From NCBI RefSeq assembly GCF_003353065.1, contig NZ_CP027806.1, positions 3,740,501 through 3,804,500 on the forward strand: 64,000 nt of DNA, given 5' to 3'. Position 1 is the first letter of the stretch. Each line of letters starts with the position of its first letter. The notes beneath the pieces are model-generated. The model did not search any database. It saw nothing but the letters and a program-made list of their open reading frames with translations, and was not told the DNA's origin. Below, piece after piece: positions 1 to 64,000 of the stretch. The DNA is from Cyclonatronum proteinivorum. GTDB taxonomy: Bacteria; Bacteroidota; Rhodothermia; Balneolales; Cyclonatronaceae. The translations under genes were made by a program, and so were the position numbers.

Positions 1-831
1 CGGATGAAACTCAACCCCGCGATACTCGGACCCCAAAATTACCGAAGCGGCATAGGTATTGATTCGGGGCTGATCAAAAGAACCCCGGTCGAAAACGTAA
101 AGGGCATACTGATCATCCAGCCATCCCAATCCGCCCTTGTTAAAAAAGTCTGAGCCGGTTTCAACGGTTGTATTTACGTTGCGGACAACCATGTCAGAAT
201 AAATGCTGAAATAAAACTCATCCCAGACTTCACCATTTGGATTGCCCGACCAAATGTTCGAATTATTAGTAATGTCGTATCTGACAATGGAGATTCCTTC
301 CGTGAAACCAAAATTCCAGTTGTAGGTCTCGAACCGGATGTCGGCATAGAGCGGATTTTCGTGTCCCGGTACCGGACGGTTGTTGCGAACCGTACGCCGG
401 TCAGAAAATTCAGCCACAAGATCCTGATGGCTGACGGCAGACGGGCTGAAATTCGGACTGTCGCTCAGCGAAGAGCGCTCTGTAAACAGGGTTCCGTCAT
501 TGGTAAACTCAAAACCGGCTACATTCTCGTTATAACCCGCCGCATTGGTAACCGATGAAGTTGAAACCCGGGTCTGACCGTCCACACGTGCACCAAGCCA
601 GATTCCCGCTTCGAAAAGGTGCTCGGTACCGGAACCTCTCGGAAACTCCATGCTGGGCAGGCCCACCGGCTGATTCCGCACATTAGGTCGCCCAACCGTA
701 CCCACATTCGAATAGGAAATGCCAAGATTACTCACGGTTACAGCACGGCGCTCAAAGACCTGTTGTGCCGAAGCCATCTCATAAAAAAACAAAAAGATAA
801 AAAGGGCAAATAGTAGCCTGATAACGTTCAT
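1..831 (-). CDS. Secreted protein of unknown function, N-terminal part only (runs off the left edge)
   Basis: Reading the minus strand from an ATG at 831 gives 277 codons without a stop up to the window edge. The product begins with a clear signal peptide (MNVIRLLFALFIFLFF, then a Ser-Ala-Gln cleavage region near residue 23). After it come Gly/Asn/Thr-rich stretches such as EAGIWLGARVDG and SIVRYDITNNSN, typical of large beta-rich extracellular proteins of Bacteroidota that often end in a sorting domain; here the C-terminus is not visible. No enzyme motif is recognised. The gene runs away from the DUF3098 gene, so the 520 bp between them probably holds divergent promoters. Confidence 0.75.
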   Translation of the reverse strand, partial: MNVIRLLFALFIFLFFYEMASAQQVFERRAVTVSNLGISYSNVGTVGRPNVRNQPVGLPSMEFPRGSGTEHLFEAGIWLGARVDGQTRVSTSSVTNAAGYNENVAGFEFTNDGTLFTERSSLSDSPNFSPSAVSHQDLVAEFSDRRTVRNNRPVPGHENPLYADIRFETYNWNFGFTEGISIVRYDITNNSNIWSGNPNGEVWDEFYFSIYSDMVVRNVNTTVETGSDFFNKGGLGWLDDQYALYVFDRGSFDQPRINTYAASVILGSEYRGVEFHP

Positions 832-1090
832 TCAACCAATAATAAATAGATGGATAGCTTAAAATTCCGACCTGATTGATGTTTTAGAGAACATCTGTAG
901 CACTTGCACTACATCCGATGACAGTCCAAAGGTATCGCTATTCTTTTCAATATGGAATGCATCCTCGTGCATTTTACAATATAATAACTTGCGCGCTAAA
1001 ATGGGAAGCGCTTTCAGACCCTGCATTCTTTTATAAAACAGCCTGTACGTCGCCCATTAAGTTTTCACTTTGGTCGGCTGAAGCTTATGC

Positions 1091-1198
1091 CACAGGTATT
1101 TCCGGCTGTGTTTTTTTTGGGGGAAACTCCGTGAACATCACGGTCTTTCGTGGTAATACTGTCCCCGCAGCCCTAAGATCAACCCCTTGCTTTTTTGG
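1091..1198 (+). repeat. Terminator-linked ~90-bp dispersed element, copy 1
   Basis: A short hairpin (CACAG at 1091-1095, CTGTG at 1106-1110) runs directly into a T8 tract and then GGGGGAAACTCCGTG. Next is a small perfect hairpin, CCGTGA/TCACGG, then CTTTCGTGG, and the element ends in CCCTTGCTTTTTTGG-like sequence. The same order occurs at seven other intergenic sites in the window. A weak open frame (918-1301) overlaps it and is not believed to be a gene. The rest of 832-1351 shows nothing else recognisable. Confidence 0.7.
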
Positions 1199-1351
1199 CT
1201 TCGGATACACATCACGCTACCAAAGTCAAATCACAGCTCCGTTTTTCATCTCACAGAATCCCGGAAAATCATTACCTTTGGTTCATAATTTAGGCCTTTA
1301 GATTTCTTTGCCCTACCAAGATCACTCGTTTTCCATTAAACATCATTCACA

Positions 1352-1609
1352 ATGCCCCGCAACACCCCCCGCAAAAGCAAGCGCACGCAGTCAAAACCAC
1401 AGGCCGAAAGTCCCGTTTTCGGGCCGGAAAACTACAAACTCATGGCAATTGCCGTAACGCTGATTTTCGTGGGATTTGCCATCATGGCGATTGAAAATGA
1501 GATCAGCGGCTTCTTTTCGCTATACATTTCCCCCATTCTCGTAATAGCCGGGTTTATTGTTTTTGGATGGGGAATCATCAAAAAACCAGCCGGACAGCAA
1601 ACAACCTAA
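1352..1609 (+). CDS. DUF3098 family small membrane protein
   Basis: An 85-residue protein with a basic N-terminus (PRNTPRKSKRTQSK), then FGPENYKLMAIAV, a first membrane helix (about residues 30-46), a short loop and a second helix (about 53-74) ending in GWGIIKKP. The FGxENYKLM entry into the first helix and the two-helix layout match DUF3098, a Bacteroidota family of unknown function often found near cell-envelope genes. The DUF92 gene starts 21 bp downstream on the same strand, suggesting an operon. Confidence 0.75.
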   Translation: MPRNTPRKSKRTQSKPQAESPVFGPENYKLMAIAVTLIFVGFAIMAIENEISGFFSLYISPILVIAGFIVFGWGIIKKPAGQQTT

Positions 1610-1630
1610 TTCCGAGGCGAGCGCGCAACC

Positions 1631-2512
1631 ATGTCAGAAAATCAGCTTACGTATGCAGCGGGTCAGCGCATGTTTGCATGGTTTAATCTCAACTTGCTGA
1701 ACTACTGTTTCTACGTTCTCCTGATTCTGATCTTCGTCCTCGTTGCAAGCCCTGTTGATAAGCTGCTGATTCTGCTGGCCCTTGGTGCGGCCTGGATCGT
1801 AAGCTACTTCAGCTTCCTGCTGCGCCTGCTTTCCCTTGACGGCATGCGCTCGGCCGTACTTGTTGGCACCATTACCCTGGGCTTAGGCGGGATTGAATAC
1901 ACGGCCTACCTGCTGTTTTTCTTTGTGAGTAGCAATATCGCAGGCTTCATCTTCAGTAAACCAAACCTGGAAAGCCGCCATCCGCTTGTTGAGCGGCGTT
2001 CCGCAGAACAGGTCTGGGCAAACAGCTTTTGGTTCATTACCGGCCTGCTGCTGTTCTATATCACCGGCTACTGGTCTCTCGCGATAGCCGGTATCGCCGC
2101 TTCAGCCACAGCCACTGCCGATACCTGGGCAACCGTAGCCGGCAGTGCCGCCAAATCAGACAAGGCCAAACTGATCACCACCTTTGAATCCGTCCCCAAA
2201 GGCACAGATGGGGGCATAAGCTTAAAAGGCACCCTGGGCGGTTTGTTTGCAGCCATTTTATTTGCAGTGCTCAGCTATCAGTTTCAGGGCGCCCTTGCGC
2301 TGCAGATAGCGGCTATCATATTTATTTCCGGCTTTTTAGGTTGCCTGTTTGATTCCTATTTTGGAGCCTACTTTCAGCACGGAGCGCGTTCCCCTCGGAT
2401 TTCGGGGGTAGCCATTCAACCGGGGAATAACCTGGTCAACTTTATGGCAACCGGCTGCAGCGCACTTCTTGCATTCACTCTTTATAATATTTTGATATAT
2501 GCCCTGGTATAA
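1631..2512 (+). CDS. DUF92 family integral membrane protein
   Basis: A 293-residue hydrophobic protein with about seven to eight membrane segments. Family landmarks are visible: RRSAEQVWANS near residue 122, a small-residue run ending ATADTWATVAGS near 155-170, and KGTDGGISLKGTLGG near 190-205. This is the DUF92/TMEM19 group; the plant member VTE6 acts on phytyl phosphate, so a CTP-dependent lipid-phosphate kinase role is possible, but the bacterial function is not established. It follows the DUF3098 gene closely, and its last 14 bases overlap the start of the symporter gene, so translation of the two is probably coupled. Confidence 0.8.
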   Translation: MSENQLTYAAGQRMFAWFNLNLLNYCFYVLLILIFVLVASPVDKLLILLALGAAWIVSYFSFLLRLLSLDGMRSAVLVGTITLGLGGIEYTAYLLFFFVSSNIAGFIFSKPNLESRHPLVERRSAEQVWANSFWFITGLLLFYITGYWSLAIAGIAASATATADTWATVAGSAAKSDKAKLITTFESVPKGTDGGISLKGTLGGLFAAILFAVLSYQFQGALALQIAAIIFISGFLGCLFDSYFGAYFQHGARSPRISGVAIQPGNNLVNFMATGCSALLAFTLYNILIYALV

Positions 2513-3800
2513 AAAGCTGCACTGGCAGATCATTATCGGATTGGTTTTAGGCCTGATTTGGGGATTGGTATCCACGCAGGCCGGACTGAACCGGTTCACA
2601 TCAGATTTTATCCGCCCGTTCGGGACCATTTTTGTAAATCTGCTGCAGCTTATCGCCATACCGCTGGTTCTGGCTTCACTGGTTGTTGGGGTTACCAAGC
2701 TTAATGATATCACCAAGCTTTCACGCATGGGCGGAAAGACCATCGGGATATATCTGGTGACCACCATGATCGCGATCACCATCGGGCTGATTTCGGTTAA
2801 CCTGATCAAACCCGGCAATGCACTCCCGGAAGAAACGCGTATGGAGCTGCTGGAAAGCTATCAGGACAATGTGACGGATCGTCAGGCGGCAGCCGAGCAA
2901 ACCATGCAGCGCGGACCGCTGGAACCCATTGTCAATATCGTGCCGCAAAACGTGATCAGCTCCATGAGTAGCAATGCCAATATGCTGCAGGTTGTATTTA
3001 TTGCGATACTACTGGGCATTGCACTGGTACAGATTGATCCCGGAAAAAGTGCACAGCTCGTCAGCTTTTTTGACGCTTTCAATGATGTGATCATTAAAAT
3101 TGTGGATTACATCATGCTGATGGCACCCATTGGTGTCTTCGCGCTGCTCGCTGCGGTGATTATTGATCTTGCCGGGGATGATCTTGGGCGCGCCTTTGAG
3201 CTGCTAAGGGCACTGGGCTGGTATTCCATTGCCGTACTGCTGGGGCTGCTGGTACACATGCACCTGGTGTACTTCATGCTGTTTAAAATTTTCAGCACCA
3301 TGAAGCTGCGTAATTTTCTGCGCGGTATCCGCCCGGCCATCCTGTTGGGATTCAGCACGAGTTCAAGTGCCGCAACCCTGCCGGTAACCATGGAGCGGGT
3401 TGAAAAAAACCTGGGCGTTGAAGAAGAAGTATCGAGCTTTGTGCTGCCGGTTGGCGCAACCATTAATATGGACGGTACGAGCCTTTATCAGGCGGTTGCG
3501 GCGGTATTTATCGCGCAGGCCGTTGGCATGGATCTCAGTATTGCGCAACAGCTCACCATCGTGCTGACCGCGACACTTGCTTCCATCGGTGCTGCCGGGG
3601 TGCCCGGGGCCGGTATCATCATGCTGGTGATTGTGCTCAACGCTGTTCAGGTGCCGGTTGAAGGCATTGCCCTGATTCTTGGTGTTGACCGAATCCTGGA
3701 TATGTGCCGGACGGCCGTGAACATTACCGGTGACGCTGCCGTTGCTGTTGCTGTGGCAAGTACCGAAGGCAAGCTCGCTGACGGCCGCTTTGACGACTAA
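2499..3800 (+). CDS. Dicarboxylate/amino acid:cation symporter (DAACS/SLC1 family)
   Basis: A 433-residue transporter of usual family length. The hairpin motif SSSAATLPVTMERV (about residues 287-300), NMDGTSLYQAVAAVFIAQ (about 323-340) and GAAGVPGAG (about 365-373) are the signature elements of GltP/DctA-type Na+- or H+-coupled carriers of glutamate, aspartate or C4-dicarboxylates. Eight transmembrane segments plus two re-entrant loops are expected. The exact substrate cannot be told from sequence alone. The start overlaps the end of the DUF92 gene by 14 bases. An amino-acid symporter fits a peptide-using organism. Confidence 0.9.
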   Translation: MPWYKKLHWQIIIGLVLGLIWGLVSTQAGLNRFTSDFIRPFGTIFVNLLQLIAIPLVLASLVVGVTKLNDITKLSRMGGKTIGIYLVTTMIAITIGLISVNLIKPGNALPEETRMELLESYQDNVTDRQAAAEQTMQRGPLEPIVNIVPQNVISSMSSNANMLQVVFIAILLGIALVQIDPGKSAQLVSFFDAFNDVIIKIVDYIMLMAPIGVFALLAAVIIDLAGDDLGRAFELLRALGWYSIAVLLGLLVHMHLVYFMLFKIFSTMKLRNFLRGIRPAILLGFSTSSSAATLPVTMERVEKNLGVEEEVSSFVLPVGATINMDGTSLYQAVAAVFIAQAVGMDLSIAQQLTIVLTATLASIGAAGVPGAGIIMLVIVLNAVQVPVEGIALILGVDRILDMCRTAVNITGDAAVAVAVASTEGKLADGRFDD

Positions 3801-3907
3801 GTCCTGCGCGAAACCTAACTTTAAAACCCTTCGAATAAACTGCGCCCTTCATCGTTCTGTGAGCCCCGGCAACCCTATTCTCTGTTTAAACCGTATTCTG
3901 ATTTCTC

Positions 3908-4825
3908 ATGGCAAACGCCCGTTTTCCGGCTCTGTCCCTATTTCTCATCTTATTCATGCTAAGCCTGTGCGCTGAATCTATGGCTTCAGACCGAAACAGC
4001 AACGAAGCACTCTTCACCGACGAACGCCTGCACAGCGCTATTCTTGCATTCTACGCCAGCGACTGGCATACCGCTCAGGACCTGATTAACGAGCTCAAAG
4101 ACGATCATCCCGGTCAGCCGACGGTGTATTTTTATGATTCCATGATTCCGTTCTGGGCCTATTTTTTTGCGGGCTCTCAGCCTGAAGACGCCCGGAACTT
4201 TCTGCAGCGCTCAGAACGTGCCATCGATATTTCCGAGCGACACCTGCGGACTGCCCGCAACGACACTTCTACAGTATTGCTTTTGAGCGGCCTGCACGGC
4301 TACCGCAGCCTTGTTGCCGCTTCCGAGCGCGAGTTCCGCACCGCCATCCGCAGCGCCATGACCGGTTTTGGCTACACCCGGCAGCTGCTTGCGCTGAACT
4401 CCAACGACCCCAATGCACAGATGGGAAGGGGCGTGTTTAATTATATGATGGGCACCATCCCTTCCGAAGTCCGCTGGGTAACGAGCTTTGCAGGGCTAAG
4501 CGGAGATCGTGAAGCCGGGTTCGCACAGCTCGAAGAAGCCGCACAGGCTGACAGCTACGTAAGCATTGATGCGCTGATGATTTTGACTTTCTTGTACCTG
4601 CGCGATGGCGAGTATGCGGAAGCCAAACGGACTTCGGCACGCCTTGTGGAACTTCATTCGGAGAACGTCATTTTTCTCTATCACCATGCGCAAAGCCTGC
4701 AGCAACTCGGCGAACATGAACAGGCAGCCGCCTATTTTCAAAAAGTCGTAGCGCTCGATCATGAAAAACTCAAACAGCTTACGCAAAGCGCGAGTAAACA
4801 GCTTGCTCTGCTGACCGAAGGCTGA
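3908..4825 (+). CDS. Secreted TPR-like helical repeat protein
   Basis: 305 residues. The N-terminus is a signal peptide (PALSLFLILFMLSLCAE, cleavage likely near residue 26). The mature part is helical, with repeat-like pairs: FYASDWHTAQDLINELKDDHPGQP near the start, and LRDGEYAEAKRTSARLVELH and LGEHEQAAAYFQKVVALDH near the end, typical of tetratricopeptide repeats. A periplasmic scaffold or outer-membrane-associated role is likely; no partner is evident. The gene lies 107 bp after the symporter and ends before a strong bidirectional terminator. Confidence 0.75.
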   Translation: MANARFPALSLFLILFMLSLCAESMASDRNSNEALFTDERLHSAILAFYASDWHTAQDLINELKDDHPGQPTVYFYDSMIPFWAYFFAGSQPEDARNFLQRSERAIDISERHLRTARNDTSTVLLLSGLHGYRSLVAASEREFRTAIRSAMTGFGYTRQLLALNSNDPNAQMGRGVFNYMMGTIPSEVRWVTSFAGLSGDREAGFAQLEEAAQADSYVSIDALMILTFLYLRDGEYAEAKRTSARLVELHSENVIFLYHHAQSLQQLGEHEQAAAYFQKVVALDHEKLKQLTQSASKQLALLTEG

Positions 4826-4892
4826 AACATCAACAGCTTTCAGCTTTTTCTTCCGCCCTTTTTAAGCGGCGAAACATGCGCCACGTTTACTG

Positions 4893-4936
4893 AAAAAGGC
4901 ACTGTCGGTTCCCCGGCAGTGCCTTTTGTATTTTGA
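4893..4936. terminator. Bidirectional rho-independent terminator
   Basis: An 11-bp stem (AAAAGGCACTG against CAGTGCCTTTT) encloses a GC-rich loop, with T-rich sequence on the right and A-rich sequence on the left. It lies between the convergent TPR-protein gene and the secreted nuclease gene and can serve both. Confidence 0.9.
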
Positions 4937-5017
4937 TTGAGAGAGATGGAAATATAAAAAATCAGCGCCGCATACGGATATTTTTTTGAAGCGGCGTCTT
5001 CCTTTTGCTGAACATGT

Positions 5018-6817
5018 TTAGCGCACGAGACTCATGGTTCCGCTCAGCATTATTCCGTCGCCGACGGTTAGGCTGTACAGATACATGCCGCTTGCGAGTC
5101 CTGTGGCGTCGAATGCTACCGTGTGCCGCCCGGCACTCAGGGTCTCATTCGAAAGGAGGCTTGCGACGCGCTGCCCGGTTAGGGTGTACACCACCAAACT
5201 TACCTGATGTGTTTCCGGAAGCTCAAAGCTGATGTTGGTGGTCGGGTTGAACGGGTTGGGGTAGTTTTGCAGCAAGCTTACTGAAGCGGGCCGTTCATCG
5301 GTATAGCCGCCTATATCGCCGCTTGAGGTGGTGTTCTGAAACTGGAAGCGGGCTGCTACCGGCGAGTGATCAGAGGTGGTGTCGAAGTAATCCGTGATGA
5401 AATCGGTAATATTTACGACGCGCTGCGAGCCTTCAATGAGCTCATCCGCGAGCTGATTGGTCACAATGATGTGATCGATCATACTGCCGGTTCTGAAGGA
5501 GGAAAACTGTCCTTCTTCAAGGCTGAGCGAAACCGGCAGGTAGTTGGGGTCTTCCACGAAGTTTTGATAGGGCGAAGGCTGATTGTTCCAGGTTGAAACC
5601 AGGAGGCGGTCGTTGTAATCTCCGAAGAAAATCACGTTGTCGTCCTGCCGGTTGGCGTCGAGAAAGGTTTTGAGCTGCTGACTCGCATTCACGCGCTGCT
5701 GATAGGAGGTGGGGTCCGCAAATGCTTTGGCATGCACGCCGTACGCCCAAACTTCACGGGTTTCGTTGCCAATGGTGACATCCATACGCATCCACAGGGG
5801 AAGGCGGCCCGCCCAGTCGCCGGGATTCTGACCGGTTGAAAGCAAGCCAAAGCCGCGGGGCGTGATGGTATCGAGCCGGTACAGGAAAGCGGTGCGCTGT
5901 GTTTGTGTGTACTGCGCCAGGTAGCCGCCATAGTCTTCGAGGGCGTTCACCAGCTGATTCCAGGTGGCCGTGTTCGCAATTTCCTGGAAGGTGTAGAGGT
6001 CTGCCCCTACGGTTTCAATGACTTCGATCACATTTTCAAACTGCAGCTCAACATCGTCAGGGCCGTTTTCGGGATGACCGAACCACTCGATGTTCCAGGT
6101 TACGATGTCGAAGGTCTCTTCGGAGGTGAGGTCGTCGCCGGGGAATATGTGGCCGGTATCGGCTGCACGGCGCGGCCATAGCTGCGCGTTGCCGGAAGCT
6201 GCGGCCGCAATACCGATTACGGTCACACCCGGCTCTGGTGCGGGCGTATTCACAACCGGCGCCCGGCTCTGAATGCGCATGGTGCCGTCTCCGAAATCAT
6301 CAATCATGGCATAACTTGCGTTGGGGCGCAGGGCTCCGACCCGATCGACGGTCACGTTGTCAATGCTGACGAGCTGCCCCTGAAAGTCGTTGGTGGCGAG
6401 ATCGGCCAGGGTAATGGACACCGGCTCCACGATCCGGTTTCCTTCGGGGAAGACTTCAAACTGTGGCGTGGGATTTTCGATCTGCAGGAGGCCGCTGCCG
6501 GGAATGCCGGGGATGTTGCCGAATTCACGCAGCTGCCCGGTTACGACCAGCGAATCGCCCTGCGCAATATCGATATCGAAGGTTCCGGTGCGCATGAGCG
6601 GGCCGTTAAACCAGGCCATGCCCCCGGTCTCATCCTGGAAAAAGACGGGGCCGCGAAACTCATCCGTAACCGTGACCCAACCGGCTACCGTTACGGTTGT
6701 GCCGAGGGGCAGCTGCCGGGCTTCAGCTATGGGAATGGGCGTTTGCTGTGCCTGTGTCTGCACCAGCAAGCCGCTGAACATAAATAAAAAGAGGAGGCTG
6801 TAAACGTACTTCTTCAT
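5018..6817 (-). CDS. Secreted DNase I-like endonuclease with OB-fold domain and type IX sorting domain
   Basis: 599 residues from ATG 6817 (MKKYVYSLLF, signal peptide ending near TQAQQ); an in-frame ATG 16 codons upstream would bury the signal. Residues about 25-215 resemble an OB-fold nucleic-acid-binding domain (GTTVTVAGWVTVTDEFRGPV; FFQDETGG). Residues about 235-500 are an endonuclease/exonuclease/phosphatase domain with IVTWNIEWFG, LYTFQEI, FGDYND and the catalytic SDHSPV. The C-terminus carries LLQNYPNPFNPTTNISFELP and a final MSLVR, the sorting domain for T9SS export and surface attachment. It is expected to hydrolyse extracellular nucleic acid, perhaps for phosphate or nucleotides. It stands alone between a terminator and a 570-bp gap. 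Confidence 0.88.
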   Translation of the reverse strand: MKKYVYSLLFLFMFSGLLVQTQAQQTPIPIAEARQLPLGTTVTVAGWVTVTDEFRGPVFFQDETGGMAWFNGPLMRTGTFDIDIAQGDSLVVTGQLREFGNIPGIPGSGLLQIENPTPQFEVFPEGNRIVEPVSITLADLATNDFQGQLVSIDNVTVDRVGALRPNASYAMIDDFGDGTMRIQSRAPVVNTPAPEPGVTVIGIAAAASGNAQLWPRRAADTGHIFPGDDLTSEETFDIVTWNIEWFGHPENGPDDVELQFENVIEVIETVGADLYTFQEIANTATWNQLVNALEDYGGYLAQYTQTQRTAFLYRLDTITPRGFGLLSTGQNPGDWAGRLPLWMRMDVTIGNETREVWAYGVHAKAFADPTSYQQRVNASQQLKTFLDANRQDDNVIFFGDYNDRLLVSTWNNQPSPYQNFVEDPNYLPVSLSLEEGQFSSFRTGSMIDHIIVTNQLADELIEGSQRVVNITDFITDYFDTTSDHSPVAARFQFQNTTSSGDIGGYTDERPASVSLLQNYPNPFNPTTNISFELPETHQVSLVVYTLTGQRVASLLSNETLSAGRHTVAFDATGLASGMYLYSLTVGDGIMLSGTMSLVR

Positions 6818-7167
6818 AAATAAAAAGTGTTTTTGGGGGATTAACTTTGAGGCGCCATCCGGCAACCGTCCGGGCAGTCGAATATTATTTTGAGTTAAAA
6901 TAAGAAATGCAACCGATTCTGAGATTTGGAATTACAACAAATCCGGAATCCGGGGTGATCGTGCCCTGCTCTTTTATGATAGCACTCCTGTCGTTTCAAT
7001 ACTGAAAACGATTGATACATCTCGCCCCTGCACCACAGCTGTCTTTTGGGGCAGGACGGTGCAGGAGACTTGCGGAAGGCCTGCCACTTCGTTTAATCCC
7101 TTTCAGCGCATGTTGCCGCATTGCAGGGGCGGGTGTTGAGCCGGGGATTTCATAGCGGGCACGGAGC

Positions 7168-7258
7168 AAAAAAAAGCAAGGGCCCCATCTTTGGTTTGGG
7201 AACCCGGAGTCTGTCGCCCAAGCTCCTGATGTTCACGAAGTTTTACCAAAACAAAAAG
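7168..7258 (-). repeat. Terminator-linked ~90-bp dispersed element, copy 2
   Basis: Read on the minus strand: TTTTGGTAAAACTTCGTGAACATCAGG, GACAGACTCCGGG, CCCAAACC, then GGGCCCTTGC and a T tract. It is the most divergent copy. It lies in the 566-bp gap between the nuclease and maf genes. The remainder of that gap has only an inverted GC-rich stretch near 7022-7068 (CCCTGCACC against GGTGCAG) and no gene. Confidence 0.6.
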
Positions 7259-7383
7259 AAAACCGGTGTCAGCTGCACAGCACGGCTCAGGCCCGGCGTT
7301 TTGGGCTGCCCGCCTTTGCCGTAGTTTGTGTACCTTATGCGCTTTGTCTGATTTACCGCCCATTTCAACGATACAGTAAGCTT

Positions 7384-8010
7384 TTGGAAACAAACTCACG
7401 CCTTATTCTGGCTTCCGGCAGTCCGCGGCGCCGGCAGCTTTTGTCGATGCTTTACCCTGATCTCATGGTCATGCCTTCATCGGTTGAGGAGCCGGATTAT
7501 GAGGAGGGAACCCCCGCGGCTTATGCCGAAGGGCTGGCGCAGCTTAAAGCCGCCGATGTTGCGCGAAAGCACCCCAACGCGCTGGTCATCGGCGCTGATA
7601 CGATTGTGGTGCTCGACAATCAGATTTTGGGTAAGCCCCAAAATGCGGGTCATGCGTGTGAGATGCTGCGCAGCCTGAGCGGAAACACGCATACGGTGAT
7701 CAGTGCCGTCTGCCTGATTCGTACGGGCAGCGAACTGGCGGAGGGCCGGTTTCAGGGTATGAGGCTTTTTTCGGAAGCAACCGAGGTGACCTTCGGAGCG
7801 CTTAGCGATGCGGAAATTCAGCGCTATGTTGCGGGCGGCTCTCCGATGGATAAGGCGGGCGCTTATGGCATACAGGATGACCTGGGTGCCCTTTTTGTTG
7901 CGCACATAAGCGGGGATTATTATACTGTAGTCGGCTTTCCTATGCGGCGTTTTTACACGGAAATAGCGCGTTTTGCACCGGCGCATATTCCTGAAACGCT
8001 CAGGCCCTGA
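7384..8010 (+). CDS. maf: Maf family nucleotide pyrophosphatase
   Basis: 208 residues. The N-terminal LILASGSPRRRQLL (residues 7-20) is the diagnostic Maf phosphate-binding motif. IGADTIVVLDNQILGKP (about 68-84), LSGNTHTVISAVCLI (about 96-110) and GSPMDKAGAYGIQDD (about 155-169) are the other conserved blocks. Maf proteins hydrolyse non-canonical or dTTP/UTP-type nucleoside triphosphates to monophosphates. The start appears to be TTG at 7384, since no ATG precedes the conserved motif in frame. The product is cytoplasmic. A secreted TPR gene follows 88 bp downstream. Confidence 0.92.
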   Translation: METNSRLILASGSPRRRQLLSMLYPDLMVMPSSVEEPDYEEGTPAAYAEGLAQLKAADVARKHPNALVIGADTIVVLDNQILGKPQNAGHACEMLRSLSGNTHTVISAVCLIRTGSELAEGRFQGMRLFSEATEVTFGALSDAEIQRYVAGGSPMDKAGAYGIQDDLGALFVAHISGDYYTVVGFPMRRFYTEIARFAPAHIPETLRP

Positions 8011-8098
8011 AATCTCTTCATCATAAAGCCATGCGCAAGGCGTTGACCTGTGCTATGGCTGTAGTCCCTGTATTTCTTACCGATATTTCTCATAATTT

Positions 8099-10069
8099 AT
8101 GCTAACTCGCAGTTTGGGCCTGGTTGTGCTCCTTGTTTTTTTTGTATTTGATGCCGTTATCGCACAGCAACGGGTAAGCTTTCAGCGGGCCAATCAGTTT
8201 TACTCACAGGGGGAGTATGAGCTGGCGGCGGATATGTACCGGGAGCTGCTACAGCAAAATCCGGAAAATATTCCGGTGATTGACCGGCTTGCGACGACGC
8301 TTGTGCAGATGCGGCAGTATGAGGAAGCCATTGAACTGCTGGCTGATTTCACCCGGCAAAATCCGGGTTTTCCGAATTTATCCGTCCGGGTTGGCGAGAT
8401 TTACCATACCAACGGACAGCGGGATGAGGCGCTGGCGTGGTGGCGTAAAATCGTGGAGCAAAATGAGCGCAATGTGCAGGTGTACCGGCTGGTTGCAGAA
8501 TCGATGGTGAACCGGCGGGAGCATGAACAGGCCGCGCGGCTGTACCGCGATGCGCGCGGGATGCTTGGCAATGAACAGGTGTTTGGTTTCGATATCGCGC
8601 AGAATTTTACCGCCGCGGGTTTGTATGAAGAAACCATGCGTGAGTACAGCCATCTGCTGCGGGTCAATCCGGGTTTTATTCACGCCATTCAGCGACAGAT
8701 TGCCCGGTATGAGGATGATTTTTTCCTGGACACCGGGATTATGGAATTTGAAGAAGCTTCGCGCAACCTGCGTCAGGGCAGCGAAGAGTGGGTCGGGCAC
8801 CGGCGGATGCTGATCTGGCTTTACAACGAGCGCGGGCTGTACCGCCGCTCATTTACGACGGCTCAGAATCTGGAAGACCGGCTCGATGGTGCAGATTTTC
8901 CGGTTTTTGAACTGGGTCGCAGGCTTGTGAACCTGAACGAGTTTGAACTCGCGGAACAGGCGTTTGAGCGCTACACCAACACGCCTTCGCACGAACTTTT
9001 TGTGCAGGCGCGTCAGCAACTGTCGCAGCTCTACATCCGGCGTGCACGCTACCTGCTCAGCTATAACCTCGATTTTGACGATGAAGCGGCTTCCCTGCAC
9101 GAAAAAGCCTATACGCTGCTGAGTGAAATCCCGCAGGAAGCTCCGCAGTTCAGGGGAATGGGGGAAGTCTATGCGGCTCTTGTGGAGCTTTCACTGGATT
9201 ATCTTCGCGATCTGGATCGGGCTGTTTCCTGGAATGAACGCTTCGATGGCGTAGCCCGAAGTGAGCGCGACCGTATCACGGCGGATTACCTGACAGGACG
9301 CATTAGCCTTTTTGAACAGGATTTTATGCGGGCGCGGCTCGCTCTCAGTCGTGCCAACAGGGCTGCCGGAACAGGTGAAATGGCTGAGAAGACGCGGTAT
9401 TTTCTGAGTCTGGCGGAGTTTTATTCGGGCGAGTACGAGTTTGCGCGCCTGCAAATGCGCTCGCTGCAGCGTCAGACGACTTCACTGTATGCCAACGACG
9501 CCCTGCGGCTGCGGAGTCTGCTGCAGGAAGGCATTGTTCAGGATAGCGTAAGTTCACAGCTTCGGGACTACACCCGGGCCCTGTTCGAATACAACTCCGG
9601 AAACAAAGCGGCTTCTCTCGAATTGCTGCTGCCCTTCATGCAGTTTTCGGCCGGTCAGCCGCTTCAGACCGAAGCCCTGCTGCTCACCGCCCATCAGCTC
9701 CGTCACCTTGCCCCTGATATTGCGTTCAGCCTGATCCACACGTTCATCGAAGGCGGACAGCCATCGGCACAGCGGGAGCAACTGTTTTGGGAGAGAGCCC
9801 GACTCGCGGAGTCGATTGCACAGGCCGGCACACCCCAGCGCGACATCAGCGGGGCGCTGCAAACGGTTGTGCGTCAGTTCCTTGAACAGGCCGCACAGCA
9901 AGCGGACAGCAAAACGGGATCATTCACCGACAGCCGTTACACCATCAGCGACGCGCTCGATCTCTCCCGCGCCATTTTTTACTATGAAGAGCTCATCATC
10001 GAGTATCCTGCGGGGTTTTACGCGCAGGAAGCCCGCGAACGCATACGGCTGCTTCAGCGTGCAAGCTAA
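8099..10069 (+). CDS. Secreted TPR-repeat protein
   Basis: 656 residues with a signal peptide (SLGLVVLLVFFVFDAVIAQ, residues 5-23). The mature part starts with tetratricopeptide repeats: FYSQGEYELAADMYRELLQQNPEN, MRQYEEAIELLADFTRQNPGFP and NGQRDEALAWWRKIVEQN, each about 34 residues with the usual small/aromatic positions. Less regular helical repeats continue to the C-terminus (YYEELIIEYPAGFYAQEARERI). This length and layout are seen in periplasmic assembly or outer-membrane lipid/polysaccharide export scaffolds, but the partner is unknown. It is 43 bp upstream of the next gene on the same strand. Confidence 0.8.
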   Translation: MLTRSLGLVVLLVFFVFDAVIAQQRVSFQRANQFYSQGEYELAADMYRELLQQNPENIPVIDRLATTLVQMRQYEEAIELLADFTRQNPGFPNLSVRVGEIYHTNGQRDEALAWWRKIVEQNERNVQVYRLVAESMVNRREHEQAARLYRDARGMLGNEQVFGFDIAQNFTAAGLYEETMREYSHLLRVNPGFIHAIQRQIARYEDDFFLDTGIMEFEEASRNLRQGSEEWVGHRRMLIWLYNERGLYRRSFTTAQNLEDRLDGADFPVFELGRRLVNLNEFELAEQAFERYTNTPSHELFVQARQQLSQLYIRRARYLLSYNLDFDDEAASLHEKAYTLLSEIPQEAPQFRGMGEVYAALVELSLDYLRDLDRAVSWNERFDGVARSERDRITADYLTGRISLFEQDFMRARLALSRANRAAGTGEMAEKTRYFLSLAEFYSGEYEFARLQMRSLQRQTTSLYANDALRLRSLLQEGIVQDSVSSQLRDYTRALFEYNSGNKAASLELLLPFMQFSAGQPLQTEALLLTAHQLRHLAPDIAFSLIHTFIEGGQPSAQREQLFWERARLAESIAQAGTPQRDISGALQTVVRQFLEQAAQQADSKTGSFTDSRYTISDALDLSRAIFYYEELIIEYPAGFYAQEARERIRLLQRAS

Positions 10070-10112
10070 CCCATTTTTCACATCATCTCAGCAACATCTT
10101 CCCTTTCGTGCT

Positions 10113-11474
10113 ATGAACACTATTTCCTATTTCCGCACCCTGCTCCTTGCCTTTATTTTTGTACTCACGGGCAGTCTTGCCGTGCACGCCCAATATGTGC
10201 TGATCCCCATGGATCAGTCACAGACCAATCACCTGAAAGCCTACGGCATTGTTTATAATCAGATTGCCGAAGGCTACAGCGCCAACTGGCTGCTGAACTA
10301 CCGGGGCGGAAGCTTCCTTGCCCGGAATCAGGGTGAAATCGTGCGCAACGCCCGGCTGCGGAATGTCCGGATTGAGCAAATCACTGACGCTCAGGCACAG
10401 CGTATCATTCGCGAAGTAGAGAGCAACAACTCGAACACGGCACTGGTGCCGCTTCAGGAAGCACCGAGTATCGCGGTTTATTCTCCCGCACAAGCGCTGC
10501 CCTGGGACGACGCCGTAACCTTAGCCCTTACCTATGCCGAAGTACCTTACGATGTGATCTATAACGACGAAATTCTGGAAGGCGCCCTGGAAGAATACGA
10601 CTGGCTTCACCTGCACCATGAAGATTTCACCGGGCAATATGGCAAGTTTTGGGCGGCCTACCGCCACACGCCCTGGTATCAGCGTCAGGTGCGGGAGCTT
10701 GAAGAAATGGCAGCCCGGCACGGTTTCACGAAAGTCAGCGACATGAAAACCGCCGTAGTGCTGACCATCCGTGATTTTGTAGGCAACGGCGGCTTCATGT
10801 TTGCGATGTGCTCGGCAACCGACACCTTCGATATCGCTCTCGCTGCTAAAGAAGTAGACATTGTACCGCAGGAATTCGACGGCGATCCGGTTGATGCCAA
10901 TGCCAATCAGCTGCTCGATTTCTCCCAAACCTTTGCCTTTGAAAACTTTGAGCTTACATTCAATCCCGCAGAGTACCGGCATGGCAATATTGACGTGCCC
11001 GTCCGGCTGGGTCAGCTCGACGAAGCCCTGGATTATTTCACCCTGTTTGAGTTTTCAGCCAAATGGGACCCCGTGCCTACCATGCTCACACAAAATCACG
11101 TGAGTAGCATTAAAGGATTTTACGGACAGACCACAGCTTTCCGGATGGAAACCATCAAAAGCAATGTGGTTATTTTGGGACGGAATTCCGGACGTGATGA
11201 AGCCAAATACATTCACGGGAATTTCGGTGAAGGCTTCTGGACGTTCTACGGCGGGCACGATCCCGAAGACTACACGCACCGCGTCGGTGATCCGCCTACT
11301 GACCTCGACCTGTTTCCCAACAGCCCCGGTTACCGGCTGATTCTCAACAACATCCTTTTCCCTGCAGCTGAGCGGCAGGAACTCAAAACCGAGCGGCCAT
11401 ATCCTGCCTCCCAAAATGCGCAGCTTGCTTTCGCCGACGCCATGGAGTTTGTGCGCATACAGCACGGCCGCTGA
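10113..11474 (+). CDS. Conserved secreted protein of unknown function
   Basis: 453 residues from ATG 10113, chosen because it starts a good signal peptide (MNTISYFRTLLLAFIFVL, then VHAQ); the open frame itself extends 99 codons upstream into the preceding gene. The mature protein begins YVLIPMDQSQTNHLKAYGI and contains NWLLNYRGGSFL, YDWLHLHHEDFTGQYG, GGFMFAMCSATDTFDIALA and FWTFYGGHDPEDYTHRVG. I remember close relatives in Bacteroidota carrying the database label asparagine synthetase B, but no amidotransferase or ATP-pyrophosphatase motif is visible, so that label is not adopted. The HLHHEDF and GGHDPEDYTH segments could bind metal or a ligand (inference). Confidence 0.8.
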   Translation: MNTISYFRTLLLAFIFVLTGSLAVHAQYVLIPMDQSQTNHLKAYGIVYNQIAEGYSANWLLNYRGGSFLARNQGEIVRNARLRNVRIEQITDAQAQRIIREVESNNSNTALVPLQEAPSIAVYSPAQALPWDDAVTLALTYAEVPYDVIYNDEILEGALEEYDWLHLHHEDFTGQYGKFWAAYRHTPWYQRQVRELEEMAARHGFTKVSDMKTAVVLTIRDFVGNGGFMFAMCSATDTFDIALAAKEVDIVPQEFDGDPVDANANQLLDFSQTFAFENFELTFNPAEYRHGNIDVPVRLGQLDEALDYFTLFEFSAKWDPVPTMLTQNHVSSIKGFYGQTTAFRMETIKSNVVILGRNSGRDEAKYIHGNFGEGFWTFYGGHDPEDYTHRVGDPPTDLDLFPNSPGYRLILNNILFPAAERQELKTERPYPASQNAQLAFADAMEFVRIQHGR

Positions 11475-11551
11475 GCCCGGACTTCTTCTTCCCTCTTTCA
11501 ACCCATCTCACAAACATCAATTTTAAAAACACAACACAAAGCTTTTCTCTG

Positions 11552-12346
11552 ATGGAATCCTCCCCCCGCTTCACCGCAGCACCAACCCGTTCGTTTGATG
11601 ACTTGCTTCGGGTGATGCACATCCTCCGGAATCACTGCCCCTGGGACCGCAAACAGACGCACGAATCCATTCGGGACCTGATGATTGAAGAAGTGTATGA
11701 AGCGATTGAAGCCATTGATGATGGCGATATGGAAGAGCTGAAAAAAGAGCTGGGTGATATTTTACTGCACGTGGTGTTTCATGCGGAGATGGCGCAGGAA
11801 GCCAAAACCTTCGATATGGGGGATGTGATCTTTGCCATACAGGACAAGCTCATCAGCCGTCACCCGCACGTGTTCGGGGATACGGAAGCCGGCAATCCGG
11901 AAATCGTGAAGCAAAACTGGGAAAAGATCAAACAGCGCGAAAAAGGGCGCAAATCGGTACTGCAGGGCGTACCGGCACACCTTCCGGGCTTGTTACGCGC
12001 ACAGCGCATGCAGGAAAAAGCGGGCGCTGTCGGGTTTGACTGGCAAACCTGGCCTGAAGCCTGGAAAAAGCTGGATGAAGAACTGACCGAGTTCAGGGAA
12101 GCGCTGGAAAAGCAAGACCGCGCCGAACAGGAACGCGAATTCGGCGACCTGTTGTTTTCGCTCGTCAATGTCGGTCGTCTGGCAGGTCTTGACGCTGAAA
12201 ATGCGCTTCGGACAACCAACAACAAGTTTCACAGCCGGTTCACGTATATAGAAGAAAGCCTGTCTAAACAGGGCCGCACAACCGCTGAGAGCACACTTGA
12301 AGAGATGGACGCCCTCTGGGATGAAGCCAAACAAAAGCTTGGCTAA
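11552..12346 (+). CDS. mazG: Nucleoside triphosphate pyrophosphohydrolase MazG
   Basis: 264 residues, the usual length of the two-domain MazG. The N-terminal half has HCPWDRKQTHESIRDLMIEE, VYEAIEAIDDGDMEELKKE and LGDILLHVVFHAEMA: the metal-binding EExxE and ExxD helices of all-alpha NTP pyrophosphatases. The second domain repeats the pattern (LDEELTEFREAL; EFGDLLFSLVNVGRL; NNKFHSRF). It hydrolyses NTPs and dNTPs to NMP and pyrophosphate, acting in nucleotide-pool sanitation and stress response. It is followed at once by a terminator. Confidence 0.95.
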   Translation: MESSPRFTAAPTRSFDDLLRVMHILRNHCPWDRKQTHESIRDLMIEEVYEAIEAIDDGDMEELKKELGDILLHVVFHAEMAQEAKTFDMGDVIFAIQDKLISRHPHVFGDTEAGNPEIVKQNWEKIKQREKGRKSVLQGVPAHLPGLLRAQRMQEKAGAVGFDWQTWPEAWKKLDEELTEFREALEKQDRAEQEREFGDLLFSLVNVGRLAGLDAENALRTTNNKFHSRFTYIEESLSKQGRTTAESTLEEMDALWDEAKQKLG

Positions 12347-12347
12347 T

Positions 12348-12375
12348 ATTTAGCGAATTTACGCTAAATTTTTTA
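12348..12375 (+). terminator. Rho-independent terminator after mazG
   Basis: A perfect 8-bp stem, ATTTAGCG against CGCTAAAT, with a six-base loop and a run of T begins one base after the mazG stop codon. The remaining 260 bp before the citrate synthase gene hold no further gene, only its presumed promoter. Confidence 0.85.
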
Positions 12376-12639
12376 TATTCACAGAATACACATAGCCTGA
12401 ACGGGGGTTCATATTTTCAGTTTAATGCTGTTTTCTTGATATCCTGATTTACGAAAAGCGCTTTTCAGGCTGTGCTTAAATCCTTCGCCTGTAAGTACGG
12501 CTGATGACAGACTTATTGTGAGCCAACACCGCTATTATTATTGAATGCGCACAGCTGTCAGATCCGGATATTGAGTCAGGCAACACCTTTGAATACTATT
12601 AACACCAACTTACCAAAATCATAATTTACGGAGTACTTT

Positions 12640-13800
12640 ATGGCGATTAACATCAACGACATTGACTTGTCACAATATCCGTACCTCGACAAAGGACTCG
12701 AAGGCATTGTAGCTTTTTCATCAAGAAAGAGTAAAATCGACGGTGCCAAGGGCGAGCTTTCTTATGCGGGCTACGACATCGATACCCTTGCACGCAACTC
12801 AACTTTCGAAGAAGTTTGCTTCCTTCTCTGGCATGAGCGTCTGCCCAACAAACAGGAACTCGACGAACTCAACGCAACGCTCACTGCCGAGCGCGATCTG
12901 CCTGAAACCGTGCTGAACTACCTGCGCAGCGCCAATCCGAAATCCGAGCCCATGGCGGTACTGCGTACTGCCGTTTCCATGCTTGCGGATGATGACGAAG
13001 AAGTACTCGAAATGAGTCATGAAGCTTCACTGCGCAAATCCATCCGCCTCACCGCCAAAACCCCAACCATTATTGCAGCCTTCGACCGGGTGCGTAATGG
13101 CAAGGAAATCGTAGCGCCTTCCAAGAAAAACAGCATTGCCTTCGACTTCCTGTACATGCTCAACGGGGAAGAGCCCGGTGAAAACGCAACCCGCACCATG
13201 GATGTATTGCTCATCACGCACGCTGAGCACGGCATGAACGCATCTACCTTTACCTGCCGCTCCATCTGCGCGACCCTCGCAGACGTGCACGCAGCGGTTA
13301 CCGGTGCAATCGGCTCACTGAAAGGCCCCCTTCACGGCGGTGCCAACACGGCTGTAATGAATATGCTCAAAAGCCTTGACCCCGATACCGATATCGTAGC
13401 ATTCATTAAAGGCAAACTCGAGCGCAAAGAAAAAATCATGGGGTTTGGTCACCGCGTGTACAAGACCTACGACCCGCGCGCCAAATTCCTGCGCCTCCTC
13501 GCACAGGATCTCTCCAAAGAAGTAGATATGGAGTACCTCTACGAATGGTCAGAAGCCATTGTGAAGGTAATGAAGGAAGAGAAAAACATCGACCCCAACG
13601 TCGACTTCTTCTCTGCCACCGTGTACTACTCCATGGGGATTGAGCCCGACCTCTACACCGCCATCTTTGCTATGGCACGCATGAGCGGCTGGACCGCCCA
13701 CTACCTCGAGCAACTTGGCAACAACCGCCTGATTCGTCCGCGCCTGTTGTACCTCGGCGAGACCGATCTGGAATACTTCCCGGTTGAAAGCCGCTCCTGA
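12640..13800 (+). CDS. gltA: Citrate synthase
   Basis: 386 residues, the usual length of the small bacterial citrate synthase type. The key blocks are present: THAEHGMNASTF (catalytic His, about residues 190-201), LKGPLHGGAN (second catalytic His, about 227-236), MGFGHRVYKTYDPRAK (about 267-282) and the catalytic Asp in NVDFFSATVYYSMG (about 320-333). It condenses oxaloacetate and acetyl-CoA in the TCA cycle. It is monocistronic, with its own upstream gap and a strong terminator. An alternative assignment, 2-methylcitrate synthase, cannot be excluded from motifs alone, but no prp genes are nearby. Confidence 0.93.
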   Translation: MAININDIDLSQYPYLDKGLEGIVAFSSRKSKIDGAKGELSYAGYDIDTLARNSTFEEVCFLLWHERLPNKQELDELNATLTAERDLPETVLNYLRSANPKSEPMAVLRTAVSMLADDDEEVLEMSHEASLRKSIRLTAKTPTIIAAFDRVRNGKEIVAPSKKNSIAFDFLYMLNGEEPGENATRTMDVLLITHAEHGMNASTFTCRSICATLADVHAAVTGAIGSLKGPLHGGANTAVMNMLKSLDPDTDIVAFIKGKLERKEKIMGFGHRVYKTYDPRAKFLRLLAQDLSKEVDMEYLYEWSEAIVKVMKEEKNIDPNVDFFSATVYYSMGIEPDLYTAIFAMARMSGWTAHYLEQLGNNRLIRPRLLYLGETDLEYFPVESRS

Positions 13801-13838
13801 TCAGACTTCTGACGTTTACCCGGGTAACGGAAAACACC

Positions 13839-13874
13839 AAAAGCCGCCTTGCCTCGTGCAGGGCGGCTTTTTTG
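13839..13874 (+). terminator. Rho-independent terminator after citrate synthase
   Basis: AAGCCGCC pairs with GGCGGCTT, extended inward by TGC/GCA, and is followed by a T6 tract. Confidence 0.9.
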
Positions 13875-14091
13875 TTTGGATCACCCCCGGTTCAGCCTCT
13901 TACCCATTCCACCCGGTTTATGCGCCACAACGCAGTGCAACAGCGTGTGCGTTAATCCGCCTTCCGGGCACAAAGCGGGTGAAGAGCGCTTCCAAAGACA
14001 CACAAACTTTATTTAGCAAATTGGCCACTATTTCATACTTTTGCTGTCACCTCAATTTTCCCCCAACGATTTGTAGTCCTCCTCAGCTGGC

Positions 14092-15546
14092 ATGAAATCA
14101 ATCATACAGGCTCAAAACAACATCCTTGAAAAATACCTGCAATTTGCAGCGGATACCGCTTTCGGCAAAAAGTACGGCTTCAAAAATCTAAAGAGCTATC
14201 ACGAATTCAGAAAGACCGTACATATCACCAGCTTCAAAGACTACGACACGTACCGGGAAGCTATCAAACGAGGCGAACCCGACCTCACCTGGCCCGGCAC
14301 CTCCGGAAAATTTGCCATTTCGGCCGGCACAACCGGCGCCCCTAAAGATATCCCCATTTTTCCGGAGCGTGAGCGCAGCGACAAAATCTTTCTCCGCCGC
14401 GTAGCCCTCTCCTACCTGCGGAAGAACCCGAACATCTTCAAAATCTGGGGCAAGCAAATGAGCCTGCCGGGAACCATCGAGCGCGACCCGGATTATCCCG
14501 GGGTATTATTCGGAGAAATCAGCGGACACCTTGCACTCATGGCCCCGCCTGTACTTTCCCGAATTCAGATTTTAGAGCCGCAGCAATCCGTCTGGATGAC
14601 CTTCAAAGACAAGCTTGAAATTGCGGTAGAGCGCGGTGTGAAGCACGATTTGCGCGTACTCACCTCCCTGCCCTCGGTCATGCTCCGTTACTTTCAGATG
14701 GTGCTGGACTACACCGGAAAAGACCACATCGGGGATGTTTGGCCTAACTTCCGGCTCCTCGTCTCCGGCGGAGAGCCGCTCCCCTCCTACAAAAATCACC
14801 TGCAAAAGCTGTGTGAAGGCATGCCGCTGCACTTCATTGAAAACTACGGCGCTTCTGAAGGCTACTTCGCCTTCAACACCCATCAGGACCGTACCGACAT
14901 GAAGCTGGTCGTGGACAACAATGTTTTTTATGAATTTATCCCAAACCCATCACAAAACCGGGACGAACTCTACCTGCAGGAAACCATCCCGATCTGGGAA
15001 GTTGAAGCCGGAAAACCCTACGCGATGGTCGTTACAACCAACTCCGGCCTGTGGCGCTACCTCCTCAACGATCTGGTGATTTTCACCGACCTTTCACAGC
15101 CGCGAATCCGCGTTGCGGGACGCGCAAGCGACGTGCTCGACAACTACGGCGAGACCATCGAAGCCATTCACGTGCAGGAATGCCTGGAGCGCGTCACCGC
15201 CAAAACCGGCGGTATCTTCTCAAGCTGTACGGTAGGCGTAGTGCATGAAGACGCCAAAAAAAGCCCGCATCACGTCTGGTTCATCCGGTTCGCCGAACGC
15301 CCGCAAGACCTTCAGGCCTTTGCCAAAGCCGTTGATGAAGACCTTGCCCGCACCAACCGCAGCTACAACATCCGCCGCAACGGCGACGCCATCGGCATGC
15401 CCGAATTCTATGCACTCACGCAGGAAGCCATCACAAGCTGGCAAAACGAACACACCAAAGTCAAAGCCCAAACCAAATTCCCCCGCATGATTCATGATTC
15501 TGAAAAATGCCTGAGTCTCATGAAGCGATGTGAGAAGCTGGCATAG
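14092..15546 (+). CDS. GH3 family acyl-adenylate/acyl-acid amido synthetase-like protein
   Basis: 484 residues. The nucleotide-binding motif ISAGTTGAPKDIPIF lies near residues 79-93, the ENYGASEGYFAF motif near 258-269, and LWRYLLNDLVIF near 321-332, followed by RIRVAGRASDVLDNYGE; these are the conserved positions of the GH3/acyl-adenylating superfamily. Plant GH3 enzymes conjugate amino acids to jasmonate or auxin. Bacterial homologues are common in Bacteroidota with unknown substrates, presumably a carboxylic acid activated by ATP. It is cytoplasmic with no signal peptide. A strong terminator lies about 100 bp downstream. Confidence 0.88.
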   Translation: MKSIIQAQNNILEKYLQFAADTAFGKKYGFKNLKSYHEFRKTVHITSFKDYDTYREAIKRGEPDLTWPGTSGKFAISAGTTGAPKDIPIFPERERSDKIFLRRVALSYLRKNPNIFKIWGKQMSLPGTIERDPDYPGVLFGEISGHLALMAPPVLSRIQILEPQQSVWMTFKDKLEIAVERGVKHDLRVLTSLPSVMLRYFQMVLDYTGKDHIGDVWPNFRLLVSGGEPLPSYKNHLQKLCEGMPLHFIENYGASEGYFAFNTHQDRTDMKLVVDNNVFYEFIPNPSQNRDELYLQETIPIWEVEAGKPYAMVVTTNSGLWRYLLNDLVIFTDLSQPRIRVAGRASDVLDNYGETIEAIHVQECLERVTAKTGGIFSSCTVGVVHEDAKKSPHHVWFIRFAERPQDLQAFAKAVDEDLARTNRSYNIRRNGDAIGMPEFYALTQEAITSWQNEHTKVKAQTKFPRMIHDSEKCLSLMKRCEKLA

Positions 15547-15646
15547 ACAGCGCTCTGCGTTTACGGTAATGCTGATTTTGCAGCCTGAACGCAAGCAAGC
15601 GAGTAATGGCAGCAATGATAATTCGTGAAACCAGCTATAAGCCTGA

Positions 15647-15687
15647 ATCCCGCTGCAAGCCATCTTCCTGCAGCGGGATTTTTTTTG
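15647..15687 (+). terminator. Rho-independent terminator after the GH3 gene
   Basis: A perfect 11-bp stem, ATCCCGCTGCA against TGCAGCGGGAT, with an 11-base loop, is followed by T8. The T8 run is at the same time the first block of dispersed element copy 3. Confidence 0.9.
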
Positions 15688-15768
15688 GGGAAAACTCCGT
15701 GAGCATCAGGTGTTCCGGGACAGGCTCCGGGCCCCCAAACCTAAGACAGGGCCCCTTGCATTTTGGGA
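15680..15768 (+). repeat. Terminator-linked ~90-bp dispersed element, copy 3
   Basis: T8 then GGGGAAAACTCCGTGAGCATCAGG, a GC-rich middle, CCCCCAAACCTAAGACAGGG and CCCCTTGCATTTTGGG. It is fused to the preceding terminator. The matching inverted copy 4 lies 230 bp away at the end of ppc, so the two convergent genes each end in terminator plus element. Confidence 0.75.
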
Positions 15769-15913
15769 TTCGTGGCATAAAAAATTTCTGACACTCAATG
15801 TAAACCGCACCACATGAACGGAGCCGTTGTTGCCCCGGTAAACGATTAGCCAAGGAGAAATAACCCGGGATCCGGGCTTTGGGAATTGGCCATTTGGCCG
15901 TACGCAGGCACAT

Positions 15914-15941
15914 GTAGAGACACAATGCATTGCGTCTCTAC
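15914..15941. repeat. GTAGAGAC palindromic repeat, copy 1
   Basis: A near-perfect 28-bp palindrome with arms GTAGAGAC-A-CAATG and CATTG-C-GTCTCTAC. Two more copies occur at 61979-62006 and 62409-62436. Palindromes of this GTAGAGACG...CGTCTCTAC type are widespread short repeats in many bacterial genomes; they are probably mobilised non-coding elements. Confidence 0.7.
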
Positions 15942-15996
15942 GCGGGGTTTTGTTACGGGCTGCGCCTGTTTCCCGCGGGCGCGGGGGAATGGCGCG

Positions 15997-16084
15997 ATCC
16001 CAAAAGCAACGCATTTGCCGCAGGTTTGGGAGGTGCGGCCTGTCACCCAAACGCCTGATGCTCGAGGAGTTTACCCAAAAAAAA
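15997..16084 (-). repeat. Terminator-linked ~90-bp dispersed element, copy 4
   Basis: Read on the minus strand: T8, GGGTAAACTCCTCGAGCATC, AGGCGTTTGGGTGACAGGC, CCTCCCAAACCTGCGG, then GTTGCTTTTGGGATC. It follows the ppc terminator hairpin directly, in the same relation as copy 3 to the GH3 terminator. Confidence 0.7.
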
Positions 16085-16116
16085 CAGCAACCCGACATGG
16101 TCAGGTTGCTGTTTTT
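16076..16116. terminator. Bidirectional terminator at the 3' end of ppc
   Basis: CAGCAACC (16085-16092) pairs with GGTTGCTG (16104-16111). A5-8 lies on the left and T5 on the right, so it can act on both strands. It is 44 bp beyond the ppc stop codon. Confidence 0.85.
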
Positions 16117-16159
16117 GATTGATGAGGGGTGTACCAAGACCTTCGAAGGCCGGGTCCGT

Positions 16160-18913
16160 TTATCCGGTGGTGCCGAGGCCGCTTGCGATGGCGTTGAGGA
16201 CGAGCAGGAGCTCGGGGAGCATGTCGTCGGCTTCTTTGGTTTTGCCTTCTGCTTTGAGGGCGCGCCAGGTTTTGAGCTGACTGATTTGAAGGTCGTGCAG
16301 CGGTTTGAGACGCTCGGCGCGGAAGCCCATCATGGTGTACATGCGCGGACGGCGCTCCTGAAGCGGGTGACCGTAGAGCACTTCCAGCATGCTGCGGGTT
16401 TGCTCAAACTCGTCCAGAATCTGCGTGAGGCAGGTCTTGGCGAGGTCTCGGTCATCAACGAGGGCGGCGTAGGCCTTCATGATTTCGGTGTCGGTGAGGG
16501 CGATGGCCGAGGAGGCGTTGGTGATCACGTAGCGGAACGGCATGAAATCCACGGCGTGCCGGCTGAGCAGTGCGAAGGCTTCGGCGTCCTCTTTTTGCAG
16601 GCGGGCGAGGGCGCTGCCGACCCCGAACCAGCCGGTGATGAAGAACCGGGCCTGACTCCAGCTGAATACCCACGGTATGGCGCGGAGGTCACCAAAGGTG
16701 CGCTTGCCGGTCCGGCGTGCGGGTCGGGAGCCGATGCTGCTCGATTCGATGATATCAATGGGCGTAGCCTGTGCAAAGAAGCGCACGAAATCGTCGTTAT
16801 GCACGAGTTTCTGATAGCTTTCGAGGCTGTACTGATACAGCTTATTTACAATGCCTTCGAGCTGATCGCGCAGTTCGGGCGTGAGGCGGCGGCCCTTTTC
16901 GGGCATCAGGCTGTTGCCGGTTGTGCCGGCCTGCAGCAGCTCGAGGTTGTAGAGCGCGGTGAGCGGGTTGGCGTATTTCTGGGAAATGACCTCGCCCTGT
17001 TCGGTCAGGCGCATATCGCCCTGAATGGTGCCGTGCGGCAGACCGGCGATGAAGCGGTGCGTCGGGCCCGCGCCCCGGCTGATGGTTCCGCCCCGGCCAT
17101 GGAAGAATCGGATGCGGACATCATGCTTTTGCCCCGTTTGGGTGAGGGCGAGCTGCGCGGTATGCAGGCTCCACAGGCTTGCGAGGATGCCGCCGTCTTT
17201 GTTGCTGTCGCTGTAGCCGACCATCACCTGCTGTGCGCGGGGCGCATTCAGGTTTTCGGACCGCCATTTCAGGCTGTTTTGGGTGATGGGGTGGCTGAGG
17301 AACGTATCCAGGATTTCCGGTCCTTTTTCGAGATCTCCGATGGTCTCCAGCAGGGGTACGACCGGCAGCACGCAGGCCATGCCGTCCGGGGTACGCGCCA
17401 TGAGTCCGGCCTCGCGGCACAGCACATACACAACGAGCAGATCGGAGAGGCTGCGGGTCATGCTCACAATCAGAGAGCCGAGGCCGTCGTAGCCGTTGCG
17501 CTCAATATAATGATAGAGCACGCGGTAGCAGGCGATGACCGCATCCGCTTCGGTGCCCAGCCCCTCGTAGCGGCGCACGTACGGGCGGGTTGATTTCAGC
17601 TCTTCGCTGAGGTACGCAAGGCGGCGCTCTTCGGACCATTCCGGGAAGTTTTCGGCATCCTCCACGCCTGCGGCTTTGAGCAGCTGCGAGAGGGCGAGGT
17701 CGTGGAAGCGGCTGTTCTGCCGGATATCGAGCGCGGCAAGGTGGAACCCAAAGGCGGATATTTTCCGGATGACGGGCTCCACATCCAGCCGGGCGATATC
17801 TTTGGCATTAATGGCACGGAGGGAATCTGCGAGCAGGCGCAGGTCTTCGAGCAGTTCATGATAGCTGCCATATCGCACGCTGCCTTCGGGGTTGATGCCG
17901 GAAGCTTCGGGCAGCATGAGCCGCATCAGGTTTAGAAGCTGTCGCCAGGGTTCTTTGGCGTTGCGCTGCACCGCTGCACGCCCTTTGCTTCCGATGGCTT
18001 CGGACAACGCATCAATGCGTCCCTGCAGCATTTCGGGGGTCTGAACCTCAAACTGCGAGAGGCTGAGCCTTCGGGCCAGGGTATCGAGGTCGGCATCAAT
18101 CATTTCCAGCGCGCTGCGGCGCAGGGTTTCGAGGGTGTCGCGGGTAACGTCGGAGGTCACAAACGGATGCCCGTCGCGGTCGCCGCCGACCCAGTTGCCA
18201 AAGCCGATACGCGGCAGCGTATCGGTGCCTTCGAGCAGCACGGGGTCGAAGCCGGTTTCCTGCCAGGCATCGCGCAGCCGCTGATCGAGCAGCGGCATCA
18301 CGTTCGGGAATACTTTGGTGAGGTAGTGCAACACATTGCGCAGCTCATCCTGAATGCTTGGTTTCTGAAGGAACACCTGACCCGTAAACCAAAGCCGCTG
18401 CATGGCCGCCCGGATTTCCTGACCGATCTGCTGTTTTTCCTGCGCCGTCCAGACCTTGTTTTCGCGCTTCACCATGAGCAGGTAAATGGCGCGGAGCTGA
18501 TCAATCATGGTTGAACGCTTGCTCTCTGTGGGGTGCGCGGTCAGGACCGGCTCAATCCGGGTTTCAGGCAGGGCGGCGGCGATGTCAGCGGGCGCTACGC
18601 CGGCTTCCCTGAGCTGATGCAGGGTTTTGCCCCACAGCCCGGAAATGCGGGCAACGCCGTGCTCGTCTTCGAGCTTACGACGCAGCTGTACGGAGGCGTT
18701 TTCCTCCACAATGGTGATGAGCTGAAAATAAATCGAAAAAGCCTTGCTCAGCCGCTCAGCGCCGGGTTGCAGGGCGCGCTTACCGTCGAGCATATCGGCA
18801 ATATCATGTTCCCCGGCATCGCGCAGCATGCCGGTGTAACAGTCATGCAGGAAGCGTAAATCACCCTTAATCTTATCGAGTTCGATGCTGTCATCGGTTG
18901 TGCTGAAATACAT
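16160..18913 (-). CDS. ppc: Phosphoenolpyruvate carboxylase
   Basis: 917 residues, the normal length for bacterial PEPC. VLTAHPTESKRSTM (about residues 129-142) holds the first catalytic His. NWVGGDRDGHPFVT (about 232-245), VMVGYSDSNKDGG (about 557-569), RFFHGRGGTISRGAGPTHR (about 591-609; second catalytic region) and IPWVFSWSQARFFITGWFGVG (about 735-755) are all intact. It carboxylates PEP to oxaloacetate, an anaplerotic reaction feeding the citrate synthase encoded 2.4 kb away. The C-terminus is GLGTTG rather than the common QNTG. Very long open frames on the opposite strand (15950-17593) are by-products of its GC-rich codon use. Confidence 0.97.
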   Translation of the reverse strand: MYFSTTDDSIELDKIKGDLRFLHDCYTGMLRDAGEHDIADMLDGKRALQPGAERLSKAFSIYFQLITIVEENASVQLRRKLEDEHGVARISGLWGKTLHQLREAGVAPADIAAALPETRIEPVLTAHPTESKRSTMIDQLRAIYLLMVKRENKVWTAQEKQQIGQEIRAAMQRLWFTGQVFLQKPSIQDELRNVLHYLTKVFPNVMPLLDQRLRDAWQETGFDPVLLEGTDTLPRIGFGNWVGGDRDGHPFVTSDVTRDTLETLRRSALEMIDADLDTLARRLSLSQFEVQTPEMLQGRIDALSEAIGSKGRAAVQRNAKEPWRQLLNLMRLMLPEASGINPEGSVRYGSYHELLEDLRLLADSLRAINAKDIARLDVEPVIRKISAFGFHLAALDIRQNSRFHDLALSQLLKAAGVEDAENFPEWSEERRLAYLSEELKSTRPYVRRYEGLGTEADAVIACYRVLYHYIERNGYDGLGSLIVSMTRSLSDLLVVYVLCREAGLMARTPDGMACVLPVVPLLETIGDLEKGPEILDTFLSHPITQNSLKWRSENLNAPRAQQVMVGYSDSNKDGGILASLWSLHTAQLALTQTGQKHDVRIRFFHGRGGTISRGAGPTHRFIAGLPHGTIQGDMRLTEQGEVISQKYANPLTALYNLELLQAGTTGNSLMPEKGRRLTPELRDQLEGIVNKLYQYSLESYQKLVHNDDFVRFFAQATPIDIIESSSIGSRPARRTGKRTFGDLRAIPWVFSWSQARFFITGWFGVGSALARLQKEDAEAFALLSRHAVDFMPFRYVITNASSAIALTDTEIMKAYAALVDDRDLAKTCLTQILDEFEQTRSMLEVLYGHPLQERRPRMYTMMGFRAERLKPLHDLQISQLKTWRALKAEGKTKEADDMLPELLLVLNAIASGLGTTG

Positions 18914-19068
18914 ATCTGCTAAATTATATTGGGGTTGGAAGGAATACCGTATAATCGAACCTCAATATAAGAAAAAAGCAAATTGCCAGCATGAAGCAAA
19001 GGTGAAGACGCAGGAAGTGGAAACGGCTGCCGGGGCTGGCCTCGGCCGACCGCGCTAATGGAAGCTTT

Positions 19069-19160
19069 GTTTTTTGGGGGGGGAACCCCGTGCACCTCAC
19101 TGGCTGCGGCGTAGTTTGGAAATCCCAAACCTAACGGAAGGTTCGGGGTTATTTTCCTTT
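19069..19160 (+). repeat. Terminator-linked ~90-bp dispersed element, copy 5
   Basis: T6, a run of nine G, AACCCCGTGCACCTCAC, a variable middle, ATCCCAAACCTAACGGAAGG and a T/G-rich end. It lies in the ppc upstream region, just left of the peptidase array. Unlike most copies it has no clear hairpin directly before it. Confidence 0.6.
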
Positions 19161-19227
19161 GCTGCGCGGAATATCACGACCTAAACCTAACAGCCGCTTT
19201 TAGGGGTTTCGCCCTCCTTAAATACAA

Positions 19228-19386
19228 CTCAGCACCGCCTCCACATGGCTGTCCATGCGGAGGTTGCTTTCGTGGGCGAGGCGGATGCAGCGGTCGGGGC
19301 CGATCAGGAAGGTCAAGCGGCGGGTCAGCAGCCCGAAGAGGGTGCAGCCCCAGGCCCGGTGCATGGCGCCATCGGTATCGGAGAGC
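19228..19386 (-). pseudogene. bcp 3' fragment in cassette 1
   Basis: About 160 bp matching the last ~52 codons of bcp (from SDTDGA to just before the stop). It lacks the promoter, the active-site cysteines and the stop codon. Homology stops sharply after GTATCGGAGA on the right. It lies at the left border of the array, and unlike the other copies it is not preceded by a peptidase 3' end. Confidence 0.8.
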
Positions 19387-19830
19387 AGAGGTCAACCGAC
19401 GACCGACCACCGACGACCGCCTGACAGGACCCCAACTCCGCACCCGGCCAAAACCCAATTTTTTACAGGGCTACAACTCATGCTCAGCTATGGAGATCAC
19501 TTGAAAGACATCGTTAAGGGCAGCCTGCCCCTGAATCACAACACCGGGATAGATATGTTAAATTATATTAAAATTAAATGGGGGGGGGATCGGATTGACT
19601 TTTACAACTGCTGCCCTTTTATTGAAAATATTAATTCGTATGAAGAGGCCGGTCACAGGATTTCCGGCCGGAATGCTTTGCCGAAGCTTCTGAAAATGGG
19701 AGTTGAGCGCAAATGAACGATGGGTCAGCCTTAAACCGGCTCCATACCCTGTATTTATCAGACCCCAATATACCCCCCCCTAACCAGCTTACCCGGAGTT
19801 ATTCATCTTATTTTGATTAGGGCGAATGTA
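19228..19830 (+). repeat. Array cassette copy 1 (G9 tract)
   Basis: Order: bcp fragment; a CGACCGACCACCGACGACCG-like run; ACAGGGCTACAACTCATGC; GATCACTTGAAAGACATCGT; an AT block; a G tract of nine (19580-19588); TTGACT 6 bp later; a GGCCGG/CCGGCC hairpin (19648-19670); a C8 tract near 19773; then CCAGCTTACCCGGAG. The TATACT sequence found near the end of copies 2-4 is not present here. From 19831 to the first gene at 19980 the sequence is AT-rich with nothing recognised. Confidence 0.8.
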
Positions 19831-19979
19831 ACGGTACTGCTGTAACCTGTTAGAAATAATAATCATAGAAAAAATTCTACTCGCATCCTGCATTTAAGAG
19901 ACTTTGAGACTAACCCACGTTTTCTCTTAGCCCATACTCTCAAAAATGCACATTACTAATTTTGATTTGATAGTATCCT

Positions 19980-20738
19980 ATGAATAGAAAAGTTACTTCT
20001 AAAGATAAAACCTATGTTATAATCAATTTGATAATTATAACAGTGTTGATTGCCGCCCCCCTTCATGCACAAGACAACCCGGCTACCGCCTCCGAACCGA
20101 TAACTCTTGACGGAAGAAAGGCCCTGCAGTTCGGAATAGGTTCAAATTTGACGCTGACATCTGTAGAAAATGCCGTTATTTCGTACAAATGGATGACCGG
20201 CCAAACAAGGGGTTACCGGCTCAACCTGAGACTTGCGGCAGATTATCAAGACAGGAGTCAGGATCGTACAAACCTTCAGGAATTTAACTGGACTTTGGAG
20301 GAACAATATCGAACAACGTTAGTTATAAATGTGGGGGCAACGTTTGAGTTTCTGCGCTATCATGAAGTACACAACCGCTTGTTCATGTATACCCTGATCG
20401 GCCCGACCATTGATTTCAGGTATTATGATTGGGTTATCAATGACCTTGCTTATAATAATACAAATGGCGATTCAGAGCTTTTAATGGATCGCGAAAGGAA
20501 AAGAAATGAAACACGAATCGGCGGCGGGGCCACTGCCGGGATTGGGCTGGAGTGGTTTGTAAACCCCTATCTCAGTTTATCCGGTGAGTACGCACTTTCA
20601 TTACTTGCTTCTTACCTGATGATTGAAGAAAAGAACTCAGGGTTTCCAGCAATGTCGTGGGAAACTTTTTCAAATGAGATCCTTGAATTTTCGCTTCAGG
20701 GCAGCGGTGCGCGCATTCGGTTGTCTGTTTATTTTTGA
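19980..20738 (+). CDS. Outer-membrane beta-barrel protein (module 1)
   Basis: 252 residues with a signal peptide (about residues 1-30, hydrophobic core VIINLIIITVLIAAP, cleavage after HAQ). The mature protein has alternating polar/hydrophobic strands and ends in aromatic Phe (RIRLSVYF), the usual C-terminal signature of barrel proteins. GGGATAGIGLEWFVNPYLSL near the end resembles the opacity/porin-like outer-membrane family. No substrate can be assigned. The next gene, 12 bp downstream, is a divergent paralogue (LSAGVEWFVTSSLSLAGEYS there, IGLEWFVNPYLSLSGEYA here). Both precede the module 1 peptidase. Confidence 0.75.
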   Translation: MNRKVTSKDKTYVIINLIIITVLIAAPLHAQDNPATASEPITLDGRKALQFGIGSNLTLTSVENAVISYKWMTGQTRGYRLNLRLAADYQDRSQDRTNLQEFNWTLEEQYRTTLVINVGATFEFLRYHEVHNRLFMYTLIGPTIDFRYYDWVINDLAYNNTNGDSELLMDRERKRNETRIGGGATAGIGLEWFVNPYLSLSGEYALSLLASYLMIEEKNSGFPAMSWETFSNEILEFSLQGSGARIRLSVYF

Positions 20739-20750
20739 TGCCATTGATAC

Positions 20751-21434
20751 ATGATTTTTTATACGAAGTCTAATATAAAATTCAACATTCGCGGAACAGT
20801 TTTGATCGTGAAAACCGTGCTTCTGTTATTGATGCCTGTTTTTTTATCCGCTCAACCTCATCACAATGTCGCAGAGGTTTCCCGGGCTTTGGAGTTTAGC
20901 CTGGGTCCGATGTTTATGATTGGGAACCTGAATGGAAGCGCAATTTCCTGGAAATGGGGCGGTGACCAATCATCAACAAACCGGATTGGGGTATCTGTGG
21001 AATCAGGCCTGAATTTCACGGATATTGAATCTGACAGACACGGGGATACGGAGCTGCGAAACTACGATATCCATCTCAGAGTGAAAGCCGACAGGGTCCA
21101 CTACATAAATCCGAAGTCCAAAACCGTTTTCTATTTGGGATATGGGCCTCAACTTGGCTTTGCGAGCGGGCTTGAAGAAAGATTAGATAATCCCGTTTAC
21201 GGAAAAGTAGACTGGAAATCAAGATTAGTTGAAGCCGGTATAGGGTTAAGCGCGGGTGTGGAATGGTTTGTTACATCATCATTAAGCCTTGCGGGCGAAT
21301 ATTCTGTTTCGGCTATGTACGGGGCTGAATATGACAGTTCCACAAGCCCGTCAAGAAGGATTCGAAATAACACCCGATTCTTTAACTTTTCTGCAGATGT
21401 TGTGCAATTAAGAATTGCTGTTTATTTCCCATAA
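20751..21434 (+). CDS. Outer-membrane beta-barrel protein, paralogue of the preceding gene
   Basis: 227 residues from ATG 20751; a GTG at 20808 would give a neater signal peptide (VKTVLLLLMPVFLSAQ) and is a plausible alternative start. The mature part has beta-strand patterns, VFYLGYGPQLGFASG, VEAGIGLSAGVEWFV and a terminal LRIAVYFP. It shares the aromatic-terminated barrel layout with the preceding gene, and the pair probably arose by duplication. It lies 71 bp upstream of the module 1 peptidase on the same strand, so co-expression is likely. Confidence 0.72.
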   Translation: MIFYTKSNIKFNIRGTVLIVKTVLLLLMPVFLSAQPHHNVAEVSRALEFSLGPMFMIGNLNGSAISWKWGGDQSSTNRIGVSVESGLNFTDIESDRHGDTELRNYDIHLRVKADRVHYINPKSKTVFYLGYGPQLGFASGLEERLDNPVYGKVDWKSRLVEAGIGLSAGVEWFVTSSLSLAGEYSVSAMYGAEYDSSTSPSRRIRNNTRFFNFSADVVQLRIAVYFP

Positions 21435-21505
21435 AATTTAATCACTTACAGCGTGTTTCAAAAGCTGTTTTCACGCTTCAAATACCCATCAAACCAGAGA
21501 TCATC

Positions 21506-24500
21506 ATGAAAACGTACAAACTCATCGCAGCCGGACTATTGACCCTGTGTTTTAGTATATCGCTATGGCACAGTGAAGTTTTTTCCAGTATTCCTGAAAC
21601 CACAGCAGAAGTTACTGCACAATCCGCAGTTCAACCCGATACCACCGGAAAGCACCGCCTTGTTCAATTGGCTAGGGAGCGGGGGATGGTGCGTATCGGA
21701 GTTACCTACAATATGGAACATTCCCCGGAAAGATATTTAGGCGGCGGACAGCGCAACGCCCAGAGGCAGCAAATTGCACAGATGCATGATGCATTTGTCC
21801 ACGAATTGCAAAACAAAAGGTTAAATGTGAATATTGGAGGGAAACTTGAAACGTATCCGCGTATTTTTCTATCGGTAGACGAAGAAGCACTTTTATATTT
21901 GTACAAATCCGAACTGGTTAAAAGTATTGACGTCGTTCGACGTGGACAAAGATTTTTATCAGAAAGCACTACCTTGGTCGGCTCTCAAAATGCTAATATG
22001 CTTGATATAGATGGAACCGGGGAAACTATAGTCATCATGGATGACGGGGTGGACAGCTCGCACGGCGCTTTTAGTGGAAGGGTTAATGTAAATAACGGTG
22101 CCTGCTTTTCAGAAAATGATTCTTCGGCCGGCTTGTCATCCCTCTGTCCGGGCGGCGCAGAAACAGCATTTGGATTTGATGCGGGTGAACCCTGCGATGA
22201 TTTTGATGTTGAATGTGACCACGGCACCCATGTGGCCGGCATTGCCGCCGGAGAAAATGGGGTGGCTCCTGGGGCTGAGATTGTTTCATTTCAGGTATTT
22301 TCCAAAACGGTGCCCGATGCATGCGAAGATGAAGAAGATGAAAACGCACCCTGTTTGACTTGGTCTGATGAAACTCTAGAGCAAGCCCTTGATCATCTAA
22401 ATACCCGGCCTTGGTTAAGTGATGTAACCGCTATCAATATGAGCTTTGGTTTTATAGACGAAGATACTCCGTTTACGCAGGCGTGCGATGATGAAAATAC
22501 CACAGTGACAGACTTGATTGCCGATATTTTTCAAGGGTCTCAAGGTGCTTATGTGGTCGCGGCCTCCGGCAATGAGGGCTTTAGCAACGAAGCGGCGTTT
22601 CCAGCCTGTATTTCCAGTGTGATTAGTGTAGGGGCTACGGATAACAATGATGAACACTGGCAGCAATCAAATGCAGCATCGTATCTGGACTTGGTTGCCC
22701 CCGGAGTGGATATTACATCAGCTATGCCGGGTGGGGGCACGACGGAAAAAACGGGTACATCCATGGCAGCGCCGCATGTATCCGGCACCCTCGCCCTTAT
22801 ATCTCAGGCCTATCCGATGCTAACCCCTGCCCAGGTTCAGGAAAAACTATATGATAATTTGGAAAAGGTATCGGGCATGCAAGGCCAGCCGCGTACCGAC
22901 GAATATGGCCGCGGTCGGCTGAATGCATATGCCTCGGTATTGGATGCACTTGAGCAGAACCCTAGTGTAACCCTGATTGAACAGAGCCAGAATATCAGCG
23001 GGACGGAAACATACTATAATGACGAATACATTTACGTGCTCCCTGGCGCAACACTGAACGTCAATGGCACATTGAATTTAAACAATGCTTTTTTGTATGT
23101 CTTAGGCACTTTGGAAGGTAGTGGTACCATTAACCTGATTGGAGTGGCTGAAATTATCGATGAACATGGAATCAACAACTTTACCGGGACTATAGGTGAT
23201 GGGAGTGATCCGCCACCACCCGCTTACCCCACCGTCTCCGACACTACATTCACCCAAAACACCGTACTTGCAGATACGCTCATGCTCACCGGTGTTACAA
23301 CCCTGGATCCCGGCGTTACGGTTACGGTCGCTGAAAACAACCTGATTATTATTGCAGATACCTTACAGATGAACGGATCAGGTTCATCCATTTCTATTTT
23401 TGCTTCCAGTGGAGAATTGAGGTTATCAGAGGGAATTCATGTGAATGGAGGTAGGTTGGTGGCACACTCAGAAGGAGAAATAGATATTGAGGAAGAGGCA
23501 ATGCTTCAATCGACGAGTTTAACAATTCATTCCGGCGGAAAAGCCATCATTGGTGATGACGCCGATATCAACACCAATGGCGGCAATATTGTAATCGACC
23601 CGGGGGCGGAGTTGCAAGTGCGGGATAATGTAACCTTTGGGCTGGATTCTGCAACGCTACGGATTAGAGGTGATGCTGTTATTGGCGATTCCTTTACGTT
23701 TACTAATGGCCATATCTCCACTTCAAGCAGTTCCTCGTTATCCATTGGCAATGGTGCACAGCTTGACTTTGCTGAAACGCCGGCGGGTATGTTCACTCGT
23801 GGTCAGGGCTTCGAAATACTTGGTGAATTTTCTATACTTGGTAATGGTACCATGCAGCCCTATAACAACCAGTCGGGTGGGTGGCATGGCTTATCGCTGA
23901 TAGGAAACGGAGCCAATGGGTCGTCAGTTTCAAACGCGCAAATATCCGGTTCCACACATGGCGTACGCCTGATTGGAGTTCAGGACATCAACCTCTCAGG
24001 CACCCAAATCACAAATCATCAGACCGCCGGGCTGTTCATTTCAGGTTCAGATGATATCAACCTATATGAAATCATCGTTTCAGGGTCAGAAAATGACGGA
24101 ATGGTTACTAATTCAGTCAACCATTATAGTAAATTCGGCAAGCTCGGCCAATCGATTTGAGAATAACGACGGCGACGGTCTGGTGGCCGACGGTATTAGT
24201 TTTTTAACTTTCGACGGAGCGTCTGTGATTAAAAATAATCGCTACGGTGTTAAGGCGATTGATTCATGGGTAATATTGAGCGACACCCAGACGGGCGGCG
24301 GCGGAAGTATTTATCACAATACCGACAAACATGTGGTAGCGCAGGGCGTCTCACAGGTTACCGCTCAGGAGTACTGGTGGGGCAGCGACCCGCCTGATTC
24401 CTCGATGTTTGACGAAAGTGTCTGGAGTATCATTGACTATTCCAACTGGCTGCAATTTCCGAATGTTCTCGTAGCAGGATCAATGACAGGTGCCCGCCAA

Positions 24501-25181
24501 AGTACACCGGTACCACCTCAACCCGGAGGCAACTTGCTGGGACAATTTATGGCCGAAGTTGAAAGACGGGGTAGCCGGCTTGCTGCGGCCAAAGCTCTTG
24601 CGGCCCACCCAAACGAGGCCCTTGCCCGGTTGGCCGGTTACATAGAAGTTGGTGAATATATCCGCCTGGGTATGTATGTGCAGGCTGTGCAAACCGCGCA
24701 GACGTGGCTTGAACAGCAGCCTTCCACTAAAGAAATGAAGTACCTGTATCGCGGATTGTTTTCGGCTTACTTTTTCCTTGAAGAGTATAGAGCGGCAGAA
24801 CTTGCGTATAAGAAGCTGGAACTTCTTCAGGATCCTTTACTTGTTCACTTCCGGGGCTTGCTTCCTGAAGATGATGTCATTATTGAATCCGCCGATCTGC
24901 GCGACAAGCAAGCAATTGAAAAAGCTATAGCCTTTACCAACTACCCCAACCCCTTCAACCCCACCTCCCTGATTGAATACACCCTGCCTGCTGAGGCACA
25001 GGTACGCATCGATGTATTCAACGTAATGGGGCAGCGGGTAGCTACACTGGTTAATGGCAGGCTTTCGGCCGGGGTACACACCGCCACCTTCGATGGCAGC
25101 CGGCTGGCAAGCGGTTTGTACATTGCAAGAATGCAGCTCAACAATCAGGTGTACACCCGCACCATGATGCTTGTGAAATAA
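21506..25181 (+). pseudogene. S8 subtilisin-like surface peptidase 1, split by a +1 frameshift
   Basis: The first frame (21506-24160, 884 residues) has a signal sequence and an S8 domain with VIMDDGVDSSH (Asp about 179), CDHGTHVAGIA (His 239), AASGNEG (oxyanion Asn 356) and GTSMAAPHVSG (Ser 419). It contains Cys/acidic-rich insertions (EPCDDFDVECD; DACEDEEDENAPC) that suggest Ca2+ binding or disulfides. Beta-helix-like repeats follow. At about 24120-24160 the frame moves by +1 and continues, without further stops, through NRFENNDGDG, a helical repeat part (residues such as YVQAVQTAQTWLEQQ) and the sorting domain NYPNPFNPTSLIEYTLP to 25181. The catalytic domain is intact, so a truncated, non-sorted enzyme could be made. 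The same frameshift exists in peptidase 5. Confidence 0.85.
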
Positions 25182-25205
25182 ACGGCTATCCCCGCTGCGC
25201 ACCCG
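23851..25205 (+). repeat. Segmental duplication, left copy (with 40924-42279)
   Basis: From ACCATGCAGCCCTATAACAA onward this region and 40924-42279 are nearly identical base for base, including the frameshift, the sorting domain and the spacer to bcp. The distance from the first-frame stop to the end of the second frame is 1021 bases in both. The few differences include changes that keep the second frame open. Upstream of 23540 the two genes diverge completely. Confidence 0.85.
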
Positions 25206-25828
25206 CCCCGCCTACAGCGCCCTCAGCACCGCCTCCACATGGCTGTCCATGCGGAGGTTGCTTTCGTGAGCGAGGCGGATGCGGCGGTCGGGGCCGATCA
25301 GGAAGGTCACGCGGCGGGTCAGCAGCCCTAAGAGGGTGCAGCCCCAGGCCCGGTGCACGGCGCCATCGGTATCGGAGACAAAGATCAACCGGCAACCGAC
25401 CACCAACCAACGCCTGACAGAACCCCAACTCCGCGCCCGGCCAAAAACCCATTTTTTTACAGGGCTACAACTCATGCTCAGGCGTAGGGATCACTTGAAA
25501 GACATCGTTAAGGGCTGCCTGTTCCTGCATCACAACACCAGGATAGCCATGTTAAATTATATTAAAATTAAATGGGGGGGGGGGGGTAACCCGATTGACT
25601 TTTACAACTGCTGCCCTTTTATTAAAAATGTTAATCCGTATGAAGAGGCCGGTCACAGGATTACCGGCCGGAATGCTTTGCCGAAGCTTCTGAAAATGGG
25701 AGTTGAGCGCAATTGAACGATGGGTTTGTCTTAAATCGGCTCCTTACCCTGTATTGATCAGCCCCCAATATCCCCCCCAACCAGCTTACCGGACTTATTC
25801 AACTTATTTAGATTAGGGCGGAAGCGAT

Positions 25829-25834
25829 TATACT
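25829..25834 (+). promoter_or_regulatory. Candidate -10 element TATACT conserved in cassettes 2, 3 and 4
   Basis: GGGCGGAAGCGATTATACTGTC is conserved at 25818-25839, 31707-31728 and 38363-38384, while the surrounding DNA varies. TATACT resembles a sigma70-type -10 box and lies 170-300 bp upstream of the first gene of each module. No good -35 is seen 17 bp upstream. Promoter assignment is tentative, since Bacteroidota often use TAnnTTTG instead. Confidence 0.35.
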
Positions 25835-25909
25835 GTCTTTTTATGTCCTTAAATGTGGTATAGTTTTAAACAGGAATGTACTGCAAGCCTATTAGCCGAT
25901 TAAAAGAAA

Positions 25910-25949
25910 CGCCCCCCGTTGCACTATGCCCGGTGAAATAGTGGGAGCG
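25910..25949 (+). promoter_or_regulatory. Structured hairpin upstream of the module 2 lipoprotein gene
   Basis: The outer arms CGCCCCCC and GGGAGCG enclose an inner stem CACTAT (25922-25927)/ATAGTG (25938-25943). The counterpart at 38454-38493 has the same outer arms but a different inner stem, GCACAA/TTGTGC. Both are followed by CTCAGTTAACCG. Different bases with pairing kept suggests a real RNA (or DNA) hairpin in the 5' leader. There is no T tract, so it does not look like a simple terminator. Confidence 0.55.
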
Positions 25950-26005
25950 CTCAGTTAACCGTGATTTAGCACGATAGTACCTAAATAGAATCCAAGAAAT
26001 GTGTT

Positions 26006-27142
26006 ATGAAAACATTTAGAATTAAACCCTATCTAATAGTAATAATAGTATTCACGTTGTTGAATGGTTGTGGAGTTTTTGGAACGGATGATGACCGAGT
26101 AGTGTGCAATTCTGATTTTGTATGCACCAATGCCATTTCCGCCGACTGGACTTATCTGGGCCTAGGAGACGAAGCTGTTCAAACCATCGCCATTAATCCC
26201 TGCAATAGTGCACATATCCTGGCTGGTACGGCTCAGAGTTTTAGCTCTGGCATTCAGGGTAAAATATTCCTAAGTACAGATTGCGGAGAGAACTGGGAGC
26301 AGGTTTGGGAAGGTGGTTCGGTCAGTGATCTGGTCTTTGACCCGAAAAATCCAAACTATGTATATGCCAGCCCCCATGGAATGATCCGAAGTATGGATGG
26401 AGGAAAAACCTGGAGTATTATTGATAACGGATTGGATCCTCATTTGAGTTTTACTCAGCGGGTATTTTCTATTGCAATTGATCCTGAGGATACGCGACGT
26501 GTCTATGCTGCGATTGGTGGCTTTGGCACAGGTTGGTTATTTTATTCAGATAACCGGGGTCATGCGTGGACTCCTGTACCACATGTAGATGGCTCCGGAA
26601 ATGAAATTGCAGATAACAGATATTTATTAAGTGATCTGCCCGGTCCGATTTTGATCGACCCTGCTAACCCTGATGTATTGTATATCAGCCCATTGGATAT
26701 TCGATTGCTGTTGAAGAGTGAAGACCGGGGAATGAGTTGGAATCTGCTATTGAAGGAAGATAATGCCGAAATTTATCCGATAGTATTTAGCCCTGATTAT
26801 ACTTCTATTTATGCACTTGTTAGAAGTCATAGTGGATTGGCAGAAGGTGGATTGTTTGAATATAATCTCCAAGACGGTGAGACTCAACTTCATCCGGTTA
26901 CTCATGACATAGATGAAAAGCCACAAGCATTAGAGGTATTTAAAGCTATTAATGAATTAATCGTAGCAACAGAAAATGGCATTTATTACAGAGAAAACGG
27001 TGAGTGGCATGTTTACACCGGCGAATATATTACCGGTTATCCAAATGCCTTAAAATCACATCATAATTTAATCTATTCGGGAATAATGCCAAATAACGAA
27101 TTCCGAAGTAATGGAGGCATTTATGTAAGATTTCATAAATAA
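26006..27142 (+). CDS. Lipoprotein with BNR/Asp-box beta-propeller (module 2)
   Basis: 378 residues. The signal ends in a lipobox (FTLLNGC, Cys 22), so it should be a lipid-anchored envelope protein. The body has repeated Asp-box motifs: LSTDCGENWEQVWEGG, RSMDGGKTWSIID, YSDNRGHAWTPV and KSEDRGMSWNLL, separated by IAINP/VFDPKNP/IAIDPEDT/ILIDPANP strands. This is the sortilin/Vps10- or sialidase-type propeller fold. No catalytic residues for a glycosidase are evident, so a binding role is more likely. It is 117 bp upstream of the module 2 peptidase remnant and is paralogous to the module 3 lipoprotein (STDCGENWEQVWEGG is identical). Confidence 0.8.
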   Translation: MKTFRIKPYLIVIIVFTLLNGCGVFGTDDDRVVCNSDFVCTNAISADWTYLGLGDEAVQTIAINPCNSAHILAGTAQSFSSGIQGKIFLSTDCGENWEQVWEGGSVSDLVFDPKNPNYVYASPHGMIRSMDGGKTWSIIDNGLDPHLSFTQRVFSIAIDPEDTRRVYAAIGGFGTGWLFYSDNRGHAWTPVPHVDGSGNEIADNRYLLSDLPGPILIDPANPDVLYISPLDIRLLLKSEDRGMSWNLLLKEDNAEIYPIVFSPDYTSIYALVRSHSGLAEGGLFEYNLQDGETQLHPVTHDIDEKPQALEVFKAINELIVATENGIYYRENGEWHVYTGEYITGYPNALKSHHNLIYSGIMPNNEFRSNGGIYVRFHK

Positions 27143-27149
27143 AAAAAAG

Positions 27150-27227
27150 AAACGCCCACCGGGCACATAAACCGAACCATTCTCCTGCAAGAGATATAAA
27201 ACGGCGATTGCGCTTCGGGGGCGTTTT
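27150..27227 (+). terminator. Long hairpin between lipoprotein and peptidase (terminator or attenuator)
   Basis: AAACGCCC at 27150-27157 can pair with GGGCGTTT at 27219-27226, leaving a 60-base loop; TTTTG follows. It recalls the CGCCCCC/GGGGGCG outer arms seen upstream of the lipoprotein genes. It may limit read-through into the peptidase gene. Confidence 0.4.
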
Positions 27228-27259
27228 GTGTCTATAACACAAAAAAAAAGGTACGAAAA

Positions 27260-28988
27260 ATGAAACAATACATATATATCAAATCACTGATCCTGTTATC
27301 AGGACTCTTAATGTTGATGAATGCTGATCTTTCGGCACAAAGCTATCTTAGTGAACGCTTTAAAGATGTGGAAAATGTTCGGGTATCTATCTGGAATGGA
27401 AAAGAGGTTGCCCATAAAGAACAAAAAATTCATATTAAGTTGAGGGAAGGTGTCGGCCTGGAATCCGTGCTTGGGCAGTCGCTGCTATCGGCAGACGAAA
27501 AAAGTCCACCTAATGTTCTGGGGTGGAGCGTTCTGCGCTTGGATAGCTCAGCTGACCTGATGGACGCGATACAGCTGTTAAGAACTTATCCGGATGTACT
27601 GGAAGCCGAACCCTTGCTCGTCGGAGAAACCGGCAATCTTCCGAATGACCCGGATTTGTACCGACAATGGGCACTGCGAAATACCGGTCAGGCACCAACC
27701 AACGGTACACCCGGAGCTGATATTTCCGCTCAACTTGCATGGAATATCACCACCGGTAGCGAAGATGTGGTTGTTGCCGTACTTGACACGGGGATTCCTT
27801 TGGTTCAACATACCACAACCCTATCACATCCTGATTTGCAAAATACAAATCGCATTATTTTGGGTCCAAACTTCAGTGATTCACCAGGAAATGTGCGTGA
27901 TGAAAACGGACATGGAACCCATGTTGCGGGCATCGTTGGTGCAGAAACCAACAACAGTACCGGAATTGCGGGTACAACTTGGGAATGAAAAATACTAGTC
28001 ATTCAAACTAACCAGGATAATGGTTTTTATACCCTTTCTGCATTTCAAAACAGCGTAATATATGCTTCTGATTATGCTGTTTCAACGGGTAAACGGGTGG
28101 TGATTAATTTCAGCTCTGGTGGTGGAGCCGTCTCAAGGTTATATTGATGCAATAAACTACGCGGCAGCTAGGAATGTGCTTATTGTTTCGCCTTCAGGTA
28201 ATATGAAAGACCATCCCCAACATGGTAATCAATATAATTATGTTTTTTACCCTGCTGCATACTCAGCCACTTATAATAATGTTATTGCCGTTGGTGGTAC
28301 AGATCAAAACGATGGGAGTTCAAGTTTCGCAAGTATAGGAAGCGAATTAAATTTAGTTGCACCAGCTGGTTATAACAGAATCGCAGGAGATGTCCGGAAT
28401 ATCTATTCCACCATGCCGAATTATCAAGTTGCAATGAATGGATTTCCTTAGTATTTATCACAGAATTATGACTATGCTTCAGGTACTTCTATGGCGGCTC
28501 CCCATGTTTCTGCTGTTGCTGCTTTAATGCTCTCGGTCAACCCATCTCTCACACCGGCTCAAGTTCGCACCATCCTGCAAAACACAGCCGATTGGAAACC
28601 GCACATGAATTCCAACGAATACGGTCACGGCCGCCTCAACGCCTATTCCGCGGTCAAGCATGCTTTACCGCTGCAGTTAGAAGATCACACCTTCACCTCA
28701 TTTTCTTATCCGCCGGCAGTTACCCTGACCGGGTCGGCCCATATATTTGGTAGCAGTACAGCTGAATCCGGGCTAACAATAACCATACCTACCGGTAAGG
28801 TGGCCGTACTCGACGGCAGCCTTAGCCGCACCGGCAGCAACCATGCCACTATGGTAATAGAAGGCACCCTAATTATGGATGAAGACGCGGTTTTGGATGG
28901 TTTTACGATAGAAATAGGGGAGCAGGGTTTTTTACTAATGCGCGATAATACCGCTATCAACGGACAGGGTGGATCACTTGCAGGATAA
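27260..28988 (+). pseudogene. S8 subtilisin-like peptidase 2, decayed
   Basis: The N-terminus is intact: signal peptide ending near LSAQ, a prodomain (VAHKEQKIHIKLREGVG), VVVAVLDTGIP (Asp about 176) and ENGHGTHVAGIVG (His about 218). An in-frame TGA at 27986-27988 follows WE where WEWKILVIQ would continue. A frameshift lies near 28125 (SSGGG to EPSQGYIDAINYAA). A TAG at 28449-28451 precedes the serine motif ASGTSMAAPHVSA. The gene then runs through a few beta-helix repeats (SLSRTGSNHATMVIEGTL) and stops at 28986-28988, without a complete stalk or a sorting domain. With three lesions plus truncation it is a pseudogene. Confidence 0.88.
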
Positions 28989-29675
28989 TTTAGAATGAAG
29001 AATGCAAAAATTAAGGATGAGATACACAGCGTCATGAAAAGTTGAGTGTAAATTCGTGCACAGCCGCCGAACTAAAACAAAGACGAATTGGCTATGTATT
29101 GCGGGTTGAGAATTCCCGATAGAATGTACCCCCACAGAAATCCGGCAACCGGTGTTAACCAACACAAAGATTTACATTTGGGGAGGGGCATAACGGTTGA
29201 ATTTTACAATTAACACCCCTTTATTAAATATGTTAATTTGTATGAAGAGGCCGGTTCAGGTTTTCCGGCTGTAAAGGCTTTGCCGGGCAAACGCGGCTTT
29301 TTAATCTGCAAACAGCCCCCTGAAGCTTAAATTGCCTGATTCAGGTAATTCGGAATTGTCATCTGCTTACTCACACTTAATTTTATCCCCACTCCTGCCT
29401 TACCGCTTAATTGAGAGAATCTGCCGGACAGACAGTTTTTAGGGTTACCGTTTTTTTTGAAACAACATCACAGGTCTTTTCCGGCTATAATAAATCTACA
29501 CTCCCGGAACTGTTAATGCATGTATATCTTACATCATGGCTTTCAAAGCCCTAAACAGCACGCCGCTTTATCATAACTACGTGTAAATTTTCATTTTCCT
29601 GCAACAAAATGAAGAAACACAGACTAACATCTATTTTTGGATTCCAAATTCATAAAATCATTTAAAATCAACTAA
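28989..29675 (+). repeat. 687-bp gap with a degenerate cassette remnant
   Basis: 29168-29300 keeps a diverged cassette core: TTTACATTTGGGGAGGGGC where the others have the AT block and G tract, TTGAATTTTACAATTAACACC, CCTTTATTAAATATGTTAAT, TATGAAGAGGCCGGTTCAGG and TTTTCCGGC. The G tract is broken (GGGGAGGGG), and the bcp fragment and C tract are absent. The rest of 28989-29675 has no gene. This is the oldest-looking boundary in the array. Confidence 0.6.
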
Positions 29676-30779
29676 ATGCGAAAATTTCAATTAGCATCTT
29701 TATGCGTTTTGCCACTTTTTCTTGCAGGGTGCGGGATATTTGGTTCAGACAATAGCCGGGCAATTCCTTCAGATCCGGATTTTGTCTGCACAAACTCTGA
29801 ACCCGGAACCTGGAGTTACCTGGGCATACCGGGAGAAATGATTTTATCGATAGCCATTAATCCGCATAATGCCGGCCATATTCTGGTTGGAACCTCCGGC
29901 AGCTTTAGCGACGGCTCGCAGGGTAAAATATTTATGAGTACCGATTGCGGGGAAAACTGGGAGCAAGTTTGGGAAGGCGGTAATATTCTGGAAATACATT
30001 TTAATCCAAAATCCCCCAATGAGGTCTTCGCGAACCCCCACGGTATGATTCACAGCACCGACTGGGGCCGAAGCTGGTCGGATCGCAGTAACGGCCTCAC
30101 CGAATTTTTGTCGTTTACCTCCGCTGTGACCACCTTCGCCATTGATCATGAACAACCAAACAGACTTTATGCGGGCACACAAGATCTTGGAGGGGGGTTG
30201 GTTTTTTACACGGATAATGCTGGAGGTAATTGGCAGTTAATTCCCGCTCACCAGCAGGAGGGCCCTGGCGTAGATCTTTCAAAAAGCGCTGTATTGTTTA
30301 TTCATACCGACCCGGTAAATCCTGGCCATGTATATGTAGGTAATGGCCCCATCATGCGCAGCACCGACCGCGGAGAATCCTGGGAAATGCTGCGTGAAAC
30401 TGACCCCAACGTAATACAAACGATGGCCTTCAGCGCCGATCATTCAAAAATTTTTGCCATGAACACCTGGCGGGGGTTTTATGAATTCAATATGCCGGAT
30501 GGCCCCTGGGCATTTACTCCCTACCCTGACTCGATGGTGGGTACACACATAAGCAGTATAGTTGATACAGATCTGGTTGATGGTATCCTGCTTGGAACCG
30601 GTAGAGGAGTATTATTAAGGAAAAACAATGAGTATTTCAGTATGGTGGATAACTTGCCCTATACCATTACATCTAAATTAAAACTTAACGGGAATAATTT
30701 ATACGCTGCAGTTAGACCGCAATCAAGCTTTATATCCTCTGAATCAGGAATTTACATTAGAAGGCTAAATCAACCATAA
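29676..30779 (+). CDS. Lipoprotein with BNR/Asp-box beta-propeller (module 3)
   Basis: 367 residues with a lipobox LFLAGC (Cys about 19). Asp-box repeats are MSTDCGENWEQVWEGG, HSTDWGRSWSDRS, YTDNAGGNWQLIP and RSTDRGESWEMLRE. It is clearly paralogous to the module 2 lipoprotein: same length, same GCGIFG after the lipobox, same DFVCTN start and the same repeat order. A ligand-binding or partner-binding surface protein is inferred. The truncated peptidase 3 starts 18 bp downstream, which suggests co-transcription before that gene was lost. Confidence 0.8.
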   Translation: MRKFQLASLCVLPLFLAGCGIFGSDNSRAIPSDPDFVCTNSEPGTWSYLGIPGEMILSIAINPHNAGHILVGTSGSFSDGSQGKIFMSTDCGENWEQVWEGGNILEIHFNPKSPNEVFANPHGMIHSTDWGRSWSDRSNGLTEFLSFTSAVTTFAIDHEQPNRLYAGTQDLGGGLVFYTDNAGGNWQLIPAHQQEGPGVDLSKSAVLFIHTDPVNPGHVYVGNGPIMRSTDRGESWEMLRETDPNVIQTMAFSADHSKIFAMNTWRGFYEFNMPDGPWAFTPYPDSMVGTHISSIVDTDLVDGILLGTGRGVLLRKNNEYFSMVDNLPYTITSKLKLNGNNLYAAVRPQSSFISSESGIYIRRLNQP

Positions 30780-30797
30780 ATAAACTGGAGTAGATAT

Positions 30798-31143
30798 ATG
30801 AAAAAAATCACTACGACTATTAGCCTGATCCTTGTCTTTATTATAAGCAAGAACGTAGTAGCTCAAAACTATCTTGATACATACAGAGCACTTCCAGGAA
30901 TTAACGTTACGAATATAGATGGGATTGATTATGTACACCGTGAACAGAAATTACACGTTAAACTTGGCAGTTTAGACTACCTGCCTGAATTTGAGCGCTA
31001 CCTGGAACCTCTGAGTGCGAGCATTTCACGTTCATTTAACATATAAAATTGGGGTGTTATTAAGCTCCAGGAAAATGCGGATATAAAATTGGCGATAGAG
31101 AGACTCAAGGAGAATCAACTTGTGGAGTTTGCTGAGCCGCTTG
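30798..31143 (+). pseudogene. S8 peptidase 3, N-terminal fragment fused to cassette 3
   Basis: A signal peptide (ILVFIISKNVVAQ) and prodomain (DYVHREQKLHVKLGSLDY, like VAHKEQKIHIKLREG of peptidase 2) run to a TAA at 31044-31046. In the same frame the sequence continues WGVIKLQENADIKLAIERLK, then NQLVEFAEPLV, a normal end of an S8 prodomain. At about 31143 it changes abruptly into the bcp fragment of cassette 3, within GGTTGCTTTCGTGGGCGAGG. The whole catalytic domain is missing, so this is a deletion junction. Confidence 0.85.
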
Positions 31144-31144
31144 T

Positions 31145-31745
31145 GGTTGCTTTCGTGGGCGAGGCGGATGCGGCGGTCGGGGCCGATCAGGAAGGTCACG
31201 CGGCGGGTCAGCAGCCCGAAGAGGGTGCAGCCCCAGGCCCGGTGCACGGCGCCATCGGTATCGGAGACAAAGATCAACCGGCAACCGACCACCAACCAAC
31301 GCCTGACAGAACCCCAACTCCGCGCCCTGCCAAAAACCCATTTTTTTACAGGGCTACAACTCATGCTCAGCCGTAGGGATCACTTGAAAGACATCGTTAA
31401 GGGCAGCCTGTCCCCTGCATCACAACACCAGGATAGCCATGTTAAATTATATTAAAACTAAATGGGGGGGGGTAACCCGATTGACTTTTACAACTGCTGC
31501 CCTTTTATTAAAAATGTTAATTCGTATGAAGAGGCCGGTCACAGTATTTCCGGCCGGAATACTTTGCCAAAACTTCTGAAAATGGGAGTTGAGCGCAAAT
31601 GAACGATGGGTCAGCCTTAAACCGGCTCCATACCCTGTATTTATCAGACCCCAATATACCCCCCCTAACCAGCTTACCCGGAGTTATTCAACTTATTTAG
31701 ATTAGGGCGGAAGCGATTATACTGTCTTTTGATGTCCTAAATGTG
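31145..31745 (+). repeat. Array cassette copy 3 (G9 tract)
   Basis: It begins inside the bcp fragment (31145-31268), because the left part was lost in the junction with peptidase 3. It then has the common order with a G9 tract (31464-31472), TTGACT 8 bp later, the GGCCGG-type hairpin with CCGGCC, a C7 tract near 31660 and GGGCGGAAGCGATTATACT ending at 31723. It diverges from copies 2 and 4 after TAAATGTGGTAT. The following 31746-32018 (273 bp) is AT-rich and shows no gene or hairpin of note. Confidence 0.82.
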
Positions 31746-32018
31746 GTATTGAATACATTGCTGAATTTATCCGATTTATTCAAAAAGTAGAATAAAAATT
31801 GCCTAAAACCAAATCGGTTTACCTCTAGTTATTTTGACAACGGCTATTTTAAGCATGTTTCCAAGGCCTGATAGAAAGTAAAACGGAATAATCCAGATTA
31901 TAAGTTAGTCTTTAATCCATGAAGAAATAAGTCCGGAACATTGTTAAAAAAATGCACTTGTCTAATAGCATGAAAACTCAGTATTGTTTTTCTCTGTTGT
32001 TTACTAATTCTATTAAAT

Positions 32019-32960
32019 ATGTTCAACATTAAATCATATAAATTCTGCATTTTTATCCTCCTCATTTTACTCATGATGGTAGCTATAAACAGTTGCAATG
32101 TTACCGATCCTCCCATACCTGAACCGGGAATTATTGAAGTTCCTACAGACGAACTCCCGGCGTGGTCGCCTGATGGGAAATATATTGCCTTTAACCACTT
32201 TAATCCCCATGCCGATGAAAACACCCACCCCTTCGGTCTTTATTTATTAAACCTGGAAACGGGTGAACGAACCTTAATAATTGAAGGGATTGCGCTTAGC
32301 CCCGATTGGAGTCCGGATGGTGAATGGATTGCGTTTAATAGCGGTGATATCTTTAAAATCCGTTCGGATGGAAGTGAATTAACACGGCTCACCGGGCAGG
32401 GAATGTCATTTTTGCCGAGATGGTCACCGGACGGGAATACGATTTCTTATGGTAGGTCTGGGAGTCAAGATGTTGTAGGGATCTGGTTTTTCCATCTGCC
32501 TGACTCAACATACCAGAGATTTGGATATGGTGCTTCGCCTGCCGTCTGGTCTCCCGATGGTACGCATATTGTTTATAGTGCTCTTGATCAGTTTGAAGAC
32601 CCGGTTAGTGCACGAGGGCAGATTTGGGTTGCGGATACGGCCAATGCGGTAAATACCCAGTTAACAACCAACAAATATCGAAACCGGAATGCTTCGTGGA
32701 GCCCTGATGGGAATTGGATTGCTTGGCCATCGCATAAAGGTGGCCGTTCGTTCGGTTTGAATATTATGCAAGCTGATGGAAGTAATCAGGAAGAAATTTT
32801 TGCAATTGAGTTAAATAATCAATTGAGTTATGAAAATGGGTCATCATGGTCACCGGATTCAGAGCGTATCGTGTTCAGCAAACCCAACTCAGACGAAAGC
32901 AAAATCGTGTTATGGATCATTAATAGCGATGGGAGCGGCCTTGAACAACTAACCTTTTAA
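32019..32960 (+). CDS. Lipoprotein with WD40-like PD40 (TolB-type) propeller, first of a tandem pair
   Basis: 313 residues. The signal ends in a lipobox AINSC (Cys about 26). Six or so PD40 repeats are visible by their WSPDG cores: PAWSPDGKYIAFNH, PDWSPDGEWIAFNSGD, PRWSPDGNTISYG, AVWSPDGTHIVYS, ASWSPDGNWIAWPS and SSWSPDSERIVFSKP, ending in GSGLEQLTF. This is the TolB-type beta-propeller, a protein-protein or protein-glycan binding scaffold. The next gene, 11 bp downstream, is a close paralogue. A role with the module 4 peptidase is inferred only from position. Confidence 0.85.
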   Translation: MFNIKSYKFCIFILLILLMMVAINSCNVTDPPIPEPGIIEVPTDELPAWSPDGKYIAFNHFNPHADENTHPFGLYLLNLETGERTLIIEGIALSPDWSPDGEWIAFNSGDIFKIRSDGSELTRLTGQGMSFLPRWSPDGNTISYGRSGSQDVVGIWFFHLPDSTYQRFGYGASPAVWSPDGTHIVYSALDQFEDPVSARGQIWVADTANAVNTQLTTNKYRNRNASWSPDGNWIAWPSHKGGRSFGLNIMQADGSNQEEIFAIELNNQLSYENGSSWSPDSERIVFSKPNSDESKIVLWIINSDGSGLEQLTF

Positions 32961-32971
32961 AACCCAAACAA

Positions 32972-33907
32972 ATGTTTTATTTAAAATTACGTAAGAATTA
33001 CATACGTTCTTTATTTTCTTTATTTATGGTTACAAGCTTTATAGGTTGCAATTTAACAGATACCTATGAACTTGATCCTGAAGTAGTATCGGTCCCGGCA
33101 GACGAGCACCCAGCATGGTCGCCTGATGGCAGGTATATTGCATTCAATCACATCAATCCCGCTGCTGATGAAAATACCAGTTCAAGAGGTCTTTATTTAC
33201 TGAACCTTGAAAATGGAGAACGCAGACTGATAATCGAAGGCTCGGCCCGCAACCCCGACTGGAGCCCCGATGGAGAATGGATAATATTTAACAGCGGTGA
33301 TATTTTTAAAATCCGGCCGAATGGAACCGAATTAACACGACTAACTGGCCAAGGAATGTCATTTTTTCCCAGATGGTCACCGGACGGGAACACTATTTCG
33401 TATGGGAAGTCCGGAACCGGTTCCGGGCTTTGGTTTTTTCATCTGCCTGATTCAACATACCAACGATTTGGTTTTGGTGCTTCGCCTGCTGACTGGTCTC
33501 CCGATGGTACGCATATTGTTTACAGCGCCCTTGATCAGTTTGAAGACCCGGTTAGTGCACGAGGGCAGATTTGGGTTGCGGATACGGCCAATACGGTAAG
33601 TACCCAGTTAACAACCAACAAATACCGTAACCGGCATGCTTCGTGGAGTCCGGATGGGAATTGGATTACCTGGCCTACAGATAAAGGTGGTCGTTCATCT
33701 GGCTTAAATGTAATGCGAGCAGATGGAAGCGGGCAAAAAGAACTTCTCGCAATTGAGCTTGACAATACGATAAACTTGAGGATAAGGCCATCCTGGTCAC
33801 CGGATTCAGAGCGAATAGTATTTAGCAAACCCAATGCCGATGAAAGCAAAATTGTGTTATGGACCATTAACAGAGATAGGAGCGGTCTGGAACAACTAAC
33901 ATTTTAA
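32972..33907 (+). CDS. Lipoprotein with PD40 propeller, second of a tandem pair
   Basis: 311 residues, lipobox FIGC (Cys about 26), the same WSPDG repeat series and the same C-terminal SGLEQLTF as the preceding gene. The block SPDGTHIVYSALDQFEDP through VSARGQIWVADTAN is identical in both proteins, while the N-terminal repeats differ at many positions; that patchiness suggests gene conversion after duplication. The gene ends directly before two hairpins, 109 bp upstream of the peptidase. Confidence 0.85.
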   Translation: MFYLKLRKNYIRSLFSLFMVTSFIGCNLTDTYELDPEVVSVPADEHPAWSPDGRYIAFNHINPAADENTSSRGLYLLNLENGERRLIIEGSARNPDWSPDGEWIIFNSGDIFKIRPNGTELTRLTGQGMSFFPRWSPDGNTISYGKSGTGSGLWFFHLPDSTYQRFGFGASPADWSPDGTHIVYSALDQFEDPVSARGQIWVADTANTVSTQLTTNKYRNRHASWSPDGNWITWPTDKGGRSSGLNVMRADGSGQKELLAIELDNTINLRIRPSWSPDSERIVFSKPNADESKIVLWTINRDRSGLEQLTF

Positions 33908-33913
33908 AAAACA

Positions 33914-33968
33914 GGGAGGAGACCCTGCGACGGACTCCTCCCCTAATCGCTGTATTCCCGCCGGGAAT
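33914..33968 (+). terminator. Two adjacent hairpins between PD40 lipoproteins and peptidase 4
   Basis: The first is a perfect 8-bp stem, GGGAGGAG (33914-33921) against CTCCTCCC (33935-33942). The second is ATTCCCG/CGGGAAT (33954-33968) with a one-base loop, extendable by flanking GT...AC pairs. No T tract follows the first, so it may act as an RNA-stability or attenuation element rather than a classical terminator. Confidence 0.5.
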
Positions 33969-34015
33969 GCTTTATCGATAATACAGAACACATAACCGAA
34001 ACAGGATATACATCC

Positions 34016-37000
34016 ATGAAAAATAAACTAAAAAATCGACGATTCAGAATATCAGTATGCTGTTGGATACTGTTATTTATGCCATATTGGATTACCAGCT
34101 ATACTTTGGCTCAATCCGTTCAGGCAGATCAGGCAATACCAGGTTTGATTAACGTAAAATTCACCTCCGAAACGTTAGTAGAATCAAAATCAACACTTCA
34201 GTCTGCCAGTATTCTTAATCCTGAAATCCGTAATGTTTTGGAAACACGTGGATTTGAGCGTGGGGAAAGGATATTCCCTTATTTCGAATCCAGTGATACC
34301 TTGTCCGTTTCCAAACGCACAGGAGAACAAGTTGTTTTGCTGGATCTGTCAGGATGGTACACTATCCAGGTGGCTGATACGGTAAATATTAACAGATTGG
34401 CTGGGAATCTTATGGGAATGCCCGGAATTGAAGCGGCATCCCCGGAATATATTTTTGAATTAGATGAGGTGTTCCCGGATGATCCTAATTTTTTATCCAA
34501 TGATCAATGGGGGTTATACAATTTTACCAATCCCGGAAATGATATACATGCCCCACAGGCCTGGGAGTTTAATACCGGCAGAAGTGACGTCACGATAGCG
34601 GTAATAGATGGTGGAATAGACCATAATCATGCTGATCTTGATCCGGGAGATCGCAATCGAATTATTATGGGATTAGATGTTACCACTTTTCCAATACCAA
34701 GTACCAATACTATGGATGATATTCCTGCTGGCTCAGTGGGGGCTGACCATGGTACAGCCGTTGCAGGAATAATCGGCGCGATAACCGATAATGGTCTTCA
34801 GGTGGCCGGGGTAATGTGGGATGTTAAAATATTACCGGTGAAAGTGATCCATTCATCCGGAAATCATTCGATACAGCAAAGTCACTTGGCAAATGGGGTA
34901 TATTTCGCGACAGCACAAGGGGTAGATATAATTAATATGAGCATGAGCTCTGGTGCAAGTTCGTGGTGGCAGTTTACAAATCCATTAACGGAAGCATCAT
35001 TGAACGCTTATAGAAGTGATATACTTTTCATTGGCTCTGCGGGAAATAATAATTCTTCTACCGTTAGATACCCTGCAGGATTTCCCTGGGTGATGGCGAT
35101 TGGTGCTACAGATGAAGATGACATAAAAACAGACGTATCTAATTTCGGTAGCCATTAAGACGTGGTGGCTCCCGGTATTAATTATTATACCACAAGTAGA
35201 AATAATGCTGTAAGATCATTTGGGGGAACATCAGCGGCAGCACCGGTTGTTTCCGGTGTCGCGGGCTTAATTCTTTCTCAAAGCAAAGACCTGGAACTAA
35301 ATCTGTCAAACGATGATATTCGTAATGTGATTCGGTTTACTGCGGATACAGTTGATGGTATGGGTGGCCAGAATTTTACTGACGAATACGGTTACGGCCG
35401 TGTCAACGCCTACGAAGCGCTCAAGTTTATCAGTGAACCTAATGTAGTTGAGCGTGGCTCCGTAACCGGAGGAAGTTCAACCATGTCTATGAACAACCAT
35501 ACACGTACATTTTACAGGGGTATGGGACTATTAGCGACGGGAGAATATTATAACAATAAACAGTACGAAGTAACCGGCTACGTCTCATTCAATGAATACT
35601 TCACAGAACCCCCAGCTGTATGGATTCGTGACAATGACTCAAATGGCTGGAGTAATGACAGCCCGAATATGCAAACTCCCTGGTTTGAGATTACAAACAT
35701 AACCGAAACAGGTTTTAATTATCGAACTTATGTTTATCATATAGGTAGCAATTCTGCCGGCCAATCAATAAATGCATATCATCCGGTTTCGCCATCTAAT
35801 GTAACCATTGAGTACACGGCAATTGGACCGAGTATTCAATCATTTTTGGATTATCATTTTCCTCATACCACCAATGTTGAAACCGGAGTTTATTTAGGAA
35901 GTACAACGATTGCCTCCGGTGTAACAGTAACCATCCCTGAGAACAATATTATGGTCATTGACGGCAGCCTGTCCCGTACAGGCAGCACTAATGCCCATTT
36001 AATTGTCGAGGGTAAGTTGATTGTCGACCAAGGGACAGAGCTGGACGGTATCCGACTTACCATTGCACCTGGTGGAGAGCTGCACACCCGAGCCGGCGTT
36101 ACCATGGATATGCGCAGGGGCAGCATCATTGTGGAGGGCGTGGCTGACTTCTCTGATGGCTTTACCATGCAGCGGGGCAGCTTATTAGTACAACCCGGTG
36201 CCCTTGTTACCATGGTAAGCCCTTATCTTGAAGTCGCAAAAGCACAGGATTTTGGCTTGTCTGCAACCCCTTCCGGTATCATACATTTTCAGGGTAAGGT
36301 AACCCTTAATGGCGGCTTGGCTACCGTAGAAGGGGGTGCTCCCAACCGCTGGCAGGGTATTGTCGTTTCAGGTGAGGATGCAAACGGCAGCTTAATTCAC
36401 GGTTTAACCGTAGAACAGGCTCAATTCGGCCTTTTTGTGTCGGATACCCACATTGCCTTGCAAAACATTGTTGTTGAAGCTGCTACTTTCGATGGTGTTC
36501 TGATTGAAAACAGCCAGATTGATGAAATCAGTAGCGTACTGCTGGCGGAGAACACCCGTCACGGAATACAGGGGAATCAGGCCTACATTGAGTATTTTTT
36601 CAATAACCGTTTCTTTGAAAATGCAAACCATGGTATCAAGCTGGAAAACACTGATATCATAAACAGCTTTCTGAACCGAAGCTGTGCCAATCAGCGCTTT
36701 GGTATTGTTGCAAATTCCGGTACTTATGCTGCCCTCTCCCACGGCGCATACGGTATGAATGAGGGCTTTTCAAGCAGCGATTCCTATCAGATAAGTGTTA
36801 ATGGCGACTCGACTTTTGTAGATGTTTCTGACAGCTGGTGGGGCTTCTACCCTGTTACCTCACTTAATGAAATTGCTGTTTATGGAGATCCCGGGTTTGT
36901 TAGCTGGCAGCCGGTTGAATCAGAAAGTAATCATGAGTGGCAATGTGGATCTGGCGGCGGCGGGGGTATTTATCCCGATAACCTGATGCTTTTGCCCGGT

Positions 37001-37726
37001 AGTACACCCGGGGACCGGTTACTGGCGCCCTCTGGGGTTCGTACGGATCGTCAGCGCTGGCTGGCCTACTTCAATGAAAACCCTGATGCGGCTATTCAGC
37101 TACTCTATGAGGTGGTTGATCAGCAAAGGCTTAACTCTGCAGGCAATGAAGGAAGCTGGGAGCAGCTCAGCCTGCTTGGGGCTCTTATCAGAAAACAGCG
37201 TTTTCACCAAGCAGAGGCGTTTGGGCTGTCACTGCTGCAAACCACTGACGATGTGTTTAAAACCGCTGTGATGCGACGTTTGTTTTTCATGTACCTTACC
37301 GGAACTTCGAATGCACAGGGTGCACAGGCCATGTATGAGCAGCTCAGACAAGCCGGTGACGAGGGTGCATCCGACGGTAGTTTTGCTGTTCTCATGCAAA
37401 ATTTTCTGGGAAGTGAGTCCTCGCTGTCACAGCATGGTTCGGGTTCTGAGCAGATTGACAGCGCACTTCAGGTGGATTTACAGAACTACCCGAATCCTTT
37501 TAACCCGATTTCCCAAATTCAATACACCCTGCCTGCTGAGGCACAGGTACGCATCGATGTATTCAACGTAATGGGGCAGCGGGTAGCTACACTGGTTAAT
37601 GACAGGCTTAGGGCCGGGGTACACACCGCCACCTTCGATGGCAGCCGGCTGGCAAGCGGTTTGTACATTGCAAGAATGCAGCTCAACAATCAGGTGTACA
37701 CCCGTACCATGATGCTCGTGAAATAA
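34016..37726 (+). pseudogene. S8 subtilisin-like surface peptidase 4, interrupted by one in-frame TAA
   Basis: One continuous frame of 1236 codons broken only by TAA at 35156-35158, between NFGSH and DVVAPG. The signal peptide is at residues 1-33 and a prodomain follows. The S8 domain has IAVIDGGIDHNH (Asp 198), GADHGTAVAGIIG (His about 245), SAGNNN (oxyanion region) and, beyond the stop, GGTSAAAPVVSG (Ser about 406). A beta-helix stalk follows (repeats such as TFDGVLIENSQI; ENANHGIKLENTDI), then a helical part and the sorting domain LQNYPNPFNPISQIQYTLP to MMLVK. Without read-through the product has no catalytic Ser. The last ~200 bp are almost identical to those of peptidases 1 and 5, though the preceding stalk is unrelated at DNA level. 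Confidence 0.85.
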
Positions 37727-38505
37727 ACGGCTCTCCCCGCTGCGCACCCGCCCCGCCTACAGCGCCCTCAGCACCGCCTCCACATGGCTGACCATGCGGA
37801 GGTTGCTTTCGTGGGCGAGGCGGATGCGGCGGTCGGGGCCGATCAGGAAGGTCACGCGGCGGGTCAGCAGGCCGAAGAGGGTGCAGCCCCAGGCCCGGTG
37901 CACGGCGCCATCGGTATCGGAGATAAAGGTCAACCGACGACCGACCACCGACGACCGTCTGACAAGGACCCACTCCGCGCCCGGCCAAAACCCATTTTTT
38001 TACAGGGCTACAACTCATGCTCAGGCGTAGGGATCACTTGAAAGACATTGTTAAGGGCTGCCTGCCCCCTGCATCACAACACCAGGATAGCCATGTTAAA
38101 TTATATTAAAATTAAATGGGGGGGGGGGTAACCCGATTGACTTTTACAACTGACGCCCTTTTATTAAAAATGTTAATTCGTATGAAGAGGCCGGTCACAG
38201 GATTTCCGGCCGGAATCCTTTGCCGAAACTTCTGAAAATGGGAGTTGAGCGCAATTGAACGATGGGTTTGTCTTAAATCGGCTCCTTACCCTGTATTGAT
38301 CAGACCCCAATATACCCCCCCTAACCAGCTTACCCGGAGTTATTCATCTTTTTTTGATAAGGGCGGAAGCGATTATACTGTCGTTTTAGTGTCCTAAATG
38401 CGGTATAGTTTTAAACAGGAATGTACTGCAAGCCTATACCTGATTAAATGAAACGCCCCCCATTGCACAAGGTTTTGTGCCAAAACGGGGGCGCTCAGTT
38501 AACCG
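37727..38505 (+). repeat. Array cassette copy 4 (G11 tract)
   Basis: It starts after the peptidase 4 stop codon with the bcp fragment including its stop (minus strand, 37757-37923). The order is then as in copy 2: G11 tract (38118-38128), TTGACT after 8 bp, the GGCCGG/CCGGCC hairpin, a C7 tract near 38315, TATACT at 38374-38379, TAGTTTTAAACAGGAATGTA and the covarying hairpin. It is the closest relative of copy 2 over the full length. Confidence 0.85.
38454..38493 (+). promoter_or_regulatory. Structured hairpin upstream of the module 5 lipoprotein gene
   Basis: The outer stem CGCCCCC/GGGGGCG is perfect, with an inner stem GCACAA (38465-38470)/TTGTGC (38475-38480) and a GGTT loop. It is followed by CTCAGTTAACCG, shared with the copy at 25910-25949. 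It starts 100 bp upstream of the lipoprotein start codon. Confidence 0.55.
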
Positions 38506-38553
38506 CACATTAACTATATAAACCCACGAAAAAAAGTTTAATTACCCTACCCC

Positions 38554-39066
38554 ATGAAACACATAATCCATATCCAATTAATTACATTTATCACAATCTT
38601 ATTTATTTCTATAGGGTGTAACACTACGAGTTCAGAATCAAATAACCCGGATGAAGTTTTCGGCTATTGGAAATTAGACCGCATTGTCTATGAAACCGGT
38701 GAAGTGCTGCGCCCCGGCGATGGTGAAATAGAGGTTCCTGATATTGTTGAATTCTACTGGCTGGGTTTTCGCGATATCGATGTAGAGGCAGAAGGCGATA
38801 ATCGCAAACAACTTTCTGGCGGAGCTTACTGTAACTGGGCAGGTGGCTGGTTTACTGAAAAACCCGGACGCGAGCTGGATGTGACGCTGATCTGTTCCCG
38901 TGCTGTATGTGGTATTGCTACCGAGTTTTGTAGTGCAGTTACAACATCCTATTCATATGAGTTTAGAAGAGGAAATCTTCTTTTATCATTTGAACACCCA
39001 AGACAACAAGGAACAATTAGTGGCCAAGTAATTTTGTCAACCTTCAACCCAACTAATGGTGACTAA
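38554..39066 (+). CDS. Small lipoprotein of unknown function (module 5)
   Basis: 170 residues with a lipobox ISIGC (Cys 22). The mature part begins with an acidic linker and then FGYWKLDRIVYETGE, reminiscent of the WxL opening of META/lipocalin-like small beta proteins. Two Cys pairs (LICSRAVCGIATEFC) suggest disulfides. It ends YEFRRGNLLLSFEHP..GTISGQVIL, consistent with a beta-barrel or sandwich. The peptidase 5 start codon lies only 2 bp after its stop, implying translational coupling. Because of that, a peptidase-partner (inhibitor, chaperone or anchor) role is possible but not shown. Confidence 0.72.
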   Translation: MKHIIHIQLITFITILFISIGCNTTSSESNNPDEVFGYWKLDRIVYETGEVLRPGDGEIEVPDIVEFYWLGFRDIDVEAEGDNRKQLSGGAYCNWAGGWFTEKPGRELDVTLICSRAVCGIATEFCSAVTTSYSYEFRRGNLLLSFEHPRQQGTISGQVILSTFNPTNGD

Positions 39067-39068
39067 GT

Positions 39069-42000
39069 ATGAAACATTTACTCATTTTACTGGCGATTAT
39101 CCTGCTATCAGGCAATCTAATATTGCCTGCCCAACCGGCAAATCAGGACGAAGGCTTCCTGATCATGTTCGAACCGGATATAAAAGCCGAAGATGTATTT
39201 TCTAAAAATTTGTTTTTACAAGATGGTGAACTCATTATTGTTGAGCATTTTGAATATGTTAACATCTGGTGGGTGCAGCATCGTCCTCAAAAAACTACCC
39301 GTGAGGCGGCGCTCCAGCGGTTAAAGTCTGAGCCGGGAATCCGATATGCAGAACCGATCAGAAATCAGGTAACGTTGCGGGGAAGTATCCCGAATGATCC
39401 CTTGTTCTCCGATCAGTGGGGCATGAAAAATACAGGGCAGACCGGTGGTACTCCGGGCGCGGATATTTCCGCAACAAAAGCATGGCAGATCACACGTGGG
39501 GAAAGTTGGGGTACCCATGTACCTGTAGTTGCTGTAGTTGATAATGGCTTTCAGCAAAACCATCCCGATCTCGCGTTCCTGTCAGGCGGTTATAATGCCT
39601 ATGATGATAACTTTGATGTACCTGTAGCCGATCATGGTACTTTTGTCACAGGCATTCTTGGAGCGACGACCAATAATGGTACCGGTATAGCCGGAGTAAT
39701 GTGGGGAACGGAAGTATTTCCCGTTGCGGGAGCAGACACAAGCGAAACGGTGGTGGTGCGTGCGTATAACCACATACTCGGCCTGCGCCAACAGTATAAC
39801 AACTCCGGAGGTTCAAGCGGGAAGTTTATTGTGGCAACCAATTCGTCTTTTGGAGTAAATTTTGGAGAACCTGAAGATTACCCTTATTGGTGCGCCATGT
39901 ACGATGCCATGGGAGCAGCAGGTATTATAAGTGTTGCTGCAACTATAAATGCCAATGTAGATGTTGATCAAGTTGGCGATGTCCCTACGGCATGTGATTC
40001 GGACTACCTCATCACTGTAACTAATACTAATCACAATGATAACAGAAATACAAATGCGGGTTATGGAGCTCAAACCATAAACTTAGGTGCTCCGGGAACT
40101 AACATTAACTCTACGGTGACCACATCATCTGGTTCGTATGGTAGTAGGACGGGTACATCTATGGCAACACCACATGTAACAGGTACAATCGGATTGATAT
40201 ATTCGGTATTGTTAGATAGTCAGATTAGTAATAGTATTTCAAATCCGGGTCCACTTGCTCTGGAAATAAAAGATTTGATATTGAATTCTGTTGATCTCAA
40301 TTCAAGCTTAAATGGAATTACTACAACTGGAGGCCGACTGAATGCCTACAGCGCGATAAAAGCACTATTCCCAGTTAAGGTGCATAACCAGAACATTGCC
40401 GGCGGCACATTAAGCGATTGGACGTATGTAACAGGTAGCAGTACTATTTCATCCGGAGCAACAGTTACTGTTCCCTCCAATACTTTAATGTTCGTTAATG
40501 GAAATTTGAGTACTTCCGGAACTCGTTCCACAATTCGTGTGGAAGGCAAGCTTGTTATTAACAATGACCGCATCCTCACCAACACCCGCCTCGACATCCG
40601 CCCCGGTGGCCGGGCCATCATCCGCGATGGGGCCGATATCAACACCAATGGCGGTAATATTGTTATCGACCCGGGGGCAGAGCTGCAAGTGCTGGATAAT
40701 GTATCTATTGGGATGGATTCGGCGTCACTGCAAATCAATGGTGATGCTGTTATTGGCGATTCCTTTACATTTACTAATGGCCATATCTCTACTTCAAGCA
40801 GTTCCTCGTTATACATTGGAAATAATGCACAGCTTGAATTTGCTGAAACGCCGTCGGGTATACTTGCCATACAGGATCCGGGATTCGTAGTTCGTGGTGC
40901 ATTTTCAATATTGGGAAACTGTACCATGCAGCCCTATAACAACCAGTCGGGTGGGTGGCATGGCTTATCGCTGATAGGAAACGGAGCCAATGGGTCGTCA
41001 GTTTCAAACGCGCAGATATCCGGTTCCACGCATGGCGTACGCCTGATTGGAGTTCAGGATATCAACCTCTCAGGCACCCAAATCACAAATCATCAGACCG
41101 CCGGGCTGTTCATTTCAGGTTCAGATAATATCAACCTATATGAAATCATCGTTTCAGGGTCAGAAAATGACGGAATGGTTACTAATTCAGTCAACCATTA
41201 TAGTAAATTCGGCAAGCTCGCCCAATCGATTTGAGAATAACGACGGCGACGGTCTGGTGGCCGACGGTATTAGTTTTTTAACTTTCGACGGAGCGTCTGT
41301 GATTAAAAATAATCGCTACGGTGTTAAGGCGATTGATTCATGGGTAATATTGAGCGACACCCAGACGGGCGGCGGCGGAAGTATTTATAACAATACCGAC
41401 AAACATGTGGTAGCGCAGGGCGTCTCACAGGTTACCGCTCAGCAGTACTGGTGGGGCAGCGACCCGCCTGATTCCTCGATGTTTGACGAAAGTGTCTGGA
41501 GTATCATTGACTATTCCAACTGGCTGCAATTTCCGAATGTTCTCGTAGCAGGATCAATGACAGGTGCCCGCCAAAGTACACCGGTACCACCTCAACCCGG
41601 AGGCAACTTGCTGGGACAATTTATGGCCGAAGTTGAAAGACGGGGTAGCCGGCTTGCTGCGGCCAAAGCTCTTGCGGCCCACCCAAACGAGGCCCTTGCC
41701 CGGTTGGCCGGTTACATAGAACTTGGTGAATATATCCGTATGGGTTTGTATGTACAGGCTGTGGAAACCGCACAGGCATGGCTTGAGCAGCAGCCTTCCA
41801 CTAAAGAAATGAAGTACCTGTATCGCGGATTGTTTTCGGCTTACTTTTTCCTTGAAGAGTATAGAGCGGCAGAACTTGCGTATAAGAAGCTGGAACTTCT
41901 TCAGGATCCTTTACTTGTTCACTTCCGGGGCTTGCTTCCTGAAGATGATGTCATTATTGAATCCACCGATCTGCGCGACAAGCAAGCAATTGAAAAAGCT

Positions 42001-42255
42001 ATAGCCTTTACCAACTACCCCAACCCCTTCAACCCCACCTCCCTGATTGAATACACCCTGCCTGCTGAGGCACAGGTACGCATCGATGTATTCAACGTAA
42101 TGGGGCAGCGGGTAGCTACACTGGTTAATGACAGGCTTAGGGCCGGGGTACACACCGCCACCTTCGATGGCAGCCGGCTGGCAAGCGGTTTGTACATTGC
42201 AAGAATGCAGCTCAACAATCAGGTGTACACCCGTACCATGATGCTTGTGAAATAA
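39069..42255 (+). pseudogene. S8 subtilisin-like surface peptidase 5, split by the same +1 frameshift as peptidase 1
   Basis: The first frame 39069-41234 (721 residues) has a signal peptide (LLILLAIILLSGNLILP), a prodomain, VVAVVDNGFQQNH (Asp about 158), VADHGTFVTGILG (His 189) and GTSMATPHVTG (Ser about 364), then beta-helix repeats. From about 40600 it resembles peptidase 1, and from 40924 it is nearly identical to it. The frame shifts by +1 at about 41195-41234, as in peptidase 1, and the second frame stays open to the sorting domain and MMLVK at 42255. The N-terminal halves of peptidases 1 and 5 are only distantly related, so the gene is a mosaic. The start lies 2 bp after the lipoprotein gene. 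Confidence 0.85.
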
Positions 42256-42279
42256 ACGGCTATCCCCGCTGCGCACCCG
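40924..42279 (+). repeat. Segmental duplication, right copy (with 23851-25205)
   Basis: Nearly identical to the left copy. It differs at scattered positions (for example GGCTCGCCCAATCG against GCTCGGCCAATCG at the frameshift, and GTGGAAACCGCACAGGCATG against GTGCAAACCGCGCAGACGTG). It continues into the intact bcp gene, which marks this copy as the likely ancestral location of the peptidase-bcp junction. Confidence 0.85.
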
Positions 42280-42285
42280 CCCCGC

Positions 42286-42726
42286 CTACAGCGCCCTCAG
42301 CACCGCCTCCACATGGCTGTCCATGCGGAGCTTGCTTTCGTGGGCGAGGCGGATGCGGTGGTCGGGGCCGATCAGGAAGGTCACGCGGCGGGTCAGCAGC
42401 CCGAAGAGGGTGCAGCCCCAGACCCGGTGCACGGCGCCATCGGTATCGGAGAGCAGGGTAAACGGCAGCTCGTGTTTTTGGCGGAAAGCCGTGTGCGAGC
42501 GGGCATCATCCCGGCTAATGCCCGCAACCCGAACGCCCTTTGCCGTAATCCGGGCATAGTTATCCCGGAACGAGCAAGCCTGCCGCGTACAGCCGGGCGT
42601 ATCATCCTTCGGATAAAAAAACACCACCGCCGGACCCTCCGCAAGCAGTTCATTCAGGGAAACGAGGGTGCCATTTTGGTCGGGCAGGATGAAATCAGGA
42701 GCGATGTCGTTGGGCGCGAGAGGCAT
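42286..42726 (-). CDS. bcp: Thioredoxin-dependent thiol peroxidase (Bcp peroxiredoxin)
   Basis: 146 residues from ATG 42726 (MPLAPNDIAPDFILPDQNG). FYPKDDTPGCTRQACSFRD holds the peroxidatic Cys 46 and the nearby resolving Cys 51 typical of BCP/PrxQ. LLSDTDGAVHRVWG and VTFLIGPDHRIR complete the fold. It reduces hydroperoxides with thioredoxin electrons in the cytoplasm. An upstream in-frame ATG at 42759 lies inside the terminal repeat of a MITE-like element and is not favoured. This is the only intact bcp here; four 3' fragments of it are scattered through the array to the left. It converges with peptidase 5, with 30 bp between their stop codons. Confidence 0.94.
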   Translation of the reverse strand: MPLAPNDIAPDFILPDQNGTLVSLNELLAEGPAVVFFYPKDDTPGCTRQACSFRDNYARITAKGVRVAGISRDDARSHTAFRQKHELPFTLLSDTDGAVHRVWGCTLFGLLTRRVTFLIGPDHRIRLAHESKLRMDSHVEAVLRAL

Positions 42727-42752
42727 GGGGGAGTGGTTGGGTGCTTGTGTAG

Positions 42753-42981
42753 CCCGCATTATTCACAATTAAACAGAAATTATTTGCTAAATGAAAAGTT
42801 TAAATTTGGCTTAGTAAAAAAAACACCGGTAGCCCAAATTTGAGTGTGGTGTAAAGACTGCGAAATTTCCCCGCTGGCGGCGTTGAAGCTGAAAACTCAT
42901 GCTCAGGGTACTTAGGTACCCTTCCGCTGAGTTTTCAGCTTCGCCTTGCCAGCAAGAAAATTTCTTGGTGAATAATGCGGG
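42753..42981. mobile_element. MITE-like element A, 229 bp, with GTAG target duplication
   Basis: The ends are CCCGCATTATTCAC and its complement GTGAATAATGCGGG, flanked by GTAG on both sides (42749-42752 and 42982-42985). The right part has a long hairpin: GAAGCTGAAAACTCA against TGAGTTTTCAGCTTC, with GGGTACTTAGGTACCC inside. It has no open frame, so it is non-autonomous and needs a transposase from elsewhere. The insertion is 27 bp upstream of the bcp start codon and may supply or disturb its promoter. Confidence 0.85.
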
Positions 42982-43106
42982 GTAGGATTCAGGCTTTGGT
43001 AACAGCGTGGCAGATTGCTGCATTCAGCCAAAAGTTTTTGTTTGGCATGGATTTTTCGTGATGCTCCGCGATGGCTACCCCCCCCCGGGTTTGCGGACTT
43101 CCCGGA

Positions 43107-43195
43107 ACCCAAAAGCAAGGGGCTGGCCGCAGGCTTGGGATTTATCGGTGTGGCACTGCTGACCGTGATGTGCACGGGGTTCCCCCCAAAATAAT
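43107..43195 (-). repeat. Terminator-linked ~90-bp dispersed element, copy 6
   Basis: Read on the minus strand: TTTTGGGGGGAACCCCGTGC, ACATCACGGTCAGC, a variable middle, AATCCCAAGCCTGCGG, then CCCCTTGCTTTTGGG. It lies in the 330-bp gap between MITE A and the nuclease genes; nothing else is seen in that gap. Confidence 0.7.
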
Positions 43196-43312
43196 AAATG
43201 GGTAGCCTGTCACAGCGGCGGGATTCAGGGTACCCCGTGATTTTCGTAACGCTTCCTGCCAAAAGTGGATTCTTTTTAGGGTTTGGCTATTTTAGCAGAA
43301 AAAAACTTCCCG

Positions 43313-44614
43313 ATGCCCACTTTCCTTCTTACGGCTGATCTCCATCTCGGGCGGCGCGCGGCTGCTGCGCGGGGTACGGCCGTTTCTGAAACCGAACCCG
43401 AGCTGCTGCGCGCTTCGGAGAGCTGGCTGCGGCTGGTGCGCTATGCGGTGCAGCACAAGGCCGATGCCGTACTGATGGCCGGCGATGTGGTGGATGAGGC
43501 CTCCGGTTTCTTTGAGGCGTATGAGGCGCTTGCCGCGGGTTTTGCGCAGCTTCGTGACCACGGTATTCCGGTGTTTCTCACGGCGGGCAATCACGATTAT
43601 GAGGTGTTGCCGGCCCTGCTTGCGCAGCTCGGCGACCCGAATGTGCGGTTTTTGGGGAAAGGCGGAAGCTGGGAATCAGCGCTGCTCCGAACCCCCGACA
43701 CCGATATTCAGGTGATCGGCTGGTCGTTTCCGGACCGGTACCATCGGGATGATCCCCTTTTGAGCCTGCCGGACGGATTGGTTCGCGACGATATTCCGGT
43801 GATTGGCCTCGTACACGGCGATTATGCGGTGCCCAACAGTGTGTACGCGCCGCTTTCGCCGGCGCGGTTGCAGCAGGCTGGGGTGCTGGCCTGGGGGCTG
43901 GGCCACATTCACAAGCCGGAAGTGCTGCAGCCGCAGCATCCGTTTCTGGCGTACCCGGGTTCGCCGCTGGCGCTCACCCCTAAGGAAAGTGGAGCGCACG
44001 GGGCGGTTTTACTCCGGCTGGAGGGCGGCAGCATCGAACACCGCTTTCTGCCGCTATCGCCGGTCCGCTACGAAACCATCCGGGTACCGGCTTCGGGGAT
44101 TGCAACGGAAACCGGGCTCCGTGCGGCGGTCGGTCAGGCCCTTGATGCCTTCCTGCAGCCGCTCATGCCGGAGCTTTCTGCCCTGCGGCTGCTCGTAGCC
44201 GACTTCCGCTTTACCGGCACGCACGATCAGCCCGAAACCTTCGAAATGCTGCTGAGGAATCTGGGGGATGACCCCTTCCCACGCGGTGCCCTTGAGGTGA
44301 AGCCGCGTAGGTTCCTTTCGGAAGTTCAGCCGCCACTGCCACCCCTCGATGTGCTCGCAAGGGAGGCGGGGCCTGCCGGACTCCTCGCCTCACAGCTCCT
44401 GCTGCTGCGTGATGACCCCGAAAACAATGAAGCCCGTGACTTGCTCCGTGCGCTCACGGCCGGGTTTCCGGAAATTGCACATCATCAGACGTTCAGCCCC
44501 GTAGCCGGGGAACTGCCCGGGAGCACATCTCCCGAAACCCTGCGCCTTGTGCAGGAAGAAGCCCTGCGCCTGCTTACGGCTTTGATCCGGCAAAAGGAGG
44601 CGACTCATGGCTGA
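43313..44614 (+). CDS. SbcD/YhaO-type DNA repair exonuclease (metallophosphoesterase)
   Basis: 433 residues from ATG 43313 (MPTFLLTADLHLGRR), preferred over a TTG 30 bp upstream because the fold begins there. The five phosphoesterase motifs are in order: DLHLG, GDVVDE (about 54-59), AGNHDYE (about 88-94), LVHGDYAV (about 164-171) and GLGHIHKPE (about 196-204). This is the Mre11/SbcD nuclease family, which works with an SMC-like ATPase on DNA ends. The partner gene follows with an 8-bp overlap. It is closer to YhaO than to SbcD in partner type. Confidence 0.88.
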   Translation: MPTFLLTADLHLGRRAAAARGTAVSETEPELLRASESWLRLVRYAVQHKADAVLMAGDVVDEASGFFEAYEALAAGFAQLRDHGIPVFLTAGNHDYEVLPALLAQLGDPNVRFLGKGGSWESALLRTPDTDIQVIGWSFPDRYHRDDPLLSLPDGLVRDDIPVIGLVHGDYAVPNSVYAPLSPARLQQAGVLAWGLGHIHKPEVLQPQHPFLAYPGSPLALTPKESGAHGAVLLRLEGGSIEHRFLPLSPVRYETIRVPASGIATETGLRAAVGQALDAFLQPLMPELSALRLLVADFRFTGTHDQPETFEMLLRNLGDDPFPRGALEVKPRRFLSEVQPPLPPLDVLAREAGPAGLLASQLLLLRDDPENNEARDLLRALTAGFPEIAHHQTFSPVAGELPGSTSPETLRLVQEEALRLLTALIRQKEATHG

Positions 44615-47600
44615 GCCGCTTTTCATCCGGAACCTGGAGGTACGGGAAAGTCCCGGTTTTCGGTCGGGTCTGCCGGGCTTTGAGGAAGATTTCTGCGGCG
44701 GCATCAACCTGATTTCCGGGCCGAATGCCGCCGGAAAGAGTACCCTCGCCGAGGCGCTGCAGCGGATGCTCTTCAGCGGACCTGTCCCGCGCTGGCAGCT
44801 GAGCGGCACTTTCTGGGCGGAGCAGACGGCCTGGCGTGTGAGCCTGAGCAGCCGGGAGGTGCACTTTATCCGGAACGGGGAAAAAGCCGCGTTTGCGCAC
44901 GGGCTGCCGGCCTCCGCCGCCGGACGCTATCTGCTGTCGCTGCACGAGCTGATCCGCGCCGATGACCGCGATCTTTCCGCCGAAATCCGCAAGCAGATGA
45001 TCGGCGGCTACGATCCGGACGCCGCGCTCGCCGCGCTGAAGTATGAGTCCGTGAGGCCGCCCCGAAGTATAGCTGAGCACAGTGCGTTTCAAGCGGCGAC
45101 TCAAAATTTAGGGGCCAAACGCCGGCAGGATCAGGAACTGCGCGGGAAGGCTGCGCAGCTCGAGGCCCTGCACCGGCAGCTTGCGGAGGCAGAGCGGGCA
45201 CAGGCACAGCTCGCTTTTCTGGCGCTGCTCGCGGGATGGCGCATGGCTGAGACGGCGGCGGAAGCGGCACGACGGCAGCTCACGGACTTCCCTCCCATCC
45301 CGGCGGCCATGCGCGGCGATCATGCGGATACGCTTCGGCAGCTGAAGGAAGGCATCCGTGAGGCCGCGCGCGAACGTGAGGATGCACAGCGACAGCTCGA
45401 CCGCTACCGGATTGCACTGAAAGAATTGGGTCTGCCGGAAGCGGGCATCAGCCGGGTGCTTACGGACGGGCTGGACAGTCGGCTTCAGCAGTTAAGCGAT
45501 CTGGGTCATGAACAGACCTCAGCGCAAAATACTGAAAAGGAGGCGCAAGCGGCCTGTGCGCGCCTGCGCCAGCAGCTTGATCCCGGCATCAGCGAGGCGC
45601 AGCTCCGGGCTTTCAAGGCCGGTGATGCGGCCCGGCTCGGGGAATGCTGTCGCCGCCGAAGCAGCCTGCTAATGCGCAACGCGCAGCTCCGCGCGCAGGT
45701 AAACGAGCTGGAAGCGCAGATCGAAAAGATTTCCGGTTCTGAAGACGGCGGTCCGCAGGAAAAAGAAGTCCTGCAAAGCGGTGTCCGCGCCCTGAGCGAC
45801 TGGCTCGCCGAACAGCGCACAGAGCCGGGCATCCCCGCGCTTTGGCTCTGGCTTCTGACCGGCGCGGGCGCTGTGTCCGTTCTCCTGAGCGTCCTTGCAG
45901 ATTGGGGCTGGCTGTCCGCCCTCCTGATTCCGATTCTCCTCCTGCTCGGACTCCGCGCCGCCCGTTCGCAAAAGGACGAAGCCCTCAGCCTGCGACAGGC
46001 CGACTTCCAAAAAACCGGACTTTCTTTTTCGGGGGAGTGGGTTTCGGGGGATGTGCTTCCAAACCTGAACCGGCTGCTGAAACAACTCGAAACACAGGTG
46101 AGGCTGGATGCCGTCATCCAGCAAAAGCAAACCCTCGCGGGTCAGCTTTCAACCCTCGAAAATCAGCTACAGCGTCAGGAACCGGAAATGGACGAACTGC
46201 GCGCGCAGCTCGGTACCCTGCCGGATATCGCACAGCTTCGGGAGGAGCCGGATGCCGTTTTTGTTCTCGTGAGTCAGCTGCAAGCCTGGCAGCAGGCGGA
46301 TGTATCGCTCGAACAGGCCCGGGCGCGTATCACCCTAAACCAGGATCAGCAGGCGCAGGTACGCCGCGACATGCACCGGCTCATGAAGCCCTTCCTGCCG
46401 GATTTCCCGGAACCGCCGGCTGACCTCCCCGAAGCGCAGGCGCGTTTTAAGGCACTGCGCCGCAAAGCGGAAGACTGGCGGGACAAACAGCAGCAGATTG
46501 ACAACACCACACAGCAGCTTCAAAGCATCAGCCGCAGCCTGACAGAGCTTCAGCACCGAAAAGATGCGCTGCTGACTGAGCTTGGCCTTGGTCAGGTAGC
46601 AGAGGACGAGCAGCTTGTTTTTGTGTGGGATGAAGTGCTTCCGGCCTTTCGGGAGGCGCAGGGGGAGGTCCGCGATCGGGAGCAAGATGCACGACGTGAG
46701 AAAGAGCGGGTGATGCAGCACGCGCTTTTCCCCGCATCCGGTGAAGCGGTCTTTACGCTTTCGGAAGCGGAGATTGAGCGGGAGCAGGCGGCGCTGTCGG
46801 ACGCCCCCGAACGTTACCGGCAGCTGAGCCGGGAAATCACCCAAACCGAAACCCTGATTCAGCAGGCACGGCGCGCGCATAGCCTCGAAGACGCCCTCGC
46901 GGCACAGGCCGAGGCAGCAGAAGCCCTGCGGGAGCGGTACCGGGCGAGCCTGAAAGCCGCGGTGGGTCAGGCGCTGGTGGAGCAGCTAAAAGCGCGCATC
47001 AGCCGCGACAACGTGCCGGAGGTGCTGCAGCGGGCGCGGAAGTACTTCGCGGACATCACGCAGGGCCGGTACGAGCTGGTGAGCGGGGAGGCGTTTTCGG
47101 CCTTTGACGTGCAGGATAACGCGCTCCGAAGCCTTGACGAGCTTTCGAGTGGTACGCGGATTCAGCTGCTGCTGGCGGTGCGTCTGGCGTGGATTGAAAC
47201 GCAGGAGGGCGAACGGCGCTTCCCGCTGTTTTGCGACGAGCTGCTGGCCAACAGCGACGACCTGCGGGCACAGGCCATCATCCGGGCACTGGCGGCGATC
47301 AGCGCGCAGGGGTGGCAGGTGTTCTACTTCACCGCGCAGGGCGATGAGGTCGCCAAGTGGGAACAAATCCTGGGCGAACTCCCGGAAAGCGACCGGCCCG
47401 AAATCCGGCATTTCCGGATGAAAGCGGGTGTTGGGGAAACGACCGTGCCTGCGGGTCAGCCATTCACCCCGCTCACCCTGCCGGAGGTGCCCTCCGCCGA
47501 AGGTCACAGCCGGGAAAGCTACGCCGAAGCTGTACAGGCGCCCCGCCTCAACCCGCTCACGCAGGAGGTCGCGCAGCTTCACATCGCCTGGCTGATGACC

Positions 47601-48104
47601 AAACCTGAGCAAACCGAACAGCTTTTACGGCTCGGCATCCGGGTTTGGGGTCAGTTGTCGGCGCAGCTCGAGCATCCGGCGGTTCGCGCGCTGCTCAGCG
47701 GGGAAACGCGAAAAAGGCTGCGTCAGCGGATGCAGCTGCTTTCCTACGCCATTGCGCAATGGCGAACCGGCCGGAATCAGCCGGTCTTCGCCGACGATCT
47801 CGAAGCCTCAGGCGCGGTCAGTGACACCTTCCTGCCCCGGGTGCTGGAGCTCCTCGAAAGCGAACACTGCCAAAACGACCCCGAACGCCTCATCGCCGCC
47901 CTGCGCAGCGGCGAAGTGTCCGGCTTCCGGTCCGGCAAAACCGACGAACTCGAAGCCTGGCTCACCGGGCAGGGCAAAATCAGCGCGCAAGAGCCTTTGC
48001 CCGAGGAAGAACTCCGCAGCCGCATCCTGCTTTATGCAAAGGAGCACGGGATGGAGGACGGGATTTTGGGGGTGGTTTGGGATGGGGTTGGGGAGAGATT
48101 GTAG
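44607..48104 (+). CDS. SMC-like ATPase of the YhaN/SbcC type
   Basis: 1165 residues. Walker A ISGPNAAGKSTLAEAL is at about 36-51. Two long Gln/Arg/Leu/Ala-rich coiled coils follow, interrupted by a hydrophobic hairpin at about 411-452 (WLWLLTGAGAVSVLLSVLA; LIPILLLLGL) that looks like two membrane helices, as in Bacillus YhaN. The ABC signature LSSGTRIQLLLAVRLAW (about 845) and Walker B FPLFCDELLANSD (about 871) follow. An unusual ~260-residue mostly helical C-terminal extension comes after the ATPase. With the overlapping phosphoesterase it should form a double-strand-end processing complex. GC content and Ala/Gln/Arg use are higher than in the array. Confidence 0.88.
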   Translation: MAEPLFIRNLEVRESPGFRSGLPGFEEDFCGGINLISGPNAAGKSTLAEALQRMLFSGPVPRWQLSGTFWAEQTAWRVSLSSREVHFIRNGEKAAFAHGLPASAAGRYLLSLHELIRADDRDLSAEIRKQMIGGYDPDAALAALKYESVRPPRSIAEHSAFQAATQNLGAKRRQDQELRGKAAQLEALHRQLAEAERAQAQLAFLALLAGWRMAETAAEAARRQLTDFPPIPAAMRGDHADTLRQLKEGIREAAREREDAQRQLDRYRIALKELGLPEAGISRVLTDGLDSRLQQLSDLGHEQTSAQNTEKEAQAACARLRQQLDPGISEAQLRAFKAGDAARLGECCRRRSSLLMRNAQLRAQVNELEAQIEKISGSEDGGPQEKEVLQSGVRALSDWLAEQRTEPGIPALWLWLLTGAGAVSVLLSVLADWGWLSALLIPILLLLGLRAARSQKDEALSLRQADFQKTGLSFSGEWVSGDVLPNLNRLLKQLETQVRLDAVIQQKQTLAGQLSTLENQLQRQEPEMDELRAQLGTLPDIAQLREEPDAVFVLVSQLQAWQQADVSLEQARARITLNQDQQAQVRRDMHRLMKPFLPDFPEPPADLPEAQARFKALRRKAEDWRDKQQQIDNTTQQLQSISRSLTELQHRKDALLTELGLGQVAEDEQLVFVWDEVLPAFREAQGEVRDREQDARREKERVMQHALFPASGEAVFTLSEAEIEREQAALSDAPERYRQLSREITQTETLIQQARRAHSLEDALAAQAEAAEALRERYRASLKAAVGQALVEQLKARISRDNVPEVLQRARKYFADITQGRYELVSGEAFSAFDVQDNALRSLDELSSGTRIQLLLAVRLAWIETQEGERRFPLFCDELLANSDDLRAQAIIRALAAISAQGWQVFYFTAQGDEVAKWEQILGELPESDRPEIRHFRMKAGVGETTVPAGQPFTPLTLPEVPSAEGHSRESYAEAVQAPRLNPLTQEVAQLHIAWLMTKPEQTEQLLRLGIRVWGQLSAQLEHPAVRALLSGETRKRLRQRMQLLSYAIAQWRTGRNQPVFADDLEASGAVSDTFLPRVLELLESEHCQNDPERLIAALRSGEVSGFRSGKTDELEAWLTGQGKISAQEPLPEEELRSRILLYAKEHGMEDGILGVVWDGVGERL

Positions 48105-48255
48105 CACCGAACGGCCTGCGCTTTTTGATCCCATCCGGAACACTCCGCCCCGACTTCCTGTTAACTGCCCTACATCTTTACCGCTAACAGCCTGATTTGG
48201 CTTGTTTTCGCACTTCCTATTCTTCTTTTATCTTCCAACAAACTTCGCTTCCACT

Positions 48256-48891
48256 ATGAACAGGCATTCGCATCCAGCTGCTCCCGCTTCGGCTCCCGCT
48301 TCCGTTTCGGAAAAAGACAACCAAAACACATCCCCCCAACCCCTCACCGGCAGCGCATCAGCGCATGAAGCCGATACTTATGCGGCCGGGTTCGACCGCC
48401 GCACGTTTCTGCGCACAGCCGGATCTGCGGCGCTGTTTGCCTTTCTCGGCATCAGCCTCAGCAGCTGCGGCGTTACCGATTCGGGTGCCGGAAACGACGA
48501 CAATCAAAACGGAAATGGCAGCGGGAATGGAAACGGTACTCCGCCTCCGGGTGCCATTGTGATCGAGGGCAATACCATCACCCTAAACCTTTCTTTCAGT
48601 GAGCTCGAGAACCTGCGCCTCGCCGGGGGATGGCGAAATATCTCACAGGCCCGCACCCTCGTCGTGAATGTGGATGGCAGCCTGATTCGCGCCTTCTCGG
48701 CGGTTTGTCCGCATGCGGGCTGTGCCGATTCCTGGCAGTACAACAACAACCGCTTTGTGTGCACCTGTCACAATTCCATCTTTGAGAATTCAGGTCAGCG
48801 GGTAAGCGGCCCGGCCAACCGGAACCTCACGGAGTTTGAAGTTGCGCGTGACCCGCAGGATGAGAACATCGTAGTTATTACAAGATCATGA
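48256..48891 (+). CDS. Rieske [2Fe-2S] protein with Tat-like signal and lipobox
   Basis: 211 residues from ATG 48256. A polar N-terminus leads to FDRRTFLRTAGSAALFAFLG, a twin-arginine-like signal, followed by a possible lipobox ISLSSC (Cys about 72). After a Gly/Asn-rich linker the Rieske domain has VCPHAGCADSW (Cys/His ligands, about 155-165) and FVCTCHNSIFENSGQRVSGPA (second Cys/His pair, about 174-194). The cluster is predicted to face the periplasm and carry electrons. It overlaps the YceI gene by 4 bp (ATGA), and a DUF5777 barrel gene follows, so the three form one operon. No cytochrome b gene is adjacent. Confidence 0.9.
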   Translation: MNRHSHPAAPASAPASVSEKDNQNTSPQPLTGSASAHEADTYAAGFDRRTFLRTAGSAALFAFLGISLSSCGVTDSGAGNDDNQNGNGSGNGNGTPPPGAIVIEGNTITLNLSFSELENLRLAGGWRNISQARTLVVNVDGSLIRAFSAVCPHAGCADSWQYNNNRFVCTCHNSIFENSGQRVSGPANRNLTEFEVARDPQDENIVVITRS

Positions 48892-49490
48892 GTTTTACAT
48901 TCAGAATGGCAAGCAGCGCGGTCATAGCTGTGCTGCTGATGGCTTTTTCGGCCCCGCAGGAACGCCCCGCCCCGCCGGCCTATGAAAACGAACCGGTCCG
49001 TTTTATGTCGGACAGCGGATACGTCGAATTCGTATCCCGTGCGCCCCTGCACGAGTTTGCGGGCACCTCGCAGCAGCTCAGCGGCCTGATTGACCTCGAA
49101 ACGCAGATTCTGGATTTCTTTGTCGATCTCGAAACCCTCGATACCGGCAACCGGCGGCGGGACCGCGACATGCGGCGTAAATATCTGGAAACGCACCGCT
49201 TCCCCTTCGCGGAGTTCACCGGCACCTTTACCGAAACGGTACCGGCTTCTCTCTCAGAACGCACTCCCGTAACCGTTCAAGGCAGCTTTACCATGCGCGA
49301 AATTACGCACGAAATACAGGTTGATGGCTTCCTGACCCCTGAAGACGGCGGCATCCGCGTAACTGCGAGCTGGGAAATCCTGCTGGAAGATTATAACATC
49401 GACCGGCCCCGAATTGTATTTTACGAACTCAGCGATGTGCAGCGGGTTTCGATCGACATCCTGCTGCAACCCGTCGCTGAAACACCCTGA
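48888..49490 (+). CDS. YceI-like periplasmic protein
   Basis: 200 residues with a signal peptide (MASSAVIAVLLMAFSAP). The mature protein shows the YceI lipocalin pattern: GYVEFVSRAPLHEFAGTS, LSGLIDLETQILDFFVDLET, RDMRRKYLETHRFPFAEFTG, VTVQGSFTMREITHEIQVDG and ILLEDYNIDRP. YceI proteins bind polyisoprenoid or amphiphilic molecules. Its ATG overlaps the Rieske stop codon, indicating translational coupling, and a barrel gene follows 26 bp downstream. Confidence 0.9.
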   Translation: MSFTFRMASSAVIAVLLMAFSAPQERPAPPAYENEPVRFMSDSGYVEFVSRAPLHEFAGTSQQLSGLIDLETQILDFFVDLETLDTGNRRRDRDMRRKYLETHRFPFAEFTGTFTETVPASLSERTPVTVQGSFTMREITHEIQVDGFLTPEDGGIRVTASWEILLEDYNIDRPRIVFYELSDVQRVSIDILLQPVAETP

Positions 49491-49516
49491 TTTTTTTCAC
49501 CTTAGTTCCCTTTATC

Positions 49517-50410
49517 ATGCGCCATCCCTCTGCAACCCTGAGCCTCGTTCTTATCCAGCTGGGTTTCTTAATCACCGAAACCGCCCATGGGCAGCTGCAA
49601 CGGGAGCGCGCGCAGGTACAGCGCCCCGTCGAGCTGGTTTTCCCGACCCCGCGCCACATCAACCTCGCCACGACCGAGCCGCTCGCAGCCGGAGAGCTGT
49701 ACTACAGCATCATGCACACCTTCGGGCAAATCGACAACGGCGCGGGCAATTTATGGGGGATTGATTCCGGCGCGAACATCCGCTTCAACATCGAATACGG
49801 CTTTACGGAGCGGCTCTCGGTTTCGGTCGGTCGGTCATCGATGGATAAAGTTTTTGAGCTGGGCGGGCGCTACCTCCTCCTTCAGCAGCAAACCGGCGGC
49901 GCACAAAACATGCCGGTTTCCCTGGCCCTGAACCTCACCGGCGGCATCATGACCGTGCCCTCCGACCTGCTCTTTGAGTCGTTCGAATTCAGCGACCGCC
50001 TGCTCTTTTCGGCCGCAATGCCGGTTTCCCGCGGATTCAGCGACCGCCTGAGCATACTCGCGGTGCCCATGTTCGCGCAGTTCAGCCGCACCGCCGGCAA
50101 CATGCGCCTTGATGATGTCAGCGACAGCTGGTACGCCGGCCTTGGTTTGGGCGCACGTTATGGCCTCACGCTCCGGCACGCCCTCACCCTGCAATACCTG
50201 CCCGCATGGCGCGACAGCACGGAGCAATTCAGTCACGGCTTCGGCTTCGGGATCGACATCAAAACCGGCGGGCACGTCTTCCAGCTCTTCTTCACCAACA
50301 CGCAGGCCCTCAACGACGCCTACCTGCTCGGCGCAACACACGGCGACATCCTCGACGGCGGCCTCCGCTTCGGCTTCAACATCAACCGCTCGTTTGTGGT
50401 GCGGAGTTAG
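49517..50410 (+). CDS. DUF5777 family outer-membrane beta-barrel protein
   Basis: 297 residues with a signal peptide (ATLSLVLIQLGFLITETAHG). The mature part begins VELVFPTPRHINLATTEPL, then AAGELYYSIMHTFGQIDNGA and NIRFNIEYGFTERLSVSVGRS; this is the DUF5777 barrel pattern. Amphipathic strands continue to the C-terminus (LRFGFNINRSFVVRS). Members of this family commonly sit beside YceI and redox proteins in Bacteroidota, as here. It is probably the outer-membrane partner of the Rieske/YceI pair; its function is unknown. Confidence 0.85.
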   Translation: MRHPSATLSLVLIQLGFLITETAHGQLQRERAQVQRPVELVFPTPRHINLATTEPLAAGELYYSIMHTFGQIDNGAGNLWGIDSGANIRFNIEYGFTERLSVSVGRSSMDKVFELGGRYLLLQQQTGGAQNMPVSLALNLTGGIMTVPSDLLFESFEFSDRLLFSAAMPVSRGFSDRLSILAVPMFAQFSRTAGNMRLDDVSDSWYAGLGLGARYGLTLRHALTLQYLPAWRDSTEQFSHGFGFGIDIKTGGHVFQLFFTNTQALNDAYLLGATHGDILDGGLRFGFNINRSFVVRS

Positions 50411-50489
50411 AGGCACCGAAATCAGGCTCCCTTTAAGCGCGGATATCACCTCAGCCTAAGTCCGGCTTCCATGTAATTACATGCGTTTA

Positions 50490-50580
50490 TTTTTTTGGGG
50501 GAAACGCCGTGCACATCACGGTCTTTCGAGTCAGCACGAAAGTCCCCAAGCCTGCGGAGCGCGCCTTGCTTTTGGGGGTT
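50490..50580 (+). repeat. Terminator-linked ~90-bp dispersed element, copy 7
   Basis: T7, GGGGGAAACGCCGTGCACATC, ACGGTCTTTCGAG, a variable middle, GTCCCCAAGCCTGCGG, then GCGCCTTGCTTTTGGGGG. A palindrome CATGTAATTACATG precedes the T run. It follows the DUF5777 gene, in the same relation to gene ends as the other copies. Confidence 0.75.
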
Positions 50581-50713
50581 TTGCGGCAATCAAGCAACAA
50601 ACAAAGCCAACTTGGAAGGCCCCCGTAAATGTCTGTCAACCTGCTGGAGCTGGAGACGCGATGAATCGCCTCTCTACTGTTCGGATTGTGCACACTCTTC
50701 CACCCCCCAACAT

Positions 50714-50759
50714 AAAACAAAGCCCTGCCAAATCTTTCGATTCAGCAGGGCTTTGTTTT
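50714..50759 (-). terminator. Terminator of the tRNA-Arg gene
   Basis: A perfect 15-bp stem, AAAACAAAGCCCTGC against GCAGGGCTTTGTTTT, with a 16-base loop, lies just beyond the tRNA 3' end. Its A/T ends make it usable on both strands. Confidence 0.9.
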
Positions 50760-50765
50760 ATGTTT

Positions 50766-50842
50766 TGGTACGCCCGAAGGGATTCGAACCCCTGGCCTTC
50801 AGAACCGGAATCTGACGCTCTATCCAGCTGAGCTACGGGCGC
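50766..50842 (-). tRNA. tRNA-Arg (anticodon CCG)
   Basis: The minus-strand transcript folds as a cloverleaf. The acceptor arm is GCGCCCG/CGGGCGT, with D-arm AGCTCAGCTGGATAGAGC, anticodon stem TCAGA/TCTGA around loop TTCCGGT (anticodon CCG, reading CGG) and T-arm GGGGTTCGAATCCC. CCA is encoded at the 3' end (50768-50766). It is followed by a strong terminator on the same strand. Confidence 0.95.
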
Positions 50843-51028
50843 ATTTTTTTCAAGACTTCAAATATAAGCAATTATGAAGCTGATTTCCATCCTAAAATAA
50901 GCCCCCCTGAAGCCCGGCGCGGAATCCCTGCTTTCCTTTTTGTACTCTCCGCGGTTTGGGCTAATTTAATCCCGCAAGTTTTTTTTGCTCGCACAACCTC
51001 CCATTTCAACCCTTTTCCCCCACCTGCT

Positions 51029-52060
51029 ATGACGACTCCCGAAACGCCATCTACTTTATTGAGGAAACGCCTTGCTGGTATGGCGATCTTTACCGTGATC
51101 CTCATGGTAACCCTTCCGCAACTGTTCAGCTGTGAAAGCGATACCGGCGGCAACCCGGAAACCCTCACTCAGGCCGAACTGCCCGCCATAGACCGCGAGC
51201 AGCTGCTGGGCGATATCGAATTTCTTTCTTCTGACGCCCTTGCGGGACGTTTCCCCGGCACCGAGGGCAGCCGCCTGGCGCAGGAGCATATTATTGCCCG
51301 TTTTACCGCGCTTGGTGTTGAAACGGTTGGGGATGACTTTCGCCACAGCTTTTCGCACATCAATCCAAGAAACAACACTGAATTCCCGGAGGCGGTGAAC
51401 GTCATCGGGCTGATTCCCGGCACGGAGAACCCGGAGCGCTTTATCGCTGTAACCGCACATTATGACCATCTTGGCATGCATGATGGCGAAATCTTCAACG
51501 GCGCGGATGACAATGCTTCCGGCGTCGGCGGACTGCTTGCAGCTGCGCGGCATTTCACCGAAAACCCGCCGGCGCACTCGCTGCTGCTACTCGCCCTCGA
51601 TGTGGAAGAGCAGGGCCTCGGCGGAGCAGCCTACTTTGTTGAAAATCCGGCTGTCCCCCTCGATCAGATTGTAATGAATCTGAACATGGATATGATCAGC
51701 CATAATTTTGAAGACCGTCTTGTAGCTGCGGGTACCTTTCACTATCCTTTCCTGCGGCCTTTTATTGAAGAAGCGACCGCAGCAAGTCCGCTGGAAATTA
51801 TTTTCAGCTTCGACAATCCCGACGCCCCTCAGGATTGGACCTTTTCTTCCGATCACGGTCCTTTTCATGCTGCGGGCATTCCGTTTATCTACTTCGGGGT
51901 CGAAGATCATGAGCACTATCACACGCCTACCGACACCTTCGAAAACATCAATCCGGATTTCTATGTAACGGCTGTGCGCACCATTATAAACGTACTGGAT
52001 CATCTCGATCAGAACCTCAGCGATATCGAAGCCCTGCACGAAGGCGCGCTGCTCGAATAA
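51029..52060 (+). CDS. M28 family zinc aminopeptidase, probable lipoprotein
   Basis: 343 residues. The hydrophobic N-terminal segment (AGMAIFTVILMVTLPQLFSC) ends in a lipobox Cys at about 35. The M28 zinc ligands are visible: VTAHYDHLGMHDGE (His and Asp), GADDNASGVGG (bridging Asp), LDVEEQGLGGAAYF (catalytic Glu and Glu ligand), MNLNMDMISHN (Asp) and EHYHTPTDTFENI (His). It should release N-terminal amino acids from peptides in the periplasm or at the outer membrane, complementing the S8 endopeptidases. Its TAA stop abuts MITE B directly. Confidence 0.92.
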   Translation: MTTPETPSTLLRKRLAGMAIFTVILMVTLPQLFSCESDTGGNPETLTQAELPAIDREQLLGDIEFLSSDALAGRFPGTEGSRLAQEHIIARFTALGVETVGDDFRHSFSHINPRNNTEFPEAVNVIGLIPGTENPERFIAVTAHYDHLGMHDGEIFNGADDNASGVGGLLAAARHFTENPPAHSLLLLALDVEEQGLGGAAYFVENPAVPLDQIVMNLNMDMISHNFEDRLVAAGTFHYPFLRPFIEEATAASPLEIIFSFDNPDAPQDWTFSSDHGPFHAAGIPFIYFGVEDHEHYHTPTDTFENINPDFYVTAVRTIINVLDHLDQNLSDIEALHEGALLE

Positions 52061-52286
52061 CCCGCATTATTCACCAAGAAATTTTCTTGCTGGCAAGGCG
52101 AAGCTGAAAACTCAGCGGAAGGGTACCTAAGTACCCTGAGCATGAGTTTTCAGCTTCAACGCAGCCAGCGGGGAAATTTCGCAGTCTTAACACCACACCC
52201 CAATTTGGGCTATCAGTGTTTTTCGTTAAGACAAATCTAAACTTACGTTTAGCTAATAAATCCAGTTTAATTGTGAATAATGCGGG
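52061..52286. mobile_element. MITE-like element B, 226 bp
   Basis: Same terminal inverted repeats as element A (CCCGCATTATTCAC and GTGAATAATGCGGG) but inserted in the opposite orientation. The long hairpin arms GAAGCTGAAAACTCA and TGAGTTTTCAGCTTC are kept. The flanking bases are ATAA and TTAA, an imperfect 4-bp repeat that includes the stop codon of the M28 gene. There is no open frame. Confidence 0.85.
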
Positions 52287-52317
52287 TTAAGCCGGAAACA
52301 CACACACCCGAAAAAAA

Positions 52318-52364
52318 ACAAAAGGTACCTGTCTCCAAAATAATGAGACGGGTACCTTTTTTTG
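52318..52364. terminator. Bidirectional terminator between MITE B and the lipase gene
   Basis: AAAGGTACC-T-GTCTC pairs with GAGAC-G-GGTACCTTT around a 9-base loop, with T7 on the right and an A-rich stretch on the left. It lies beyond the 3' end of the minus-strand lipase gene. Confidence 0.9.
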
Positions 52365-52405
52365 TGAAGGACGGAAGCGCAACTGGCGAACAGTTTCCCG
52401 GACCG

Positions 52406-53887
52406 TTACCTGCGGCTTACCGTAAGCTCGAGCGCACCTTTGAATCCTTTGCCGGATTTCAGCGGAATCCGGAATACGCCGTCAGAAACGGGTTCGGCCT
52501 GACTCCCCCTGTTTTCGCCCCAGCCTTCATCCGTGAGCGCGTAGCGCAAGTTGAAGCCCGCCCCGGATCGCGTCGCTTTCAGCGTAATCTGCTCCCGGTA
52601 CAGGTTTTCACCCGGGATACGGTTACGCCTGAAAATACGGCCGTCGATTTCGTACTCGGTCGTTTTTACAGCAAGATCTACCGTAAACACAAGCGTACGG
52701 CCGGTCTCAATATTTGACGAATCCAGAAAAGCCGTAAACAGCACCGGCATGCGCTCCGGTTTAGGCACCCACCTACCGGCCGCATTTTTCGCGAACAGTT
52801 CGTCGAACACCTTAAAACCAGCGGACTGATTATCGACCTTGCGTTCGCTGAGCTTGAACATTTCCCCGCGCACCATGACCGTGTTTTCGAAATAGTAGGA
52901 TACCCTGACCCTGCGACCCTGGTTAAGGGCCTTTTGCACGCTTGGCGGCAGCGGCAGGTCTTCAAGGTGCAGCACAGCCTTCACAGCTACATCCCCAAAG
53001 AGAAAGCGGGTCAGGTTTTGGTAGCCTTCCTCAGAATTCACCAGACCAAATGCACCGCTGTGACTGTGATGGGTATAGGCCCGCGGCGCCCCCTGAACGC
53101 TGGCATTTCTGATCAGGACAAGTCCGTCGCTCAGCGAACCTACCACTCTTCGCATGGCTCCGTAATCGGCGGGATTGGTCCCTACAAGTGAGAAAAAGCG
53201 GTCTTCAGGAAATTTTCCGTTCAGGGTATCAACACGGTCATGAGCATCGAGTCCGAGATATGCTGCCATTTGCCGCCGGTTGAAATTATTCATATCCCAT
53301 CCGCTTAGAAAGCGTGACACATTGATATTTCCAATTTCAATGCCATTGTGCGGGGTACCATAGGTGAACACTTTATCGACCATTGCCTTGGCCGCTGCGT
53401 CACCGATGGCATCATTTTGCAGAAGACAGCGCGCAATCAGTCCGCCCATGGAATGCGCTACGAGATAGACGCGAAAATCCTGCCGTGCCTGCGCATCATC
53501 CCCGCACACCTGATCGCGGGTTTTCAGAATCAGGTCACTCAGCCCTTCAGCGGCCTGCTCTATTGACGGCCTGCCCGCTCCGGTTCCGAAATCGCCGTCC
53601 GCCTGATCGTAGTAGCGATGGATGATAACACTCTTCGCCGGAATATCGCCATCAATCACCTCACCACCGGCATAGTTATCGGTATAACCAAAATCCTTCA
53701 TCAGCCGGATGAGCGGCGATTCGAAAAACTGCTGCCGGACCTCGCCTTTGTGGTTCTGCCGGATTTTGGTCGTACCGAGATTGAATCCCATATAGGGCGT
53801 TGACGTGGTGTCGTCAATATCAGACTGTCTCATGGCGTAGCCACGGATGTAAATAATCGGATAAAAGGGCGCTTTAATCTTTGCCAT
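52406..53887 (-). CDS. Alpha/beta-hydrolase lipase/esterase-like protein
   Basis: 493 residues from ATG 53887, chosen because GAGG lies 8 bases upstream and the fold begins there (MAKIKAPFYPIIYIRGYAM); longer in-frame starts add 76 unlikely residues. The nucleophile elbow is VYLVAHSMGGLIARCLLQ (Ser about 167), followed by VFTYGTPHNGI, as in PGAP1-like and triacylglycerol lipases. SYTHHSHSG-like residues (YTHHSHSGAFG) further on may hold the catalytic His. The C-terminal ~170 residues are beta-rich (VRVSYYFENTVMVRGEMF) and may be a binding domain. There is no signal peptide, so a cytoplasmic location is likely. The substrate is unknown. Confidence 0.85.
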   Translation of the reverse strand: MAKIKAPFYPIIYIRGYAMRQSDIDDTTSTPYMGFNLGTTKIRQNHKGEVRQQFFESPLIRLMKDFGYTDNYAGGEVIDGDIPAKSVIIHRYYDQADGDFGTGAGRPSIEQAAEGLSDLILKTRDQVCGDDAQARQDFRVYLVAHSMGGLIARCLLQNDAIGDAAAKAMVDKVFTYGTPHNGIEIGNINVSRFLSGWDMNNFNRRQMAAYLGLDAHDRVDTLNGKFPEDRFFSLVGTNPADYGAMRRVVGSLSDGLVLIRNASVQGAPRAYTHHSHSGAFGLVNSEEGYQNLTRFLFGDVAVKAVLHLEDLPLPPSVQKALNQGRRVRVSYYFENTVMVRGEMFKLSERKVDNQSAGFKVFDELFAKNAAGRWVPKPERMPVLFTAFLDSSNIETGRTLVFTVDLAVKTTEYEIDGRIFRRNRIPGENLYREQITLKATRSGAGFNLRYALTDEGWGENRGSQAEPVSDGVFRIPLKSGKGFKGALELTVSRR

Positions 53888-54275
53888 AATGTTTACCTCG
53901 CAGGTTGTTTGGGATGTCTTTTGATTTCGAAAATGTGCCCCCCCGGCCTCTGAACGGGTCACAAAGTAGGATAACCTTATAAATGTGAAACAGCCTTTCA
54001 GGGCCGGAATCGCAATGGGCTCATTTTGCACGATACCTAATAAAAAGCGCTTTTCAAAAGCATTTAAGACGCTGCACGGTGCAACCCTGAGAACGCCAAA
54101 TTTTACCCGGCACAAAAAATACGGTAGCTTGGCGCAAATCTTTCAACTCCCTCATCTTCTTGCGGTTTAGGCTGTCATCCCCGCTTATTTTTCACGAGTT
54201 TAGGAAAAACCTTATCATCACCTCTTAGCCGCCTGAGCGACCCCGCTGCGTCTGCCGCTTACCTTTACTGCCCAA

Positions 54276-55541
54276 ATGCCTGTTTTTGACAACAAATACA
54301 TCACCATTTACCGCGACAACGATTTTGAAGCCTTCTTTGAAACCAGTGCCTCGTCCCGCCGCAAGCTCATATATGCGCACCTGCTGATCTACCTGCTTCC
54401 TGTGGTGCTGGCGTACGTACTGGCTGCAACTATTGGCGCGATCGGGCTATTGTACTGGGTTTATACCGGTCTCGCCTGGCTGATGTATATGATGGTTGCC
54501 ATCGAAACAACAGCCTACATGTATCCGCAGTCCCGCGACTGGTTCAAGAAAATTTTCCCCTGGGTGATTCCGCTGCTGGCCATTGGCGGCGGCTGGCTGG
54601 GCTTTCACCTGGGCGTAAGCGCCTACAGTGGCGACACAGAAACCGCTGTGCCCGGGAGTTTTGAATACGTGATGGCCAACGATCTTTGGCGGGCCGGGCT
54701 GCACTACGCCGGCATTATGGCAGCTTTTCTTTTGGTGCACACCGGCATGTCGCTCTTCCTAAAATCGGCGCGGGTGCTCTACACCGAGCGGGCAGAGCTG
54801 GAATCAGACGTCCGTTTTGCACACGAAGTGCAGAACCGGTTCCTGCAGGATGTATCTCTCACCAAAGCTGAAACCGGACTTACGGCTTTCGGGCGCTCGG
54901 TTCCGGCAAGCGAACTCGGCGGCGATTACTTCGAACTTTCGGAAAACAGCGACGGACACCTCATCGCAGCCGTCGGCGACATCTCGGGACACAGCTTCGG
55001 GGCAGGCCTGCTGATGTCCGTCACCCGCAGCGCCCTGCAAACACACCTGATGTACCGGCAGGACCCCGCAGAAATTCTCAACCGCCTCAACCAAATGCTG
55101 GTCAAACAGTCAGGCCGCAGCATGTTTGCGACCATGGTCATGCTGCGCATCGACCCGCACAGCCGCCGGATTCAGCTCTCCAACGCGGGTCACATTCCGG
55201 TTTACCACTACCGGGCAGCGGCGCAAAAGCTCAAAAAACGCCACATTCGCGGGCTCGCGCTGGGCATGACCGCCAAAGCAACCTACGACACCTTCCTCTT
55301 TGAAGCCGAGCCCGGCGACCTGCTGCTGATCTGCTCCGACGGCCTCACCGAAACCCGTGACGAAACCGGCAAAATCCGCGACTTCGCCAGCTTCGAAACG
55401 CTCGTTGAAAACCGGCTGCGCCAAACCCCACCCGACGCAACTGCCCAAACCATCTGCGAAACCCTCTTTCAGCACCTCTCCGAAATCAACCACGCCCCCG
55501 CCCCGGAAGACGACCTCACCCTCATCGTAATCCGCTTTTAA
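54276..55541 (+). CDS. SpoIIE/RsbU-type PP2C serine phosphatase with membrane domain
   Basis: 421 residues. The N-terminal ~165 residues have four hydrophobic segments (IYAHLLIYLLPVVLAYVLA; GLLYWVYTGLAWLMYMMVA; WVIPLLAIGGGWLGF; AGIMAAFLLVHTGMSLF). The phosphatase domain starts near residue 180 with FAHEVQNRFLQD, then ELGGDYFEL, AAVGDISGHSFGAGLLMS, MLRIDPHSRRIQLSNAGH, LLLICSDGLTETRD and PEDDLTLIVIRF, all metal-binding motifs of the SpoIIE family. It probably dephosphorylates an anti-sigma-factor antagonist in a partner-switching cascade; no such partner is encoded nearby. The upstream 388 bp shows no gene. Confidence 0.92.
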   Translation: MPVFDNKYITIYRDNDFEAFFETSASSRRKLIYAHLLIYLLPVVLAYVLAATIGAIGLLYWVYTGLAWLMYMMVAIETTAYMYPQSRDWFKKIFPWVIPLLAIGGGWLGFHLGVSAYSGDTETAVPGSFEYVMANDLWRAGLHYAGIMAAFLLVHTGMSLFLKSARVLYTERAELESDVRFAHEVQNRFLQDVSLTKAETGLTAFGRSVPASELGGDYFELSENSDGHLIAAVGDISGHSFGAGLLMSVTRSALQTHLMYRQDPAEILNRLNQMLVKQSGRSMFATMVMLRIDPHSRRIQLSNAGHIPVYHYRAAAQKLKKRHIRGLALGMTAKATYDTFLFEAEPGDLLLICSDGLTETRDETGKIRDFASFETLVENRLRQTPPDATAQTICETLFQHLSEINHAPAPEDDLTLIVIRF

Positions 55542-55591
55542 CCCGCCTGATGTTGCCCTGCAACCTGCCGCATCAGTTGCTCTGGGTTTTT

Positions 55592-55680
55592 CTTTTTTTT
55601 GGGGGAAACTCAGAGAGCATCACGGTCTTTCGTGAAAGATTAGGGCATCCCAAACCTAAGATAAAGGCGTTGCTTTTTGC
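55592..55680 (+). repeat. Terminator-linked ~90-bp dispersed element, copy 8
   Basis: T8, GGGGGAAACTCAGAGAGCATC, ACGGTCTTTCGTG, then GCATCCCAAACCTAAGATAA and GGCGTTGCTTTTTGCGG. A hairpin GCAAC/GTTGC (55560-55580) precedes the T run. It is 50 bp beyond the phosphatase gene. Confidence 0.75.
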
Positions 55681-55725
55681 GGGTATTACAAGCGTAACAG
55701 CCGGAAAAATAAATTCCCGCCCTAT

Positions 55726-55835
55726 CCCGCATTATTCACAATTGAAAAGAATTTATTGGCTAACTGTAAGTTTAAATTTAGCTTAGTGAAAAGCTACGGT
55801 TACTCAAATTTAGGTGCGATAAAAAGCTGCGGTCA
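55726..55835. mobile_element. MITE-like element C, truncated left half
   Basis: CCCGCATTATTCACAATTGA, then GTAAGTTTAAATTTAGCTTA and TACTCAAATTTAGGTG align with the left half of element A (CACAATTAAAC; AAGTTTAAATTTGGCTTAG; CCCAAATTTGAGTGTG). The hairpin and right end are missing. It stops just before the 3' end of the minus-strand gene at 55868. Confidence 0.7.
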
Positions 55836-55867
55836 GCGGTCGCTGCTCTGTCGCCTGTAGCCCCTTA

Positions 55868-57298
55868 CTATTCCGTCACAAAAACGCCGCTCACCCCGGC
55901 CGGAATCACCGTCCGCACAGGCGCGGAAAGCCGGATATCCCTGCTGCTGTGATTCACAGCGAAAAGATAGCCGGCTCCGCGGTAGCGGTAGAGAATCCAC
56001 TCGAGATCCTCGCTCACAAAATTAGTGACGGGCCGCCCCTGTTCCAGCACCGGCTTCCAGCGCTGCAGTTCTTCCGCGAACCCCAGCACAAGGTGCCAGA
56101 GCCGCTCATCGTAGCTGCCTGAACGGCCATCAACCCGCACATCAGGATAAAACAGCACCCCGCTCGCCTCATTGGCGATGGCTGAAAACACCTGCTGCCG
56201 GATGTTCGGCATTTCCCGCTCCGGATTTCCCGAATGACGAAAATGCTCGGCAGAAAACCAGATCCAGACCGGCTTCTGCCGGTTGATGGTCGGGTGCTCC
56301 AGCATGGCCCGGGTCACCGCACCTGCCCGGCGCGGGTCGGCAATCTGAAACGCGTAGCTGTTCAAAAACAGCACATCGTAAGCCCCCTGATATTCATCCA
56401 TCATCACGTTGAGCGTCTCTTTCCAGCTTTCGCCGGTAAGCCCGCGCAGCGGCTCATTGCTGGTAATGCCCGCAGCGGCCTCCGGAGATCCTTCCGTGCG
56501 GTGCCACATCAGCGCGTTGCTTGTACCCTGCCCGTGGCCGTTCCCAACCGGCCCCAGTCCCAGGCTGACCAGCGCATGCGGGGAAGCCAGCTCATACATC
56601 AGCCGGGCCGTATCGCCGGTAAAATGCCACAGGTTGGAAGCCGTTCCGCGCTCGGGCTCATCAAACAGATTCACAATAACATTGCGCCTGCCCCCGAAGC
56701 GGATCACATCCAGAATCCGCTCTTCCAGCCGGTCTCTGTCGATTCGGTTGTGCAGGTTGAGCTGCTCTTCATAGCTGAGCGGCTCGTTTTCCGCAGCATA
56801 GCGGGTACGCAGCCACCAGGGCAGGTGACTCGCACCCATAATCATGGCCTGATAACCGCGCAGGCTGTCGTAATGCGCCGGGCGAATGACATCATCCCGC
56901 TCATAGGTAAAGGTTGCGTAAATCTGATCAAAACGGGGACGGAGCGTGTCAAACAGGGCTTCGTCGAAAATGCGGCGGTGCCGCTGATCGTAGGTCTTAA
57001 AATACCGCGGGTGCAGCAAGGGCACATTAACTCCAATCCCAAATACCCGCTGCGGCTGCCCTGCGGAATTGGTGCGCCATACGAAGTGCGGCTGCAGGCT
57101 TTCGGGTCGCAGAAAAAAAGCCGGGCGCTGCACCGCTTCTTCATCCGTCAGTTCCTGCGCAGCTACTATGCCCTCATGTCCCGATTCCGGCGACAGCTGT
57201 GCGAAGCTTTCTTCCCAAATTCCAACAATAAACAGCGCTGTCATTGCGGTAGTGACCAAAAGGTTTTTAAACAAAAGGGGGAGGTGGATAAAGGTCAT
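55868..57298 (-). CDS. Secreted protein of unknown function, possible TIM-barrel glycoside hydrolase-like fold
   Basis: 476 residues with a signal peptide (LLVTTAMTALFIVGIW, cleavage near SFAQ). The mature part has barrel-like alternation: VFGIGVNVPLLHPRYF, FDQIYATFTYERDD, NVIVNLFDEPERG, YDVLFLNSYAFQIADP, KPVWIWFSAEHFRHSG and ASGVLFYPDVRVDGRSGSY. It ends with a small beta domain (GYLFAVNHSSRDIRLSAP; GVSGVFVTE). NLFDEPERG and WIWFSAEHF resemble strand ends carrying acid residues in glycoside hydrolases, but no family can be named. The downstream-most gene of the pair ends near MITE C. Confidence 0.7.
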   Translation of the reverse strand: MTFIHLPLLFKNLLVTTAMTALFIVGIWEESFAQLSPESGHEGIVAAQELTDEEAVQRPAFFLRPESLQPHFVWRTNSAGQPQRVFGIGVNVPLLHPRYFKTYDQRHRRIFDEALFDTLRPRFDQIYATFTYERDDVIRPAHYDSLRGYQAMIMGASHLPWWLRTRYAAENEPLSYEEQLNLHNRIDRDRLEERILDVIRFGGRRNVIVNLFDEPERGTASNLWHFTGDTARLMYELASPHALVSLGLGPVGNGHGQGTSNALMWHRTEGSPEAAAGITSNEPLRGLTGESWKETLNVMMDEYQGAYDVLFLNSYAFQIADPRRAGAVTRAMLEHPTINRQKPVWIWFSAEHFRHSGNPEREMPNIRQQVFSAIANEASGVLFYPDVRVDGRSGSYDERLWHLVLGFAEELQRWKPVLEQGRPVTNFVSEDLEWILYRYRGAGYLFAVNHSSRDIRLSAPVRTVIPAGVSGVFVTE

Positions 57299-57338
57299 AA
57301 GAAGAAGTTGTTAGGTTAGGGAGATTGAGCACCGGCAT

Positions 57339-58193
57339 TTACTCACAACGCCATTCGAAGTCGCGCATCATGCCCGACTGAGGGTCGATCAGGCGGAGTA
57401 TGTTATGGTGGTCACCATAGGTGATTTCGAAATCGGTATCCTCCCAGCTGCTCCCGGCTGCCGCAAGCGCAGCGGACTCGCTCCTGATATCAACCGGAGC
57501 CTCAAGGTCGCGCTGCCGGTGTGCGATAAGGTTATTGGCTGATCCGTAGCCGGCAAACCCCTGCCCTATGGCGCCGTTCGCCAGCATGATGATACCATAG
57601 CCCTGCCCGCCAAACGCATTGGGATTCTCGTCATACGTATAGAGGTTCATCCACACCTGAGGTCCGCGGCCGCCGGTATCCATCACCGTTTGCGACCGTA
57701 CCACGTTGGCGCCCTCCCAAACATAGGTTTCGCTGGCTATGGTAACCCATCCGCCATCCTCATACTCCATCTCCCGCACCTCGGTGAGGCGACCCTGCGC
57801 ATCGAGCGACATTTCCATGCGCAGCATTTCAATACCTTCCTCCTGAACTTCTGCAACAAGCACGGATCCTTCCCGCTGGAAATTGACGCGCATGATCTCC
57901 TCCCCTTCAAATTCCAGTACTTTTGCGGCAGGCAACTCCCCTTCCCAGCTGATGCGCGCAAAACTGCCGTCCTCACCACTCATCTGCACAAGCCTGCCCT
58001 GTGCATCAAATTCTGTAACAAGCCGCTGCATAGAACCTGAAGAAACATCCCCATCGGTATAGGCTGTCAGTACGCAGCTGTTTTGAACTAAAGTCCCCTG
58101 AGTGGGATGGGCATCTGTTTCATAAATCAAGTCCGAATCATGAGCAGGTATAAGGAGTAACATTGCCGACAAAAAATAAGCGAGTAACATCAT
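57339..58193 (-). CDS. Secreted beta-repeat protein of unknown function
   Basis: 284 residues with an N-terminal hydrophobic segment (MMLLAYFLSAMLLLIPA). The mature part contains YD/RHS-like short repeats: VTEFDAQGRLVQMSGED, MSLDAQGRLTEVREMEYE and NLYTYDENPNAFGG, as in DUF4595-type Bacteroidota surface proteins. It ends with a near-terminal Cys (FEWRCE) that could pair with the Cys at about residue 40. It precedes the glycosidase-like gene by 40 bp on the same strand, so the two probably form an operon. Confidence 0.7.
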   Translation of the reverse strand: MMLLAYFLSAMLLLIPAHDSDLIYETDAHPTQGTLVQNSCVLTAYTDGDVSSGSMQRLVTEFDAQGRLVQMSGEDGSFARISWEGELPAAKVLEFEGEEIMRVNFQREGSVLVAEVQEEGIEMLRMEMSLDAQGRLTEVREMEYEDGGWVTIASETYVWEGANVVRSQTVMDTGGRGPQVWMNLYTYDENPNAFGGQGYGIIMLANGAIGQGFAGYGSANNLIAHRQRDLEAPVDIRSESAALAAAGSSWEDTDFEITYGDHHNILRLIDPQSGMMRDFEWRCE

Positions 58194-58303
58194 AAATCAG
58201 GATAAGGATAAAGTTAGTAGCACAACCGGAAATCAATTAAAGGCATTGGGTCTTAGGAATCAAACCTAAGAAATGTTTCGGGCAGCTATTTCGGCTTTGT
58301 ATT

Positions 58304-58351
58304 TTACTCAATAAACTGAGTAATTTATCTCAAAGTATTGAGTAATTTGTA
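58304..58351. repeat. Distal pair of 22-bp-period TGAGTAATTT repeats
   Basis: CTGAGTAATTTAT and ATTGAGTAATTTGT start their GT step at 58320 and 58342, exactly 22 bp apart. TTACTCA/TGAGTAA also forms an inverted pair at 58304-58323. The spacing equals that of the proximal array at 58732-58811. Confidence 0.7.
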
Positions 58352-58414
58352 TCAGCTAAAGTAAGTACTTGATTTTATTTTCTGAATAGCCTGAAATAAT
58401 AGTGCTTTAAATCA

Positions 58415-58640
58415 GCTTCATAAACCAATAATTTTCTTGCTGGAAAATAAAGGAGTAAACTTAACGGAAGAGCATCCAAGTAATTTGAGCATGCGTTTTC
58501 ATCTTCAGCTTGGTCAGCGCACGAAATTTCACAGCCATTCTATCATCCCCAAATTCAGGCTGCCCTATTTTTTTTCAAGCATAATATAAACTATTGTTTA
58601 AGCAATCATTTCCGTATCAACTTGAGTAATATAGGTTAAG
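58415..58640. mobile_element. MITE-like element D, strongly degenerate
   Basis: AATAATTTTCTTGCTGG, GCATGCGTTTTCATCTTCAG, GCGCACGAAATTTCACAG, CCCCAAATTCAGGCTG and GAGTAATATAGGTTAA align in order with element B. The terminal repeats are eroded and the hairpin is imperfect. It lies between the distal and proximal 22-bp repeat groups. Confidence 0.55.
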
Positions 58641-58731
58641 AGGCAAAGCCAGCTATAGCCACAAATGCAGTCTTTGCCTGATCAGAGCCGACGTACTTGA
58701 ATTTAGTCTTCTTCAATTGTTTTAATAAAGC

Positions 58732-58811
58732 TGTGTAATTTATCACGTAGAATTGAGTAAATTATCTCATATCATTGAGTAATTTGTAGCTATCTGTTGA
58801 GTAATTTGTTT
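58732..58811 (+). promoter_or_regulatory. Four 22-bp-period repeats directly upstream of the DUF4143 ATPase gene
   Basis: Four copies of (T/G)GAGTAATTTGT-like sequence have their GT step at 58735, 58757, 58779 and 58801: an exact 22-bp period, about two helical turns. The last copy ends 4 bp before the ATG. The spacers differ in sequence. The pattern fits cooperative binding of a protein to one face of the DNA over the promoter and ribosome-binding region. Confidence 0.7.
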
Positions 58812-59993
58812 ATGAGCTTTCAACGTGTTGCAATACATGAACTTAGGAAAAGAGTATTAACAGAAAGAAGGCGGTTTATACAGGTCGTTTATGGCCCGAG
58901 ACAGGTAGGTAAGACCACCTTAGTAGTACAATTACAGAAGGATATCGGCATTCCGGTATGGTACTGCACTGCTGATGCCGTACCGGTTGCAGATTTTGGC
59001 TGGATTCGTCAGCAATGGGAAACAGCAAGAATGCGGACAGGGGAAGGGAGAGGACTCCTCATCATCGATGAAATTCAAAAGGTTACCAACTGGAGCGAGC
59101 AGGTAAAGAAAGAATGGGAATCGGACACCTTTTCGGAGACAAATCTGCACGTCATTTTACTTGGCTCTTCTAGGCTGCTCCTGCAGCAGGGACTCACCGA
59201 ATCTTTAACAGGACGCTTTGAAGTCCACTACTGCGGGCACTGGAGCTATGCTGAAATGAAAACTGCATTTGATTTTACCCCTGAGCAGTATGTGCTGTTT
59301 GGTGGATATCCCGGAGCCGCAGAGCTGATCCACGACGAGACCCGCTGGGAAAACTATCTTCGAAATTCACTGATCGAGACCAGCATATCTAAAGATGTGC
59401 TTATGCTTGCCAACATCAACAAGCCCGCTTTGCTTAGGCAGCTTTTTGAACTCGGTACTATTTATTCCGGACAGATTCTGTCTTACAACAAAATGATCGG
59501 GCAACTCCAGGAGGCCGGAAATACTACAACACTGGCCCATTATCTCTATCTGCTAAGCAGCGCCGGACTTCTGAGCGGTATTTCCAAGTACTATCCCGAA
59601 AAAGTGCGGCAGCGCGCATCCAGTCCGAAATTTCAGGTGCAGAATACCGGTCTGATGACCGCCATTTCAGGAGAACGCATCACATCAATCCGCGAAAACC
59701 CCAAACTGTTTGGCCGCTGGGTTGAATCCGCGATTGGAGCCCACCTGCTTGACCAGTCTATTCAGCACCATTTCAAATTGTGGTATTGGCGGGACCGTAA
59801 CGACGAGGTTGATTTCGTACTCCAAAAAGGAGCCAAAATTATCGGGATTGAAGTGAAAAGCGGTTATGCGAGGCCAACAGCTGGCATGTCGGCTTTTCAG
59901 CAAAGATACGACCCGTTCAAAATTCTTTTGGTTGGTGACGGTGGTTTACCCTGGCAGGAATTTCTTGAAGTAGATATCAGCGAGCTGTTCTAA
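58812..59993 (+). CDS. AAA ATPase with C-terminal DUF4143 domain
   Basis: 393 residues from ATG 58812; a TTG 15 bp upstream is possible but lies in the repeat array. FIQVVYGPRQVGKTTLV is Walker A (about 22-38), LLIIDEIQKVTNWSEQ is Walker B (about 84-99), and VILLGSSRLLLQQGLTESLTG is the sensor segment with the arginine finger region. The C-terminal half has the DUF4143 layout, ending in RNDEVDFVLQKGAKIIGIEV and KSG, which resembles a PD-(D/E)XK nuclease core (D-x-n-E-V-K). These P-loop proteins are common in Bacteroidota and archaea and their cellular role is unknown. It is monocistronic, with an unusual repeated leader. Confidence 0.9.
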   Translation: MSFQRVAIHELRKRVLTERRRFIQVVYGPRQVGKTTLVVQLQKDIGIPVWYCTADAVPVADFGWIRQQWETARMRTGEGRGLLIIDEIQKVTNWSEQVKKEWESDTFSETNLHVILLGSSRLLLQQGLTESLTGRFEVHYCGHWSYAEMKTAFDFTPEQYVLFGGYPGAAELIHDETRWENYLRNSLIETSISKDVLMLANINKPALLRQLFELGTIYSGQILSYNKMIGQLQEAGNTTTLAHYLYLLSSAGLLSGISKYYPEKVRQRASSPKFQVQNTGLMTAISGERITSIRENPKLFGRWVESAIGAHLLDQSIQHHFKLWYWRDRNDEVDFVLQKGAKIIGIEVKSGYARPTAGMSAFQQRYDPFKILLVGDGGLPWQEFLEVDISELF

Positions 59994-60104
59994 CCGCTGC
60001 TTTGAACATCCCCCCAACTTTCCATTCGGAAATCATTTAGGAAACCCTCATTTTTATGCCTTATTTCCGAACTGCTATGTGAAATCCAACAAAACCAATA
60101 AAGT

Positions 60105-61764
60105 ATGAGTGCACCACAATCAATCATGAACCGGTACAGTCGCCGGCTCACGCAGGACCGCTCGCAGGCCGGTTCGCAGGCTATGCTGCATGCAACAGGC
60201 CTTAGCCGGACTGATTTCGACAAAGCGCAAGTAGGCATCGCCAGCATGGGCTGGGAAGGCAACCCCTGCAATATGCACCTGAACGAGCTGGCCAAAACGG
60301 TAAAACAGGGCGTAACCAATGCCGGACTCATCGGCTACATTTTCCACACCATCGGCGTGAGTGACGGTATTTCGATGGGTACCGAAGGCATGAAATACTC
60401 CCTGCAATCAAGGGAAGTCATCGCTGACTCCATCGAGACCGTGATGGGCGCGCAATGGTACGACGGTCTGGTGGCACTGCCCGGCTGCGACAAAAACATG
60501 CCCGGCAGTGTAATGGCCATGCTCCGGCGGAACCATCCGCCCCGGAAAACTTGGCGCGCAAAAGCTCGACATTGTATCTGCCTTCGAAGCCTACGGCGAG
60601 CATCTTCAGGAAAAGCTCGATGCCGGTCAGTACGCCGAAGTGCTGATGCATGCCTGTCTCGGTCCCGGTGCCTGCGGCGGGATGTATACCGCCAACACCA
60701 TGTCCTCTGCTATTGAAACGCTGGGACTCAGCCTGCCTTACAGCTCCTGCACCCCGGCAACGAGCGACGAAAAGACCGATGAATGCCTGCGCATAGGTGC
60801 CGTTATGGAACAGCTGTTACGGCTTGACCTCAAGCCGCTCGATATCGTCACCCGTGCTGCGCTCGAAAATGCGATAGCTGTCGTGATCGCCCTTGGCGGC
60901 TCGACCAACGCGGTCTTGCATCTGCTCGCCATTGCGCAAACGGCGGGTATCGCGTTCACGATTGACGATTTCCAGGTCGTTTCCGACCGCACCCCTTACC
61001 TTGCCGACCTCAAGCCCAGCGGGCGCTTCGTGATGGAGGACCTGCACGAGGCAGGCGGCGTACCTGCCGTACAAAAGCTACTGCTGCAGCACGACCTCAT
61101 TGACTGAAGCTGTCTCACGGTAACCGGTAGAACCCTCGAAGAAAACCTCAGCGAGCTGCCCGGCCTTGCGGATGGACAGCAGGTTGTGGTGCCGGTTGAC
61201 AAGCCGCTTAAAGCGACCGGTCACCTCACCGTCCTTTACGGCAATCTTGCAGAGGAAGGCAGTGTGGCCAAAATCACCGGCAAAGAAGGCACCCGTTTTG
61301 AAGGCCGCGCCGTTGTGTACAATTCGGAGGAAGCCTGTATTGCCGGTATCGAGGCCGGTGAGGTCTCGGCCGGCAGCGTCGTTGTCATCCGCTATGAAGG
61401 ACCCCGTGGCGGCCCGGGCATGCGCGAAATGCTGAAGGTCACCGCAGCCATCATGGGCGCGGGTTTGGGCAAGGAAGTCGCGCTGATTACCGACGGCCGC
61501 TTCTCGGGCGGCACGCACGGCTTCGTGGTCGGACATGTCTGCCCCGAAGCCTGGGACGGCGGCGCCATAGCCCTGATCGAAAACGGCGACCGCATCATCA
61601 TCGATGCGGATGCCAAAATGATGCATCTGGACCTCCCGGATGCACTCTTGGAAACCCGCCGCAAAGCCTGGCGGCAACCCGGGAGCGGCATCACGTCCGG
61701 AGCGTTGCACAAATACCGCAAGCTTGTAGGCCCCGCCTCCAAAGGCTGCCTCACAGACCGCTAA
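60105..61764 (+). pseudogene. ilvD: Dihydroxy-acid dehydratase gene ilvD, broken by a deletion/frameshift and a nonsense codon
   Basis: The full family length is covered. The N-terminal frame has [17 protein letters not shown] and [15 protein letters not shown]. At about 60518-60527 roughly ten codons normally found between MPGSxMAM and GGTI are missing and the frame moves. The second frame continues [37 protein letters not shown] and [19 protein letters not shown] at 61105-61107 sits exactly where DGSCLTVTG needs Gly (GGA to TGA). The same frame then goes on to [28 protein letters not shown] and KGCLTDR. The enzyme makes the 2-keto acids of valine, isoleucine and leucine. Two independent lesions suggest loss of function unless another copy exists. 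Confidence 0.88.
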
Positions 61765-61890
61765 CCCAAGCTGATTGATTGCACGGGTTTTGTATAGCGT
61801 TTATTGTAAAAAGTCGGGCATTCTACGAAGATTTCCCACCCGGGACAGGTCTTTGGGATAAGTTCTGGATGATTTTGACATTCCAAAATC

Positions 61891-62017
61891 ATCCTGTAAT
61901 CATAAAAATCCTGTTCAAAAAAGGGGCGGACGTGATTTGGGATTTGGTAATGGAAAATTGGGGTCGTGTCCCGACATGGTAGAGAAGCAATGCATTGCGT
62001 CTCTACGCCGCGGCTGT
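61891..62017. repeat. 127-bp direct repeat, left copy, containing a GTAGAGA palindrome
   Basis: Shares ATAAAAATCCTGTTCAAAAA, GACGTGATTTGGGATTTGGT, AATGGAAAATTGGGGTCGTG and TCCCGACATGG with 62321-62447. It ends in the palindrome GTAGAGA-A-GCAATG/CATTGC-G-TCTCTAC (61979-62006) and CGCCGCGGCTGT. The 300 bp between the two copies shows no gene. Confidence 0.75.
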
Positions 62018-62320
62018 TGCGGGTTTGTTTCGGGCTGTACGCCCGGCCCCGCGTGCGCGCCTTCAGCGCTCGCGGGGGGAATGGTGGGGCGTGATGCGGT
62101 TTCTATAAACATGCAACCCCTTCAGGGTTGATCCTGAGTCAGGCCGGGTTAGAATTTCGGCACATTTTCTTTAGATGGACGAGATTTGTGCGCATTTTTT
62201 CATTCCAGATTCGGTCATTTCACGGTTCACGAAGCAAAATGGATATAATCGGAGAACCATAAAAGGTCATGCCCGCATGAAGGGATGGAGCCCCTTTACA
62301 ATCGCACTATCATCCTGTCT

Positions 62321-62447
62321 ATCCTGTAAATCATAAAAATCCTGTTCAAAAACAGACGGACGTGATTTGGGATTTGGTAATGGAAAATTGGGGTCGTGTC
62401 CCGACATGGTAGAGAAGCAATGCATTGCGTCTCTACGCCGCGGCTGT
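62321..62447. repeat. 127-bp direct repeat, right copy, containing a GTAGAGA palindrome
   Basis: Second copy of the 61891-62017 sequence, 430 bp to the right and almost identical; its palindrome is at 62409-62436. It ends about 105 bp upstream of the thioesterase gene. An open frame running from it into that gene is fortuitous. Confidence 0.75.
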
Positions 62448-62552
62448 GGTAGGCTTGACGGACGCGTGCGGAATCTGGTATTGCGTTTCGTCTTATTAAA
62501 TCAGATCATGCGTCCCATTCATGGTTTCCGGAATACATCAAGCATATTTTTT

Positions 62553-63311
62553 ATGCAGCCTTTTATTTTCAGCCACACGGTAAGAACATTCGAAACGGAC
62601 GCGCGCGGCCTGATGACGGTTTCATCTCTGCTCAACATCCTTCAGTACGGCGCCGGTAAACATGCCGGGGAGCTCGGCTGGTCGGTGCGGGCGTTGCATA
62701 ACAGCGGTAAAACATGGGTGCTTCAGCGTTTTACGGTTGAAATGAATGAGCTGCCAGCGGATGGCGACACGATCACCCTTACAACGTATCCCAGTGGTTC
62801 GGATAAGCTGCTGGCGTACCGTGATTATAAGGTGGAGGACGCTTCAGGCAAGGTGCTGGTTTTGGCTACTTCGGCCTGGGTTATTCTGGATTTGCGGGCA
62901 CGGCGCGTTACGCCTATCCCTGATACCGTTAGTGCCATAAGCACGCGTTTTGGTCCTAAGCTGAAAGCAAAGCCCGGCACCCGGCTTACTGACTGGCAGC
63001 CGGAAGCGGATGAGAAGGCCCCCGTTTTTCGGGTCCGACGGCATGATATGGATTTGAACGGACATCTCACCAACGTGACCTATGCCGAGTGGGGCCTGGA
63101 AGCTGTGCCTGAAGAAATTTTCAGCAAGGGTCAGCTGAAGGAAATCGATATCGTGTTTAAGGCGGAATCTTTTTTTAACGACCGTATCAGCTCGCACCTG
63201 AGAACATCCGCTGTTGAGGGATCCGCTGACATTCGCTTTCAGCACATGCTGCGCCGGGAATCGGATCAGAAAGTTACGGCACTGATGGAAACGAGCTGGC
63301 AGAAACCCTGA
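62553..63311 (+). CDS. Acyl-ACP thioesterase family protein
   Basis: 252 residues from ATG 62553, which gives the normal family length; upstream in-frame codons are repeat sequence. It has the double hot-dog layout: FIFSHTVRTFETDARGLMTV, then SLLNILQYGAGKHAGELGWS (first hot dog helix), TWVLQRFTVEMNELPADGD and ATSAWVILDLRARRVTPIP. The second hot dog has VRRHDMDLNGHLTNVTYAEW, containing the Asn/His pair used by FatA/FatB-type enzymes. It releases free fatty acids from acyl-ACP in the cytoplasm. The gene appears to be monocistronic. Confidence 0.88.
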   Translation: MQPFIFSHTVRTFETDARGLMTVSSLLNILQYGAGKHAGELGWSVRALHNSGKTWVLQRFTVEMNELPADGDTITLTTYPSGSDKLLAYRDYKVEDASGKVLVLATSAWVILDLRARRVTPIPDTVSAISTRFGPKLKAKPGTRLTDWQPEADEKAPVFRVRRHDMDLNGHLTNVTYAEWGLEAVPEEIFSKGQLKEIDIVFKAESFFNDRISSHLRTSAVEGSADIRFQHMLRRESDQKVTALMETSWQKP

Positions 63312-63507
63312 CGGTTTTCTTCTCCTGCTTTCGGTTTCGTTCATTTACGACCTGCCAAGGCTGAGGGATGGCAGGCGGCGGTGCGCGCAAAATAGCGAGC
63401 GCTTTGGCTAAAACTTTGGTAGTCAACGGTAAATCATATTTAGGGCTAAAATCAGATATCGAAATAAAAAATCTGAATTTAGATTTTATATAACCTAAAG
63501 TTACCCT

Positions 63508-63539
63508 ATATTCTAATATCAATATCCGATATAGAATAT
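63508..63539 (+). promoter_or_regulatory. Inverted-repeat operator candidate upstream of the Rrf2 gene
   Basis: ATATTCTAATATC (63508-63520) is mirrored by GATAT-AGAATAT (63528-63539) with one base missing in the right arm. A second dyad, AAATCT/AGATTT, lies about 40 bp upstream. AT-rich dyads of this size next to the gene are typical of Rrf2-family autoregulation. Confidence 0.55.
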
Positions 63540-63546
63540 TACCATT

Positions 63547-64000
63547 ATGCAATTTCTCTCCTTAGGCACCCAATACACGCTTACCGCCCTGATCTTCCTG
63601 AGTCGTCAGGAGCAAGGTACTGCGGTTTCAGCGTCCAAGCTGGCTGAGCCCTTAAACAGCCCCAGCACTTATCTGAGCCAAATGCTCACCCGCCTTATAG
63701 AGCCGGGTATCATCGGCACACGGCGGGGAATCCATGGAGGGGTGTATCTGGCTAAAGAAGCCGCTGAAATTTCGATATATGATATTGTTACGGCGGTTGA
63801 AGGCGACGATTTCTTTAAAACCTGCTTTCTCGGTATAAGCGGCTGCGGCGATGTTGAGCCCTGCCCTTTCCATGAGGAGTGGGGGAAGAAAAGAGGGGAT
63901 ATCGAGGAGTGGCTGCGCGCGACTTCGCTTGATGACCTTGCCAATGACCTGTCAAATCATCTTAGTAATGGCCTGTTTCAGTTTGAGCGCAAAGCCCAAG
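63547..64000 (+). CDS. Rrf2 family transcriptional regulator (3' end outside the window)
   Basis: 151 codons open to the right edge. MQFLSLGTQYTLTALIFLSR starts the winged helix. VSASKLAEPLNSPSTYLSQM is the recognition region and GTRRGIHGGVYLAKEAAEIS is the wing, with the family's GxxGGxxL pattern. A Cys-containing loop, FKTCFLGISGCGDVEPCPFH, provides three cysteines spaced as in IscR/NsrR/RirA-type [Fe-S]-sensing members. It probably senses iron-sulfur, NO or redox state. The visible length is already near the family norm of 140-165 residues, so little is missing. Confidence 0.9.
   Translation, partial: MQFLSLGTQYTLTALIFLSRQEQGTAVSASKLAEPLNSPSTYLSQMLTRLIEPGIIGTRRGIHGGVYLAKEAAEISIYDIVTAVEGDDFFKTCFLGISGCGDVEPCPFHEEWGKKRGDIEEWLRATSLDDLANDLSNHLSNGLFQFERKAQ

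Follow-up and report, generated by a model that had tools for sequence, protein, structure and literature searches.

PDC-S01, a PADLOC phage defence candidate, ranks fourth in abundance among prokaryotic defence systems, with about 29,500 bacterial and about 10,000 archaeal copies, according to a 2026 survey which, in the portion of its text considered here, describes an ATPase fused to a PD-(D/E)XK domain, gives no DNA site or regulation for it, and lists experimental validation as pending for most PDCs, PDC-S01 included (PMC12988326). Regulation has been described for AbiE, a type IV toxin-antitoxin system in which the winged-helix antitoxin AbiEi binds inverted repeats near its own start codon and exerts negative autoregulation (PMC3985639). 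The gene studied here resembles PDC-S01 in its full-length HMM match and its fusion of ATPase and PD-(D/E)XK domains, and goes beyond the survey's account in having an operator-like array. It resembles AbiE in that the gene of a predicted winged-helix protein has inverted repeats ahead of it, close to its start, but differs in that ATPase, winged helix and nuclease-like domain are combined in a single protein, which is no AbiEi homologue by Pfam. Private operator arrays of PDC-S01 appear to be undescribed in the open-access literature.

A PDC-S01 gene with a predicted three-domain product

The gene is located upstream of ilvD in the window (the whole stretch of 64,000 nucleotides that was analysed), and it comprises the following features.

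58812-59993, plus strand: AAA_14 + DUF4143 gene (Pfam), 393 aa, PDC-S01 by PADLOC (581 bits over 392 aa)
58812-59261, plus strand: AAA ATPase domain, aa 1-150, with invariant G28, R30, G33, K34, D86 and E87
59424-59639, plus strand: winged helix of the AlphaFold2 model, aa 205-276, with the predicted recognition helix at aa 238-250 (59523-59561)
59700-59933, plus strand: PD-(D/E)XK nuclease-like domain, aa 297-374, with invariant E332, D334, E347 and K349

Pfam assigned AAA_14 (72.8 bits) and DUF4143 (93.2 bits) to the product, both above the curated cut-offs, and none of the Walker A/B and nuclease-like residues listed above varied among 74 aligned homologues. The AlphaFold2 model (pLDDT 92.8) predicts an AAA domain, a winged helix and a nuclease-like C-terminal domain. 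For residues 1-287, the best structural alignments were with the archaeal ATPases PABY2304 (2qen, Z 16.5) and SSO1545 (2fna, Z 16.4), at rmsd 3.2-3.3, which have this fold in common with the window protein, and Orc1/Cdc6-like folds were also among the matches. The C-terminal PD-(D/E)XK domain falls outside the aligned range, and this list of matches therefore says nothing on nuclease relatives. We know of no operator for either archaeal ATPase. Sequence searches with the window protein gave no match in the PDB or in NCBIfam. Downstream, ilvD (dihydroxy-acid dehydratase, window 60105-61764) appears to be split into three frames, by frameshifts or sequencing errors; G022, a genome of the same genus, has an unbroken copy (L228, 562 aa).

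A palindromic array ahead of the start codon

The leader contains two groups of repeats and a spacer between them.

58301-58350, plus strand: distal array, with ACTCA at 58306, TGAGT at 58317, TCTCA at 58328 and TGAGT at 58339, alternating and 11 bp apart; the same-genus orthologue has a counterpart
58430-58609, no strand given: MITE-like dispersed repeat, between the array groups
58732-58809, plus strand: proximal array, with TGTGT at 58732 and TGAGT at 58754, 58776 and 58798, at 22 bp; inverted TCTCA at 58765, other inverted half-sites degenerate

The original prediction of six direct copies, grouped as 2 + 4 with exact 22-bp spacing inside each group and the last copy at the start codon, agreed with the coordinates (58317 and 58339; 58732, 58754, 58776 and 58798) and with a shuffle test, in which the 13 matches with at most one mismatch found in the window, against 3.6 ± 1.8 expected, were reached by no shuffle. 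Four of the six copies are exact TGAGTAATTT and the remaining two have one mismatch, while a seventh copy (TGAGTAATAT, at 58623) is out of phase with the other six. Only 3 bp separate the last direct copy from the ATG at 58812, which is a family-consistent start with the P-loop 27 codons downstream.

The direct repeats are one side of a palindromic unit. Inverted half-sites (ACTCA at 58306, TCTCA at 58328 and 58765) stand between the direct copies, half-sites follow each other every 11 bp, and the 22-bp period is the view from a single strand. These inverted half-sites had been overlooked in the original prediction, as had the PDC-S01 identity of the gene, the family-wide rule and the phage copies described below. 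Several inverted half-sites of the window leader are degenerate, and its best inverted repeat within 150 bp was not significant. A search of the whole 4.29-Mb genome for the exact 22-bp double half-site gave three occurrences, every one of them in this leader, and the five TGAGT/ACTCA dyads (at most one mismatch) of the 64-kb window are likewise found only in this leader.

The spacer had been explained as a decayed MITE that split an originally longer array. A dispersed repeat does lie there, with at least 40 relatives across the genome at 69-77% identity, most of which have the left edge at 58430 in common. The splitting of one longer array is unneeded, because the same-genus orthologue (G022, 83% amino acid identity) has two array groups about 430 bp apart with an unrelated spacer sequence in place of that element. 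G022 also has a third array (L228:8809-8846), about 2.5 kb upstream of its distal array and past two unrelated genes. An empty-site comparison within the genus found no alignable upstream flank in G395.

Conservation of the array in close homologues

The same array was found at the start codon of relatives with about 40-60% identity in Bacteroidota, Spirochaetota, Proteobacteria, Elusimicrobiota and Fibrobacteres and on plasmids. Homologous genes lacking a periodic repeat were looked for, and nearly all close homologues turned out to carry the array. The leaders of 60 close homologues contained 161 exact half-sites against about 20 expected, with 77 half-site pairs at 11 bp in alternating orientation (39 '<>' and 38 '><') and 45 like-site pairs at 22 bp (28 + 17); the start codon followed the last half-site at a median distance of 20 bp. 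Conservation was concentrated in this region: for gene pairs with 40-50% amino acid identity, 62% had at least 13 of 16 bases in common within -100 to -1, compared with 4% within -200 to -101 and 4% downstream. Of 20 genomes that have the gene, 12 contained exact dyads; none of 20 genomes lacking it did.

One half-site per 11 bp, in alternating orientation, is consistent with the cooperative binding on one DNA face that had been suggested from the two-turn spacing. The inverted repeats adjoin the start codon, where they might also work as mRNA hairpins in attenuation or translational control. We regard this as highly improbable, as half-site sequence, phase and orientation are all kept, beyond what pairing alone would require, the phase matches the DNA helical repeat, and a search of the leader against Rfam gave no family and one sub-threshold chance match.

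A family-wide rule for DUF4143 leaders

Fourteen DUF4143 loci, 12 of them intact, are scattered on one chromosome of this genome, and the leader motifs of these paralogues differ from one another (for example, CACTTTTTC..GAAAAAGTG, TTTGGTGA..TCACCAAA and GCTTAnTAGAATAAGC). When the leaders of 99 distinct DUF4143 genes were analysed, the best inverted repeat scored 9.8 versus 5.4 after shuffling, and a significant inverted repeat (0.05) was present in 65% of them, compared with 13% of the leaders of 132 other genes and 14% of the flanks downstream of the DUF4143 genes themselves, the excess being seen in both TGAGT-type (57) and other-type (42) leaders. Direct repeats were significant in 14 leaders (7 of the genome's own paralogues, including the window gene, and 7 other non-TGAGT genes), with periods of 22, 23, 32 or 33 bp, which are two or three helical turns; in the seven significant control leaders the periods were scattered. 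The 22-bp period, which was to be looked for in other DUF4143 leaders, holds for the TGAGT homologues, and elsewhere a significant direct repeat has a period of 22-23 or 32-33 bp.

The palindrome rule is not absolute, because the leader of L003 has a single large palindrome and those of L005, L006, L008 and L009 have weak palindromes or none; about a third of the DUF4143 leaders, some with doubtful starts, had no significant palindrome. Extended palindromes of the form AATTAC..TGAGTAAAATTACTCA..GTAATT, akin to the L201 leader, were also seen in G309 and G348 with no adjoining DUF4143 gene (L225:10399, 11531 and 11885; L226:4622 and 5723; L227:2089).

An iteron-like role had been raised as well; it would make the array a replication origin under an ORC-like ATPase, for which the 22-bp spacing, the AAA and winged-helix domains and the Orc1/Cdc6-like folds among the structure matches could be cited. 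With 14 DUF4143 loci spread over a single chromosome, the majority of the intact ones having their own palindrome or repeat, and a window product in which Pfam finds AAA_14 and DUF4143 and no Rep domain, this role is scarcely credible.

Several lineages have another array 4-100 bp past the stop codon, and arrays thereby flank both ends of the gene (G273, G236, Algoriphagus loci and a Collinsella plasmid). A few arrays also occur where there is no gene (L353, L358 and L359); a gene remnant, recognised by HMM, lies behind the intact array of L375, and a truncated reading frame, by sequence reading, behind that of L356. The array after the stop codon and the third G022 array exceed the needs of a simple repressor. 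The flanking arrays and the remnants, together with the several scattered DUF4143 paralogues per genome, would suit a selfish gene that uses the array as its site of recombination or mobility. Recombination between the flanking arrays would then move or remove the array-gene-array unit, and the PD-(D/E)XK domain might be what cuts the array. This reading is nevertheless unlikely, given that most loci have a leader array only, that downstream palindromes across the family are about as frequent as in controls (14% versus 13%), and that exact dyads were absent from the sampled genomes that do not have the gene.

The motif tracks the protein clade, not the genome, and therefore the encoded winged-helix protein is the likely binder. 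By eye, a recognition helix with R/K-G-N goes with CTAAT half-sites and one with D-A-G-N goes with TGAGTAA, a covariation that looks suggestive but comes from too few lineages. The array could instead be the operator of another host regulator, since binding by the encoded protein is deduced from sequence and defence genes can have regulators encoded apart from the effector, RptR being an example (PMC12255303). We find this improbable, because the motif follows the protein clade across Bacteroidota, Spirochaetota, Proteobacteria and others and paralogues in the same genome use different motifs; a common third party across such phyla is hard to imagine, and DUF4143 genes mostly stand alone.

The best explanation, to which we assign a probability of roughly three in four, is that the leader repeats are the cognate operator of their own gene, whose product would bind the array and repress itself. 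The winged helix is predicted to dock cooperatively on the palindromic array, with a subunit at each 11-bp half-site along one DNA face, and the array-bound protein would repress its own gene at transcription or at translation start, with a possible role for ATP. The modelled winged helix, the clade-tracking motif and the position of the array at the start codon all point to the autoregulation by the ATPase that had been proposed for this locus, and AbiEi offers a precedent for it. Because the palindrome differs from one DUF4143 (PDC-S01) lineage to the next, paralogues in one cell would be insulated from each other.

Copies of the array in phage contigs

A protein-blind DNA scan of IMG/VR found ACTCA-n6-TGAGTAAWWTTACTCA in at least 120 viral contigs (L232-L351). 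No DUF4143 protein was found on the 120 listed array contigs (tblastn for 80 loci, HMM for the other 40), and a protein search of viral contigs with the window protein gave no relative. The contigs that were checked are phages: L252 has portal, head protease and tape measure genes, and L349 and L320 have DNA polymerase/primase and exonuclease genes. The portal protein is distantly like that of Nonlabens phage P12024S/L, and the phage array had no match among annotated phages.

On the listed contigs, the array usually lies in a non-coding gap of about 750 bp, in which palindromes number 4.6 per kb, against 1.1 per kb in the rest of these contigs' intergenic DNA. Recurring palindromes flank it in a largely fixed order over about 420 bp (for example, L320:7936-8360, L345:10839-11340 and L349:11457-11970), and its immediate neighbours vary, with 101 distinct contexts among the matches listed. 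Of the 120 listed contigs, which are non-independent samples, many from related phages, 96 have two or more module types inside 700 bp; in 398 control windows the other modules were found five times in all. The remaining 24 listed contigs have the PDC module alone, in some cases possibly within coding sequence.

Small genes lie between modules in L247, L267, L301, L308, L312, L341 and L351 and look by eye like GIY-YIG or HNH-type endonuclease genes. The idea that the mosaics are scars or landing pads was set aside, as these small genes are all that lies between the phage modules and none is a DUF4143 gene.

Proposed identities of the phage modules

One phage gap was compared with 394 genomes at the DNA level, with few candidates scored per genome, and weak AT-rich matches within coding regions were set aside as chance. 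In these genomes, the TGAGTAA module led mostly to PDC-S01 leaders. The TGTTCA..GTTCAC..GTGAAC..TGAAC module led to AbiEi/AbiEii leaders in four genomes by Pfam (L361, L368, L376 and L378, with L376 also called AbiE by PADLOC) and in a fifth (L391), and the full TGTTCA..TGAAC architecture was present on 36 of the 120 listed phage contigs and nowhere in 214 kb of control sequence. The module TTGTAACA..TGTTACAA led to a single DUF6088-AbiEii leader (L394). A pattern search for TGAGCCG-n15-CGGCTCA placed it at the start codon, or immediately ahead of it, in three Fic/DUF4172 genes (L397, L398 and L400), which are SoFic by PADLOC; in L398 it occurs up to three times, analogous to the PDC-S01 arrays. 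The assignments thus stand on five bacterial loci for AbiEi/AbiEii, one for DUF6088-AbiEii and three for SoFic.

The PDC-S01 module occurs with at least one of the other three on 84 listed contigs, with two or more on 55 and with all three on 14. Further palindromes recur in the phage gaps (AAAGTAAAA..TTTTACTTT, TGTCAC..GTGACA, TGCATGAA..TTCATGCA, TTGACAACA..TGTTGTCAA and GTTGYATAAAATGCAAC), and by analogy these five are candidate operators of other defence or toxin-antitoxin genes. The common denominator of the modules is plausibly a set of autoregulated DNA-binding defence proteins, because a transcriptional-regulator C-terminal domain is weakly matched by two SoFic proteins out of the three and AbiEi is a winged-helix autorepressor (PMC3985639).

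Discussion

Phages seem to gather the operators of several defence systems, since the three other palindromes match AbiE leaders, of two types, and SoFic leaders. We tentatively read the mosaics of about 0.4 kb, which combine the PDC-S01 array, two AbiE operator types, a SoFic operator and more palindromes, as possible DNA decoys against autoregulated host defence proteins, an idea that we place somewhat short of even odds. Many cognate sites on replicating phage DNA would then sequester the winged-helix effectors or regulators that belong to several systems, or keep them at bay, all at the same time. Phages keep the array, although its avoidance would be expected if binding triggered cleavage, which suggests that the array-bound protein is inactive or sequestered. 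A rival reading, by analogy, is that phages use host regulators to time their own genes. LPEG phages have clusters of sites for CtrA, a host cell-cycle regulator (PMC9437464), and these are like the mosaics in that a large phage intergenic region is dense in sites for a host DNA-binding protein; they concern one cell-cycle regulator, whereas the mosaics hold sites resembling several defence or toxin-antitoxin operators.

For PDC-S01, a DNA target that can be read from sequence and is specific to the lineage offers a direct way to learn what the protein binds and how it is kept off, and the presence of the same array with AbiE- and SoFic-type operators in phages that do not have the genes suggests that site occupancy matters in infection. 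If it is true that phages assemble PDC-S01, AbiE and SoFic operators, this would show independently that phages are affected by these proteins; it would also point to a counter-defence built of DNA sites and not of proteins, a phage counter-measure of a new kind, and the arrays of a phage could serve as a catalogue of its hosts' defence regulators.
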